Source: Streptomyces sp. YIM 98790 (lineage in GTDB: Bacteria; Actinomycetota; Actinomycetes; Streptomycetales; Streptomycetaceae). Taken from it: 64,000 nt of DNA. The first letter of the stretch is position 1, and each line of letters opens with the position of its first letter. A program made the position numbers and the translations under genes. Positions 1-64,000 of the stretch are shown here, in pieces. The notes below the pieces were generated by a model. That model did no database searches. It saw only the letters and a list, made by a program, of their open reading frames with translations, and was not told the origin of the DNA. The DNA lies in NCBI RefSeq assembly GCF_011421595.1, contig NZ_WTLH01000009.1, positions 4,745 through 68,744 of the forward strand. The letters run 5' to 3'.

Positions 1-265
1 GGTGCAGCAGCACCGCGGTCACCCCGGCGCCCCGGCCGGCCAGCCGTGCCCCGGCGTACAGCGCGTCGCCGCCGTTGTCGCCGCTGCCGGCCAGCAGCGC
101 CACCCGGGCGCCGTAGACCCGCCCGCCGCTCCGGGCGCCGAGCACCTCGGCGCAGACGGCGGCCAGCCCGGCCGCCGCGCGCCGCATCAGCGTGCCGTCG
201 GGCAGCCGCGCCATCAGCGCCCGCTCCGCGCTCCGCACGGTCGCCACGTGATAACCGCTCCGCAT
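1..265 (-). CDS. nnr: NAD(P)H-hydrate epimerase domain of Nnr (partial, cut by window edge)
   Basis: The first 88 codons of a gene that runs off the left edge. Translation from the ATG at 265 gives a YjeF-N type domain ending in the motif GSGDNGGDALYAGARLA, the nucleotide-binding loop of NAD(P)H-hydrate epimerase. The full actinomycete protein is normally a fusion of this epimerase with an ADP-dependent hydratase that repairs damaged NAD(P)H, but the second domain lies outside the window. The gene follows acpS on the same strand after a 194-nt gap, so it may have its own promoter. Family is clear; the bifunctional nature is inferred. Confidence 0.8.
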   Translation of the reverse strand, partial: MRSGYHVATVRSAERALMARLPDGTLMRRAAAGLAAVCAEVLGARSGGRVYGARVALLAGSGDNGGDALYAGARLAGRGAGVTAVLLH

Positions 266-304
266 GCCTCGCCTCTCCGCCGCGTGACGGGTCCGGACCG
301 CCGT

Positions 305-351
305 GCCCGCTCTGCCGCTCTGCCCGCTCTGCCCGCTCTGCCCGCTGTGCC
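305..351. repeat. CCGCTCTG short tandem repeat
   Basis: About four imperfect copies of an 8-9 bp unit (CCGCTCTG/CCCGCTCTG) lie in the gap between acpS and nnr. No coding function is visible. It is probably slippage-generated sequence just upstream of the nnr start. Confidence 0.6.
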
Positions 352-459
352 GAATGATCCTCCCCGGCCCGGCCTCCCGGCGGCAATTCCCGGCGCGCGC
401 CACGGCGGCCGGCCGCCGGATGCCGGGCGGCGGCCGATGCCGCCGGCCGCCTCGCGGCC

Positions 460-828
460 TCAGGATTCGGCTATCACGACCGCGGAGGCGATGCCGGCGT
501 CATGGCTGAGGGAGAGGTGCCAGGTGCGCACCCCGAGCTGGTCGGCCCGGGCCAGCACCGTGCCGGCGACCCGCAGCCGGGGCTGCCCGTTGGGCTCGGT
601 GAACACCTCGGCGTCCGTCCAGCGCAGCCCCGGCGGCGCGCCCAGCGCCTTGGCCAGCGCCTCCTTGGCCGCGAACCGCGCCGCCAGGGACGCGACACCG
701 CGCCGCTCACCGCTGGGCAGCCACAGCTCGCTCGCCAGGAACAGCCGGTCCGCGAGCTGCGGCGTGCGCTCCAGGGCGGCGGCGAAGCGGTCGATCTCCG
801 CCACGTCGATGCCCACCCCGACGATCAC
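460..828 (-). CDS. acpS: Holo-[acyl-carrier-protein] synthase
   Basis: Transfers the 4'-phosphopantetheine arm from CoA to apo-ACP, which activates fatty acid synthesis in the cytoplasm. The 122-residue protein opens with [14 protein letters not shown] (Mg/CoA-binding Asp) and carries the [12 protein letters not shown] motif at about residues 55-66, both diagnostic of the AcpS family, whose usual length is about 120-125. The GTG start at 828 overlaps the stop of the preceding GlmS-like gene (GTGA), so translation is probably coupled. A longer in-frame reading to 912 would add 28 Gly/Arg-rich residues from within the upstream gene and is rejected. Confidence 0.93.
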
Positions 829-1538
829 GCCGGCACCACATCGCAGCGGATTTCGTCCCCCGCCCGGCGGACCACGGCGACCTCGCCCTCGGCCGGCTCC
901 ACGACCTCCCACACCGGCAGCCCGTCCAGCAGCGCCCGGTCGGTGACCAGATACGCCTCGCCCTGCCCCAGGCCGACGGCCAGCCTCCGGCCCGCGCCCC
1001 GCCGCACCGCGACCACCGCGTCCGGCTCGTCGGCGTGCAGCGCGGCCAGGGCGAACTCGCCCCGCAGCCGCCCGGCGACCTGCCGCATGGCCTCGCCCAG
1101 TTCGCCGCTGGAGGAGAACGCCTCGGCCAGCAGGTGCGCCACCACCTCGGTGTCGGTCTGGGAGGCCAGCCGGTGGCCGCGGCCGGTCACCTCGGCGCGC
1201 AGCGCCTCGGCGTTGTCCAGGGTGCCGCCCTGCACCACCGCCACCCGCCCGGCCTCGTCCAGCTGCGGATGGGCGTTGGTCTCGGAGGGCGCGCCGCGCG
1301 TGGCCCGCCGGATGTGGGCCACCCCGGTGCCGCAGCTCGGCAGCGGGCGGCGCTCCAGCAGGGCCAGCAGGTCGGCGAGTTTGCCGGCCGTCTTGGCGGC
1401 GGCCAGGCCGCCGTCGGCGAGCAGCGCCACGCCCACCGAGTCGTCGTTCCCCGGTCCGGTCCGCTCCAGTGCGCGCAGTTGGCCCAGCAGCACTTCGAGC
1501 GCGGACTGGCCCCCGACGTATCCGACAATGCCGCTCAC
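825..1538 (-). CDS. Degenerate GlmS-like class II glutaminase domain, no SIS domains
   Basis: The 237-residue product matches only the N-terminal glutamine amidotransferase domain of glucosamine-6-phosphate synthase (GlmS is about 610 residues). Family landmarks remain: MSGIVGYVG at the start, NAHP at 88-91 and TDTEVVAHL at 128-136. The nucleophile Cys2 of GlmS is Ser here, the TRWATHG loop reads IRRATRG, and the oxyanion-hole segment VVHNG reads VVQGG. It therefore should not hydrolyse glutamine, and without the sugar-isomerase domains it cannot make glucosamine-6-phosphate. Start is GTG. It is translationally coupled to acpS and divergent from coaA. It could be a decaying remnant of glmS or a repurposed regulatory or binding protein. 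Confidence 0.8.
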
Positions 1539-1626
1539 GGGGTCAGACTACGGGATGCCACCCGTCCCGCACGGGCCGCTGCGGCCCCGTCCCGGCGCGG
1601 GGAAGCCCGGGTGGGAGGATGGCTGC

Positions 1627-2688
1627 GTGTCGGACTACATCCAGCCGGAGACACGGGCCGCCCGCCCCGCCCGGCCGGCGGCCCCGGCGGACGACGGCAT
1701 GCCCGGCCTCCCCGCCGGACGCAACGGCCGCCCGGCCCGCGGCGACGCCAGCCCGTATCTGGACCTCAGCCGCGCCGAGTGGAGCGCGCTGCGCGAACGC
1801 ACGCCGCTCCCGCTCACCGCCGAGGAACTGGAACGGCTGCGCGGCCTGGGCGACGTCATCGACCTGGACGAGGTCCGCGAGGTGTATCTGCCGCTCTCCC
1901 GGCTGCTCAACCTCCACGTCGGCGCGGCGCACGGACTGCGCGACGCGCTGCGCACCTTCCTCGGCTCCCCGGGCGACCAGGCGCCGCGCACCACGCCCTT
2001 CGTGATCGGCGTGGCCGGCAGCGTGGCGGTCGGCAAGTCCACCGTCTCCCGGCTGCTCAAGGAGCTGCTGGCCCGGTGGCCCGAGCACCCCCGGGTGGAG
2101 CTGGTCACCACCGACGGCTTCCTGCTGCCCAACGCCGAACTGCGGCGGCGCGGCCTGATGGCCCGCAAGGGCTTCCCCGAGTCCTACGACCGGCGTGCGC
2201 TGGTCCGCTTCGTGGCCGACGTCAAGGCCGGCCGGGAGACGGTGGAGGCCCCCGTCTACTCCCACCTCGTCTACGACATCGTGCCCGGCGAGCGGCTGAC
2301 CGTGCGCCGCCCGGACATCCTCGTCGTCGAGGGGCTGAACGTGCTGCAGCCCGCGCTGCCCGGCACCGACGGCCGGACCCGGGTGTCGGTGGCGGACTTC
2401 TTCGACTTCTCCGTCTACGTGGACGCCCGGCCGGCCGACATCCGGCGCTGGTACCTGGAACGCTTCCGGAAGCTGCGCCGCACCGCCTTCCAGGACCCGT
2501 CCTCCTACTTCCGCCGCTACACCCAGGTCTCCGAGGAGGAGGCCCTGGCCTACGCCCGCAACATCTGGCAGACCATCAACGAGCCCAATCTGGTGGAGAA
2601 CATCGTGCCGACCCGCGGCCGGGCCACCCTGATACTGCGCAAGGGGTCCGATCACCGGGTGCAGCGGCTCTCCCTGCGGAAGCTCTAG
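1627..2688 (+). CDS. coaA: Pantothenate kinase type I
   Basis: ATP-dependent phosphorylation of pantothenate, the first and controlling step of coenzyme A synthesis. The 353-residue protein has the P-loop [12 protein letters not shown] at about 125-136, the TTDGF segment and the SYDRRAL and PNLVENI motifs of prokaryotic type I PanK (CoaA). The GTG start at 1627 is chosen because GGAGGA lies 7 nt upstream. The first 60 residues are Pro/Ala/Arg-rich and extend beyond the usual 310-330 residue family length. It is divergent from the GlmS-like gene across an 88-nt promoter gap. The downstream neighbour glmM converges on it. Confidence 0.95.
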
Positions 2689-2726
2689 CACCCCCGGCGC
2701 GGCGGCGGCCGGCACCGGCCGCCGCG

Positions 2727-4115
2727 CTAGCCGTTGCCGACCGGGGCGACGGCCAGAGCGGTGCGGACCACGCCGGCCAGTTCCTCCGCCACCCGCTGCG
2801 CCTGCTCCGCGGTCGCGGCCTCCACCATCACCCGCACCAGCGGCTCGGTGCCGGAGGGCCGCAGCAGCACCCGGCCGGTGGTGCCCAGCTCCCGCTCGGC
2901 CCCGGCCACCGCCGCGGCCAGTTCGGCGCTCTCCGCGACCCGGCCCTTGTCCACCCCGGGCACATTGATCAGCACCTGCGGCAGCCGCGTCACCACGCCC
3001 GCCAGCTCGGCCAGCGGCCGCCCGGTGGCCGCCACCCGGGAGGCCAGCAGCAGCCCGGTCAGCGTGCCGTCCCCGGTGGTGGCGTGGTCCAGGGCGACCA
3101 CGTGCCCGGACTGCTCCCCGCCCAGCGAGTAGCCGCCGCGCTTCATCTCCTCCAGCACATAGCGGTCCCCGACCGCGGTCTCGCGCAGCAGCAGGCCCTC
3201 CCGCTCCAGCGCCAGCTTCAGGCCCAGATTGGACATCACGGTGGCCACCAGGGTGTTCCGCCGCAGCGCCCCGGCCTCCCGCATGGCCAGCGCCAGCACG
3301 GCCATGATCTGGTCGCCGTCCACGTCCCGGCCGGCGGCGTCCGCGGCCAGGCAGCGGTCGGCGTCGCCGTCCACCGCCACGCCCAGGTCGGCACCGTGCT
3401 CGGTCACGGCCGCGCGCAGCGCGTCCAGGTGGGTGGAGCCGCAGCCGTCGTTGATGTTCAGCCCGTCCGGGTCGGTGCCGATGGCCACCACCTCGGCCCC
3501 GGCCCGGGCGAACGCCTCCGGCGCCACCCGTGAGGCCGCGCCGTGCGCCGCGTCCACCACGACCTTGAGCCCGTCCAGCCGGGCGGGCAGCGCGGACAGC
3601 AGGTGCCCGATGTAGTCCTCGGCGCCGCCCGCGTGGTCGGTGATCCGGCCGACCGCCGCGCCCACCGGGCGGTCCCAGGGCTTGCCCTCGGCGGCCTCCC
3701 GGTACGCGGCCTCGATGCGGTCCTCCAGCTCGTCGGCCAGCTTCTGCCCGCCGCGGGCGAAGAACTTGATGCCGTTGTCGGGCATGGGGTTGTGGCTGGC
3801 GGACAGCATCACGCCGAAGTCCGCGCCGAGCGAACCGGTGAGATACGCCACCGCGGGGGTGGGCAGCACGCCGACCCGGCGCACGTCCACGCCCGCCCCG
3901 GCCAGCCCGGCCACCACGGCGGCCTCCAGGAACTCCCCGGACGCACGCGGGTCACGGCCCACCACGGCCACCGGCCGCCGGGCCTCGCCGCCGGCCGCCT
4001 CCTGCGCGTCCGTGAGCACGCGGGCCGCCGCCTCCGACAGCCCGAGCGCCAGCTCGGCGGTCAGCTCCACATTGGCGACGCCGCGTACCCCGTCCGTGCC
4101 GAAGAGTCGTCCCAC
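2727..4115 (-). CDS. glmM: Phosphoglucosamine mutase
   Basis: Interconverts glucosamine-6-phosphate and glucosamine-1-phosphate on the way to UDP-GlcNAc for peptidoglycan. The 462-residue protein shows the four family signatures in order: the phosphoserine loop [10 protein letters not shown], the metal loop DGDADR, the sugar loop GGEQSGH and the phosphate-binding RPSGTEP near the C-terminus. It starts [12 protein letters not shown]. It lies downstream of rplM-rpsI but is separated from them by a perfect terminator hairpin, so it probably has its own promoter. TAGGGT at 4161-4166 is a possible -10 element. Confidence 0.96.
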
Positions 4116-4259
4116 TGTCGTTCCTCCGAGTCTTTTCCGCCGGCGGGCCCCGCCCGGACAACCCTATCCGGCGGCTTCACCTGCTCGTCACGTTGCGCCG
4201 CCACCAGCCTCGCCCGTGCTATGGGGTTCCGGGCCCGCGGCACGCCGGGCGCACACGAC

Positions 4260-4294
4260 GGCGCCCCGCCGGCACGGGGTGCCGGCGGGGCGCC
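4260..4294 (-). terminator. Terminator of the rplM-rpsI unit
   Basis: Perfect 16-bp inverted repeat (GGCGCCCCGCCGGCAC, loop GGG, complementary arm) 26 nt past the rpsI stop, with no T-run, as is usual in streptomycetes. Confidence 0.85.
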
Positions 4295-4319
4295 GAACAA
4301 GCGGTGCGGATCGGGCGGA

Positions 4320-4835
4320 TCAGCGCTTGCTGTACTGGGTGCCCTTGCGGGCCTTCTTCAGACCGGCCTTCTTCCGCTCGACCGCACGGGCGTCACGGGT
4401 CAGGAAGCCGGCCTTCTTCAGCGGACCGCGGTGGTTGTCGACGTCGGCCTCGTTCAGCGCACGGGCCACGCCGAGCCGCAGGGCGCCGGCCTGGCCGGAG
4501 GTGCCGCCGCCGGTGATGCGGGCGACGACGTCGTAGCGGTCGTCCAGCTCCAGGACCTTGAACGGCTCGTTGACCTCCTGCTGGTGCACCTTGTTGGGGA
4601 AGTACACCTCCAGCGGACGGCCGTTGATCTTCCACTTGCCGGAGCCCGGCACGATGCGGACGCGGGCCACGGCGCTCTTGCGGCGGCCGGTGCCGGCACC
4701 GGGCTGGGCCTCGCCGAAGCGGGAGGCCAGGGACTCGGAGCTGAGCTCCTCCACCGGAGCGGACTCGGAGGTGTACTCCTGGACCTCGGGCTCGTCGGTG
4801 TCGATCTGCGCGTCGAACTCAGTGGTGTCGGCCAC
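4320..4835 (-). CDS. rpsI: 30S ribosomal protein S9
   Basis: 171 residues. The C-terminal 125 residues are the S9 fold ending in the basic tail [12 protein letters not shown] that reaches the P-site tRNA. The first 45 residues are an acidic, Glu/Ser-rich extension ([16 protein letters not shown]...) typical of actinobacterial S9. It follows rplM at a 41-nt distance in the usual L13-S9 pair. Confidence 0.97.
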
Positions 4836-4876
4836 GGTTGACTCTCCTCGGATTCCTTCTGTCAGTGGTGGCCGGA

Positions 4877-5320
4877 CTACTGCGCGACCTGGGTGATCTC
4901 GAACGGCACGGGCTTCTGGGCGCCGTGCGGGTGCTCGGTGCCCGCGTAGACCTTCAGCTTCTTCAGCATCTGACGGCCGAGGGTGTTCTTGGGCAGCATG
5001 CCCCGGACGGCCTTCTCCACGGCCTTCTCCGGGTTCTTGGCGAGCAGGTCGTCGTAGCGGACGGAACGCAGACCGCCGGGGTAGCCGGAGTGGCGGTAGG
5101 CCAGCTTCTGGGTCCGCTTGTTGCCGGAGAGGTGCACCTTGTCGGCGTTGATGATGATGACGAAGTCACCGGTGTCGACGTGGGGCGCGTAAACCGGCTT
5201 GTGCTTCCCCCGGAGCAGGGTCGCGGCCTGGGACGCCAGGCGGCCGAGCACCACGTCCTGGGCGTCGATGACGTGCCACTGACGCTCAACGTCGCCGGGC
5301 TTGGGGCTGTACGTACGCAC
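4877..5320 (-). CDS. rplM: 50S ribosomal protein L13
   Basis: 147 residues, with the L13 hallmarks [24 protein letters not shown] and [14 protein letters not shown]. It is the early-assembly 50S protein that binds 23S rRNA. First gene of the rplM-rpsI unit. A housekeeping promoter (-35 TTGACC, -10 TACCCT) lies about 165 nt upstream of the ATG. Confidence 0.97.
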
Positions 5321-5664
5321 GGTCGTAGCCTTCGCTAGTGGTGAGTGATTCCTTACAGAAGGATCACGCGGGAGTCGGCAGCGCAGGCCAGACCTCGGTG
5401 ACGCGAGCCGGGGACTGACCGCTGCGATCGCGCGGTCTCCGCGTAAGGCCCCTCACGTGAGATCGAGCAAGCCATACGCATATCGACCAGTCAGGGTACC
5501 TGCCCCGGGCAGGGCCGGTCAAAACGGCCGGGCGCCGGGCGCGCAGCATCGTGTCACGTACGGGGCCGCCGGGGGTGAGGGTGCGACCGGACGGTGGCGG
5601 CGGTGCGGGGATTGTGACCATCCGGGTGCGGCCCGGACAAACGGTTTTCCCTAAGATGCGTCGC
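5321..5664. other. Divergent intergenic region rplM / membrane protein gene
   Basis: A 344-nt gap without a credible gene. It holds the rplM promoter (5493-5522), an rplM leader of about 165 nt, and on the other strand TAAGAT at 5652-5657, a -10 box 7 nt before the next ATG. Confidence 0.6.
5493..5522 (-). promoter_or_regulatory. Housekeeping promoter of rplM-rpsI
   Basis: On the minus strand, -35 TTGACC (5517-5522) and -10 TACCCT (5493-5498) are separated by 18 nt. The extended box GTTTTGACC is the same as in the rpsL promoter, which supports a shared vegetative-sigma type. Confidence 0.6.
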
Positions 5665-6597
5665 ATGAGTTACGGGCAGTGGGGGAACGGCGGGCAGCAG
5701 CAGTACCCGCAGTGGCACAGCGGCCCGCCCGCCGCATCGGAGCCGCCGGGCGGCACCCCGGACTGGGGCGCCCTGGCCGAGGAGGCGGCACGGGCCCGCC
5801 GGCGCCGGCGCTGGCTGCTGACCGGCGGCGGCGCACTGGCCGCGCTGGCCATCGGCACCGGGGTCGCGCTGGCCATCGTCGGCCAGGGCGGCGGCGGGAA
5901 CGGCTCCGACCGCAGCGCCTCCGAGCTGCCCAGCACGGACGACCTGCCGGCCGAGACCACCCACCCCGAACCGTCCTTCCAGGAGACCTCGCTGCCGCCG
6001 ATCCCCCAGCCGGTGGAGTTCATCAGCGACGCCGACAAGGATCTGGCGCCCTTCACCGAAGAGGGCTTCTACGCCGGGGACACCATGACCGTGGACGGCC
6101 GGGAGTACGCCAAGCGGGCCGCGCAGACGTCCCTGGACTGCACCGAGGCCGCCAGCCCGGAGCTGACCTCGGTGCTGACCGGGAACGGCTGCCTGACCAT
6201 GCTGCGCGCCACCTACACGGCCGACGGCGTGGCGGTGACCATCGGGGTGGCCCAGTTCCCGGGAGAGGCCGAGGCCAAGGCGGCCAAGGAAGCGGCCGGC
6301 GAGATCGGCGGCGCCGCCCATCTGCTCCCGCTGACCGGCGGTGACGCCCCCGAGTTCTGCCAGCGCGGCGGCTGCCGGGTCACCCGCAACCAGATCGGCC
6401 GCTACGTCTATCTCACCATCGCGGGCAACTCCGACGGCACCCCGGACAGCGGCGAGGAGACCCCGTCCCGGCAGGCCTCCCGGGACGGCAACACCCACGC
6501 CCACGCCCGGATCGTGCAGCGCGGGGAGAGCCAGGCCTCCGCCTCCGCCGAGGCCCTGGTGGAGGAGCGCAACCGCCGCAGCAGCAGCACGGACTGA
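5665..6597 (+). CDS. Membrane-anchored extracytoplasmic protein, function unknown
   Basis: 310 residues. A Gln/Gly/Pro-rich cytoplasmic head (1-45) is followed by RRRRR and one hydrophobic segment (about 51-72). A Ser/Pro-rich linker follows, then an outside domain of about 200 residues with four Cys (SLDC, NGC, FCQRGGC) that could form two disulfides. The tail is Ser/Arg-rich. I recognise no enzyme motif. ATG at 5665 is chosen; it has no Shine-Dalgarno, but TAAGAT sits 7 nt upstream, so the mRNA is probably leaderless. It converges on truA, which suggests an independent unit. Confidence 0.75.
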   Translation: MSYGQWGNGGQQQYPQWHSGPPAASEPPGGTPDWGALAEEAARARRRRRWLLTGGGALAALAIGTGVALAIVGQGGGGNGSDRSASELPSTDDLPAETTHPEPSFQETSLPPIPQPVEFISDADKDLAPFTEEGFYAGDTMTVDGREYAKRAAQTSLDCTEAASPELTSVLTGNGCLTMLRATYTADGVAVTIGVAQFPGEAEAKAAKEAAGEIGGAAHLLPLTGGDAPEFCQRGGCRVTRNQIGRYVYLTIAGNSDGTPDSGEETPSRQASRDGNTHAHARIVQRGESQASASAEALVEERNRRSSSTD

Positions 6598-6644
6598 CCC
6601 GCACCGGCTCCCCGCACCGGCACCCGCACCGGCCGGTCCGTGCG

Positions 6645-7508
6645 TCAGCCCGCGCCGGCCGGGTCCCGGCCGGGCAGCGCGCGCAGCGTGCGGGCGGCGG
6701 CGGCCCGGGCGGCGAGCCGGTCGTCCGGCGGGTAGCCGACCTCCTCCAGGGTCAGGCCGTGCGGGCGCACCACCCGCACCGCCGAGTCCCGCACCCGGGC
6801 GGCCAGCACCTCCGCCGCCCACTCCGGCGGCCGGTGCCCGTCCCCGACGAACAGCAGCGCCCCGACCAGCGAGCGCACCATGTTGTGGCAGAAGGCGTCC
6901 GCCCGCACCGTGCCCTCCAGCACCCCGTCCGGCCGGCGCTCCCAGCGCAGCAGCTGCACCGCGCGGATGGTGGTGGCGCCCTCCCGCTTCCGGCAGAAGG
7001 CGGCGAAGTCGTGCTCCCCGAGCAGCAGCTGCGAGGCGGCGTTCATGGCCTCCACGTCCAGCGGCCGGTCGTGCCAGAGCACGAAGCGGCGGCGCAGCGG
7101 ATCGACGCCGGCCGGGTGGTCGCTCACCCGGTAGACATAGCGCCGCCAGACCGCTGAGAAACGAGCGTCGAAGTGCGGCGGCGCCTCGCCGACCCGCCAC
7201 ACCCGGATGTCCTGCGGCAGGCGCCCGGCCAGCCGGCGCAGCAGCTTGTCCCGCTGCTCCGCCCAGAGCCAGTCCGGCAGGTCCACATGGGCCACCTGCC
7301 CGCGGGCGTGCACCCCGGCGTCCGTCCGCCCGGCCACGGTCAGCTCGAAGCCGTGCGCGGAGCGGGTGACGATGCGCAGCGCGTCCTCCAGCTCCTGCTG
7401 CACGGTGCGCTGCCCCTCGCGCTGCCGGGCCCAGCCCCGGAAGTCCGTGCCGTCGTAGGACAGGTCCAGCCGCACCCGCACCACCCCGGGTGGCAGCGCG
7501 TCACTCAT
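6645..7508 (-). CDS. truA: tRNA pseudouridine(38-40) synthase
   Basis: Isomerises uridines 38-40 in the anticodon stem-loop of many tRNAs. The 287-residue product contains the catalytic Asp in [10 protein letters not shown], the [16 protein letters not shown] opening and the DFAAFCRKR segment of TruA. It lies directly after rplQ on the same strand, but a strong hairpin at 7563-7598 separates the two, so read-through or a separate promoter must supply it. The last 30 residues are Ala/Arg-rich and specific to this lineage. Confidence 0.95.
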
Positions 7509-7562
7509 CGGCGCCCCTCATCAGCTCACTGGCCCAGTCGCCGGCGGGCCGCCCCCCATGCG

Positions 7563-7598
7563 GCACGGGCCCGCTCCGGTGCGGGAGCGGACCCGTGC
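7563..7598 (-). terminator. Terminator after rplQ
   Basis: 15-bp stem (GCACGGGCCCGCTCC and its partner), loop GGTGCG. The single mismatch is C-A on the plus strand but a G-U pair in the minus-strand transcript, so the hairpin is built for minus-strand RNA. It marks the end of the rpoA-rplQ unit. Confidence 0.8.
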
Positions 7599-7618
7599 GC
7601 GGGAACGGCCGGATGCCG

Positions 7619-8182
7619 TCAGGCTTCCTTCTGCTCCTCGCCGGACTCGCCGGCCTCGGCACCCTCGGCGTCCTTCTTGGTGAGGTCGGCCTTGGCGGCC
7701 TCGGCACCCTCGGCGTCCTTCTTGCTGAGATCGGCCTTGGCGGCCTCGGCACCCTCGGCGTCCTTCTCCTTGACCGCCCGCTGGGTGGCGGCCTCGGCCT
7801 CGCCGACCGCCTCCTGCTGCACGGTCAGGGCCTCCACCAGCTCGATGACCGCCATCGGGGCGTTGTCGCCGCGACGCGGGCCGATCTTGGTGATCCGGGT
7901 GTAGCCGCCCGGGCGGTTGGCGAACTTCGGGCCGATCTCGGTGAAGAGCGTGTGCACCACGCTCTTGTCCCGGATGGTCCGCAGCACCAGACGGCGGTTG
8001 TGCAGGTCGCCCTTCTTGGCCTTGGTGATCAGCCGCTCCGCGACCGGGCGCAGCCGGCGCGCCTTGGCCACGGTGGTGGTGATCCGGCCGTGCTCGAAGA
8101 GCGCGGTGGCCAGGTTGGCGAGCATCATCCGCTCGTGGGCCGGGCTGCCGCCCAGCCGGGCACCCTTGGTGGGCTTCGGCAT
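7619..8182 (-). CDS. rplQ: 50S ribosomal protein L17 with expanded acidic tail
   Basis: 187 residues. Residues 1-120 are a standard L17 ([20 protein letters not shown] start, [19 protein letters not shown]). The remaining tail is Ala/Glu/Lys/Asp-rich and carries nearly three copies of a 15-residue unit ([15 protein letters not shown]), encoded by a 45-bp tandem repeat. The family usually ends near 125-170 residues. ATG at 8182 is preferred over an upstream in-frame start at 8221 because it matches the conserved N-terminus. Confidence 0.95.
7651..7768 (-). repeat. 45-bp tandem repeat inside rplQ
   Basis: Copies begin at 7651, 7696 and 7741 (the last about 28 bp long) and differ by two bases between the first two. 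It encodes the 15-residue acidic/lysine repeat in the L17 tail and keeps frame. Confidence 0.85.
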
Positions 8183-8367
8183 TGTCTCTCTCCTCGGTTC
8201 TGCACCGGCCGTGCCAGGCACCGGTGTCAGGGCCCGGACGGACTGCTGTCCGCCGGGTCTCCGGCGGTCCGCCCCGTGCCGGGACGGCCGCCGGAAGCCG
8301 GTTCGTCACCGCTCGCGCGGTTCCGTTCGTCGGTGATGCGGGACCGCGGGATACCGCGGTCGCCGGA

Positions 8368-9390
8368 TCAGTACTGCTCGGTCTCGGCGAAGCCGGTGTC
8401 GCCCTCGTCCTCGGCACCGAAGGCGTCGGCGGCCGTGGTCGGGTCGAAGCCGGGCGGGCTGTCCTTCAGGGCCAGGCCCATGCCGGCCAGCTTGGCCTTG
8501 ACCTCGTCGATCGACTTGGCGCCGAAGTTGCGGATGTCCAGCAGGTCCGCCTCGGAGCGGGCCACCAGCTCGCCCACGGTGTGGATGCCCTCACGCTTGA
8601 GGCAGTTGTAGGAGCGGACCGTGAGCTCCAGCTCCTCGATCGGCAGCGCCAGGTCGGCGGCGAGCGCCGCGTCCGTCGGGGACGGGCCCATGTCGATGCC
8701 CTCGGCGTCCACATTGAGCTCGCGGGCCAGGCTGAACAGCTCGACCAGGGTCTTGCCCGCGGAGGCCACCGCGTCCCGCGGACGCATGGACTCCTTGGTC
8801 TCCACGTCGACGATCAGCTTGTCGAAGTCGGTGCGCTGTTCCACACGGGTCGCCTCCACCTTGTAGGTGACCCGCAGCACCGGGCTGTAGATGGAGTCGA
8901 CCGGGATGCGGCCGATCTCCTGGCCCGCCTGCTTGTTCTGGGCGGCGGAGACATAGCCGCGACCGCGCTCCACGGTCAGCTCCATCTCCAGCTTGCCCTT
9001 GGCGTTCAGGGTGGCCAGCACCAGGTCGGGGTTGTGCACCTCGACGCCGGCCGGGGGCGCGATGTCGGCCGCGGTGACCAGACCCGGGCCCTGCTTGCGC
9101 AGGTACATCACGACCGGCTCGTCGTGCTCGGAGGAGACGACGAGCTGCTTGATGTTGAGGATCAGGTCGGTCACGTCCTCCTTGACGCCCGGCACGGTGG
9201 AGAACTCGTGCAGCACGCCGTCGACGCGGATGCTGGTGACGGCCGCGCCGGGGATGGAGGAGAGCAGCGTGCGCCGCAGGGAGTTCCCGAGGGTGTAGCC
9301 GAAGCCCGGCTCCAGCGGCTCGATCACGAACCGGGAGCGGAACTCGTCGACGACCTCTTCGGTGAGGGTGGGACGCTGAGCGATCAGCAT
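8368..9390 (-). CDS. rpoA: DNA-directed RNA polymerase subunit alpha
   Basis: 340 residues. The N-terminal assembly domain starts [40 protein letters not shown] (the RNAP dimer/beta contact). The C-terminal alphaCTD follows ([21 protein letters not shown]...[14 protein letters not shown]), which binds UP elements and activators, and the tail is acidic. The ATG at 9390 fits the conserved start. A perfect 16-bp hairpin lies between rpsD and this gene, so alpha may be partly uncoupled from the upstream ribosomal genes. rplQ follows after 185 nt. Confidence 0.98.
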
Positions 9391-9483
9391 GAGTGATGTC
9401 TCCAGTCTTCGGCACCCGCTATTTGATGCCGAGCCAGATGGATGTGCCTGGGGAGTGCGGGTGTGTCCGGTTGTTTCAAGGGT

Positions 9484-9519
9484 ACGGGCGGAACCGCGGA
9501 ATGCCGCGGTTCCGCCCGT
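9484..9519 (-). terminator. Internal hairpin between rpsD and rpoA
   Basis: Perfect 16-bp inverted repeat (ACGGGCGGAACCGCGG, loop AATG) 38 nt past the rpsD stop and about 95 nt before the rpoA start. It may act as a partial terminator or processing site inside the alpha operon. Confidence 0.65.
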
Positions 9520-9556
9520 CACCCCTTCGGGCCCTTGCTCCGGGTAACGGAAACCG

Positions 9557-10183
9557 TTACTTGGAGTAGAGCTCGACGATGAGCTGCTCCTGCACCTGGG
9601 TGTCGATCACCGGGCGCTCGGGCAGGGAGTGGACCAGGATCCGCAGCCGGGAGGGAATGACCTCCAGCCAGGCCGGAACGTTCTTGTCCCCGGCCTCGGC
9701 CTGCGCCACCTGGAACGGCGTGAGGTTCCGGGAGGACTCCCGCACCTCGATGATGTCGTTGGCCGACACCCGCGCCGAAGGGATGTCCAGCTTCCGGCCG
9801 TTCACGGTGAAGTGGCCGTGCCGGACGAGCTGACGGGCGTGGTCGCGGGACTTGGCCAGGCCGGCCCGGTAGACCACGTTGTCCAGACGGGATTCCAGGA
9901 TGCGCAGCAGGTTCTCACCCGTCTTGCCCTGCTGGCGGTTGGCCTCGTTGAAGTACCCGCGGAACTGCTTCTCCAGCACGCCGTAGATACGGGCGGCCTT
10001 CTGCTTCTCGCGCTTCTGCAGCAGGTACTCGGAGTCCTTGGTGCGCCCGCGCCCGTGCTCACCCGGGGGGTAAGGACGGATCTCGATCGGGCACTTTGCG
10101 CTCTCGCACTTGGCTCCCTTGAGGAAGAGCTTCTGCTTTTCCCGACGGCAACGCTTGCAGTCGGCCCCGGTGTAACGCGCCAT
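9557..10183 (-). CDS. rpsD: 30S ribosomal protein S4, zinc-binding form
   Basis: 208 residues. The N-terminus has the four-Cys zinc ribbon C9, C12, C26, C31 (zinc-containing form). It is followed by the rRNA-binding S4 domain ([33 protein letters not shown]). S4 nucleates 16S assembly and in many bacteria represses its own operon. Confidence 0.97.
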
Positions 10184-10210
10184 TGTCTACTGATCTCCTG
10201 TTCCTGCTGG

Positions 10211-10615
10211 TCAGACGCGCCGGCGCTTGGGCGGGCGGCAGCCGTTGTGCGGCGTGGGCGTGACGTCCTGGATGGACCCGACCTCCAGGCCGGTGGCCTG
10301 GAGCGAACGGATCGCGGTCTCCCGGCCGGAGCCGGGACCCTTCACGAACACGTCCACCTTCCGCATGCCGTGCTCCTGGGCACGGCGGGCGGCGTTCTCG
10401 GCGGCCATCTGGGCGGCGAACGGCGTCGACTTGCGCGAGCCCTTGAAGCCGACGTGGCCGGCGGAGGCCCAGGAGATCACGTTCCCCTGCGGGTCGGTGA
10501 TCGAGACGATGGTGTTGTTGAACGTGCTCTTGATGTGGGCGTGCCCGTGGGCGACGTTCTTCTTCTCCTTGCGGCGCACCTTCTTGGTGCCCGCGGTACG
10601 GCCCTTAGGAGGCAT
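10211..10615 (-). CDS. rpsK: 30S ribosomal protein S11
   Basis: 134 residues with the platform-protein motifs [43 protein letters not shown] and the basic C-terminus [16 protein letters not shown]. It lies between rpsM and rpsD in the usual alpha-operon order. Confidence 0.97.
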
Positions 10616-10681
10616 AGAGGCTTACTCCCTGGAGGTGGTCGGTCCGGCAACGGGACCTGGTGATCGGCGGTCCGGTGCGGA

Positions 10682-11062
10682 CTACTTCTTGCCCGGCTTC
10701 TTCTTGCCGGCGATGGTGCGGCGCGGGCCCTTGCGGGTGCGCGCGTTGGTCTTGGTCCGCTGGCCGTGCACCGGCAGGCCGCGGCGGTGACGCAGACCCT
10801 CGTAGCAGCCGATCTCGACCTTGCGGCGGATGTCCGCCTGGATCTCCCGGCGGAGGTCACCCTCGGTCTTGTAGTTGGCCTCCACGTGGTCGCGGAGCCT
10901 GACCAGTTCCTCCTCGGTCAGGTCGCGGACCCGGGTGTCCGGGCTGATACCGGTGGTGGCCAGGGTCTCCTGGGAGCGGGTCCGGCCGATGCCGAAGACG
11001 TACGTGAGGGCGACCTCGACGCGCTTCTCGCGCGGCAGGTCAACGCCTACAAGGCGTGCCAT
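10682..11062 (-). CDS. rpsM: 30S ribosomal protein S13
   Basis: 126 residues starting [31 protein letters not shown]. The basic tail ([21 protein letters not shown]) reaches the P-site tRNA and bridges to the 50S. ATG at 11062 is chosen over an upstream ATG at 11107 that adds a non-conserved 15-residue leader. Confidence 0.96.
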
Positions 11063-11269
11063 CGAATGGCTCTCCTGATTCTCGTTGTCGGAGGTCTGCC
11101 GCAGCACCGGTCCCGGGCCGGCTCCGGATCAGACCGGGCGGGCCGGGTCCCCGGCCTCCGGACCGGGGGTGGCGTCCCCGCCAGGCGGGGGGTCGGGCTG
11201 CTGCGGTGCTTGCTGTCGCTGTGAGGTGCCGAGAAGTGCTGCTGTGGGTGCTAGGCGGTGGTCGCCGCG

Positions 11270-11383
11270 TCAGCCCTGGCGCTGCTTGTGGCGCAGGTTT
11301 TCGCAGATGACCATGACCCGGCCGTGACGGCGGATCACCTTGCACTTGTCGCAGATCTTCTTGACGCTCGGCTTGACCTTCAT
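11270..11383 (-). CDS. rpmJ: 50S ribosomal protein L36, zinc-binding form
   Basis: 37 residues, [20 protein letters not shown] at the start, with the zinc ligands C11, C14, C27 and H32, so this is the zinc-containing (C+) paralogue. It sits between infA and rpsM. It ends 207 nt before the rpsM start, which leaves a non-coding GC-rich gap at 11063-11269. Confidence 0.96.
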
Positions 11384-11443
11384 GGTCTGAGGTTCTCCGG
11401 GTCTTGATCCACGATCCCCACGCCCCGGGCAGGGGCGCAGGGA

Positions 11444-11665
11444 CTACTTGTAGCGGTAGACGATCCGCCCGCGGCTGAGGTCGTACGGAGACAGCTCCAC
11501 CACGACTCGGTCGTCGGGAAGAATGCGGATGTAGTGCATGCGCATCTTGCCGCTGATGTGCGCGAGGACCTGGTGGCCGTTCGCCAGTTCCACCCTGAAC
11601 ATTGCGTTCGGCAGGGACTCGACGACGGTGCCCTCGATCTCGATGGCCCCCTGTTTTTTGGCCAT
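11444..11665 (-). CDS. infA: Translation initiation factor IF-1
   Basis: 73 residues, one OB fold: [20 protein letters not shown]...[35 protein letters not shown]. It blocks the A site during initiation. ATG at 11665 matches the family start. A plausible promoter lies about 75 nt upstream, so infA-rpmJ-rpsM-rpsK-rpsD may begin a new transcription unit here. Confidence 0.97.
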
Positions 11666-11990
11666 GCCTGTGCGCTTCACCTTCCGGGATCGGCTACCTG
11701 GACAGCCCCAATACGCAGGCGTACCAGGACCGACTAGCCAGTCTACGGCAGGCGGCCCGGAAACACGAATCCAGGGATGTGTTCCCCGGCCGCAAGATCA
11801 TTAAGCCGCTTTCCCGGATCGGCTCCCCGGCCCTCCGCGCCGGCCCGCACCCGGCGGCAGACCCCGCACCCCCGGGCAGGAGGGGGCGAGCACGGGGCGA
11901 GGAGGGATCAGCGGCGCCCGGCGGCGGCCCTCCCGGACCCCGCGCGCCGCAGGCCGGCGTGCTCAGGCCGGTGTGCTCAGGCCCGCGTGC
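11666..11990. other. map-infA intergenic region
   Basis: A 325-nt gap without a credible gene. It contains the possible infA promoter and, at the map side, a 14-bp triplicated sequence. No perfect terminator hairpin was seen. Confidence 0.5.
11740..11769 (-). promoter_or_regulatory. Possible infA promoter
   Basis: Minus strand -10 TAGACT at 11740-11745 with a weak -35 TTCGTG at 11764-11769, spacer 18 nt. Confidence 0.4.
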
Positions 11991-12000
11991 TCAGGCCAGC
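11959..12000. repeat. Three copies of a 14-bp repeat over the map stop codon
   Basis: GTGCTCAGGCC recurs at 11959, 11973 and 11987 with a period of exactly 14 bp. The last copy includes the TGA stop of map. Confidence 0.75.
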
Positions 12001-12827
12001 GGGTCGGGGGCGGCGGTGATCCCGAGCCGGGCCAGCCGCTCCCGGCCGCCGTCCGGCGCGGTCAGCACCAGCGGCCCGGCCTCGGTCAGCGCCACCGAGT
12101 GCTCCCAGTGCGCCGACCACGAACCGTCATTGGTCTTCACGGTCCAGTCGTCGGAGAGCACATGCGTCTTGCTGGTGCCCAGCGAGAGCATCGGCTCGAT
12201 CGCCAGGCACATGCCCGGAACCAGCTTGGGCCCGCGGCCGCGCCGCCGGTCCACATAGTTCAGCAGATGCGGGTCCATGTGCATCTGGCTGCCGATGCCG
12301 TGCCCGCCGTAGTCCTCGATGATGCCGTAGCGGCCGGAGGCGGGCCGCGGCTGGCGGCGCACATAGCCCTCGATCGCCCGCGAGATGTCGACCAGCCGGC
12401 CGCCCTTGCGCATGGCCGCGATGCCCGCCCACAGCGAGTCCTCGGTGACCCGGCTCAGCTCGGTCAGCTCGGCGCCGTGCCCCTCGCCCACGAACACGGT
12501 GACCGCGGCGTCGGCGTGCCAGCCGTCCACGATCGCGCCGGCGTCGATGGACAGGATGTCACCGGAGGCCAGCACCCGGTTCTCGGTGGGGATGCCGTGC
12601 ACCACCACCTCGTTCACCGAGGTGCAGATGTTGCCGGGGAAGCCGCCGTAGCCCAGGAAGTTCGGCTTGGCACCGTGATCGGCCAGCACCCGGGCGGCGA
12701 TCTCGTCCAGCTCCTTGGTGGTGGCCCCGGGCACCGCGGCCTCGGCGCACCGGCGGTGCATCTCGGCCACGACCAGACCGGCCGCCCGCATGCTGGCGAT
12801 CTGTTCGGGCGTCTTCAGTTCCACCAT
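11991..12827 (-). CDS. map: Methionine aminopeptidase, type I
   Basis: Removes the initiator Met from nascent proteins. 278 residues with the pita-bread fold signatures: substrate-binding H78, the dinuclear metal ligands D95 (LSIDAGA) and D106 (HADAAVT), then GGHGIG, AIEPML and the final Glu in HWEHS. The N-terminus lacks the SH3-binding zinc extension of the longer MetAPs. ATG at 12827 follows GAGGAACCGACCCC. It lies downstream of adk in the secY-adk-map arrangement. Confidence 0.96.
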   Translation of the reverse strand: MVELKTPEQIASMRAAGLVVAEMHRRCAEAAVPGATTKELDEIAARVLADHGAKPNFLGYGGFPGNICTSVNEVVVHGIPTENRVLASGDILSIDAGAIVDGWHADAAVTVFVGEGHGAELTELSRVTEDSLWAGIAAMRKGGRLVDISRAIEGYVRRQPRPASGRYGIIEDYGGHGIGSQMHMDPHLLNYVDRRRGRGPKLVPGMCLAIEPMLSLGTSKTHVLSDDWTVKTNDGSWSAHWEHSVALTEAGPLVLTAPDGGRERLARLGITAAPDPLA

Positions 12828-12951
12828 GGGGTCGGTTCCTCTTCCTTGCGCTGCTCGGTGCGCGGCTGCCGGTACGGCTTCGACAAGCGTACCGGCCGGG
12901 TGGCAGCCCACCCGGCCGGTTGCGGAGCGGCGTTCCCGGGCCCGTGAAGGC

Positions 12952-13605
12952 TCAGTCCCGCACCGGGAGCGCCGCCAGCGCCCGGTCGGTCACCTCGGCG
13001 ACGCCGTCCTGTGCGGAAATCGTCCGCACCAGCCCCTGGGCGCGGTAGTGGCCGATGATGGGCTCGGTCTCCTCGCGGTAGACCTCCAGCCGCTTGCGGA
13101 CGGTCTCCTCGCGGTCGTCGTCCCGCTGGTACAGCTCGCCGCCGCAGACGTCGCAGACGCCGTCCGTCCGCGGCGGGTTGTACTGGACGTGGAAGATGTG
13201 GGAGGAGTCCGTGCGGCACAGCCGGCGGCCGGCGATCCGCCGCACCACCTCTTCCTCCGGCACCTCCAGGTCCAGCACCGCGTCCAGCGTCTGCCCGGTC
13301 TCGCGCAGCAGCTTGTCCAGCGCCTCCGCCTGCGCGATGTTCCGCGGGAAGCCGTCGAGCACGAAGCCGTGCCCGGCGTCCGGCCGGGCCATCCGCTCGG
13401 CCGCCATTCCCACGGTGATCTCGTCGGGTACCAGCCGCCCCTCGTCCATGTACGCCTTCGCCTTGCGCCCCAGCTCGGTGCCCTGGGAGAGGTTGGCGCG
13501 GAACAGATCACCGGTCGAGATGTGCGGAATGCCGAGACGCTGGGCGAGCAGCGCGGCCTGCGTGCCCTTGCCCGCGCCCGGGGGCCCGACGAGAACGATA
13601 CGCAT
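12952..13605 (-). CDS. adk: Adenylate kinase
   Basis: ATP + AMP to 2 ADP. 217 residues with P-loop GPPGAGKGTQA, the DGFPRN motif and a LID region containing three Cys (GRRLC...VCDVCGG), the partial zinc site seen in actinomycete long-form Adk. The ATG overlaps the secY stop (TGATG), indicating translational coupling to the translocase gene. Confidence 0.97.
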   Translation of the reverse strand: MRIVLVGPPGAGKGTQAALLAQRLGIPHISTGDLFRANLSQGTELGRKAKAYMDEGRLVPDEITVGMAAERMARPDAGHGFVLDGFPRNIAQAEALDKLLRETGQTLDAVLDLEVPEEEVVRRIAGRRLCRTDSSHIFHVQYNPPRTDGVCDVCGGELYQRDDDREETVRKRLEVYREETEPIIGHYRAQGLVRTISAQDGVAEVTDRALAALPVRD

Positions 13606-14909
13606 CAGCGGAGGAACCCTTCGTAATTACGCTGGTGGAGCTGGCTCTCGATCTGCCGAACCGTCTCCAGGCCGACGCCCACGATGATCAGTACCGAGGT
13701 ACCGCCGAACGGGAAATCGCCCTGCGCGTTGAACATGATCAGGGCCACGGCTGGAACCAGTGCGACCAGACCCAGGTAGAGCGAACCCGGCCATGTGATG
13801 CGGTTCAGCACATAGCTCAGGTACTCGACCGTGGGCCTACCTGCCCGGATCCCGGGGATGAACCCACCATACTTCTTCATGTTTTCGGCCACTTCTTCGG
13901 GGTTGAAGGTGATGGCCACGTAGAAGAAGGCGAAGAAGACGATCAGAAGGAAGTAGGTGATCAGGTAGGTCGGGCTGTCCATGGTCTGGAAGTTCCGCCG
14001 GATCCAGTCCGCCCAGCCGGCGGTGGAATCGGTGAACTGGACCAGCAGCAGCGGGATGTACAGCAGCGACGAGGCGAAGATCACAGGGATCACACCCGCC
14101 TGGTTGACCTTCAGCGGGATGTAGGTCGAGGTGCCGCCGTACGAGCGGCGGCCGATCATCCGCTTGGCGTACTGCACCGGAATCCGGCGCTGGGCGAGCT
14201 CCACGAAGACCACCAGGCCCACGATGGCAAGGCCGCAGGCGACGACCACGCCGAACTCGATCCAGCCGTCGGCCAGCTCGCCGCTCGTCTTGATGGCCCA
14301 CAGCGAGCCGGGGAAGCCGGCCGCGATGGAGACGAACATCAGCATCGACATGCCGTTGCCGATGCCGCGGTCGGTGATCAGCTCGCCCAGCCACATCAGC
14401 AGCACGGTGCCGGCGGTCATGCAGACCACCATCACCACGGCGGTGAAGATGGAGTCGTTCGGGATGATGTCCGCGGTGCAGCCCGGGAAGAGCTGCCCGC
14501 TGCGGGCGGTGGCCACCAGGCCGGTGGCCTGGAGCACCGACAGCGCCACGGTCAGATAACGCGTGTACTGCGTGATCTTGGCCTGTCCCGACTGGCCCTC
14601 CTTCTTCAGCGCCTCAAGCCGCGGGATGACGACGACCAGGAGCTGGAGAATGATGGAGGCGGTGATGTAGGGCATGATGCCCAGCGCAAAGATGGTCAGC
14701 TGCATCAGCGCGCCACCGCTGAACATGTTGATCAGCCCGAAGAGACCCGAGCTGTCCTGCCCGGCCACGCACTCCTGGACATTTTGATAGCTCACACCAG
14801 GGGTCGGGATGTGCGCTCCGAAACGGAACAGCACCACGATGCCGAGCGTGAACAGCAGCTTCTTGCGCAGGTCGGGGGTCTGGAACGCCCGGGCGAACGC
14901 GGTGAGCAC
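13605..14909 (-). CDS. secY: Preprotein translocase subunit SecY
   Basis: Central pore of the SecYEG export channel, 434 residues with ten hydrophobic segments. The plug/first-loop region GAHIPTPGV, GELITDRGIGNG, RRIPVQYAKRMIGRR and GGFIPGIRAGRPT are SecY signatures. Start is GTG at 14909, preceded by AGGAGGAGCC, and gives VLTAFARAFQTPDLRKKLL, the conserved N-terminus. Longer in-frame starts up to 15041 would add an Arg/Pro-rich leader and are rejected. A hairpin separates it from rplO, so secY-adk-map may also have its own promoter. Confidence 0.97.
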   Translation of the reverse strand: MLTAFARAFQTPDLRKKLLFTLGIVVLFRFGAHIPTPGVSYQNVQECVAGQDSSGLFGLINMFSGGALMQLTIFALGIMPYITASIILQLLVVVIPRLEALKKEGQSGQAKITQYTRYLTVALSVLQATGLVATARSGQLFPGCTADIIPNDSIFTAVVMVVCMTAGTVLLMWLGELITDRGIGNGMSMLMFVSIAAGFPGSLWAIKTSGELADGWIEFGVVVACGLAIVGLVVFVELAQRRIPVQYAKRMIGRRSYGGTSTYIPLKVNQAGVIPVIFASSLLYIPLLLVQFTDSTAGWADWIRRNFQTMDSPTYLITYFLLIVFFAFFYVAITFNPEEVAENMKKYGGFIPGIRAGRPTVEYLSYVLNRITWPGSLYLGLVALVPAVALIMFNAQGDFPFGGTSVLIIVGVGLETVRQIESQLHQRNYEGFLR

Positions 14910-15106
14910 GGCTCCTCCTGCGCCCCCCGCGATGCTCGCGAGAGGGGTGACGGTCTTGATCCAACAACGGTGATGCGGGACGGGTACTGCAAGGGGTGGT
15001 TCTCGGGTGGTACTCGGTGTACTGCACACCCCACGGCACAAAGGCCGGGGAAGTCAACACCGCAGGCAACCATACCGGGGCATCACCCCGGCCCGGAACG
15101 ACACGA

Positions 15107-15131
15107 ACCGGGGACGCGCAGCGCCCCCGGT
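15107..15131 (-). terminator. Hairpin between rplO and secY
   Basis: 11-bp stem with a 3-nt loop (ACCGGGGACGC, loop GCA). The one mismatch becomes G-U in the minus-strand transcript. It lies 48 nt past the rplO stop in a 269-nt gap that is otherwise empty. Confidence 0.55.
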
Positions 15132-15178
15132 CCGCATCGTTGTGCCTGCCCGGCACCTTCCGGTGACTTCCCGAAAGG

Positions 15179-15643
15179 TCAGAGCAGTTCGGTGACGGTG
15201 CCGCCGGCCGCGGTGATCTTCTCCCTGGCGGAGCCGGAGACGGCGTCCACCGTCACCGTCAGCGCCACCGAGATCTCACCCTGGCCGAGCACCTTGACCA
15301 GCTCGTTCTTGCGCACGGCGCCCTTGGCCACCAGATCGGCCACGGTCACCTCCCCGCCCTCGGGGTACAGCGCGGCGAGCTTGTCGAGGTTCACCACCTG
15401 GAAATACTTCTTGTTCGGGTTCCGGAAGCCCTTGAGCTTGGGCAGCCGCTGAATCAGCGGAAGCTGCCCGCCCTCGAAGCCGACCGGCACCTGGTAACGG
15501 GCCTTGGTGCCCTTGGTGCCGCGGCCCGCGGTCTTGCCCTTGGACGCCTCACCACGGCCCACCCGGGTCCTGGCGGTCTTGGCGCCCGGGGCCGGCCGCA
15601 GGTTGTGCAGCTTCAGCGGCTTGCTCTCCTGGGAGTCAGCCAT
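15179..15643 (-). CDS. rplO: 50S ribosomal protein L15
   Basis: 154 residues with the flexible N-terminal [34 protein letters not shown] extension that threads into 23S rRNA and the [18 protein letters not shown] core. It starts 1 nt after the rpmD stop. Confidence 0.97.
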
Positions 15644-15644
15644 C

Positions 15645-15827
15645 TCAGTCGACCTCCTCGACCGTCACGAGGTGCCGCACGGTCTGCACCATGCCGCGGA
15701 TCTCGGGACGGTCCTCCTTCACCACCGAGTGGTTCAGCCGCCGCAGACCGAGGGTCCGCAGCGTCTCCCGGTGGTTCTGCTTGCTGCCGATGTACGACTT
15801 GGTCTGCGTGATCTTCAGGCGGGCCAT
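15645..15827 (-). CDS. rpmD: 50S ribosomal protein L30
   Basis: 60 residues, [20 protein letters not shown] at the start and [23 protein letters not shown] in the core. Its ATG overlaps the rpsE stop (TAATG), so it is translationally coupled. Confidence 0.96.
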
Positions 15828-16429
15828 TACGCACCCACCCCGGCACGCGCCCGCAGCAGAGCGGCGGGAGCCACGTCCTCCAGCGGCAGGCCACGGCGGG
15901 CGGCGATCTCCTCGGGGCGCTGCAGGCCCTTCAGTGCGGCCACCGTGGCATGCACGATGTTGATCGGGTTCGACGAGCCCAGGGACTTGCTCAGCACGTC
16001 GTGGATGCCGGCGCACTCCAGCACGGCACGCACCGGGCCACCGGCGATCACACCGGTACCGGGCGATGCCGGCTTGAGCAGCACCACACCCGCGGCGGCC
16101 TCACCCTGGATCGGGTGCGGCAGGGTGCCCTGGATCCGCGGGACCTTGAAGAAGTTCTTCTTGGCCTCCTCGACACCCTTGGCGATGGCGGCCGGAACCT
16201 CCTTCGCCTTCCCGTAGCCCACACCCACGGTGCCGTCACCGTCGCCCACCACGACCAGCGCGGTGAAGCTGAAGCGACGGCCGCCCTTGACGACCTTGGC
16301 GACACGGTTGATCGCGACAACGCGCTCAACGAACGCGGTCTTCTCGGCAGCAGCGCCGCCGTCCCGGCCCTTCCGGTCCCGCCGCTCGCCGCCACCGGCG
16401 CCGCCACCGCGGCGCTGGGGTCCAGCCAT
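15827..16429 (-). CDS. rpsE: 30S ribosomal protein S5
   Basis: 200 residues. A Gly/Arg-rich actinobacterial head (1-28) is followed by the S5 dsRNA-binding fold with [27 protein letters not shown], the spectinomycin-site loop in wild-type form, and [21 protein letters not shown]. Confidence 0.97.
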
Positions 16430-16481
16430 TGGAATTACCTCTCTCTACTCCGCCAGCTTTCCGACTGGCTTCGGGACCAGC

Positions 16482-16865
16482 TCAGAACTTGAGTCCGGCC
16501 TCGCGGGCGGCGTCCGCCAGGGCGGCGATCCGCCCCGCGTAACGGTTGCCGCCGCGGTCGAACACCACGGCCTCGATACCGGCCGCCTTGGCCCGCTCGG
16601 CGACCAGTGCACCGACCTTGCGGGCCTTGTCGCTCTTGTCGCCGTCCACCCCGCGGATGGCGACGTCCAGCGAGGAGGCCGAGGCCAGCGTGTGCCCCTT
16701 CTCGTCGTCGATGACCTGAGCCACCATGTGACGGTTGGAACGGGTCACCACCAGCCGGGGACGCACCGGAGTACCCGCGACCTTCTTGCGGATCCGGATG
16801 TGCCGGCGCTTGCGGGCGGCGGGCTTGCGCGCCTCGCCCTTGGCGATCTTCACACCGTATGCCAT
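16482..16865 (-). CDS. rplR: 50S ribosomal protein L18
   Basis: 127 residues, the 5S rRNA-binding protein, with [35 protein letters not shown] and the ending [22 protein letters not shown]. It starts 3 nt after the rplF stop. Confidence 0.97.
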
Positions 16866-16868
16866 GGC

Positions 16869-17408
16869 TTACTTACCAGCCTTTCCGACCTTGCGCCGGA
16901 TGACTTCGCCCTCGTACTTGATGCCCTTGGCCTTGTACGGGTCCGGCTTGCGCAGGCGGCGGATGCGCGCGGCGACCTCGCCCACCTTCTGCTTGTCGAT
17001 GCCCTGCACGGTCAGCCGGGTCGGGGTCTCCACCGTGAAGGTGATGCCCTCGGGGGCCTCCACCGTGATCGGGTGGCTGTAGCCCAGCGCGAACTCCAGG
17101 TTGGAGCCCCGGGCCTGGACGCGGTAGCCGACGCCGCTGATCTCCAGACGCTTCATGTAGCCCTCGGTCACCCCGGTGATCAGATTGGCCACCAGCGTGC
17201 GGGACAGGCCGTGCAGCGCCCTGTTCCGGCTCTCGTCGTTCGGGCGGGTGACGACGATGGTGCCGTCCTCCGCGCGCTCGACCTCGATCGGCTCGACCAC
17301 GGTGTGCGACAGCGAGCCCTTGGGACCCTTCACACCGACCGTGCGGCCCTCGATGGTGACGTCCACACCGGCGGGAACCGGGATGGGCAGCTTGCCGATA
17401 CGCGACAT
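16869..17408 (-). CDS. rplF: 50S ribosomal protein L6
   Basis: 179 residues, [21 protein letters not shown] start, two L6 repeats and the C-terminal [26 protein letters not shown] signature. It lies near the sarcin-ricin loop, where elongation factors bind. The long in-frame extension to 17948 reads through rpsH in another frame and is not real. Confidence 0.97.
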
Positions 17409-17431
17409 TGCTTGTCCTCCGTTCCCTTCCG

Positions 17432-17830
17432 TTACCAGACGTAGGCGAGGACTTCCCCGCCCACACCCTTCTTCTGCGCCTGCTTGTCGGTGAGCAGGCC
17501 GTGCGACGTGGAGATGATCGCCACGCCGAGGCCGCCGAGCACCCGCGGCAGGCCGGTGGACTTCGCGTAGACCCGCAGGCCCGGCTTGGAAATCCGCTTC
17601 AGGCCGGCGATCGAGCGCTCCCGGTTGGGGCCGTACTTGAGCTCGAGCACCAGGTTCTTGCCCACCCGGGCGTCCTCGGTGCGCCAGCCGCTGATGTAGC
17701 CCTCCTGCTGGAGGATCTCCGCCATGCGCGCCTTGATCTTGCTGTGCGGCATGAGCACGGAGTCGTGGTAGGCCGAGTTCGCGTTCCGCAGACGCGTGAG
17801 CATGTCTGCGATCGGATCGGTCATGGTCAT
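17432..17830 (-). CDS. rpsH: 30S ribosomal protein S8
   Basis: 132 residues, [33 protein letters not shown] and the C-terminal [33 protein letters not shown]. It binds the central domain of 16S rRNA and in E. coli also represses the spc operon. Confidence 0.97.
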
Positions 17831-18011
17831 GTGATGGCCTTGGGCCTCTCTCGCCGGGGTTTCTCCGCCGCCGGTAGCGCGGCGGGGACCTACGGCGTAG
17901 TCGTGATCTGTGCGGGCCGCCGCCGTACGGCCGGTCCGCTGGGCTCATGGCGGCGGGGCGTGCGCGGGGCGTCCGCCCCGCCGGCCATGGAGGTCGTCGG
18001 GTCGCGTGCCG

Positions 18012-18197
18012 TCACCAGGACGACTTGGTGACCCCCGGCAGCTCGCCGCGGTGCGCCATCTCGCGCAGGCACACCCGGCACAGGCCGAACTTGCGGTAGA
18101 CGGAGTGCGGCCGGCCGCAGCGCTGGCAGCGCGTGTAGGCACGCACGGCGAACTTCGGCTTGCGAGCGGCCTTGGCGATCAGAGCCTTCTTCGCCAT
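18012..18197 (-). CDS. rpsN: 30S ribosomal protein S14, zinc-binding type Z
   Basis: 61 residues, with zinc ligands C24, C27, C40 and C43 (RCQRC...LCRVC), so this is the short zinc-containing form (also called rpsZ), not the 101-residue C-minus form. It lies between rplE and rpsH. The 181-nt gap after it is the longest inside the spc cluster before secY and holds no gene. Confidence 0.96.
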
Positions 18198-18202
18198 GTC
18201 TG

Positions 18203-18769
18203 TCAGCTCTCCTTGAACGGGAATCCGAGGTGACGAAGGAGCGCGCGGCCCTCTTCGTCGGTCTGGGCCGTGGTGACCACGGTGATGTCCATGCCCCGGA
18301 CCCGGTCGATCTTGTCCTGGTCGATCTCGTGGAAGACGACCTGCTCGGTCAGACCGAAGGTGTAGTTGCCCCGCCCGTCGAACTGCTTGGGCGACAGGCC
18401 GCGGAAGTCGCGGATGCGCGGCAGCGCCAGCGACAGCAGCCGGTCCAGGAACTCCCACATCCGGTCGCCGCGCAGCGTGACGTGCGCGCCGATCGGCTGG
18501 CCCTCGCGCAGCTTGAACTGGGCGATGGACTTGCGGGCCTTGGTCACGGCCGGCTTCTGGCCGGTGATCGTGGCGAGGTCGCGGATGGCGCCCTCGATCA
18601 GCTTGGAGTCGCGGGCGGCCTCGCCCACACCCATGTTGACCACGATCTTGGTCAGACCCGGGATCTGCATGACGTTGGCGTACTTGAACTCGTCACGCAT
18701 CTTGCCCGCGATCTCCTCGCGGTACCGCGTCTTCAGGCGCGGCGCGTTCGCGGTTGCAGTGGCAGTCAT
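18203..18769 (-). CDS. rplE: 50S ribosomal protein L5
   Basis: 188 residues, including [25 protein letters not shown] and [35 protein letters not shown]. It binds 5S rRNA and contacts the P-site tRNA. ATG overlaps the rplX stop (TGATG). Confidence 0.97.
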
Positions 18770-19092
18770 CAGATGTCCTCACCGGTCCGCCGGGCAACGC
18801 GGATCTTGTTGCCTTCGTCGTCAAAGCGGTAGCCGACGCGGGTGGTGACCTTCTTGCCGTCCTTCTCCACCACGAGCGCGACATTGCTCACGTGGATCGG
18901 GGCCTCGGTCGTCACGATGCCGCCGGTCTTGGAACCGCGCGCGGTCTGTCCGGCCTTGATGTGCTTCTTGACCCGGTTGACACCCTCGACCAGGACCCGG
19001 TTCTCGCGGGGGTAGGCCACGATGACCTTGCCCTGCTTGCCCTTGTCCTTGCCGGTGATGACCTGGACCAGGTCGCCCTTCTTGATCTTCAT
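18769..19092 (-). CDS. rplX: 50S ribosomal protein L24
   Basis: 107 residues starting [24 protein letters not shown], the KOW motif that initiates 50S assembly. It begins 3 nt after the rplN stop. Confidence 0.97.
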
Positions 19093-19095
19093 CGG

Positions 19096-19464
19096 TTACA
19101 GCACCTCCGGCGCGAGCGAGATGATCTTCATGAACTTCTTCTCGCGCAGCTCCCGGCCGACCGGGCCGAAGATACGGGTGCCACGGGGGTCGCCGTCGTT
19201 CTTGATGATGACGGCGGCGTTCTCGTCGAAGCGGATGTACGAGCCGTCCGGGCGGCGGCGCTCCTTGACGGTGCGCACGATGACCGCCTTGACGACATCG
19301 CCCTTCTTCACGTTGCCACCGGGGATCGCGTCCTTGACGGTGGCGACGATGACGTCACCGATACCCGCGTAGCGCCGACCGGAGCCGCCGAGCACCCGGA
19401 TGCAAAGGATCTCCTTCGCACCGGTGTTGTCGGCGACCCGCAGTCGCGACTCCTGCTGGATCAC
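19096..19464 (-). CDS. rplN: 50S ribosomal protein L14
   Basis: 122 residues, [37 protein letters not shown] and the conserved SLAPEVL end. First gene of the spc-type cluster. A strong hairpin lies in the 98-nt gap separating it from rpsQ. Confidence 0.97.
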
Positions 19465-19492
19465 GTCTGTCTCCTGATCGTCTGCCGGTTCC

Positions 19493-19518
19493 CGGCAGGG
19501 GCCCTGCGGCCCCTGCCG
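19493..19518 (-). terminator. Hairpin at the S10/spc cluster junction
   Basis: Perfect 11-bp stem CGGCAGGGGCC with loop CTGC between rpsQ and rplN. A second small hairpin (CCTGAG, AAAA loop, CTCAGG) at 19536-19551 lies between it and the rpsQ stop. The position is exactly where the S10 and spc operons divide in E. coli. Confidence 0.65.
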
Positions 19519-19562
19519 AGCCTGGCGGAACTCGTCCTGAGAAAACTCAGGGGATTACCTGA

Positions 19563-19856
19563 TTACTTGGCCTTCTCGAGGATCTCGACGACGCGCCAGC
19601 GCTTGGTCGCGGACAGCGGCCGGGTCTCCATCAGGAGAACGCGGTCGCCGATGCCCGCGGCGTTCTGCTCGTCGTGCGCCTTGAGCTTGCTGGTACGGCG
19701 GATGACCTTGCCGTACAGCGCGTGCTTGACCCGGTCCTCGACAGCGACGACGACGGTCTTGTCCATCTTGTCGCTGACGACGAGGCCCTCACGGACCTTG
19801 CGCCGGCCGCGCTCCTCGGTCGTCGTTTCCGTCACGTTGTTCTGGTCCTCGCTCAT
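19563..19856 (-). CDS. rpsQ: 30S ribosomal protein S17
   Basis: 97 residues. After a short acidic head comes the OB-fold [64 protein letters not shown] overlaps the rpmC stop (TGATG). Last gene of the S10-type cluster. Confidence 0.97.
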
Positions 19857-20080
19857 CAGGCGCCCTCCACCGTCTCGATGCCGAGCTCGCGCTCACGCAT
19901 CAGGGTGTAGATCCGGGCGATGTCCTTGCGGACGGCCTTCAGCCTGCTGTTGTTCTCCAGCTGACCGGTCGCCGCCTGGAAACGGAGCCGGAACAGCTCC
20001 TCCTTGGCCTCGCGCAGCTTGATCACGAGCTCGTCGTCGTTGAGCTGCCGCAGCTCGGTGGCCTTGGTACCGACCGCCAT
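19856..20080 (-). CDS. rpmC: 50S ribosomal protein L29
   Basis: 74 residues, two-helix protein ([48 protein letters not shown]) at the peptide-exit tunnel, a docking site for SRP and trigger factor. ATG at 20080 overlaps the rplP stop. A GTG one codon upstream is a less likely start. Confidence 0.96.
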
Positions 20081-20499
20081 CACGCCTCACCTGTTTCGCG
20101 CCGAACGATCCGGCACTTCATCGGAAGCTTGTGAGCAGCGCGAGTGAGCGCCTCACGTGCAATCTTCTCGTTCGGGTAGGACAGCTCGAACATCACCCGG
20201 CCGGGCTTGACGTTCGCGATCCACCACTCCGGCGAGCCCTTGCCGGAACCCATGCGGGTCTCGGCGGGCTTCTTGGTCAGCGGGCGGTCCGGGTAGATGT
20301 TGATCCACACCTTGCCGCCACGCTTGATGTGCCGGGTCATGGCGATACGCGCGGCCTCGATCTGCCGGTTGGTCACGTAGTGGCCGGTGACCGCCTGGAT
20401 GCCCCACTCGCCGAAGGTGACCTCGGTGCCGCCCTTGGCCATGCCCTTGCGCTTCGGGTGGTGCTGCTTGCGGTGCTTGACCTTGCGCGGAATCAGCAT
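20080..20499 (-). CDS. rplP: 50S ribosomal protein L16
   Basis: 139 residues, [36 protein letters not shown] and the [24 protein letters not shown] loop near the peptidyl-transferase centre. It starts 6 nt after the rpsC stop. Confidence 0.97.
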
Positions 20500-20505
20500 G
20501 GTTGC

Positions 20506-21378
20506 TCAGCCCTCCTTGTTCTCCGCGGCCGGGGCGGCGGCCTCGGCCTTGGGAACGTCGGTCTTCGGGGCCTGGTCGCCCTGGGCCTGCTGGCCCTGCT
20601 GGCCGCCGCCCTGCTGACCCTGCTGGCCCTGCGGCTTGCGCCCGCCCCGGCCGCCGCGGCCGCGGCCGCCGCCCGGACCGCCCGGCGCGCCCGCACCGCG
20701 GGAGGGACGGTTGCCCGCCCGGGCCGCGGCGTTCTCGGCACGCACCTCGGAGATGTTCTTGACGTCGCCCTTGTAGATCCAGACCTTCACACCGATGCGG
20801 CCGAAGGTGGTGCGGGCCTCGAAGAAGCCGTAGTCCACGTTGGCACGCAGGGTGTGCAGCGGCACCCGGCCCTCACGGTAGAACTCGGAGCGGGACATCT
20901 CGGCGCCGCCCAGCCGGCCGGAGCACATGATCTTGATGCCCTTGGCCCCGCCCTTCATGGCCGCCTGCATGGACTTGCGCATGGCGCGGCGGAAGGACAC
21001 CCGGGAGGACAGCTGCTCGGCGACCGCCTGGGCCACCAGCTGGGCGTCCGTCTCGGGGTTCTTGACCTCGAGGATGTTGAACTGGATCTGCTTGCCGGTG
21101 AGCTTCTCCAGCCGGCCGCGGATGCGGTCGGCCTCGGCGCCCCGGCGGCCGATCACGATGCCCGGGCGTGCGGTGTGCACGTCCACCCGGACCCGGTCAC
21201 GGGTGCGCTCGATCTCCACCTTGGAGATGCCGGCCCGCTCCATGCCCTGGGTGAGCATGCGGCGGATCGCGACGTCTTCCTTGATGTAGTCCTTGTACAG
21301 CTTGTCGGCGTACCAGCGCGACTTGAAGTCGGTCGTGACGCCGAGCCGGAACCCGTGCGGGTTGACTTTCTGGCCCAT
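20506..21378 (-). CDS. rpsC: 30S ribosomal protein S3
   Basis: 290 residues, a little longer than usual. KH domain ([31 protein letters not shown]...[17 protein letters not shown]) and S3 C-domain, then a tail from about residue 215 rich in Gly, Arg and Gln ([20 protein letters not shown]) typical of high-GC actinomycetes. It lines the mRNA entry channel. ATG overlaps the rplV stop (TAATG). Confidence 0.97.
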
Positions 21379-21725
21379 TACCGGGTCCCTTCCTTGCTGC
21401 TGACGACCACGGTGATGTGGCTGGTCCGCTTGCGGATCCGGTAGGCGCGGCCCTGGGCGCGCGGCTGGAACCGCTTCAGGGTCGGGCCCTCGTCGACGTA
21501 CGCCTGGGAGACGTAGAGCGTCGAGGCGTCGCTGTGGTTGTAGTTGTGCGCGGCGTTGGCGATGGCGCTGTCCAGCACCTTGCCGACCGGCACACTCGCG
21601 GCCTGCGGGGCGAATCGCAGGACCGCCTGGGCCTCCGTGGCGTCCAGCCCACGGATGAGGTCCACCACACGGCGGGCCTTCATGGGCGTGACGCGGATGT
21701 ACCGCGCCTGAGCCCTGGCTTCCAT
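21378..21725 (-). CDS. rplV: 50S ribosomal protein L22
   Basis: 115 residues, [26 protein letters not shown] and the tunnel-lining hairpin [32 protein letters not shown] at 21725 (AAGGGA 6 nt upstream) is preferred on family comparison; an in-frame ATG at 21752 would add nine residues. Confidence 0.95.
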
Positions 21726-21771
21726 GGTTGTCCCTTCAACAGTATCTGTCATCGAATCTCACCCCGCGCCC

Positions 21772-22053
21772 TCAGCGGCGGCGCGACTTGCGGTCTTCCT
21801 TCACGTGCCCGCGGAAGGTGCGGGTCGGCGCGAATTCGCCGAGCTTGTGACCGACCATCGACTCGGTGACGAACACCGGGACGTGCTTGCGGCCGTCGTG
21901 CACGGCGATCGTGTGACCCAGCATGTCCGGGACGATCATCGAGCGGCGGGACCAGGTCTTGATGACGTTCTTGGTGCCGGCCTCGTTCTGGGCGTCCACC
22001 TTCTTCATGAGGTGGTCGTCGACGAACGGCCCCTTCTTCAGACTGCGCGGCAT
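21772..22053 (-). CDS. rpsS: 30S ribosomal protein S19
   Basis: 93 residues, [20 protein letters not shown] start and [50 protein letters not shown]. It contacts S13 in the 30S head. ATG at 22053 is the conserved start. Confidence 0.97.
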
Positions 22054-22065
22054 CTCCACCCGCTC

Positions 22066-22902
22066 CTAGCGCTTCTTGTTCGTCTTGCGGCGGCGGACGA
22101 TGTACTTGTTGCTCGCCTTCTTGGGCGAGCGGGTACGCCCTTCCTTCTTGCCCCAGGGGGACACCGGGTGACGGCCGCCCGAGGTGCGGCCCTCACCACC
22201 ACCGTGCGGGTGGTCCACCGGGTTCATCACCACACCGCGGACGGTCGGACGGACGCCCTTCCAGCGCATCCGGCCGGCCTTGCCCCAGTTGATGTTCGAC
22301 TGCTCGGCGTTGCCGACCTCGCCGACGGTCGCCCGGCAGCGGGCGTCCACCAGCCGGATCTCGCCGGAGGGCATGCGCAGGTGCGCCATGGTGCCCTCGC
22401 GCGCCAGCAGCTGGATGGAGGAACCGGCGGAGCGGGCGAGCTTGGCGCCGCCACCGGGCCGCAGCTCCACCGCGTGGATGACGGTACCCACCGGGATGTT
22501 GCGCAGCGGCAGGTTGTTCCCGGGCTTGATGTCGGCGCCCGCGCCGTTCTCCACCCGGTCGCCCTGCTTCAGGCCCTGCGGGCAGATGATGTAGCGCTTC
22601 TCGCCGTCCATGTAGTGCAGCAGCGCGATGCGCGCGGTGCGGTTGGGGTCGTACTCGATGTGCGCGACCTTGGCCGGCACGCCGTCCTTGTCATGACGGC
22701 GGAAGTCGATGACCCGGTAGGCCCGCTTGTGGCCGCCGCCCTGGTGGCGGACGGTCACCCGGCCGGAGTTGTTCCGGCCGCCCTTGCTGTGCAGCGGGCG
22801 GACCAGCGACTTCTCCGGCGTGGACCGCGTGATCTCGACAAAGTCGGCGACGCTGGCGCCACGGCGGCCCGGAGTCGTCGGCTTGTACTTGCGGATTCCC
22901 AT
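22066..22902 (-). CDS. rplB: 50S ribosomal protein L2
   Basis: 278 residues, [21 protein letters not shown] start and the [15 protein letters not shown] signature with the conserved His (HPHGGGEGR) near the peptidyl-transferase centre. It is needed for subunit association. Confidence 0.98.
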
Positions 22903-22935
22903 TTCTCAGTCCTCGTTGGTGACTGCCCGTCCCCG

Positions 22936-23283
22936 TCAGGAGACCGGGCCGCCGAAGATGTCGATGGATTCGCCCTCGGCAAGGGTCACGATGGCGCGCT
23001 TGGTGTCGGCGCGCCGGCCGTAACCGGTGCGGGTGCGCTTGCGCTTGCCCTGCCGGTTGATGGTGTTGACCGAGGCGACCTTGACCGAGAAGACCGCCTC
23101 GACGGCCTGCTTGATCTGGGTCTTGTTGGCCCGCGGGTCGACGATGAAGGTGTACTTGTTCTCGTCGAGCAGCGCGTAGCTCTTCTCGGAGACCACCGGG
23201 CGCAGCAGGATGTCCCGCGGGTCGGTGAAGGTCTTGCTCGTGACGTCCGCGGTCGGTTCGGCGGTCTTGGTGAGGTCGCTCAT
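22936..23283 (-). CDS. rplW: 50S ribosomal protein L23
   Basis: 115 residues, with a short acidic leader then [45 protein letters not shown]. Main docking site for trigger factor and SRP at the tunnel exit. ATG overlaps the rplD stop (TGATG). Confidence 0.97.
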
Positions 23284-23966
23284 CAGGCGGCGCTCCCTTC
23301 CAGCTCCTTGGCCTCGTCCTCGCGGGCCACGGCCTTGCCGCCCTTGACCGGGCCGGACACGAAGGCGTCCAGCGCCGCCTTGGTGAAGACCACGTCGTCG
23401 GAGACGAGCACGTCATAGGTGTTGAGCTGGCCCGGCTCCAGGATGTGCACCTGGGGCAGGTTGCGGGCGGACAGCCAGGCGGCCTCGTCGCTCCGCTCGG
23501 CGACCAGCAGCACGTTCTTGCGGCCGCTGATCTTCCCCAGCAGGGTCCGGGCGGCCTTGGTGGAGATGTCGCCGTCCACCAGGCCGGTCACCACGTGCAC
23601 CCGGTTGTGCCGGGCCCGGTCGGTCAGCGCACCGCGCAGTGCGGCGGCCTTCATCTTCTTGGGCGTGCGCTGGCTGTAGTCGCGCGGCACGGGGCCGTGC
23701 ACCACGCCACCGCCGGCGAACTGCGGCGCCCGGGTGGAACCCTGGCGGGCGCGGCCGGTGCCCTTCTGGCGGTACGGCTTGCGGCCGCCGCCGCGGACCT
23801 CGCCGCGGGTCTTGGTCTTGTGCGTGCCCTGCCGGGCAGCGGCCAGCTGGGCGGTGACGACCTGGTGGATCAGCGGAATGCTGACCTGCACGTCGAAGAT
23901 CTCCGCGGGGAGCTCGACGGTCCCGGTCTTCTCGCCGGCCGGCGAAAGAATGTCAACGGTGCTCAT
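23283..23966 (-). CDS. rplD: 50S ribosomal protein L4
   Basis: 227 residues. The tunnel loop [38 protein letters not shown] is intact; macrolide-resistance changes usually occur here. The family has a known role as repressor of S10 operons in enteric bacteria. The C-terminal 15 residues are Glu/Ala-rich. Confidence 0.97.
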
Positions 23967-23971
23967 GTTCC

Positions 23972-24631
23972 TCAGGCCCCCTTGGCCGCGCTGCGGACCA
24001 GGACGAGGCCGCCGTTCGGACCGGGCACCGCGCCCTTGATGAGCAGCAGGCCCTTCTCCGCGTCAACGGCGTGGACGGTCAGGTTCTGGGTGGTCACCCG
24101 CTCGTTGCCGGCGCGGCCGGCCATCCGCATGCCCTTGAAGACACGGCCCGGCGTGGCGCAGCCGCCGATCGAGCCGGGCTTGCGGTGCACCCGGTGGGCA
24201 CCGTGGCTGGCCTTGCCGCCGCGGAAGCCGTGGCGCTTCATGACACCGGCGGTGCCCTTGCCCTTGGAGGTGCCGGTCACGTCGACCTTGATGCCGGACT
24301 CGAACACCTCGGCGGTCAGCTCCTGGCCAAGGGAGTACTCGGCGGCGTCCGCGGTGCGGATCTCCACCAGGTGACGGCGCGGGGTGACCCCGGCCTTGGC
24401 GAAGTGGCCCTTGAGCGGCCTGTTGACCTTGCGCGGGTCGATCTCGCCGAAGGCGATCTGGACGGCGTCGTAGCCGTCCCGGTCGTTCACCCGCACCTGG
24501 GTGACGACGCACGGCCCGGCCTTGACCACGGTCACCGGCACCACACGGTTGTTCTCGTCCCACACCTGGGTCATACCGAGCTTCTCGCCCAGCAGGCCCT
24601 TGATCTGCTTGGTCTGCACGGTCGCAGTCAT
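23972..24631 (-). CDS. rplC: 50S ribosomal protein L3
   Basis: 219 residues, [32 protein letters not shown] and the [31 protein letters not shown] loop near the peptidyl-transferase centre, both conserved. The start is uncertain: ATG at 24631 is used here, but the GTG at 24640 is closer to the GAGGGG ribosome binding site, which overlaps the rpsJ stop. Confidence 0.95.
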
Positions 24632-24647
24632 CTTGATCACCCGCCCC

Positions 24648-24956
24648 TCAGAGCTTGATCTCGATGTCGACGCCGGCCGGCAGGTCCAGGCGCATCAGCG
24701 AGTCAACGGTCTTGGGCGTCGGGTCGAGGATGTCGATCAGACGCTTGTGGGTACGCATCTCGAAGTGCTCGCGCGAGTCCTTGTACTTGTGCGGCGACTT
24801 GATGACGCAGTACACGTTCTTCTCAGTGGGCAGCGGCACCGGGCCCGCGACCGACGCACCGGTACGGGTCACCGTCTCGACGATCTTCTTCGCCGAGTTG
24901 TCGATGACCTCGTGGTCGTAGGCCTTGAGCCGGATGCGGATCTTCTGTCCCGCCAT
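24648..24956 (-). CDS. rpsJ: 30S ribosomal protein S10
   Basis: 102 residues, [29 protein letters not shown] and [36 protein letters not shown]. It functions in the 30S head and, with NusB, in antitermination; it also contacts the NusG C-terminal domain. First gene of the S10 cluster. Its leader carries the 25-nt element that recurs before rpsL. Confidence 0.97.
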
Positions 24957-25380
24957 GGCTGCTTCGTTGTCCTGTCTCTCGTTGAGCTCTTCCGGGACCC
25001 GGCTCCAGTGGTCCTCTCCCTCCGACCCACGCGGTCGGGCGTGTCGCACTGCCGGGCGGATTTCACCGCACAGCAGATCCCCCCTGGAGGTTTCCCCGGG
25101 GAGGAGGAGGGGGAGGCTTGAAGCCAGGCGCCTGGCCGGCACCCCGCCCACGCTTCCCGGAAGATCCCGGTACTTCCGCCCCGCCCCTTTGACCAGGGCA
25201 TTCATGGGACGACGAATACAGTGGGACTCGCTTCCGGTCCTCCCGGCGGGAGGCGCGCGGCATCGGCACTCGACCGAGCAACCTGGCCAGTGTGCCATAC
25301 CGGACACAGCCACCGCCAATCGGCCCGTCCCGCCGCTCAGCGCCGTGATCCTCGTCACAGCACTGCCCCGCCGGGCGCGC
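24957..25380. other. rpsJ upstream region / end of symporter gene
   Basis: A 424-nt gap without a gene. It contains the 25-nt element shared with the rpsL leader (25022-25046). I could not assign a convincing -35/-10 pair for rpsJ, so the promoter position is open. Confidence 0.5.
25022..25046 (-). promoter_or_regulatory. Conserved 25-nt leader element, rpsJ copy
   Basis: Identical over 25 nt to 36938-36962 in the rpsL leader and in the same orientation. It lies 66-90 nt before the rpsJ start. In the minus-strand RNA it contains two overlapping inverted repeats: CACGC/GCGTG and CCGACC/GGTCGG. Confidence 0.7.
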
Positions 25381-26871
25381 TCAACTGCTGCGCAGGGGCG
25401 TGTGCAGGCGCAGCACGGCGCGCTCCGCCCAGGGCGGCGGGGTGCCGAAGCGCGGGATGCGCGAGACGGTGTACATCACCGCGAAGGAGAACGGCACCGT
25501 CCAGGCGGCGGGCTGGGCCAGCAGCACCGCCACGACCCCGTGCCCCGGGGAGACGAACACCGAGGCCAGCGCGGCTCCGGTCGAGGCCAGCACCCCGGCG
25601 GCGAGCCCGGCCGCGGCCCCGGCCGTGGTCAGACCGCGCCACCAGATGCCCAGCACCAGCAGCGGGCAGAAGGTCGAGGCGGCCACCGCGAAGGCCCAGC
25701 CGACCAGCACATTGATGTCCACCGCCGCGGCCGGCAGGGACAGCAGCACGGCGACCAGCGCGCCGCCCGCCACGGCCAGCCGGAGCCGGCGCAGCCCCAG
25801 CCCCGAGGTGCCGGTGCGGGCCAGGTCGTGGGAGAGCCCGCCGGCCAGCGCCAGCAGCAGCCCGGAGGAGGTGGACAGGAAGGCGGCGAAGGCGCCGGCC
25901 GCCACCACGGCGGTGAGCAGGGTGCCCCAGGTGCCGGGGACGATGGCCCCGGGCAGCACCACGGTGACCGTGTCGGTGTCGCCGCTCTCCACTAGGTCCG
26001 GGGTGAAGACCCGGCCCAGCAGCCCGTAGACCGCCGGGAAGAGGTAGAACACCCCCAGCAGCACGATCACTCCGACCGCCACCCGGCGGGCCACCCGGGC
26101 CGTGGAGGAGGTGTGGAAGCGCATGATGACGTGCGGCAGCCCGACCGCGCCCAGGGTGGTGGCCAGCAGCACCGACCAGGTGGCCAGCAGCGGGTGGCCG
26201 GAGTCGCCCACGTCCAGCAGCGGCCGGCTCCAGTCGCCGAGGTCGACATGCAGCGCCTCGGCGCGCGCACCGGCCCCGGAGGAGAAGATCAGCACCACCG
26301 CGGGCACCGCGATGAAGAGCAGCTTGACCAGGTAGTGGAAGCCCTGCACATAGGTGGCGGCGCGCATCCCGCCGGTGACGATGGAGACGCTGACCACCAG
26401 CCCGGCCAGCACCACCCCGACCCAGTACGGGGTGCCGGAGACCAGGTGCAGCACCACGCCCGCGCCCTTGAACTGCGGCACCAGGTAGAGCCACATGATC
26501 ACCAGCACGATCACGGCGCAGAGTTTGCGGATGGTCTGCGAGGCGAGCCGGTAGTCGGCGAAGTCGGGCACGGTGTAGGCGCCGGAGCGGCGCATCGGTC
26601 CGGCCACCAGCGCGGCCACCGCCACATAGCCGGCCGTGAACCCGACCGCGTACCACAGGGTGCCCACGCCGTTCTTCAGCATCAGCCCGGCCAGGCCGAG
26701 CACCGAGGCGGCCGAGACGTACTCCCCCGCGATGGCCATGGCGTTCCAGCCGGGCTTGACCCGGTGCGAGGCGACCAGGAAGTCCGGGGTGGAGCGGGCC
26801 GCCCGCACCCCGTAGACGCCGATGGCCATGCTGGTGGCCAGCAGCAGCAGGATGGCGAGCAGCCCGGTCAC
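25381..26871 (-). CDS. Sodium:solute symporter family transporter (ActP-like)
   Basis: 496-residue membrane protein with about 13 hydrophobic segments. SSS-family features include [21 protein letters not shown] in the first transmembrane helices, [17 protein letters not shown] and [20 protein letters not shown]. It belongs with the acetate/monocarboxylate branch, so the substrate is probably a short carboxylate, but this is inference. GTG at 26871 is chosen since it overlaps the stop of the preceding small gene (GTGA) and has GGAG 5 nt upstream; GTG at 26877 is also possible. Last gene of the kinase-regulator-small protein-symporter unit. Confidence 0.85.
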
Positions 26872-27359
26872 CGCCACTCCCGCCGCTCGGACCGGATGCC
26901 GTCCGCCGGGCCCGTGCCGGCGGGGGCGGCGGACGGCGGCGCCGCCGCGGAGGAGCGGTGGCCGTTCCCCCCGGAGGCGTCGCGGAAGTGCCAGAAGGAG
27001 GTGTCCTCGATCCGTTCCGCGGCGCGGACGTGCAGCAAGCCGATGAGCAGCAGCACCGGATAGCTGCCGGTCATCAGCATCAGCCAGGACACCGGCATGC
27101 CGTACAGCGACACCTGGTCCAGCGCGGGCGAGAGGGCGAGCACCCCGCTGAGCCCGAACAGCAGCGTGATCAGCAGTGCCAGGGTGCGCACCGCCAGCCG
27201 CCGCTGGCGCACGAAGACCTTGCGCGCCTCGGCGTCCGCCCGCCGGTCGGCGTCGTCCCCGTGCGGCAGCGGCAGCAGATGCTGGGCCGGCCGGTGCCGC
27301 CGGGACAGCGCGATCCGGGTCTGCGGACTGGTGATGCGGACCCGGCGCGCGGAGGTCAC
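26868..27359 (-). CDS. Small two-helix membrane protein, likely symporter partner
   Basis: 163 residues. A basic cytoplasmic N-terminus (to about residue 55) is followed by two transmembrane segments (about 57-78 and 88-109) and a Ser/Ala/Pro-rich tail. Its place before an SSS gene is that of the DUF485 subunit in other ActP/MctC pairs, but the sequence itself is not a clear DUF485 member. It is coupled on both sides: its GTG overlaps the response-regulator stop and its stop overlaps the symporter start. Confidence 0.7.
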   Translation of the reverse strand: MTSARRVRITSPQTRIALSRRHRPAQHLLPLPHGDDADRRADAEARKVFVRQRRLAVRTLALLITLLFGLSGVLALSPALDQVSLYGMPVSWLMLMTGSYPVLLLIGLLHVRAAERIEDTSFWHFRDASGGNGHRSSAAAPPSAAPAGTGPADGIRSERREWR

Positions 27360-28240
27360 CGGGGCGGCCGGGCGTGCTGCCCGGCGTCCCGCACGGCGGC
27401 CAGCAGCCGCTCCTTCAGCGCCCGCGCGTGCCGGCGGCTGACCGGCACGTCACCGGCCGGAGTGCAGGCCAGCAGTCCGGAGCTGCTGGTGACCCGCAGG
27501 TCGCGGATCCAGCGGACGGCGACCAGGTAGCCGCGGTGGGCCCGGACGAATCCGGCCGGGCCCCAGACGTCCTCCAGGTAGGACAGGGAGAGCCGGATCA
27601 GATGCACGCCGTCCCGGGTGTGCAGTCGCACATAGTCCCCGTGCGCCTCGGCGTACTGGATGTCGTCGCGGTGCACGAAGACCGTGTGCCGGCCGGTCTC
27701 GATCTGCACCACGGAGAGTTCGTCGGTGGGCGCGGTGGCCGCACCGGTGGCCGCGCCGGGGCCGGGGCCCGGGGCGGGGCCGGACCCGGTCCCGGTGCCG
27801 CCCGGGGCGGCGGCCGGTGAGCGGCGCGGGCGGCGCACCCGGCCGACGGCCTCGGCCAGCCGCTCCGGGCGCACCGGTTTGAGCAGGTAGTCGGCGGCGC
27901 CCACGCCGAAGGCCTCCACCGCGTGGGTCTCGGAAGCGGTGACGAAGACGATGGCGGGCGGCTCGGAGAGCATGTTGAGCACCCGGGCGACCTCCATGCC
28001 GTCCAGGCCGGGCATGGAGATGTCGAGGAAGACCACGTCGTAGCCCGCGGTGCCGATCAGCCGCACCGCGGCCTCGCCGCTGTCGGCCTGCTGCACGGTG
28101 CCGATCTCCCGGAAGCGCTCCAGCATGCCGGCCAGTTCCTGGCGGGTGGAGGTCTCGTCCTCGACCACCAGCGCCCGCAGCTCCGAGCCGCCGGGCGGGG
28201 CGGTCTCGGCAACGGCGGCGGTTCCGCTGGGTCCAGTCAT
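27356..28240 (-). CDS. LytTR-family response regulator
   Basis: 294 residues. Receiver domain at about 21-135 with the acidic pair VVEDE, phospho-acceptor D73 (VVFLDISMPGLDGM) and the TAS and KPVRPERL switch residues. A Gly/Pro linker follows (150-180), then a LytTR DNA-binding domain (about 185-290: FVHRDDIQYAEAHGDYVRLHT, RAHRGYLVAV). LytTR regulators bind pairs of direct repeats upstream of transport and virulence genes. ATG at 28240 follows AGGAGAACCG. It lies directly downstream of its kinase after a 166-nt gap and overlaps the small membrane protein gene, so the operon probably controls carboxylate uptake. Confidence 0.9.
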   Translation of the reverse strand: MTGPSGTAAVAETAPPGGSELRALVVEDETSTRQELAGMLERFREIGTVQQADSGEAAVRLIGTAGYDVVFLDISMPGLDGMEVARVLNMLSEPPAIVFVTASETHAVEAFGVGAADYLLKPVRPERLAEAVGRVRRPRRSPAAAPGGTGTGSGPAPGPGPGAATGAATAPTDELSVVQIETGRHTVFVHRDDIQYAEAHGDYVRLHTRDGVHLIRLSLSYLEDVWGPAGFVRAHRGYLVAVRWIRDLRVTSSSGLLACTPAGDVPVSRRHARALKERLLAAVRDAGQHARPPR

Positions 28241-28406
28241 CGGTTCTCCTCGCAAGGGGCGGAAAACGGAACGAACCGGCAGAGAGCCGGAGTGGCAATG
28301 ACAGCAGCAAACCCCACGGAACGGGCAGAAGGGAATCCCCCGGCACACGTTCTCCGCGGAAACGGCCGTGCACCCGTAAAGCGGACATTCCTGCCGTCAC
28401 GGCCGG

Positions 28407-29486
28407 TCAGTCGAGCGTCACTCCTCTCATGAAGCGGGGGATGCGGACCAGCACCTTGGTGCCGCTGCCCGGTGCCGTCTCGATCACCAGCCCGTGCTCC
28501 GGCCCGTAGACGGTGCGCAGCCGCTGGTCCACATTGGCCAGTCCGACCCTCCCCCACGCCTCACGCGGGGGCACTCCCAGGGCCGGCGACCCGGTACCGG
28601 CCAGGATCGCCTGGGCGAATTCCGGTTCCATGCCCACCCCGTCGTCCTCCACCTCGATCACGCACAGCGGCCCCTCCCCGAAGCCGGAGACGGTGATGGA
28701 GCCCTTGCCCGGCTTGGGCTCCAGCCCGTGCCGCACCGCGTTCTCCACGATCGGCTGGATGATCAGGAACGGGATGGCCACCGGCAGGATCTCCGGCGCC
28801 ATCCGCACGGTGATCTCCATCCGGTCGTCGAACCGGGCCCGCTGGAGCTCCAGATACGTGTGCACGGCCTGCAGCTCGTCGGCGACCGTGGCGTAGTCGC
28901 CCTTGGCGGAGAAGCTGTAGCGCAGGTAGTCGGCGAAGTCGGTGAGCAGGGTGCGCGCCCGGTCCGGGTCACTGCGGATCCGGGCGGCGATCACGGCCAG
29001 CGCGTTGTGCAGGAAGTGCGGGGAGATCTGGGCGCGCAGGGTGCGCAGATCGGCCTGGGCGATGCGGGCCCGGGCGCGGCGCAGGGCGGCGTGGTCCAGG
29101 GAGCGGGCCACCAGGTCGGCCGCGGCCACCAGATCGGACTCGGCCGCCCCGGAGGCGGCCAGCGCACCGGCCAGTTCGCCGGCGACCAGCAGCGGGGCCG
29201 CGGTCCAGCCCTCGCGCTGGGCCGGGGTGGCGTGTTCATAGGCCTGGGCGAGCAGGGCGCCGATGTCGTCGGGCTCGGGCCGGGCGCCGGAGCAGGCCAC
29301 GGCCCCGTCCAGGTCGGCCAGCAGCACGGCGCGGGCGCCGAGCAGGCGGCGCAGCCGGGCGGCGGCGGAGGCGGCGCGGCGGCCGTGCAGGCCCTCGGCG
29401 AGATCCTCGGCGATGTGCCGGGCAGCCGTCAGCACCACCGCGGTCTCCCCCGCGGGGACGTTGCGACGGCGCATCCGCTCCAGCAT
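28407..29486 (-). CDS. LytS-type sensor histidine kinase (soluble, GAF-like sensor)
   Basis: 359 residues. N-terminal GAF-like region (about 12-130, LLGARAVLLADLDGAV), then the His_kinase domain with phospho-acceptor H157 (AQISPHFLHNAL), the N box QPIVENAVRHGL, and the ATPase G boxes EVEDDGVGM and GRVGLANVDQRL. No transmembrane segment is visible, so it should sense a cytoplasmic signal. The start is uncertain: ATG 29486 is used; GTG 29495 and ATG 29636 are in frame, the latter adding a Trp/Pro-rich repeat. No ribosome binding site is convincing. Partner of the LytTR regulator downstream. Confidence 0.85.
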   Translation of the reverse strand: MLERMRRRNVPAGETAVVLTAARHIAEDLAEGLHGRRAASAAARLRRLLGARAVLLADLDGAVACSGARPEPDDIGALLAQAYEHATPAQREGWTAAPLLVAGELAGALAASGAAESDLVAAADLVARSLDHAALRRARARIAQADLRTLRAQISPHFLHNALAVIAARIRSDPDRARTLLTDFADYLRYSFSAKGDYATVADELQAVHTYLELQRARFDDRMEITVRMAPEILPVAIPFLIIQPIVENAVRHGLEPKPGKGSITVSGFGEGPLCVIEVEDDGVGMEPEFAQAILAGTGSPALGVPPREAWGRVGLANVDQRLRTVYGPEHGLVIETAPGSGTKVLVRIPRFMRGVTLD

Positions 29487-29584
29487 GGGCCGCACGCTAG
29501 CCCAGTGGAGGCGACGGCAGGTAGAGCCCGGTATGGCGGAATTCCGGTGGTCCGGCCACTGAGCCGGTACGGCGGGGCCGCCGG

Positions 29585-29620
29585 GCGGCCAGTCGGGCGG
29601 CCAGTCGGGCAGCCAGTCGG
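29585..29620. repeat. 12-bp tandem repeat (three copies)
   Basis: GCGGCCAGTCGG occurs three times in a row (the third has one change). Read on the minus strand in frame with the kinase it would encode a Trp-Pro-Pro-Asp repeat. Confidence 0.8.
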
Positions 29621-29817
29621 CGTCCCATTCAGGCATTCCCGGTCCGGCTCCCGTCGGCCATCTCGTCGTCTGCGGAAGGGGAGCCGCCGCGCCGCGCCGG
29701 CTCCCCCGGCCGGTGCGCCGCCGGCCGGGGTATGGGCGCCCGCCCGGCCCGCGTCCGTGAGCGGGACGACCGGGCCGGGCAGGCGGTGCGGGGGAAGAGG
29801 CCGCCCCGCGCTCAGGG

Positions 29818-29845
29818 GGGCGGCGGTGCTCGGGCACCGCCGCCC
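29818..29845 (-). terminator. Second hairpin downstream of the ActP-like gene
   Basis: Perfect 12-bp stem GGGCGGCGGTGC with loop TCGG, 70 nt beyond the first hairpin. Confidence 0.5.
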
Positions 29846-29912
29846 GTGATCCCCGATCCGTCCCGCCGGGGCGACCACAGGGGTGCTGTTCGACGGGACG
29901 GACCTGGGGAGT

Positions 29913-29948
29913 GGGCCGGCGCGCCGCGCCCGAACGGCGCACCGGCCC
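29913..29948 (-). terminator. Terminator of the ActP-like transporter unit
   Basis: 14-bp stem (GGGCCGGCGCGCCG and partner) with an 8-nt loop, 34 nt past the stop. The one mismatch is G-U in the minus-strand RNA. Confidence 0.7.
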
Positions 29949-29981
29949 GTGGACGTGCGTCCAAGCCTCATCGGATGCGGC

Positions 29982-31682
29982 TCAGTGCACGACCGCCTTC
30001 TCCGCGCCCGCGCCGGTGAGGGCGCGGACCTGGAGCTCGGCGAACCGGTCCTCGTCCGTCTCCTTGGACAGCAGGGTGCCGACGACGGCGCACAGCAGTC
30101 CGAGCGGGATGGAGACCAGGCCCGGGTTGGACAGCGGGAACCAGGCGAAGTCGACCCCGGCGGGGAAGAGGGAGAGGGAGTTGCCCTCGGCGTCGACCTT
30201 TCCGGAGACCACCGGCGAGAAGAACACCAGGCCGACGGCGCTGAGCAGACCGCCGTAGATGCCCCACAGCGCACCGGTGGTGTTGAACCGCTTCCAGAAC
30301 AGGCTGAGCAGGATGGTGGGCAGGTTGGCCGAGGCCGCGATGGCGAAGGCCAGCGCCACCAGGAAGGCCACGTTCAGGTTCTGCGCGAAGATCGCCAGGA
30401 TGATGGCGGCCACGCCGACCCCGAAGGCGGCCAGCCGGGCGACCCGGACCTCCTGCTGCTCGGTCGCCCTGCCGCGCTTGATCACGCTGTTGTACAGGTC
30501 GTGGGCGAGCGAGGAGGAGGACGCGATGGTCAGGCCGGCCACCGTGGAGAGGATGGCGGCGAAGGCCACCGCGGCGATCAGGGCCAGCATCACCGCGCCC
30601 AGGAACTCGCCGCCGAAGTGGATGCCGACCTCCTCGGCGAGCTGCGGTGCGGCCGTGTTGCCGGCCGCGTTCTGCGCGGTGATGGCCTCCTTGCCGACCA
30701 GGGCGGCGGCACCGAAGCCCAGCACCAGGGTCATCAGGTAGAAGGTGCCGATCAGGCCGATGCCCCAGTTGACGGACTTCCGGGCGGTCTTGGCGTCCGG
30801 CACGGTGTAGAAGCGGATCAGGATGTGCGGCAGACCGGCGGTGCCCAGCACCAGGGCCAGACCCAGGGAGATCAGGTCCAGCTTGTTGATCATGGTCTGC
30901 CAGGCGTCGCCGGCGACATCCACCCCGTAGCGCTGCCCGGGTTCCAGGAACGCGGCCCCCACACCGCTGGCATCGGCCGCGTCGTTCATCAGCTTGGCCA
31001 GGTCGAAGCCGTAGATGGCCAGCACCAGCACGGTCAGCAGGGCGGCGCCGCCCATCAGCATGACCGCCTTGACGATCTGCACCCAGGTGGTGCCCTTCAT
31101 GCCACCGAAGGTCACATACACGATCATCAGAATGCCGACGATGATGATGCCCATGATCTTGGCGGTGTCGGCGCTCATGCCCAGGTAGGTCTCGCCCGGC
31201 TTGATGCCGAGCAGCAGGGCGATCAGCGCACCCGCGCCGACCATCTGCGCCAGCAGATAGAAGATCGACACGGTCAGCGTGGAGACCGAGGCCGCGGTCC
31301 GCACCGGGCGCTGCCGCATCCGGTAGGAGAGCACGTCGGCCATGGTGAACCGGCCCGAGTTGCGGAGCAGTTCGGCCACCAGCAGCAGTGCCACCAGCCA
31401 GGCCACCAGGAATCCGATGGAGTACAGGAAGCCGTCGTAACCGGAGAGCGAAATGATGCCGGCGATGCCGAGGAAGGACGCCGCCGACATGTAGTCGCTG
31501 CCGATGGCGAAGCCGTTCTGCATGCCGGTGAATTCGCGGCCGCCGGAATGGAAATCGGCCGCGGTCCGGGTGTATCTGCTGGCCCACACCGTGATGCCGA
31601 TGGTGGCCGCGATCATGACGGTGAAGAGAATGACGGTGATCAGGCGTCCGGAGGAGGACGCCTCCTGGGCGAAGGTCATCAT
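29982..31682 (-). CDS. ActP/MctC-type monocarboxylate:cation symporter
   Basis: 566 residues with about 13 transmembrane segments. Strong SSS-family match: GREFTGMQNGFAIGSDYMSAASFLGIAG, YVTFGGMKGTTWVQIVKAVMLM, GLPHILIRFYTVPDAKTARKSV and FAAILSTVAGLTIASSSSLAHDLY. The relatives ActP (E. coli) and MctC (C. glutamicum) take up acetate, pyruvate and propionate and pair with a DUF485 subunit, as here. The start ATG 31682 (or 31679) overlaps the stop of the DUF485 gene (TGATG). Paralogous to the symporter at 25381-26871, on the other side of the LytTR system. Confidence 0.92.
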   Translation of the reverse strand: MMTFAQEASSSGRLITVILFTVMIAATIGITVWASRYTRTAADFHSGGREFTGMQNGFAIGSDYMSAASFLGIAGIISLSGYDGFLYSIGFLVAWLVALLLVAELLRNSGRFTMADVLSYRMRQRPVRTAASVSTLTVSIFYLLAQMVGAGALIALLLGIKPGETYLGMSADTAKIMGIIIVGILMIVYVTFGGMKGTTWVQIVKAVMLMGGAALLTVLVLAIYGFDLAKLMNDAADASGVGAAFLEPGQRYGVDVAGDAWQTMINKLDLISLGLALVLGTAGLPHILIRFYTVPDAKTARKSVNWGIGLIGTFYLMTLVLGFGAAALVGKEAITAQNAAGNTAAPQLAEEVGIHFGGEFLGAVMLALIAAVAFAAILSTVAGLTIASSSSLAHDLYNSVIKRGRATEQQEVRVARLAAFGVGVAAIILAIFAQNLNVAFLVALAFAIAASANLPTILLSLFWKRFNTTGALWGIYGGLLSAVGLVFFSPVVSGKVDAEGNSLSLFPAGVDFAWFPLSNPGLVSIPLGLLCAVVGTLLSKETDEDRFAELQVRALTGAGAEKAVVH

Positions 31683-32044
31683 CAGCGGCCGCCCTCCTCG
31701 AGCTCCTCGCGCAGTTCGTCGGCGAGCGGGTCGATGCGGCGGGTGGCGAACCGGGCGTACCAGTAGGCGATGCCGAAGGTGGAGACGAACTGCAGGACAC
31801 CGAAGACCAGGGCGAAGTTGAAGCTGCCGATGACCTTGGTGCCCATCAGGTCGCGGGCGTAGGCGGACATCACCACATAGAGCAGGTACCAGGCGAAAAA
31901 CGCGATGCTCATCGGACCGACGAACTTCAGCAGCCGGCTGCGCAGCTCCAGGAAGCGTGGGTCGCTGTGCATGGTCACCGAGCGGGCCTGGAGATCTCCA
32001 CGGGGTGGATCGGTGGATTCGTGCAAGGCGTGGGAAGAGCTCAT
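31682..32044 (-). CDS. DUF485 membrane protein, partner of the ActP-like symporter
   Basis: 120 residues with two transmembrane segments (about 43-66 and 74-97) and the family pattern FFAWYLLYVVMSAYARDLMGTKVIGSFNFALVFGVLQF, ending in an acidic tail. In C. glutamicum the analogous small gene precedes mctC in one operon. ATG at 32044 is supported by AGGAGCCGGAC. Translation is coupled to the transporter. Confidence 0.9.
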   Translation of the reverse strand: MSSSHALHESTDPPRGDLQARSVTMHSDPRFLELRSRLLKFVGPMSIAFFAWYLLYVVMSAYARDLMGTKVIGSFNFALVFGVLQFVSTFGIAYWYARFATRRIDPLADELREELEEGGR

Positions 32045-32226
32045 GTCCGGCTCCTGTTTCGGGGACGATATGTCGGCCTGATGAACGAGGCACGTGTCGT
32101 GGGAATGTAAGGAAGCTCACTTTCCCTGGGCAGTGCCCTTACCGGCCCAGTCGCCGAAAGCTGAGGTCCCGCGCCGAACGGACGGCCGCCATGCGCCGAA
32201 CGGACGCCGAACGGACGGCGGGACGC

Positions 32227-32271
32227 CCGCCGGGCCCGGAGCACGGCGACCGGTGCTCCGGGGCCCGGCGG
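32227..32271. terminator. Long hairpin with one bulge, T-run on plus strand
   Basis: 18-bp stem CCGCCGGGCCCGGAGCAC pairing with 32253-32271 apart from one bulged G. TTTT follows on the plus strand at 32272-32275. No plus-strand gene precedes it. Confidence 0.45.
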
Positions 32272-32354
32272 TTTTCCGGCCCGCTGCGCCGCCGCGCGCC
32301 GTCCCGGCGCGCCGTGGTGGGCGAGCCCGGTGCGGTCCGGCGGCGGGGACGGCC

Positions 32355-32396
32355 AAGGGCCCCGGTCCGCCGCTGATACGGCGGACCGGGGCCCTT
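32355..32396 (-). terminator. Terminator of tuf
   Basis: Perfect 18-bp stem AAGGGCCCCGGTCCGCCG with loop CTGATA, 28 nt past the tuf stop. Among the strongest hairpins in the window, it closes the str operon. Confidence 0.9.
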
Positions 32397-32424
32397 GTGG
32401 ACTTCTGCCCTGGTGGTCCTCAGA

Positions 32425-33618
<1,194 letters not shown>

Positions 33619-33824
33619 TGGGGTCCTCCTGTGGACTGGTGCTGTACGCCCTCCGCGTCTTGCGGAGAGGGCCAGATGGTCGTAGACCGAACCGGTCAGG
33701 ACCCCGAGGGGGACGCCCTTGACCGTTTCGCTTTGGGATTTGGCTGGCTCTTCGAAGGCCGGGACGGTGCTCCGGCCGGGCGGGCCGCGACGGACACGGC
33801 CCACCCGACCGGGGGGGCAAATGC

Positions 33825-33852
33825 CCCGTATGCCTTATTGGTCCAGCTTAAG
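33825..33852 (-). promoter_or_regulatory. Possible own promoter of tuf
   Basis: Minus strand CTTAAG (33847-33852) and TACGGG (33825-33830) with a 16-nt spacer. Streptomycete tuf1 genes are known to have a promoter in this gap. The hexamers are weak. Confidence 0.35.
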
Positions 33853-33881
33853 GGGTGTGAGACCGGACGGAGTGCCCGGCC

Positions 33882-35999
33882 CTACTCGCCCTTGGCCTTG
33901 GCCACGATCTCCTCGGAGACGTTCTTGGGAACCTCGCCGTAGGAGTCGAACTCCATGGAGTAGCTCGCCCGGCCGGAGGTCTTGCTCCGCAGATCACCGA
34001 CATAGCCGAACATCTCCGACAGCGGGACCAGGGCCTTGACGACCTTGGCGCCACTGCGGTCCTCCATGGCCTGGATCTGGCCGCGGCGGGAGTTCAGGTC
34101 GCCGATCACATCGCCCATGTAGTCCTCGGGCGTGGTGACCTCCACCTTCATCAGCGGCTCCAGCAGGGCCGGGCTGGCCTTGCGGGCGGCCTCCTTGAAG
34201 GCCATGGAACCGGCGATCTTGAACGCCATCTCCGAGGAATCCACCTCGTGGTAGGCACCATCGAGCAAGGTCACCTTCACACCGGTCAGCGGGTAGCCGG
34301 CAAGCACACCGAACTCCATCGCCTCCTGGCAGCCCGCATCCACCGAAGGGATGTACTCCTTGGGGATACGGCCACCGGTGACCTTGTTGACGAACTCGTA
34401 ACCGCCGCCCTCCAGCGGCTCGACCGCGATGATCACACGGCCGAACTGACCCGAACCACCCGTCTGCTTCTTGTGGGTGTACTCAAGCTTCTCCACCGGC
34501 CGGCGGATCGTCTCCCGGTAGGCCACCTGCGGCTTGCCGACATTGGCCTCGACCCGGAACTCCCGCTTCATGCGGTCGACCAGCACATCCAAGTGCAGCT
34601 CGCCCATACCCGCGATGATCGTCTGACCGGTCTCCTCATCGGTCTTGACCTGGAAGGACGGATCCTCCTCGGCCAGCCGCTGAATCGCCACGCCCAGCTT
34701 CTCCTGGTCGCCCTTGGACTTCGGCTCGATCGCCACCTCGATCACCGGAGTGGGAAAGTCCATCGACTCCAGGATCACCGGCTGCGCCGCATCGGAGAGC
34801 GTCTCACCGGTGGTGGTCTGCTTCAGACCCATGACGGCGACAATGTCACCGGCACCCACCCGGCTGATCTCCTCCCGCTTGTTGGCATGCATCCGGTAGA
34901 CCTTGCCGATCCGCTCCTTCTTGCCCTTGACCGAGTTCAGCACCTGAGTGCCGGCCTCCAGGACACCGGAGTACACCCGGATGAAGGTCAGCTTCCCCAG
35001 ATGCGGATCACTGGCAATCTTGAACGCCAGCGCGGACAGCGGCTCCTCCTCCGAAGGCCGCCGGGAGATGACCTTCTCCGCATCCTTCGGGTCATGCCCC
35101 TCGATGGCCTCCACATCCAGCGGCGAGGGCAGGTAACGCACCACCGCATCCAGCAGCGGCTGCACACCCTTGTTCTTGAACGCGGTACCGCAGAACACCG
35201 GAGTGACCGTGGTGCCACCACCGATGGAGGACAGCGTCGCCCGGCGGATCGCCGCGTAGAGCTCCTCCTCGGAAAGCTCCTCGCCCTCCAGGTACTTCTC
35301 CATGGCCTCGTCATCGTTCTCGGCCACGGTCTCCAGCAGCCTGGCCCGGTACTCCTCGGCCTGCTCCTGCAGCCCGGCGGGGATGTCGACCACGTCGTAC
35401 ATCTCCCCCAGCTTGGCCTCCTCCGACCACACCAGGGCCTTCATCCGGACGAGGTCGACCACGCCCTTGAAGCCCGCCTCGGCACCGATCGGCAGCTGCA
35501 TCACGATCGGGGTGGCGTGCAGCCGGTCCACGATCATGTCCACGCAGCGCATGAAATCGGCGCCGGTACGGTCCAGCTTGTTGACGAAGCAGATGCGCGG
35601 CACGCCGTAGCGGTCGGCCTGACGCCACACCGTCTCCGACTGCGGCTCCACACCGGCGACCCCGTCGAACACGGTCACCGCACCGTCCAGCACCCGCAGC
35701 GAACGCTCCACCTCGACGGTGAAGTCCACGTGCCCGGGGGTGTCGATGATGTTGATCGTGTGGTCCACGTTCTCCAGCGGCCAGTGACAGGTGGTGGCCG
35801 CGGAGGTGATGGTGATGCCCCGCTCCTGCTCCTGGGCCATCCAGTCCATCGTGGCAGCGCCGTCGTGGACCTCACCGATCTTGTAGCTGACGCCCGTGTA
35901 GTACAGGATCCGCTCGGTGGTCGTCGTCTTGCCCGCGTCGATGTGGGCCATGATCCCGATGTTGCGGACCCTGGCCAGGTCAAGTGAAGTGGTAGCCAT
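33882..35999 (-). CDS. fusA: Elongation factor G
   Basis: 705 residues. GTP-binding domain ([50 protein letters not shown]), and domains II-V with [17 protein letters not shown] and [24 protein letters not shown]. Catalyses translocation and, with RRF, recycling. Only EF-G in the window, in the standard rpsL-rpsG-fusA-tuf order. Confidence 0.98.
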
Positions 36000-36038
36000 G
36001 AGGCTTCAGTCTTCTCTCGGTTCTCGATGGGGTAGCGA

Positions 36039-36509
36039 CTACCAGCGGTAGTGCGCGAAGGCCTTGTTGGACTCGGCCATCTTGTGGGTGTCCTCGCGCT
36101 TCTTGACCGAGGCGCCCAGGCCGTTGGACGCGTCGAGCAGCTCGTTCATCAGCCGCTCGGTCATGGTCTTCTCCCGGCGGGCGCGCGAGTACCCGACCAG
36201 CCAGCGCAGCGCCAGCGTGGCGGACCGGGACGCCCGGACCTCGACCGGCACCTGGTAGGTCGCACCGCCGACCCGGCGGGAACGCACCTCAAGGGTCGGC
36301 TTGACGTTCTCCACCGCACGCTTGAGGGTGATCAGCGGGTCGTTGCCGGTCTTCTCCCGCAGGCCCTCCAGGGCGCCGTACACGATGCGCTCGGCGGTGG
36401 AGCGCTTGCCGTGCAGCAGCACCTTGTTGATCAGGGACGTCACCAGGGGGGATCCGTAAACCGGGTCGATGATGACCGGACGCTTCGGGGCAGGGCCCTT
36501 ACGAGGCAT
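36039..36509 (-). CDS. rpsG: 30S ribosomal protein S7
   Basis: 156 residues, [47 protein letters not shown] and the C-terminal [15 protein letters not shown]. It organises the 30S head and contacts E-site tRNA. It starts 3 nt after the rpsL stop. Confidence 0.97.
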
Positions 36510-36512
36510 TGC

Positions 36513-36884
36513 TTACTTCTCCTTCTTGGCGCCGTAGCGGCTGCGGGCCTGCTTGCGGTTCTTGACGCCCTGGGTGTCCAGGGAACCGCGGATGATCTTG
36601 TAGCGAACACCCGGCAGGTCCCGGACCCGGCCACCGCGCACCAGCACGATGGAGTGCTCCTGGAGGTTGTGGCCCTCACCCGGAATGTAAGCCGTGACCT
36701 CGATCCCGCTGGTCAGACGCACACGCGCGACCTTGCGCAGGGCCGAGTTCGGCTTCTTGGGGGTGGTGGTGAAGACACGCGTGCAGACGCCGCGCCGCTG
36801 GGGGGACCCGCTCAGCGCGAGCGTCTTGTTCTTCTCGGCCTTGTCCTGCCGGCCCTTGCGGACCAGCTGCTGGATCGTTGGCAC
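36513..36884 (-). CDS. rpsL: 30S ribosomal protein S12 with Arg88 (streptomycin-resistance residue)
   Basis: 123 residues, [20 protein letters not shown] start and [12 protein letters not shown] end. S12 monitors codon-anticodon pairing and lies at the streptomycin site. K43 ([13 protein letters not shown], codon AAG) is wild type, but position 88 in [12 protein letters not shown] is Arg (codon CGG at 36621-36623) where nearly all bacteria have Lys. K88R is a classical streptomycin-resistance change. GTG start at 36884 has GGAGAAACT before it. First gene of the str operon. Confidence 0.97.
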
Positions 36885-36937
36885 AGTTTCTCCGGTTTCT
36901 GTGTGCCGTCTCGGTAAAGCTAACCTGGGCCACGCGA

Positions 36938-36962
36938 CCGACCCACGCGGTCGGGCGTGTCG
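36938..36962 (-). promoter_or_regulatory. Conserved 25-nt leader element, rpsL copy
   Basis: Identical over 25 nt to 25022-25046 before rpsJ. It lies 54-78 nt before the rpsL start and about 150 nt downstream of the promoter, so it is transcribed. Two overlapping stem options: CACGC/GCGTG and CCGACC/GGTCGG. Confidence 0.7.
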
Positions 36963-37119
36963 GCGCCCGTCCATCATCCCGCGGGTTTTGCCCGCCCGCC
37001 GGGCGGGGAGTGTTGTCCGGGAGAGGATGCACCGGCTTGACGTCCGCCCCGTCCGGCCTCACCCCGCGACAGGGCGGGAAAACGTGAGCGCGCAGGGGAC
37101 AGCCCAGGCACAAGGTCAG

Positions 37120-37148
37120 AGCCTACCCAGCCCGTCCGCCTGGGTCAA
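37120..37148 (-). promoter_or_regulatory. Housekeeping promoter of the str operon (rpsL)
   Basis: -35 TTGACC (37143-37148), 17-nt spacer, -10 TAGGCT (37120-37125) on the minus strand. The extended box GTTTTGACC equals that of the rplM promoter. A start near 37113 gives a leader of about 225 nt. Confidence 0.7.
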
Positions 37149-37254
37149 AACAGCAAGACGCGCCCAGCCGCCCCCCGCTCCCGGCCCCGCCGCCCACCGG
37201 CGGAACCTGTTGCGAAACTCCCCCTGTGCAGCGGGAGATGGGCACAATGTGTGA

Positions 37255-38481
37255 ATGGAAACAGGAGGGGACGGCGGCAGATCCGTTGCGGACGCCGTGC
37301 GTGGCACCAGTGCGAGCGACCGGCCGGAGACGGCCGGGGCGGAAGGTCGGGGGCGGGCGGACGGACGCGGAGGCGGCGGGACGGCGGTCCCGGAGCCATC
37401 GGCCGGACCGGACCGCGGGGCCGCTGCCGACCCTACACCCGCGGACGGCGCACCCGGTGCAACCGGCGGGCCCGGTGACGGCGGCGCGGGCGGCGGCCCC
37501 GAGGCCCCGGTGCGGCGCAGCCGCCGCCGGTGGCCGCGGATCCTGCTCGGGGTGACGGCCGCGCTGCTGGCCCTGGTGCTGGCCGGGATCGGCTGGCTGT
37601 GGTGGAAGACGGAGCAGACCTTCGACTCGGTGGACCGCATCCCGGACGCCCTGCCGGACCTGCCGGAGGAGGAGCAGCCGCCCCGCTCGGCCGGCGACGC
37701 CCAGATCTACCTGCTGATCGGCCTGGACGCGGAGAGCGAGCCGGACGCCGGTCCGGGACCGGCCTGGCAGGCCGGGGCGGCGCGCAGCGACACCATGATG
37801 CTGATGCACATACCCGGCGACCGTTCCTCCGCCACCCTGGTCTCCATCCCCCGCGACACCTGGGTGGAGATCCCCGGGCACGGCGAGGCCAAGCTGAACG
37901 CCGCCTACTCCTGGGGCGGCACCCCGCTGCTGGTGCGGACCGTCCAGGAGTACACCGATCTGCGTATCGACCACCTCGCCGTGCTGGACTGGTCCGGCTT
38001 CCGGGAGCTGACCGACGCGGTCGGCGGCGTCACCATCGACGGCCGGACCATGAACGGCAAGCAGGCCCTGGCCTATGTCCGGGAGCGCAAGAACCTGCCG
38101 CAGGGCGACTTCGACCGCACCCGCCGCCAGCAGCATTTCCTGCGTTCGCTGCTGGCCCAGACGCTGTCCGGCGACACCATGACCGACGTGGGGCGGCTGA
38201 ACGGGCTGATGGAGACCATCGGCGAGGTGGTCAGCGTGGACGACCGGCTCTCCAACGGCGACATGCGCGCGCTGGCCTGGGAGCTGCGCTCGGTGCGCAG
38301 CTCCGACATCAGCTTCATGAACGCCCCGGTCATCGGCACCGGCACCGTCCAGGGCCAGTCCGTGGTGCTGCTGGACTGGGAGGCCGCCGCCCCCCTGTGG
38401 GACGCCATGCGCACCGACACCATGGAGGAGTTCCTCGCCTCCGGGGAGGCCCCGCCGCTGCTCGGGCAGACCGTCCGCTGA
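37255..38481 (+). CDS. LytR-CpsA-Psr (LCP) family cell-envelope protein
   Basis: 408 residues. A low-complexity Gly/Ala/Asp cytoplasmic head (1-85) is followed by one transmembrane helix (about 95-117) and an LCP domain outside (about 140-345) with ARSDTMMLMHI, VSIPRDTWVEIPGHGEAKLNAAYSWGG, LTDAVGGV and GDFDRTRRQQHFLRSLL. The Arg/Asp residues bind polyprenyl-pyrophosphate. LCP enzymes attach teichoic acids or other glycopolymers to peptidoglycan. There is no Shine-Dalgarno near the ATG at 37255; CACAAT 6 nt upstream may be the -10 of a leaderless message. It points away from rpsL. Confidence 0.9.
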   Translation: METGGDGGRSVADAVRGTSASDRPETAGAEGRGRADGRGGGGTAVPEPSAGPDRGAAADPTPADGAPGATGGPGDGGAGGGPEAPVRRSRRRWPRILLGVTAALLALVLAGIGWLWWKTEQTFDSVDRIPDALPDLPEEEQPPRSAGDAQIYLLIGLDAESEPDAGPGPAWQAGAARSDTMMLMHIPGDRSSATLVSIPRDTWVEIPGHGEAKLNAAYSWGGTPLLVRTVQEYTDLRIDHLAVLDWSGFRELTDAVGGVTIDGRTMNGKQALAYVRERKNLPQGDFDRTRRQQHFLRSLLAQTLSGDTMTDVGRLNGLMETIGEVVSVDDRLSNGDMRALAWELRSVRSSDISFMNAPVIGTGTVQGQSVVLLDWEAAAPLWDAMRTDTMEEFLASGEAPPLLGQTVR

Positions 38482-38719
38482 GCCACCGAGGGGGGGCGTT
38501 CACGCTGCGCGACGTGGTGCGGGAGGACCCGCTGGACAACCGGCGCCGGCGCCCACAGCCCACGGCGGCCCGCGCCCCCAGCCATCCCATCGGAGTACCC
38601 ACTGATCATCCGGACAGGTGATCAGCCGGCCACCACCCGTACCGATCGCTTGCAGCATCGTTTCGCCTGGTGAACTCGGCGACCCGGCCGAGACCCGATC
38701 CAGGAGAAGGAAACCAACG

Positions 38720-39100
38720 ATGACGTACGGAGCACGGCATCTGGCCGTGGCGGCCTCGGCAGCGGCGATCCTGCTGGCACTCCCCGCCGGCACGGCGACC
38801 GCCCTTGACGGCGACAGCGACACCGGGGTGGGCGGTCTGCTGTCCAACCTCTCCGGCAGGAACTCCTCCGGCCACGCCAATCTCTGCGGCACGGGCAAGC
38901 TGGGACTCCTGAAGGAGCTGACCTGCGTGACCGAGGACACCGGCCACGGCGGCGGCGACCACGCCGGCCCCGTCGGCGGTCTGCTGTCCAACCTCCTGTT
39001 CGCCCGCAACGCCTCCGGCCACAGCAACAACTGCGGCAACGAAACCGTGGCGATCCTCACCCGCACCACCTGCGTCACCGTGGACCGCTCCGGCCACTGA
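38720..39100 (+). CDS. Small secreted protein with two Cys-pair repeats
   Basis: 126 residues. Signal peptide 1-28 with likely cleavage after TATA. The mature part contains two repeats of about 42 residues (37-78 and 85-126), each VGGLLSNL...R N x SGH x N x CG ... TCVT, with Cys pairs C56/C69 and C105/C118 at the same 13-residue spacing. It is small, secreted, hydrophobic and Cys-paired, like chaplins, but the Cys spacing differs from the chaplin domain. ATG at 38720 follows CAGGAGAAGG. Its neighbours (LCP gene before, orphan binding protein after) give no functional clue. Function unknown, surface role inferred. Confidence 0.8.
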   Translation: MTYGARHLAVAASAAAILLALPAGTATALDGDSDTGVGGLLSNLSGRNSSGHANLCGTGKLGLLKELTCVTEDTGHGGGDHAGPVGGLLSNLLFARNASGHSNNCGNETVAILTRTTCVTVDRSGH

Positions 39101-39229
39101 GGGGTCCACGGCACCCCGGCGGTACGGGGAAGGGCCCGGCGCCCGCCGCCCGATTCCCCAGATCCGGCGGGCACCGGCCGCGCAACACCACAGGACAGGA
39201 ACCGAGCAGGGCGAGCGAAGTGGTCTGAT

Positions 39230-40435
39230 ATGCCTTCTGTGTCGTCGTCTTCTTCTCTGTGCATCGGGGTGGTGGCACCGCTGACCGGGCGGCTGGCGCC
39301 CCTCGGGGCACCGCTGCTGTACGTTGCCCGCACACTGGCCCCACGGCTGCCGCAGGTGCGCAGCGGGGGCCGCCGCCACGCCGTGACCGTCACCGTGCGT
39401 GACTCCCGCTCCGATTCGCGGGCAGCTCGGCAGGCGGTCCGCGAACTGGCCGGGCAGGACGGCGCGCACATCGTGCTCGCCATGGCCGGGACCCGCGTGC
39501 TGCCGGCCGTCACCGACGCCTGCGAGCAGGAGGGGGTGCCCTGCGTCTCGACCACCTTCCCCTGGCAGGCGTACCTTCACGCGCGCGGCGCCGGTCCCGG
39601 GCACCGGTTCCGCTGGACGTACCACTTCGCCTGGGGGCTGGACGACATCGCCCGCGTCTTCGCCGGCCTGTGGGAACGGACCGGTCACCGGGGCCCCATC
39701 GGCTGCCTGTGGAACGACGATCTGCAGGGCACCCTGCTGCGCCACGAACGGTACGGCTTCCCGCCCGTGGCGTCCGCGCACGGGCACACCCTGGCCGACC
39801 TCGGCGCCTACCGGGAACCGGCCGCGGACTTCCGCGCGCAGGTGGACCGGATGCGCGAGAGCGGCGCCGGCATCATCACCAGCGCCGCCACCGCCACCGA
39901 CCTGGCCCTCTTCCACCGCCGGGCCCGCGAGGCGGGGCTCCGCCCCCGGCTGATCACCTGCTCGCGCTGGCTGACCTACCCGCATACCCGCACCGCCGCT
40001 CCCGGGGTGCACGGCGAACTCGCCGACGCGCGCGTGGCCACACTCGTGTACTGGAGCCCCGACCACCCCTGCCGCTCCAGCCTGGACGGCACCACCTGCG
40101 CGGAACTCGCCGACGCCTACCGGCAGGCCACCGGCAGCCCCTGGCTCCAGCCCCTGGGCCTGGCGCACGCCCTGCTGGAGACCGCCCACCACGCGCTGAC
40201 CACCGCGGCCGATCCCACGGACCGCGCGTCCGTCGCACAGGCCATCGGCGAAACACCCGTGGACACCATCGCCGGCACTCTCGACTGGTCCCGGGGGCCG
40301 GCCCCGAACATCGCGCTCCTGCCCCTGACCGGCGGCCAGTGGCACCCCGGCCCGGACGGCCCGCGCCTCGCCCTGGTGAGCAACGCCGGCCACCCCGGCC
40401 TCCCCCTCACCGGCGATCTCATCGCCGCCCGGTAG
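39230..40435 (+). CDS. Orphan type I periplasmic-binding-protein fold protein without export signal
   Basis: 401 residues resembling Leu/Ile/Val-type substrate-binding proteins: IGVVAPLTGRLAPLG at the start, the alternating Rossmann-like lobes, GIITSAATATDLALFHRRAREAGL and VHGELADARVATLVYWSP. Usual relatives are lipoproteins of ABC importers. Here there is no signal peptide or lipobox, and no permease or ATPase genes nearby, so it is probably cytoplasmic, perhaps a ligand sensor. The ATG at 39230 has no clear ribosome binding site; no in-frame upstream start offers a signal sequence. It converges on rpoC. Confidence 0.75.
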   Translation: MPSVSSSSSLCIGVVAPLTGRLAPLGAPLLYVARTLAPRLPQVRSGGRRHAVTVTVRDSRSDSRAARQAVRELAGQDGAHIVLAMAGTRVLPAVTDACEQEGVPCVSTTFPWQAYLHARGAGPGHRFRWTYHFAWGLDDIARVFAGLWERTGHRGPIGCLWNDDLQGTLLRHERYGFPPVASAHGHTLADLGAYREPAADFRAQVDRMRESGAGIITSAATATDLALFHRRAREAGLRPRLITCSRWLTYPHTRTAAPGVHGELADARVATLVYWSPDHPCRSSLDGTTCAELADAYRQATGSPWLQPLGLAHALLETAHHALTTAADPTDRASVAQAIGETPVDTIAGTLDWSRGPAPNIALLPLTGGQWHPGPDGPRLALVSNAGHPGLPLTGDLIAAR

Positions 40436-40640
40436 TCTCCCCCGCCGCTCCGGTTCCGGAACCGGAACCGGCCGCACCGGCAGTCCGTCCGGAGCACCCG
40501 GGCCGGACTGCGGTGAGGGCCCATGGGGCTGCCGCACCGCACCGGGGCGCGCCGTGGTGGTCCTGCCCGGGAGAACGGGCGGGAGCCGCGACACCGCAGA
40601 CTGCCCGGCGGCCGGTGGCCGGTGAGCAGCTGACCACACG

Positions 40641-40675
40641 CCGGTGGCCCCGCGCACGATGCGCGGGGCCACCGG
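40641..40675. terminator. Bidirectional terminator between the orphan binding protein and rpoC
   Basis: Perfect 16-bp stem CCGGTGGCCCCGCGCA with loop CGA, 29 nt past the rpoC stop and about 205 nt past the converging gene. Confidence 0.85.
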
Positions 40676-40703
40676 TGCATCCAGCCTCAGCCGGTCATGG
40701 CGG

Positions 40704-44606
<3,903 letters not shown>

Positions 44607-44713
44607 TCTCGTCAATCCCTCTCAGGGTCTCGTGTCATCAATTGGTCTGTCGGGGTCCGGGGTGGGGCCGGGGCACTCCCCGCCCGGTGGCAAGGGGTGC
44701 CCGGCCCGGCCCG

Positions 44714-48199
<3,486 letters not shown>

Positions 48200-48291
48200 G
48201 AGGGGGTCCTTCCGAGGGCTCGGACTCTCTGCGCGCATACCTGTCCCCCTGGTGACGGGCAGGGGGCGGCTATTAGGCAGCGCAAAGGGAC

Positions 48292-48320
48292 AGTGTAGCC
48301 ACAAGACCCACTGATGTCCA
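48292..48320 (-). promoter_or_regulatory. Promoter of rpoBC
   Basis: -35 TGGACA (48315-48320), 17-nt spacer, -10 TACACT (48292-48297) on the minus strand. A start near 48285 gives a leader of about 86 nt. Confidence 0.7.
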
Positions 48321-48714
48321 CTGCCGGATCCGGGGATCGTCACCGTCCCTCGATCCGGCAGGCCACTGTAGTGCGCGCAGACACGCGCATACCGCCTGCC
48401 GTCCGCTCCGGCCGCCTCGTGAACCGGAGCGCGGCGCCGCGGCTTCCTCGTAGCCGGACGACACCGTCTGCCGCATCACTTCCCGCTTCCGCACCTATCC
48501 ATGCATCGAATGCGACCCGAATCGCGGGACCCGCTCCGCCGTGCCATGCCCGTACGCGTGAAGTGCGTCCTGAGAATCGCGCGGCGGATGCGGTTCGTCA
48601 AGGGGACCGTGCGGCGGCGGGCCCCCGGGGGGAGCCCGGGACCCCCGGGACGACGCGGAACCGAAGATCACCATACCCGCCGCCGCCGACAGGGCAACCC
48701 CGTGTCCAGCACGA

Positions 48715-48750
48715 CGAAGGGCGACCACCCCATCGGGTGATCGCCCTTCG
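48715..48750 (-). terminator. Terminator/attenuator after rplL
   Basis: 16-bp stem CGAAGGGCGACCACCC with loop CATC. The single C-A mismatch on the plus strand is a G-U pair in the minus-strand RNA. It lies 62 nt past the rplL stop. Confidence 0.85.
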
Positions 48751-48811
48751 CGCGGTCCGGTTGATCCGCGTCGCCCGGGACGCGGACCGGTCCGGTGTCA
48801 GACGAGCGAGG

Positions 48812-49201
48812 TCACTTGAGCTCGACCGAGGCGCCGGCGCCCTCCAGGGACTCCTTGGCCTTGTCGGCGTCGGCCTTGCTGGCCTTCTCCAGCACCGCCT
48901 TGGGGGCGCCGTCGACCAGCTCCTTGGCCTCCTTCAGACCCAGCGAGGTCAGCTCGCGCACGACCTTGATGACCTGGATCTTCTTGTCGCCGGCGGCGGT
49001 CAGGACGACGTCGAACTCGTCCTTCTCCTCGGCGGCCTCGGCGGCACCGCCGGCGGCGGCACCCCCAGCGGCGGCCACGGCGACCGGGGCGGCGGCCTCG
49101 ACGTCGAACTTCTCCTCGAACTTCTTCACGAACTCGGAGAGCTCGATCAGGGTCATGGTCTCGAACTGCTCGAGCAGCTCGTCCTGGCTGAGCTTCGCCA
49201 T
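48812..49201 (-). CDS. rplL: 50S ribosomal protein L7/L12
   Basis: 129 residues: N-terminal dimerisation domain ([34 protein letters not shown]), Ala/Gly hinge (about 36-60) and the C-terminal domain [57 protein letters not shown] that recruits translation GTPases. It follows rplJ by 105 nt. Confidence 0.98.
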
Positions 49202-49306
49202 GATGGCGGTCCTTCCACTAGATCGGCTGGTGCCGGAATGTCTGCCGGATGGTGAGTGCGGCGGGTCTGGCCCGCCAGGCCGGGTGCGGAGCCGGTGTGG
49301 CCGGCC

Positions 49307-49858
49307 TCACTCGGCGTCGGCGGGCGCCGGGGCTCCGGCACCGCCCTGCTCGACCTTGCTGCGCAGCGCGTCCGCGGTGCGGACGAACTTCGAGAGCGGG
49401 GCCTGGAAGGTCGCCGCGGCCTTGGCCATGGACGCCTTCATGCCACCGGCCAGCTTGGCGAGCAGCACCTCGCGGGACTCGAGGTCCGCAAGCTTCTGGA
49501 TGTCCTCGGCGGTCAGGGGCTTGCCGTCGAGCACGCCGCCCTTGATGACCAGCGCGTCGTTGTCCTTGGCGAAGTCCCGAAGGCTCTTCGCCGTGGCGAC
49601 CGGGTCACCGGTGACGAACGCCACCGCGGTCGAGCCGGAGAAGTAGGCATCCAGCTCGGTGATCCCGGCCTCGTTGGCCGCGATCTTCGTCAGGGTGTTC
49701 TTCGCCACACGGTACTGGGCGTTCTCGCCCAGGGCCCGGCGCAGATCCTTCATCTGCGCCACGCTCAGACCGACGTAGGCGGTGACGACCGCGCCGGTGG
49801 AGTTCTCGAACTTCTCCTTGATCTCCGCAACGGCCGCGATCTTGTCGGGTGCTGCCAT
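49307..49858 (-). CDS. rplJ: 50S ribosomal protein L10
   Basis: 183 residues, base of the ribosomal stalk ([40 protein letters not shown]...[11 protein letters not shown]). The C-terminal helix that carries L7/L12 dimers ends in an Ala/Pro/Glu tail. The gene has a 225-nt leader with a terminator-type hairpin, the L10 autoregulatory leader. Confidence 0.97.
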
Positions 49859-50199
49859 GAACCTCTGCCCTCCTTCCGGGAATGTCGGACCGCTCGGAAG
49901 GGGAGGCGAGATGCAGAAAAAGCCCCGGCGCAGGGCACGGGGCGCAACATCCGCGAACCGGTTCCCGGGGCGGGGCCCCGGCCGGAAGCGGCGTGGTCTT
50001 CCTCGTCACCTGCGCGGGCTGTCCGCGTTCGCGGATCCTTCGGCCACCGGGTTCGGCCCGGCGGCAACCAGCGGTCTCTGGCTTCACGGCAAGAGTAGGC
50101 GACGCCGCTCCCGCCAGGCAAATCGCCCTCCCCGTGCCCGCCGGACGGCGGGCACGGGGAGGGCGAGGCTGCGCGGGGCGCGGTGTGCGGGCGGGCGGC
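49859..50199 (-). promoter_or_regulatory. L10-type leader with attenuator, and rplJ promoter
   Basis: Promoter: -35 TTGCCT (50116-50121), 18-nt spacer, -10 TACTCT (50092-50097). A leader of about 225 nt follows to the ATG at 49858. Near its end GCCCCG/CGGGGC (49922-49943) forms a stem directly followed by five U in the minus-strand RNA (49917-49921), a classical intrinsic terminator and rare in this genome. The position matches the known L10 leader, where L10(L12)4 binding controls the operon. Confidence 0.7.
50124..50165 (-). terminator. Terminator of the lipoprotein gene
   Basis: Perfect 19-bp stem CGCCCTCCCCGTGCCCGCC with loop GGAC, 34 nt past the stop of the lipoprotein gene. It overlaps nothing of the rplJ promoter but ends 3 nt before its -35. 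Confidence 0.9.
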
Positions 50200-51216
50200 T
50201 CAGGCGCGGGGGCCTGCGCCGGACCCGAGAGCGTCCAGGCCGAAGGGGTCGAAGCCCTCCTCCAGCTCCGCGGCGTCGACCACGTCCCCGGCCGGGGGGT
50301 GCTCCACGGCCGGCGCGGCGCCGTAGTCGCTGTACCGGGTGGACTGCACCACCGACCCCTCGGGCATCTCCATGGTCATGTCGATCCGCACCGGGTAGTC
50401 GTTCTCGTCCACCCAGATGGCCAGCTGGTACTCCTCGTCCCCGGACTCGGCCAGCTCCGAGCGCATCAGCTCCAGCTCCTCCTCGGAGAGGAACTCCGTG
50501 GACGGGTCCATGGCCATCAGGTCCTCGGCGGTGAGGGTCCCCTCGTAGCGGTTGACGGTGGCCCCGTCCAGGGTCTCCTCGCCCTTCCACTCGATGTCAG
50601 GGGACTCCAGCATCAGCCCCACCTGGGCGGCCGGGCTGTACGAGGCGCTGTTGAGCTGGTCCAGCATCCGGTCCAGCTGCGGTTCGCCCTCCTCCGCGAT
50701 CGCCTGTTCCAGGTCGACCTTGATCCAGGACTTGCCGGACAGCCCTTCCTCCATCAGCGGGCTGCTCATGTACATCACATTGTCGACCAGGCGGACACGC
50801 ATGGTGGCGTCGAGCTCGGCGAGCCGGTCCAGCTCCCCGGACGCCTCCGGGTCCTCGGCGGCGAGCTCGGCGAACAGGTCCAGCATCGCCTGGATGTAGC
50901 CGTTCATGTCCGCGGTGGCATCCATGGCGAGCGGCTGCCAGCCGATGGTGCCGCCCACCGACGTCTCCATCCCGTCCATGCCCATGATGTCCATGGTGGT
51001 GACGGACTCGAAGACCGCGGAACGGGCCTCCTGGCTCTTCCTGGCGGTGGCCTGCAGCGCCTCCACCGCGGCGCTCTGCGAACGGGCGGAGTCCTTCTCG
51101 GAGCGCGCCTTGGGCGCTTCCCCGGACGAGCCGCTGCAGGCCGCGGTGACGACCAGCAGACCGGCGGTGGCGGCGCTCAGTGCGGTGGCGCGCGCGGTGG
51201 TGCGCAGGGTACGCAT
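50200..51216 (-). CDS. Lipoprotein of the LppX/LprG-like group
   Basis: 338 residues. Signal peptide with the lipobox LLVVTAAC (lipidated C27), then a Lys/Ser linker and a beta-rich domain (about 45-325) resembling the lipid-carrier-like LppX/LprG fold: SWIKVDLEQAI, YEGTLTAEDLM, LAIWVDENDYPVRIDMTMEMP. The tail after residue 300 is acidic. Probably binds a hydrophobic ligand or senses the envelope, but no ligand can be named. ATG at 51216 follows GGGGGGAAGC. It is an insertion-like stand-alone unit between rplA and rplJ, flanked by terminators on both sides. Confidence 0.8.
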   Translation of the reverse strand: MRTLRTTARATALSAATAGLLVVTAACSGSSGEAPKARSEKDSARSQSAAVEALQATARKSQEARSAVFESVTTMDIMGMDGMETSVGGTIGWQPLAMDATADMNGYIQAMLDLFAELAAEDPEASGELDRLAELDATMRVRLVDNVMYMSSPLMEEGLSGKSWIKVDLEQAIAEEGEPQLDRMLDQLNSASYSPAAQVGLMLESPDIEWKGEETLDGATVNRYEGTLTAEDLMAMDPSTEFLSEEELELMRSELAESGDEEYQLAIWVDENDYPVRIDMTMEMPEGSVVQSTRYSDYGAAPAVEHPPAGDVVDAAELEEGFDPFGLDALGSGAGPRA

Positions 51217-51291
51217 GCTTCCCCCCGGAAAGACGTGGAACGGCTGTGCGGAAACTTTCCTTTGCCACCGTAACGCACCCGCCGGGACGCC

Positions 51292-51334
51292 GAAGCGCCC
51301 GTTCCGGCCCAAGGACGGGCGGAACGGGCGCTTC
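51292..51334 (-). terminator. Terminator of rplKA
   Basis: Perfect 14-bp stem GAAGCGCCCGTTCC (51292-51305 with 51321-51334), extended by GCCC/GGGC after a one-base bulge, loop AAGGAC. It lies 28 nt past the rplA stop. Confidence 0.85.
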
Positions 51335-51361
51335 TGACGGAGTTTCAGCCGACGCCGGGAA

Positions 51362-52078
51362 TCAGACGGCGGTCTCCTCCACCAGCAGGTTGCGGGTGCG
51401 GTTCGGGTCGACCGGCACACCCGGGCCCATGGTGGTGGAGAAGGTGGTCTTGCGGATGTAGCGGCCCTTGGCCGCGGACGGCTTGAGCCGGGTGATCTCC
51501 TCCAGCGCGGCGGCGTAGTTCTCCACCAGCCTGGCCTCCTCGAAGGAGGTCTTGCCGATGATGAAGTGGAGGTTGGCGTGCTTGTCCACCCGGAACTCGA
51601 TCTTGCCGCCCTTGATCTCGGTGACGGCCTTGGCCACGTCCATGGTGACGGTGCCGGTCTTGGGGTTGGGCATCAGACCGCGGGGGCCGAGCACCCGGCC
51701 CAGCCGGCCGACCTTGCCCATCAGGTCCGGGGTGGCGACGACCGAGTCGAAGTCCAGACGGCCGCCGGCCACCTCCTCGATCAGTTCGTCGGCGCCCACG
51801 ATGTCGGCGCCCGCGGCACGCGCGGCCTCGGCACGGTCACCGGTCGCGAAGACCAGGACCCGGGCGGTCTTGCCGGTGCCGTGCGGAAGGTTCACGGTGC
51901 CGCGCACCATCTGGTCCGCCTTGCGGGGGTCCACACCCAGCCGCATGGCGACCTCGACGGTCGCGTCGAACTTGACGGGGGACGTCTCCTTGGCGAGCCG
52001 GACGGCCTCCAGCGGCGCGTACAGACGCGTCCGGTCGACCTTCGCCGAGGCGTTGCGGTGCCCCTTGCTGCGCTTCAC
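51362..52078 (-). CDS. rplA: 50S ribosomal protein L1
   Basis: 238 residues, [35 protein letters not shown] and [24 protein letters not shown]. It builds the mobile L1 stalk at the E site and is a known translational repressor of rplKA. GTG at 52078 follows AGGAGCAGCA. Confidence 0.97.
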
Positions 52079-52163
52079 TGCTGCTCCTGTTGCTGTACGG
52101 AATAAGTCGTCGGAGTCGTGGTGCGGGCCAGCGCTCGGCCCTCCCACAGGTGGGGGTGCGGGC

Positions 52164-52598
52164 TCAGCCCTCGACGGTGACGCCCATCGACCGGGCGGTG
52201 CCGGCGATGATCTTCTCCGCGGCGTCCAGGTCGTTGGCGTTCAGGTCGGGCATCTTGGTGGTGGCGATCTCCCGGACCTGCTCGCGGGTGAGCTTGCCGA
52301 CCTTGGTCTTGTGGGGCTCGCCGGAGCCCTTGTCCAGGCCCGCGGCCTTGAGGATCATCTTGGCGGCCGGCGGGGTCTTGGTGATGAAGGTGAAGGAGCG
52401 GTCCTCGTAGACCGTGATCTCCACGGGGATGACCCAGCCGCGCTGCGACTCGGTGGCCGCGTTGTAGGCCTTGCAGAACTCCATGATGTTCACGCCGTGC
52501 TGGCCCAGGGCCGGGCCGACCGGCGGGGCCGGGTTGGCGGCGCCGGCCTGGATCTGGAGCTTGATCAGCCCCGTGACCTTCTTCTTCTTGGGAGGCAT
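52164..52598 (-). CDS. rplK: 50S ribosomal protein L11
   Basis: 144 residues, [34 protein letters not shown] with the Pro residues of the thiostrepton-binding region in wild-type form. It binds the GTPase-associated 23S region and activates RelA-type stringent control. Confidence 0.97.
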
Positions 52599-52630
52599 GA
52601 TTCGTCTTCTCCGGGTCAGTGATGTCGCGA

Positions 52631-52652
52631 GGCCCCGGCCGTGACCGGGGCC
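52631..52652 (-). terminator. Hairpin between nusG and rplK
   Basis: 8-bp GC stem GGCCCCGG with loop CCGTGA in the 222-nt gap. It is short and may be a leader element rather than a terminator. Confidence 0.4.
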
Positions 52653-52688
52653 GCTGGGACCCGGACCGGCACGAAGCCATACCGCACC

Positions 52689-52717
52689 ACGTTAACGGGT
52701 GCGGCGAGAGGGGCAAA
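52689..52717 (-). promoter_or_regulatory. Possible rplKA promoter
   Basis: Minus strand TTTGCC (52712-52717), 17-nt spacer, TAACGT (52689-52694), between nusG and rplK. It lacks the full -35 consensus. Confidence 0.4.
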
Positions 52718-52820
52718 ATCCGGGCCGTGCCCCGCCCCCGCCCAGCGGCGGCGGCACGGCACGGCCCCGAACAGCGCTGTCTGCCCGACGGATGCGGTGT
52801 GCTCCGCCCGATCCTCCGGG

Positions 52821-53663
52821 CTAGTTCTTCTGGATCTGGTCGAAGCTCAGCTCGACCGGGGTCTCCCGGCCGAAGATCTCGACCAGGCCCTTGACCTTCT
52901 TGGCGTCGGCGTTGATCTCGTTGATCGTGGCCTGGAGGGTGGCGAAGGGGCCGTCGGTGACGGTGACGGAGTCACCCACCTCGAAGTCCAGCACCTGCAC
53001 CTCGACCTTGCGGCCCGGAGCGGCGGCGGCCTCGCCGGCCTCGGCGGCGGCCTTCCGCTCCACCTCCGGGGCGAGCATGCTGACGACCTCGTCCAGGGTC
53101 AGCGGGGTCGGGTTGTAGGCGTTGCCGATGAAACCGGTGACGCCGGGGGTGTGCCGGACCACGCCCCAGGTCTCGTCGTTCATGTCCATCCGCACCAGCA
53201 CATAGCTGGGCAGGCGGTTCTGCTTGACGGTGCGCCGGTCGCCGTTCTTGATCTGGACGACCTCTTCCTGCGGCACCTCGATCTGGTGGATGTACTCCTC
53301 GACGTTCAGCGAGACCGCGCGCTGCTCCAGATTGGTGCGCACCCGGTTCTCGTATCCCGCGTAGGTGTGCACCACGTACCACTCGCCGGGCTGGTGCCGC
53401 AGCTCCTCGCGCAACGCCGCGACCGGGTCCACCGGCTCCGGCTCCGGCTCGGCGGCGGGGGCCTCGGCGGCGGGCGTCTCGGCATCGGCACCGGCGGCGG
53501 TGCCGACCACGGTGCCGGTGTCGGTGCCGGTGTCCGCGGCGGCGGTGTCGGCGGTGTCGGCAGCCTCGGTGGAGTCGACGAGATCCGCTGCCTCGACGAT
53601 GTCGCGCTCGGTGTCATCGCCCCCATGGGAGACGGAGGCATCGTTCGGGTTCACGTCAGACAC
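52821..53663 (-). CDS. nusG: Transcription termination/antitermination factor NusG
   Basis: 280 residues. An acidic, Ala/Glu/Thr-rich N-terminal extension (about 1-95) precedes the NGN domain ([28 protein letters not shown]...[27 protein letters not shown]) and the C-terminal KOW ([43 protein letters not shown]). It couples RNA polymerase to Rho and to S10 on the ribosome. GTG start at 53663. It follows secE as in nearly all bacteria. Confidence 0.97.
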
Positions 53664-53745
53664 GTTAGCTGCTTCTTCCTGGCTTCACAGTGGTTGGGAA
53701 GGTGCCGGAGCGGGCGGCGCCGAGGGGCGCCGCGCTCCGGTGGCG

Positions 53746-54015
53746 TCAGCCGAAGACGTAGTCGACGACCTCGCCGAATCCCCAGTCAAGCACAGTCAGG
53801 ATGCCGATCATCACGAGAACGAACACGATCACCGCGGTGGTGTAGGTGGTGAGCTGATGGCGGGTGGGCCACACCACCTTGCGCAGCTCGGCAACCACCT
53901 GGCGGTAGAAAAGAGCAAGTTTGCCCAGCGGGCCCCGCTTGGCCCGCCGTCCGCGGCGGCCGGTGCCTTCCCCCCGGGGCTCCGGTGCCTCGACGGAGTC
54001 CGTGATCCCAGCCAC
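53746..54015 (-). CDS. secE: Preprotein translocase subunit SecE
   Basis: 89 residues. Basic cytoplasmic part, then the SecE signature FYRQVVAELRKVVWPTRHQL and one transmembrane helix (about 60-82). GTG at 54015 follows GAGGACGA. It is the clamp subunit of SecYEG, with SecY encoded at 13.6-14.9 kb. Confidence 0.96.
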   Translation of the reverse strand: MAGITDSVEAPEPRGEGTGRRGRRAKRGPLGKLALFYRQVVAELRKVVWPTRHQLTTYTTAVIVFVLVMIGILTVLDWGFGEVVDYVFG

Positions 54016-54084
54016 TCGTCCTCACCTGATCCCGGTCATGGTCGTAGCCGCCCGGGCCCGGCCGGGCGGCTTTGCATTCCGTAG

Positions 54085-54157
54085 CAGGGCCGGAGGGACT
54101 TGAACCCCCAACCGCTGGTTTTGGAGACCAGTGCTCTACCAATTGAGCTACGACCCT
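54085..54157 (-). tRNA. tRNA-Trp (CCA)
   Basis: 73-nt cloverleaf: acceptor AGGGTCG/CGGCCCT, D-arm GCTC...GAGC, anticodon stem CTGGT/ACCAG with loop CTCCAAA (anticodon CCA), T-arm with GGTTCAAGTCC. The 3' CCA is not encoded. The gene directly precedes secE, a synteny shared with mycobacteria. Confidence 0.97.
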
Positions 54158-54509
54158 TGGTGCGCTGCTCGACCTACCGTAACCGACGGCGCGGCCGACC
54201 AACGAACGACGAGTGTACGTGCTCTGCGGCCGTGCGTCGAACGGTATGCACCGCGGATCGCGGCGATCCGGGCCTTCCCGCCGCTGGGTGCCTGGTCGGG
54301 GCCCCTGTGACGGCAGATGCGGAAGTGGCGGGGACGGTGGGGCCGCCGGGAACCGGCGGCAACGGAGCGCGACGGGCCCGGGCCCCCGGGAACGGGCGGC
54401 GGCGCGGGGACGCGCGCGGCCGGCCCGGGGGGACGGCGTGGGGAACGGCACTGCGGCACGGCGGGCAACCCCGCTGCGGGTCGGGCGCCCCGTCTGCGAC
54501 GATGCCGTC
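54158..54509. other. Divergent region tRNA-Trp / aminotransferase
   Basis: A 352-nt gap without a gene. TACACT (54212-54217, minus strand) is a possible -10 for tRNA-Trp/secE, with a weak -35. GACGAT just before the aminotransferase ATG may be the -10 of a leaderless message. Confidence 0.4.
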
Positions 54510-55757
54510 ATGAGTGCCGCAACTCCTCCCGCACAGTCAGAGACCGCGCCGGAGCCCCGCCGGGTCTCGGCGCGGATCGCCGCGATCTCCGAGTCCGCCA
54601 CCCTCGCCGTGGACGCCAAGGCCAAGGCCCTCAAGGCGGCCGGGCGGCCGGTGATCGGCTTCGGCGCCGGCGAGCCCGACTTCCCGACCCCCGGCTACAT
54701 CGTCGACGCGGCGGTCGAGGCCTGCCGGAACCCGAAGTACCACCGCTACACCCCCGCCGGCGGCCTGCCCGAGCTGAAGGAGGCCATCGCCGCCAAGACC
54801 CTGCGCGACTCCGGCTACCAGGTGCAGGCGTCCCAGGTGCTGGTCACCAACGGCGGCAAGCAGGCGATCTACGAGGCGTTCGCCGCGCTGCTCGACCCGG
54901 GCGACGAGGTCATCGTCCCGGCGCCCTACTGGACCACCTACCCGGAGTCGATCCGGCTGGCCGGCGGCGTACCGGTGGAGGTGGTCGCGGACGAGACCAC
55001 CGGCTACCGGGTCTCCGTGGAGCAGCTGGAGGCGGCCCGTACCGAGCGCACCAAGGTGCTGCTGTTCGTCTCGCCCTCCAACCCGACCGGCGCGGTCTAC
55101 GGCCGGGAGCAGGTGGAGGCCGTCGGCCGCTGGGCCGCCGAGCACGGCCTGTGGGTGCTCACCGACGAGATCTACGAGCACCTGGTCTACGGCGACGCCG
55201 CGTTCCACTCGCTGCCGGTGGTGGTGCCCGAGCTGCGCGACCGCTGCGTGGTGGTCAACGGCGTGGCCAAGACCTACGCCATGACCGGCTGGCGGGTCGG
55301 CTGGGTGATCGGCCCGCAGGACGTGGTCAAGGCCGCCACCAACCTCCAGTCGCACGCCACCTCCAATGTCAGCAACGTGTCGCAGGCGGCGGCGCTGGCC
55401 GCGGTCTCCGGCGACCTGTCCGCGGTGCAGGAGATGCGCGGCGCCTTCGACCGGCGGCGCCGCACCATCGTGCGGATGCTGAACGAGATCGAGGGCGTGC
55501 AGTGCCCGGAGCCGGAGGGCGCGTTCTACGCCTACCCGTCGGTCAAGGGCCTGCTGGGCAAGGAGATCCGCGGGCGCCGGCCGCAGACCGGCGTGGCGCT
55601 TGCCGAGCTGATCCTGGAGGAGGCCGAGGTGGCGGTGGTGCCGGGCGAGGCCTTCGGCACCCCGGGCTATCTGCGGCTTTCCTACGCGCTGAGCGACCAG
55701 GACCTGGCCGAGGGCGTCTCCCGGATGCAGAAGCTGCTGGCCGAGGCCCGCGACTGA
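54510..55757 (+). CDS. aspC: Aspartate-type aminotransferase (class I, PLP)
   Basis: 415 residues. Fold-type I aminotransferase with the nicotinamide-side loop [13 protein letters not shown], the [10 protein letters not shown] segment, PLP-Lys in [19 protein letters not shown] and the C-terminal Arg in GYLRLSYA. Such genes next to secE in streptomycetes are annotated as aspartate transaminase, making oxaloacetate/aspartate or acting on aromatic amino acids; the exact substrate cannot be read here. ATG at 54510 lies 6 nt after GACGAT and has no ribosome binding site, consistent with leaderless translation. It has its own terminator. Confidence 0.9.
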
Positions 55758-55775
55758 GCATCTGCCGGACGCGGC

Positions 55776-55809
55776 GATCCGTCGGCCGGCAGGAGCCGGC
55801 CGACGGGTC
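55776..55809 (+). terminator. Terminator of the aminotransferase gene
   Basis: 15-bp stem GATCCGTCGGCCGGC with loop AGGA. The only non-Watson-Crick pair is U-G in the plus-strand RNA. Confidence 0.8.
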
Positions 55810-55962
55810 CGGCCGAGCGGCCCGCCGGCAGAACGGGCCGAGGGACGGACCGGCGGGGCGGGGCGGGCCGGCGGGCCCAGCCGAGGGCACACGCGTTCGA
55901 CGGGTCGCTGCCGCCGGCCTCCCGACTACCGCTCGGCCCGGCCGATGCGGCAAGATCCCGCA

Positions 55963-57006
55963 ATGGCGAGTGTTTCCCCCGAATCCGGCGCGCCGGGACG
56001 CGATGTCCGGCTGCTGCCGAAGGCGCATCTGCATCTGCACTTCACCGGGTCCATGCGTACCGGCACCCTGCTGGAACTGGCGGACAAGTACGGGGTGCGG
56101 CTTCCGGAGGCGCTGAGCAGCGGGACCCCGCCCAGACTGCGGGCCACCGACGAACGCGGCTGGTTCCGCTTCCAGCGGCTGTACGACATCGCCCGCTCCT
56201 GCCTGCGCAGCCCCGAGGACATCCACCGGCTCGTGCAGGAGGCCGCAGAGGAGGATCTGCGGGACGGCTCCCGCTGGCTGGAGATCCAGGTCGACCCCAC
56301 CTCGTACGCGCCCCGGCTGGGCGGGCTGATCCCGGCGCTGGAGATCATCCTCGACTCGGTGGACGACGCGATGCGCGCCACCGGCCTGGGAATCCGGGTG
56401 CTGGTCGCGGCCAACCGCACCCGGCATCCGCTGGACGCCCGCACCCTTGCCCGGCTGGCGGTCCGCTACGCCGGCCGCGGCGTGGTCGGTTTCGGGCTGT
56501 CCAACGACGAGCGGCGCGGCTTCGCCCGGGACTTCGACCGGGCCTTCGCGATCGCCCGGGACGGCGGCCTGCTGGCGGCGCCGCACGGCGGCGAGCTGTC
56601 CGGGCCGTCCAGCGTCTGGGACTGCCTGGACGATCTGGGCGCCGGGCGGATCGGCCACGGCGTCCGCGCGGCCGAGGACCCGCGGCTGCTGCGGCGGCTG
56701 GCGGAGGCGGGCGTGACCTGCGAGATCTGCCCGGCGTCCAATGTGGCGCTGGGGGTGTACGACCGGCTGCAGGACGTGCCGCTGCGGCGGCTGTTCGAGG
56801 CGGGGGTGCCGATCGCGCTGGGCGCGGACGATCCGCTGCTGTTCGGCTCCCGGCTGGCCGCGCAGTACGAGATCGCCCGCCGCCACCACGCGTTCACCGA
56901 TCAGGAGCTGGCCCGGCTGGCGGCCCAGTCGGTGCGCGCCTGCACCGCCCCGCCGGATGTGAAGGAGAAACTGCTGCTCGGCATCACCGAATGGCTGGAG
57001 AACTGA
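55963..57006 (+). CDS. add: Adenosine deaminase family nucleoside deaminase
   Basis: 347 residues, amidohydrolase TIM barrel. Metal ligands H24 and H26 in AHLHLHFTGS, then GFGLSNDERRG, the HGGE acid/His motif, GRIGHGVRA and the final Asp in LGADDPLLFG. Canonical adenosine deaminases read HLDG after the second His; here it is HFTG, so the ribose-contacting Asp is absent and the substrate may differ (for example another 6-aminopurine nucleoside). ATG at 55963 follows CAAGAT by 6 nt without a Shine-Dalgarno. ATG at 55945 is in frame but would span the presumed -10. Confidence 0.85.
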   Translation: MASVSPESGAPGRDVRLLPKAHLHLHFTGSMRTGTLLELADKYGVRLPEALSSGTPPRLRATDERGWFRFQRLYDIARSCLRSPEDIHRLVQEAAEEDLRDGSRWLEIQVDPTSYAPRLGGLIPALEIILDSVDDAMRATGLGIRVLVAANRTRHPLDARTLARLAVRYAGRGVVGFGLSNDERRGFARDFDRAFAIARDGGLLAAPHGGELSGPSSVWDCLDDLGAGRIGHGVRAAEDPRLLRRLAEAGVTCEICPASNVALGVYDRLQDVPLRRLFEAGVPIALGADDPLLFGSRLAAQYEIARRHHAFTDQELARLAAQSVRACTAPPDVKEKLLLGITEWLEN

Positions 57007-57049
57007 TCCACGTCACGGGCGGTGACCCGCTCCGGGCGGGCGGCGTCGC

Positions 57050-57460
<411 letters not shown>

Positions 57461-57571
57461 CGCCCGTCACCTCCGTTCCGGCGCCGTACACGGGCGGGCG
57501 GCCCCCTCGGGCCGCCGGGGCGCCCGCGGCGCGGGCCCCGGGTAACACGGCGCCGACGGCCCAAACCTCGT

Positions 57572-58627
57572 TCAGAGGGCGACCCCGACCGTCACCGGCT
57601 CGTTGACCAGCGTGACGCCGAAGGCCGCGCGGACCCCGTCCCGCACCTGGCGGGCCAGCGCCAGCAGGTCGGCGGTGCGGGCGGTGCCGCGGTTGGTCAG
57701 GGCGAGGGTGTGCTTGGTGGAGATGCGGGCCGGGCCCTCGCCGTAGCCCTTGGGGAAGCCGGCGCGCTCGATCAGCCAGGCGGCGGAGGTCTTGGTGCGG
57801 CCCTCACCGGCCGGCCAGGACGGCGGCTCGGTGTCCGGGCCGAGCCGGGCCGCGGCCCGCTCCCGGAAGGCGGCCCACTCGGCCGGGCCGAGGACCGGGT
57901 TGGTGAAGAAGGAGCCGGCCGACCAGGTGTCGTGGTCCTCCGGGTCCAGCACCATGCCCTTGCCGGTGCGCAGCTTGAGCACGGTCTCCCGGGCGTCGCC
58001 GACCGGCACCCGGCCGCCGGGCTCCACGCCCAGGGCCCGCGCGGTCTCGGCGTACCGGACGGGCGCGGACAGGCCGCGGGCGTCCTCCAGGGCCATGCGG
58101 ACCCGCAGCACCACATGGCGATCCGGGTCGGCCTTGAACCGGCTGTGGCGGTAGGCGAAGCCGCACTCGGTGCCGGGCAGGGTGACGGTCTCGCGGCGCA
58201 GCCGGTCCCAGGCGACCACCTCGGTGATGACGGAGGAGACCTCCTGGCCGTAGGCGCCGACGTTCTGGATGGGGGTGGCGCCGGCCGAGCCGGGGATGCC
58301 GGCCAGGCACTCGATGCCGGCCAGGCCGGCCTCGGTGGTACGGGCCACGGCCGCGGACCAGTTCTCGCCGGCGGCCAGCTCCAGACGGGTGCCGTCCAGG
58401 CGGAACCCGCGGGTGGCGATGCGCAGGACGGTGCCGTCGAAGCCGTCGTCGGAGATGACGAGGTTGGAGCCGCCGCCGATGAGCAGCAGCGGCGTGCCGG
58501 CCGCGTCGGCCTCGGCGACGGCCCGGATCACCTCGTCGTCGGTGGTGGCGGTGAGCAGCCGGCGGGCCGGGCCGCCGAGCCGGAAGGTGGTCAGCGGGGC
58601 CAGCGGGGCATCGTGTTCTTCCTGCAC
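57572..58627 (-). CDS. murB: UDP-N-acetylenolpyruvoylglucosamine reductase
   Basis: NADPH-dependent reduction to UDP-MurNAc in peptidoglycan synthesis. 351 residues: FAD-binding LTTFRLGGPA and LLIGGGSNLVISDDGF, then PGSAGATPIQNVGAYG, the catalytic SAGSFFTNP (Ser proton donor) and KTSAAWLIERAGF...TLALTNRG. GTG at 58627 (VQEEHDAPLAPL) fits the family start. TAGCCT lies 8 nt before it with no Shine-Dalgarno, another possible leaderless start. An in-frame start at 58663 would include a rare TTA codon. Confidence 0.96.
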   Translation of the reverse strand: MQEEHDAPLAPLTTFRLGGPARRLLTATTDDEVIRAVAEADAAGTPLLLIGGGSNLVISDDGFDGTVLRIATRGFRLDGTRLELAAGENWSAAVARTTEAGLAGIECLAGIPGSAGATPIQNVGAYGQEVSSVITEVVAWDRLRRETVTLPGTECGFAYRHSRFKADPDRHVVLRVRMALEDARGLSAPVRYAETARALGVEPGGRVPVGDARETVLKLRTGKGMVLDPEDHDTWSAGSFFTNPVLGPAEWAAFRERAAARLGPDTEPPSWPAGEGRTKTSAAWLIERAGFPKGYGEGPARISTKHTLALTNRGTARTADLLALARQVRDGVRAAFGVTLVNEPVTVGVAL

Positions 58628-58710
58628 AGCCAACAAGGCTAAGCGCTTCCCCGCCCGGGTCACGCCCCGGCGGTGGCCGAACGCGGGAGCGGCGGGTGCC
58701 GCGGTCCCGG

Positions 58711-58728
58711 CCCGCCACCGGTGGCGGG
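58711..58728. repeat. 18-bp perfect palindrome upstream of murB
   Basis: CCCGCCACCGGTGGCGGG, in the gap between the efflux gene stop and murB. A possible protein-binding site or hairpin. Confidence 0.55.
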
Positions 58729-58745
58729 AAGAACCGTTGGCGGGT

Positions 58746-58776
58746 CCGGTCCCGGCCGCCGGGAGGCCGGGACCGG
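58746..58776 (-). terminator. Terminator of the efflux pump gene
   Basis: Perfect 12-bp stem CCGGTCCCGGCC with a 7-nt loop, 18 nt past the stop. Confidence 0.8.
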
Positions 58777-58793
58777 CAAAGCCGGCGCGCGGC

Positions 58794-60266
58794 TCAGGCG
58801 ACCGGGGCGGGGCTCCTGTCCGCCGGGCCGCCCGGGAGCGGCGCCTGCTCGCGCGGCAGCGGCGTCCCGTCCGGCGCGGCCGGGCCGGGCCGCCGCCCCG
58901 GGACCGCGCCCATGCCGATGGCGGCCACCAGCAGGGCGATCACGCCCACCCACAGCGCGGGCACGATGCCGTCGGTGAACTCCTGCGGGCTGCCGTAGCC
59001 GCCCCGCGCCGAGAAGACCGACGCCAGAACGGCCACGCCCAGGGCACCGCCGATCTCCCGCATGGCGTTGTTCACCCCGGAGGCGATGCCCTCCTTCTCC
59101 TGCGGCACCGACCCCATCACCATGGCGCCGGTGGGGGCGAAGAACATCCCCATGCCGATGCCGCACAGCACGAACCCCGGCACCTGGGTCCCGTAGGACA
59201 CCGCCGGTTCGTTGACCACCGCGAACCAGGCCAGTCCGGCGGCCTGGAAGACCATGCCGCCCATCACGAGGTACTTGCCGCCGATCCGGTCCGTGAGCAT
59301 CCCGGCAAGCGGCGCCACCAGCATCGGCATCGCCGTCCACGGCAGCATCCGCAGCCCCGCCTGCTGCGGGTTGTAGCCCTGGATGAGCTGGAGGAACTGC
59401 GTCAGCAGGAAGATCGAGCCGAAGATGCCGAAGAAGGCGACGAGTCCGGTGAAGTTCACCACGGTGAAGGTCGGCGACCGGAAGAACCGCATCGGCAGCA
59501 TGGGTGCCGCGCTGCGCTGCTCCCAGCGGATGAACGCCGCCAGCAGCAGGCCGCCCGCCGTGAAGCCGGCCAGCACCGCCGGGTTGGTCCAGCCGTGCTC
59601 GTGGCCGCGCACGATGGACAGCACGATGCCGAACAGGCCGGCGCTGACCAGCAGCGTGCCGATGATGTCCAGCCGGTTGTTCGGTCCGCGGCTCTCGGTG
59701 AGCCGGGACCGGACCAGCGGCAGCAGGGCCAGCCCGATGGGCACGTTCAGCCAGAAGATCCAGTGCCAGGAGAGGTGCTCGGTGATGGTGCCGCCGACCA
59801 GGGGCCCGCCCGCGACGGCCAGACCGTTGACCGCGCCCCAGATGCCGAACGCGGTGCCGCGGCGTTCGGCCGGCACGGAGGCGGAGATCAGCGTCAGGCT
59901 GAGCGGCATCAGCACGGCGGCGCCTGCGCCCTGGGCGGCGCGGGAGGCGATCAGCATGCCGGTGGACCCGGAGAGCGCGGCGGCGGCCGAGGCGGCGGTG
60001 AACAGCACCACACCGCCGGTGAAGACCCGGCGGCGGCCGAAGCGGTCGCCCAGCGCCGCGGCGAGCAGCAGCAGGCAGGCGAACGGCAGGACATAGCCGT
60101 TCACGATCCATTCCAGGTCGGTGAGGCTGCCGCCCAGATCGGTGCGGATCACCGGCAGCGCGGTGGTCACCACCAGATTGTCCAGGGCGGCCATGAAGGT
60201 GGCCGTGCTGGTGAGGAGCAAGGTCCACGCGACGCTGGGCCGCGCGGCCGTCGGTGGTGTCGTCAT
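58794..60266 (-). CDS. DHA2-family (14-TM) MFS drug exporter
   Basis: 490 residues with 14 hydrophobic segments. MFS motif A-like loop GDRFGRRRVF after TM2; the first helix carries ALDNLVVTTALPVI with the acidic residue typical of QacA/EmrB proton-drug antiporters. The last 30 residues are Pro/Arg-rich. ATG at 60266 follows GGAGTCC. An operator for the adjacent TetR lies 28-46 nt upstream, so expression should be induced by a ligand of that repressor. Substrate unknown. Confidence 0.9.
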   Translation of the reverse strand: MTTPPTAARPSVAWTLLLTSTATFMAALDNLVVTTALPVIRTDLGGSLTDLEWIVNGYVLPFACLLLLAAALGDRFGRRRVFTGGVVLFTAASAAAALSGSTGMLIASRAAQGAGAAVLMPLSLTLISASVPAERRGTAFGIWGAVNGLAVAGGPLVGGTITEHLSWHWIFWLNVPIGLALLPLVRSRLTESRGPNNRLDIIGTLLVSAGLFGIVLSIVRGHEHGWTNPAVLAGFTAGGLLLAAFIRWEQRSAAPMLPMRFFRSPTFTVVNFTGLVAFFGIFGSIFLLTQFLQLIQGYNPQQAGLRMLPWTAMPMLVAPLAGMLTDRIGGKYLVMGGMVFQAAGLAWFAVVNEPAVSYGTQVPGFVLCGIGMGMFFAPTGAMVMGSVPQEKEGIASGVNNAMREIGGALGVAVLASVFSARGGYGSPQEFTDGIVPALWVGVIALLVAAIGMGAVPGRRPGPAAPDGTPLPREQAPLPGGPADRSPAPVA

Positions 60267-60293
60267 CGAGGACTCCGGTTTTCCGTGATTGAT

Positions 60294-60312
60294 AGTGATT
60301 GATCAATAACTT
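60294..60312. promoter_or_regulatory. TetR operator copy 1 (upstream of the efflux gene)
   Basis: AGTGATTGATCAATAACTT; its reverse complement matches 60986-61004 at 18 of 19 positions. Central dyad ATTGATCAAT. A half-copy GTGATTGAT lies 10 bp to the left (60285-60293). Confidence 0.8.
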
Positions 60313-60400
60313 CGCAGGGCGGGAACAGGCCCGAGCGGCCCGGCAGGGGGCGGCGGGGAGACGGCGGTCGGGTCGCGGCGGGCCGGTCGCGGGCAGGCCG

Positions 60401-60970
60401 TCAGCAGGGCTGCCCGGGCGGGCAGACCCCCTTCTCCCCGAGCCCCGCCCAGACCCGGTGACCGGCCGGGAATCCCATGGTCAGCAGGACATTGATCAGC
60501 ATCCCCTTGGCCATGAACTCGGCGGTCTGCACCGGGTCCGCCCCCTGGCGCAGATGCACCAGGTCCCACAGCTCCTCCCAGAAGGAGCGGAGCTGTGCGG
60601 CGAAGTCGGCGTCCCCGGCCCGCTCGGCCACGGCCGCCGCCACATACATCTGCATCTGGAACAGCAACTGGTCCCGGTCGGAGATCAGCTCGTTGTACGC
60701 CTCCCCCATGGCCTCGTGGGCCCGCTCCGGCGGGACACCCTCGGCGGCCTCGGCGAACCGGCGGCGGATCTGCTCGGTGCAGCGCCGGGCCGCGGCCAGG
60801 AAGATGGCGCGCTTGTCCGGGAAGAGGCGGAACAGGTAGGGCTGGGAGACACCGACCCGCCGGGCGATCGCCCCCGTGGAGGTACCCGCGTACCCGCCGT
60901 GGGCGAACTCGGCGATCGCGGCCCGGACGACGCTCTCCCGCCGCTCCTCGGCACTCAGTCGCACGCTCAT
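60401..60970 (-). CDS. TetR-family transcriptional repressor
   Basis: 189 residues. N-terminal HTH (about 8-58) with the family pattern RESVVRAAIAEFAHGGYAGTSTGAIARRVGVSQPYLFRLFPDKRAIF; the C-terminal ligand domain is all-helical. ATG at 60970 has GGGG 8 nt upstream; the GTG at 60979 sits too close. It lies upstream of the exporter on the same strand with a 134-nt gap. Matching operators sit in front of both genes, so it should repress itself and the pump. Confidence 0.93.
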   Translation of the reverse strand: MSVRLSAEERRESVVRAAIAEFAHGGYAGTSTGAIARRVGVSQPYLFRLFPDKRAIFLAAARRCTEQIRRRFAEAAEGVPPERAHEAMGEAYNELISDRDQLLFQMQMYVAAAVAERAGDADFAAQLRSFWEELWDLVHLRQGADPVQTAEFMAKGMLINVLLTMGFPAGHRVWAGLGEKGVCPPGQPC

Positions 60971-60985
60971 CTCGGACACCCCAAT

Positions 60986-61004
60986 AAGTTATTGACCAAT
61001 CACT
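60986..61004. promoter_or_regulatory. TetR operator copy 2 (upstream of tetR)
   Basis: AAGTTATTGACCAATCACT, overlapping the -10 and spacer of the tetR promoter. One base differs from the complement of copy 1. Confidence 0.8.
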
Positions 61005-61015
61005 ACCTATGTCAA
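60986..61015 (-). promoter_or_regulatory. Promoter of tetR
   Basis: Minus strand -35 TTGACA (61010-61015), 18-nt spacer, -10 TAACTT (60986-60991). Operator copy 2 covers it from the -10 into the spacer, which fits autorepression. Confidence 0.7.
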
Positions 61016-61117
61016 CAGGCAAACGGAGGCGGGGCCGGCCACGGGAAGGGAACGCGTCGGCGGCAACCGCCCCACCCCCTTCCCGGAACCGGCCCCGCGG
61101 CGGCCCGGCCGCCCCGT

Positions 61118-61552
61118 TCAGGCCAGCCGTACCACCGCACGCGCCATGCCCAGCACCTTCTGCCCCGCGCTGGTCGCGGTCAGATCCACCCGGACGGTAC
61201 GCGCCTCGTCGTCCAGCCTGGCCGCCACCTTGCCGGACACCTCGATCACCGCACCGGTCCCGTCGTCCGGCACCACCACCGGCTTGGTGAACCGCACCCC
61301 GTACTCCACCAGCGCCCCCGGGTCCCCCGCCCAGTCCGTCACCACCCGGGCCGCCTCGGCCATGGTGAACATGCCGTGCGCGATCACGTCCGGCAGCCCG
61401 ACCTCCCGGGCGAACCTCTCGTTCCAGTGGATCGGATTGAAGTCACCGGACGCACCCGCGTACCGCACCAGGGTCTCCCTGGTCACCGGGAAGCTCCGGG
61501 CCGGCAGCTCGGTGCCGGCCGCCACCTCCGCATAGCTGATCCTCGCCGCCAT
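61118..61552 (-). CDS. hadB: (3R)-hydroxyacyl-ACP dehydratase subunit HadB
   Basis: 144-residue MaoC-type hot-dog hydratase. Catalytic pair D37 and H42 in YAGASGDFNPIHWNERFAREVGLPDVIAHGMFTMA. It is the catalytic half of the HadAB dehydratase of type II fatty acid elongation. ATG at 61552 has GGAGGAG 11 nt upstream; GTG at 61564 overlaps the hadA stop but is too close to that site. It lies directly after hadA. Confidence 0.92.
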   Translation of the reverse strand: MAARISYAEVAAGTELPARSFPVTRETLVRYAGASGDFNPIHWNERFAREVGLPDVIAHGMFTMAEAARVVTDWAGDPGALVEYGVRFTKPVVVPDDGTGAVIEVSGKVAARLDDEARTVRVDLTATSAGQKVLGMARAVVRLA

Positions 61553-61560
61553 GATCCGGC

Positions 61561-62013
61561 TCACTCCTCCCCGGCCGCGCGGGCCACCAGCTTGGTGTAC
61601 GCGGTCACCACATGCTCGCCCGACTCGTCGTGCACCTCGCCGCGCACATCGATGATGTCGTTCCCGGCCAGCGACTTGACCGCCTCGATGTGCGAGGTCA
61701 CCGACAGCCGGTCGCCCGCCCGCACCGGACGGCTGTAGACGAACCGCTGGTCGCCGTGCACCACCCGGCTGTAGTCCAGGCCCAGCTCCGGGTCCTGCAC
61801 CACATCGGAGGCCGCCCGGTAGGTGATGGCGAACACGAAGGTCGGCGGGGCGATCACGTCCGGATGCCCCAGCTCCTTGGCGGTGTCCGGATCGGTGTAC
61901 GCCGGATGGGGGTCCCCGATCGCCTCGGCGAACTCGCGGATCTTCTCCCGGCCCACCTCATACGGCCGGGTGGGCGGATAGCTCCGCCCCACGAACGACT
62001 GGTCCAGTGCCAT
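61561..62013 (-). CDS. hadA: (3R)-hydroxyacyl-ACP dehydratase subunit HadA
   Basis: 150 residues, MaoC_dehydrat_N type hot-dog protein (FVGRSYPPTRPYEVGREKIREFAEAIGDPHPAYTD, VIAPPTFVFAITYRA) without its own catalytic Asp-His pair; it binds the acyl chain and pairs with HadB. The rpmG-hadA-hadB order before tRNA-Trp/secE is the same as in mycobacteria, though hadC is absent and here genes for efflux and cell-wall enzymes intervene. ATG at 62013; a GTG at 62022 is an alternative. Confidence 0.9.
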   Translation of the reverse strand: MALDQSFVGRSYPPTRPYEVGREKIREFAEAIGDPHPAYTDPDTAKELGHPDVIAPPTFVFAITYRAASDVVQDPELGLDYSRVVHGDQRFVYSRPVRAGDRLSVTSHIEAVKSLAGNDIIDVRGEVHDESGEHVVTAYTKLVARAAGEE

Positions 62014-62207
62014 GACCGGCACCCACCTCCCGGAAACGACTCCAGGCCGCTCCCGCCCCTCAGGAGGCGGAAACGGCCTGGGTCACACGTCTTGGCGCTT
62101 CGTGCTGACAAATCTGGGTCGGATGTCGCCGCGCTGTGCACCCTGTCCGCCGGAACCGGCACCGCGGCGCGGCCGACGGCGGGCACGGCGCCCGCCGTCC
62201 CGCCGGT

Positions 62208-62372
62208 TCAGCGGGTCTCGCGGTGCGCGGTGTGCGCGTTGCAGCGGGGGCAGTGCTTCTTCATCTCCAGGCGGTCCGGGTTGTTCCGGCGGTTCTTCCT
62301 GGTGATGTAGTTCCGCTCCTTGCACTCCACGCAGGCCAGCGTGATCTTCGGGCGGACGTCGGTGGCAGCCAC
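62208..62372 (-). CDS. rpmG: 50S ribosomal protein L33, zinc-binding form
   Basis: 54 residues, [20 protein letters not shown] at the start, with zinc ligands C14, C17, C41 and C44 (CVEC...CPRC), so it is the zinc-containing paralogue. GTG at 62372 follows AAGGAGCACTCCT. It lies between tRNA-Met and hadA. Confidence 0.96.
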
Positions 62373-62461
62373 AGGAGTGCTCCTTGACGGACGATACGGG
62401 GTGTTACGGCAGAAACAGTAGCCGATCCGAGGCGAACCCCTGCAATCGGCTACTGACGATG

Positions 62462-62534
62462 TAGCGGCGACCGGACTCGAACCGGTGACACAACGATTAT
62501 GAGCCGTTTGCTCTACCGACTGAGCTACGCCGCC
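62462..62534 (-). tRNA. tRNA-Met (CAU), elongator
   Basis: 73-nt cloverleaf: acceptor GGCGGCG/CGCCGCT with a G1-U72 pair (not the unpaired C1-A72 of initiator tRNA), D-arm GCTC...GAGC, anticodon loop CTCATAA (CAU), T-arm GGTTCGAGTCC. CCA is not encoded. Confidence 0.95.
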
Positions 62535-62578
62535 AGGGTGCGAGCATCCACGCCAAGGTGATATACCTCACACCGCAG

Positions 62579-62651
62579 AGCCCCAAAACGGAATCGAACC
62601 GTTGACCTTCTCCTTACCATGGAGATGCTCTGCCGACTGAGCTATTGGGGC
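62579..62651 (-). tRNA. tRNA-Thr (GGU)
   Basis: 73-nt cloverleaf: acceptor GCCCCAA/TTGGGGC, anticodon stem TCTCC/GGAGA with loop ATGGTAA (GGU), T-arm GGTTCGATTCC. Located 44 nt upstream of tRNA-Met, probably co-transcribed with it and rpmG. Confidence 0.95.
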
Positions 62652-63010
62652 GAGCGATGAAGAGATTACACGCTCCCGCCCGGAAGACGAAATCGATAAC
62701 GCTCCGCGACCGCGGCGCGCGGCATCCGGCAGCAGCGCCCCGCCCCCGCCGACGCCGCCACGTCTTGGCCCGCCCGCGCCGCTCCCCGCTCCCCGCTGCT
62801 CCTCGCTGCTCCTCACTGCCGCCTGCTGTTCCCCGCTGTGATCCGGTGATTCCCGGCTGTGCTCCGGCGATCCCCGGTGCCGCGGCGCGGTGCGGCACCG
62901 GAGCGACTCCGGTACGACTATTCCGTGCGCATGCCGCCCCTCCCCGGCCCGGGCAGCCCGTCCCCGTACGCTCGCAGCACCGCCCCACCACTGTGACCCG
63001 CGGGAGCCCG
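62652..63010. other. Divergent region tRNA-Thr / amidohydrolase
   Basis: A 359-nt gap without a credible gene. From about 62780 to 62880 it consists of degenerate 9-10 bp repeats (variants of GCTCCCCGCT and GCTGCTCCTC). No promoter could be assigned with confidence. Confidence 0.5.
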
Positions 63011-64000
63011 ATGTCCTCCGCCGACACCGCCTCCGTCCTGGTATTGCGCGGTCCCCGGCTGCCCGACGGCCGCACCGTCGACGTCCGCCTCGCCGCGGGC
63101 CGCATCGCCGCCGTCGGCACCCCCGGCAGCCTCACCCCGGCCGGCACCGCCCCGGCCGCCGTCACGGTCGATCTCTCCGGCTACCTGCTGCTCCCGGCCC
63201 CCGCCGAGCCGCACGCCCACCACGACACCGCGCTCACCGCCCCCGGCGCCGGACCGCCGGCCGCCCAGGTGACGGGCCCGCCCGCCGACGACCCGGCCTG
63301 CCTCCAGCGGCGCATCACCGAGGCCGCCCTGCTCCAGCTCGGCCACGGCGCCACCGCCCAGCGCAGCCACATCGGGATCGGCGACCTCGCCGGTCTCACC
63401 GCGCTCCAGGCCGCGCTGCGCGCCCGCCGCGCCCTGCTCGGCCTCACCGACCTCTCCGTCGCCCCCGTCCCCCGGCTGCTCACCGGCCGGGCCGGCGCGG
63501 ACGGGCGGGCCCTGCTGCGCGACGCCGCCAAGATGGGCGCCGCCACCCTCGGCGGCGCCCCCGACCTCGACCCCGACCCGGCCGGCTACCTGGACGAGCT
63601 CCTGCGCACCGCCGACGAGTACGGCTGCGCCCTGGACCTGCACACCGAGGGCGACGACCCCGGCCGGCTGACCCGGCTGGCCTCCGCCGCGGCCGGGCTG
63701 CGCGCCGGTGTCGCCCTCGGGCCGTGCACCGGGCTGGCCCGGATGCCCGCCGGCACCGCGGCCCGCACCGCCGAACGGCTGGCCGCCGCCGGGGTCACCG
63801 TCGTCGCCCTGCCCCAGTCCCCCTGCGCCCTGCTGCCCGGGGACGTACCGCGCGGCACCACGCCGGTCCGGCTGCTCCGCGCCGCGGGAGTGGCGGTGGC
63901 CGCGGGCAGCGGCGCGCTGCGCGACGCCGCCAACCCCGTCGGCCGCGGTGACCCCCTGGAGGCCGCCTACCTGCTCTCCTCCGCCGGCCAGACCTCGCCC
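63011..64000 (+). CDS. Amidohydrolase, cytosine-deaminase-like (partial, cut by window edge)
   Basis: At least 330 residues, no stop before the window end. An N-terminal beta-sandwich strand pattern (RGPRLPDGRTVDVRLAAGRIAAVG) precedes the TIM barrel with the metal-binding HxH in LLPAPAEPHAHHDTAL, followed by RSHIGIGD and LDLHTEGDD with a third His. Resembles cytosine deaminase/D-aminoacylase-type amidohydrolases; the substrate is unknown. ATG at 63011 follows GGGAGCCCG. Divergent from the tRNA genes. Confidence 0.8.
   Translation, partial: MSSADTASVLVLRGPRLPDGRTVDVRLAAGRIAAVGTPGSLTPAGTAPAAVTVDLSGYLLLPAPAEPHAHHDTALTAPGAGPPAAQVTGPPADDPACLQRRITEAALLQLGHGATAQRSHIGIGDLAGLTALQAALRARRALLGLTDLSVAPVPRLLTGRAGADGRALLRDAAKMGAATLGGAPDLDPDPAGYLDELLRTADEYGCALDLHTEGDDPGRLTRLASAAAGLRAGVALGPCTGLARMPAGTAARTAERLAAAGVTVVALPQSPCALLPGDVPRGTTPVRLLRAAGVAVAAGSGALRDAANPVGRGDPLEAAYLLSSAGQTSP

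Follow-up and report, generated by a model that had tools for sequence, protein, structure and literature searches.

A GlmS1-derived glutaminase domain with a degenerate active site that overlaps acpS in a Streptomyces clade, a candidate translation-coupled first cistron

AcpS activates acyl carrier proteins, many of which are used by Streptomyces in fatty acid and polyketide synthesis. β-Lactam synthetase and carbapenam synthetase carry vestigial class II glutaminase domains that lack the cysteine nucleophile. As for the glutaminase-containing GlmS proteins, we take SCO4740 to be GlmS1; our literature searches found no paper tying this tag to the name. SCO2789 is named GlmS2 (PMC13170358), and glmS1 and glmS2 both belong to the DasR core regulon (PMC4398421). 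Leaderless mRNAs arise from 21% of the primary transcription starts of S. coelicolor (PMC4895711), and coupled leaderless small open reading frames (ORFs) have been described in mycobacteria, where coupling can be conserved without conservation of the peptide (PMC4633059). Here, we describe a short gene of Streptomyces that has features of both a dead glutaminase domain and a leaderless coupled ORF, and on which no publication was found in our literature searches.

The short ORF, its neighbors and its GlmS1 origin

The window, that is, the whole stretch of 64,000 nucleotides of Streptomyces sp. YIM 98790 DNA analyzed here, contains on its minus strand an intact ORF of 237 amino acids (825..1538), with a GTG start codon and no internal stops. 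The TGA stop codon overlaps the GTG start codon of acpS in a GTGA junction (825..828, minus strand), and the coupled downstream gene encodes a holo-ACP synthase of 122 amino acids (460..828, minus strand; NF000832, 171.1 bits, cut-off 107). Six nucleotides before the start codon lies the −10-like hexamer TAGTCT (TANNNT; 1545..1550, minus strand), as in leaderless-type promoters. The divergent neighbor is coaA, encoding type I pantothenate kinase (1627..2688, plus strand; TIGR00554, 462.2 bits, cut-off 235), followed by the conserved neighbor glmM, encoding phosphoglucosamine mutase (2727..4115, minus strand; TIGR01455, 561.4 bits, cut-off 447.55); both were used as controls for synteny and selection. 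Farther along, between positions 5551 and 7200, long ORFs overlap on opposite strands, as is usual in GC-rich DNA, and the program-made ORF list should not be taken as a list of genes in this region.

Against the GlmS model TIGR01135, the short ORF scores 173.9 bits, which is below the cut-off of 418.05 for full-length GlmS, and matches positions 2–218 of 607, the isomerase (SIS) domain being absent from 825..1538. It passes the cut-offs of both Pfam glutaminase families, GATase_6 (PF13522, 62.5 bits against 27) and GATase_7 (PF13537, 50.7 against 25), and these scores, together with the matching fold (see below), place the protein within the class II glutamine amidotransferase fold. In a phmmer search, the solved structures nearest to it are those of E. 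coli GlmS and of the glutaminase domain isolated from it. Thus, a previous sequence-only reading, which had described a lone glutaminase domain in an open frame of 237 codons, coupled by GTGA to acpS and next to CoA, ACP and GlmM genes, is borne out on each of these points.

The same reading had suggested a remnant of a glmS2-type gene and a search for a complete glmS elsewhere. Most of the 392 genomes of the genus searched contain 2 GlmS matches; among the matches listed, the first is approximately 54–62% identical and nearly always has a frame of more than 500 codons, and the second is approximately 38–44% identical. Comparison of gene order showed that the acpS-linked position is that of the first and that acpS adjoins either GlmS1 or a short form in related loci too. 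Since the short ORF occupies this position and is approximately 58% identical to acpS-linked GlmS versus 42–43% to other GlmS, it is, by synteny and identity, a remnant of GlmS1, so that the suggested origin holds as to a remnant and fails as to its GlmS2 type. The one complete GlmS of the window genome was found on contig C7 (606 amino acids, 726.1 bits against 418.05) and retains the MCG, TRWATHG and HNG motifs, and a third, weak match passes the PurF cut-off. A full-length GlmS2 paralogue is likewise encoded in each of the 8 genomes with a short form (described below), its catalytic motifs having been inspected in 2 of them, those of the window and of S. aidingensis.

No GlmS1-type isomerase domain was detected in the 8 genomes. 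The best match, with 44–45% identity, lies within the GlmS2 gene and the next best is an SIS protein (33–35%; in the window genome, the GlmS2 domain with 44% and the SIS protein with 33% are the only matches), whereas the control genome G113, which has a full GlmS1, yielded a match of 91%. Given also that the short forms are open in 8 separate assemblies, an assembly artefact or a split gene was rejected.

Distribution of the short form and its loss

The orthologue in S. aidingensis is 89% identical, also has 237 amino acids and lies in the same gene order; we refer to these 2 sequences as the window pair. Six further Streptomyces species (G180, G061, G295, G210, G145, and G369) carry a short form at the same place. 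All 8 are open and encode 229–263 amino acids, and each overlaps acpS in an ATGA or GTGA junction. There are at least 8 such forms, since the follow-up covered 36 low-scoring or single-match genomes and a few more may be hidden; a search at 1e-75, a threshold too strict for diverged short forms, found a close copy in no second genome among 394. Several other candidates were rejected as short forms: the 262-codon frame of G097 is a GlmS1 running into a contig end, and G198, G202, G386, G008, and G163 retain the isomerase part, their glutaminase part being disrupted by a frame break or an insert or reaching a contig end.

In a FastTree phylogeny of 80 taxa based on 5 neighboring genes, the 8 short-form taxa and 2 others, G137 and G354, form one clade (SH-like support 0.993), within which G137 and G354 fall together with the window pair (0.989). 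The tree covers 80 of 105 loci (24 were short of enough of one of the 5 genes and 1 was a S. aidingensis duplicate), and most of its outgroups stem from the 80 best matches, which biases the sample towards GlmS1-bearing species, some perhaps present twice. No glutaminase match was found between coaA and acpS in G137 and G354. The sequence-only reading had held that frameshifts or loss in close relatives would signal plain decay; loss is indeed seen in these 2 sister species and frameshifts are not, all 8 copies being open.

Because the 8 carriers and the 2 domain-less species form a single clade, one truncation in the clade ancestor is likely. A slightly varied DE(V/A/I)R tail, not seen in the GlmS1 consensus, is common to short forms of both subclades; with the new tail partly shared and the carriers in one clade, an independent truncation of the window pair was rejected as less simple. 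We suggest that the clade ancestor lost the isomerase half of its acpS-linked GlmS1, with the GlmS2 paralogue presumably covering glucosamine-6-phosphate synthesis. Elsewhere in the genus, too, GlmS1 has disappeared without leaving a remnant the size of a domain: no glutaminase match (E 0.01) was obtained in any of the 23 acpS loci retrieved from genomes lacking GlmS1.

The comparison also revealed other variation around acpS. At the GlmS1 place between coaA and acpS, 3 loci, L204 (G322), L199 (G392), and L209 (G162), encode a conserved acidic protein of approximately 80 amino acids with DEDLTEDLTDSLELYVMGSKPRCEESEYLELMEDAIERMAR, and a related ORF occurs in L195 (G401). The nnrD gene, downstream of acpS, is inverted relative to acpS in the 6 short-form species other than the window pair (L172–L177) and is not inverted in S. 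aidingensis (L179), G137 or G354. In G159 and G192, the genomes of which are rated 99% and 95% complete, only weak acpS matches were obtained (2.6e-10 and 2.8e-6); the usual acpS may be absent from them, may have been replaced or may lie in an assembly gap.

Active site, fold and selection

The second residue of the window protein is Ser instead of the Cys of GlmS, TRWATHG has become IRRATRG, HNGI has become QGGT and the loop RGYD has become TGPGNDD, in agreement with the replaced nucleophile and the altered oxyanion and TRWATHG loops originally noticed in the sequence. Of the 90 positions that are near-invariant among 128 distinct full-length Streptomyces GlmS1 proteins, 59 are unchanged in the window protein as well as in that of S. 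aidingensis; Cys1, Arg26, Trp74, His77, and the oxyanion Asn are among those lost from the window protein. (We take the oxyanion Asn to be Asn98 in E. coli numbering, position 100 here, and assume the glutamine pocket roles of Arg73, Trp74, Thr76, His77, and Asp123 from the GlmS literature.) None of the 8 short forms has Arg26, Trp74 or the oxyanion Asn, and the Gly following the oxyanion Asn is the only one of 10 pocket residues kept in all; Arg73 is kept in 6, Asp123 in 5, Thr76 and His86 in 2 each and His77 in 1. Replacement of Cys1 by Ser is confined to the window pair, the other 6 forms retaining Cys. Lacking the N-terminal Cys in the window pair, and an intact oxyanion Asn-Gly and glutamine pocket in all 8 forms, these proteins do not have the make-up of an active class II (Ntn) glutaminase, and catalysis has probably been lost from the short form.

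The suggestion that the protein serves as a nitrogen or amino-sugar ligand sensor was not upheld across the clade, as only the one Gly of the 10 pocket residues is kept in all 8 forms. Nor was targeted loss of the active site supported, since the 10 pocket sites are not lost more often than other invariant sites at the 5% level (p 0.07–0.33 in each of the 8). Because of this, the domain appears to have drifted as a whole, and the common glutamine pocket does not seem to be what is kept. A very improbable alternative is that the protein remains active as an N-terminal nucleophile hydrolase but on a different substrate, acting through Ser1 in the window pair and Cys1 in the other 6. Ser can be the nucleophile of Ntn hydrolases, and all 8 forms retain the N-terminal (C/S)G(I/M)VGY strand; however, the universal loss of the oxyanion Asn, Arg26, and Trp74, the species-to-species variation of the loop residues and the low confidence of the modeled N-terminal region argue against it.

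The AlphaFold2 model of the window protein, built from 20 aligned sequences, has a mean pLDDT of 69, with block means of 39–58 over the first 90 residues and 68–94 thereafter. The best Foldseek match of the model is the glutaminase domain structure 1xff (TM 0.74). With the same 20 sequences, an intact GlmS1 domain reached a pLDDT of 75, the difference being mainly N-terminal (49–76 in the blocks of the first 90 residues). With alignments this shallow, the models hint at a loosened active-site half.

Between the window gene and its S. aidingensis orthologue, dN/dS (omega) is 0.26, with no gaps and differences of 12/14/43 by codon position, and omega of 5 neighboring genes is 0.14–0.21. The 3 other recent short-form pairs have omega values of 0.26, 0.28, and 0.33, and their neighbors 0.06–0.17; none of the 4 recent alignments contains a gap. 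Intact GlmS1 glutaminase domains range from 0 to 0.19 in 8 pairs, and the 3 most diverged of these, which are nearest to the window pair in synonymous distance, have values of 0.14, 0.14, and 0.19. When the same base changes were placed at random positions (500 neutral runs per pair), median omega was 0.97–1.22 and the lowest values per pair were 0.49, 0.40, 0.53, and 0.55 versus the observed 0.26, 0.26, 0.28, and 0.33. Since omega is below all neutral runs yet above intact GlmS1 domains, purifying selection at the amino acid level on the short form is, as judged from these comparisons, real but relaxed relative to intact GlmS1. The dN/dS check proposed with the original reading thus speaks against free decay, and both of its options, a glmS remnant and selection for a non-catalytic role, are partly right; the ligand-sensor version of this role is not supported across the clade.

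Two limits apply to these values. One antisense frame also has a low omega (0.30–0.37), so that omega alone cannot tell the strand and the coding strand rests on homology. In addition, deeper short-form pairs have omega values of 0.51–0.62, which are a poor guide because coaA is also raised in such pairs (0.26–0.46). These deeper-pair values, along with 28–73 gap columns and the glycine-rich inserts in the short forms of G210 and G369, look like slow decay.

Whether the gene is a functionless, slowly decaying pseudogene, its frame open because stops arise slowly in GC-rich DNA, has to be considered at this point. Premature stops appeared in only 18–50% of the neutral runs per pair, so frame openness is weak evidence of function; the loss of the domain in 2 sister species, omega above that of intact GlmS1 domains, the glycine-rich inserts and the domain-wide drift, in which the pocket has fared no worse than other invariant sites, would all fit decay. 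We nevertheless regard it as unlikely, in view of omega values lying below all 500 neutral runs in each of the 4 recent pairs, the absence of gaps from these pairs and the concentration of window pair differences at the third codon position. The usual marks of a pseudogene, namely, frameshifts, stops and neutral evolution, were not observed, all 8 frames being open and omega being below neutral in 4 pairs. Overall, it looks as though neither a known enzyme activity nor neutral pseudogene status fits the protein.

Purifying selection at the amino acid level in 2 subclades is also what would be expected of a dedicated pseudoenzyme acting in trans, for example, by binding AcpS, CoaA, GlmS2 or a small ligand, with the coupling to acpS only setting stoichiometry. 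The 63 alignment columns identical across all 8 short forms, the model that still matches the GlmS glutaminase domain and the retention of Arg73, Thr76, His86, Gly, and Asp123 in the window pair speak for this possibility, to which we give well below an even chance. It is weakened by the variation of pocket residues between lineages, by the absence of the protein from 2 sister species and of any glutaminase match from the 23 acpS loci without GlmS1, and by the fact that no binding partner is known.

Leaderless-type start, coupling to acpS and comparison with known systems

In 123 of 126 full-length GlmS1 loci (those scored of 132), a TANNNT hexamer ends 4–9 nucleotides upstream of the start codon, compared with 0.33% of background positions, and all 8 short forms have it at the right distance. 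Transcripts from the short-form start are thus predicted to be leaderless. Among 21 acpS loci examined in genomes without GlmS1, the acpS start was recognized in 16 (the unscored loci are those of G277, G129, G074, G208, and G071). A leaderless-type ORF ending in an RTGA overlap precedes 4 of these 16 starts, with 10 (G229), 14 (G401), 21 (G354), and 41 (G137) codons; the hexamer stands directly before acpS in 3, and neither the motif nor a coupled ORF was found in the remaining 9. Leaderless-type ORFs occur at 33 of 2,791 other NTGA sites (acpS sites excluded, a site being an NTGA that opens at least 20 codons), giving a binomial p of 3e-5 for 4 of 16, a value that ignores kinship, as the small ORFs of the sister species G137 and G354 may go back to a single event. 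In an earlier, narrower control, with acpS sites left in, the count was 6 of 51 (p 0.11). The 14-codon ORF of G401 (L195), MCAVVGCGPVGVVS, resembles the GlmS N-terminus and overlaps acpS by RTGA; in this genome, which has no short form and lies outside the 80-taxon tree, the GlmS1 gene has apparently shrunk to its opening codons.

Only 18 of the 75 full-length loci with readable spacing (of 79) have the exact overlap, which acpS thus does not require in general. Predicted anti-Shine–Dalgarno pairing before acpS is a weak −5.1 kcal/mol in the window pair and −9.3 to −10.4 kcal/mol in the other 6 short forms (the median of 79 full-length loci is −6.5 kcal/mol), and, with this stronger pairing, acpS may be translated without coupling in these 6.

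Taking the evidence together, we favor, at about even confidence, a selected pseudo-glutaminase that is at the same time the first, translation-coupled cistron before acpS on a leaderless mRNA. After truncation, the leftover glutaminase domain would have lost its catalytic residues and kept its place at the head of the acpS operon. The transcript would begin at the start codon of the domain or immediately beside it and be leaderless, and ribosomes would translate the domain and then initiate anew on acpS where the two genes overlap (RTGA), for which reason the frame would have to stay open if acpS is to be fully translated. The polypeptide itself would also be constrained, either to remain foldable or by a role at the protein level, which would explain why omega is above that of the active GlmS glutaminase domain and far below neutral. 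Coupling alone, with the gene as a pure leader ORF, was rejected, as it predicts omega of about 1 and the recent pairs have 0.26–0.33.

More tentatively, and with considerably less confidence, the loci could mark stages of an enzyme gene turning into a regulatory leader, from GlmS1 through a dead domain that serves both as protein and as translation entry to acpS, to a coupled ORF of 10–41 codons as found in sister species and other lineages, such that AcpS output is governed by what is left of an amino-sugar gene. All three states, the intact gene, the truncated form and the reduced form, occur within the genus. If acpS translation depends on the upstream dead domain, this would explain why a fragment that seems to be of no use remains open and under selection, and would point to one way in which high-GC bacteria could acquire coupled leader ORFs. 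In practical terms, such genes should not be annotated as GlmS or as active amidotransferases.

Of the described systems, the glutaminase domain of E. coli GlmS (PDB 1xff) is homologous to the window protein (phmmer 6.4e-36) and its best fold match, with the short form ending at the interdomain linker. Unlike E. coli GlmS, the short form is free-standing, with no isomerase domain, and the window protein has no Cys1, Arg26, Trp74, His77 or oxyanion Asn. With β-lactam synthetase and carbapenam synthetase the window protein shares a class II glutaminase fold lacking the Cys nucleophile; in those enzymes, however, the domain is fused to an active asparagine synthetase-family domain, whereas the short form is a separate, GlmS-derived gene. 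The mycobacterial ORFs, as described in PMC4633059, are similar in their leaderless-type start, in the upstream TGA overlapping a downstream RTG start and in an architecture that is kept as the sequence changes between lineages. They differ in encoding unconserved peptides of 5–50 amino acids, whereas the short forms have 229–263 codons, derive from an enzyme and are under selection at the amino acid level (omega 0.26 for the window gene); it is only the ORFs of 10–41 codons in other species that fall within the size range given there.
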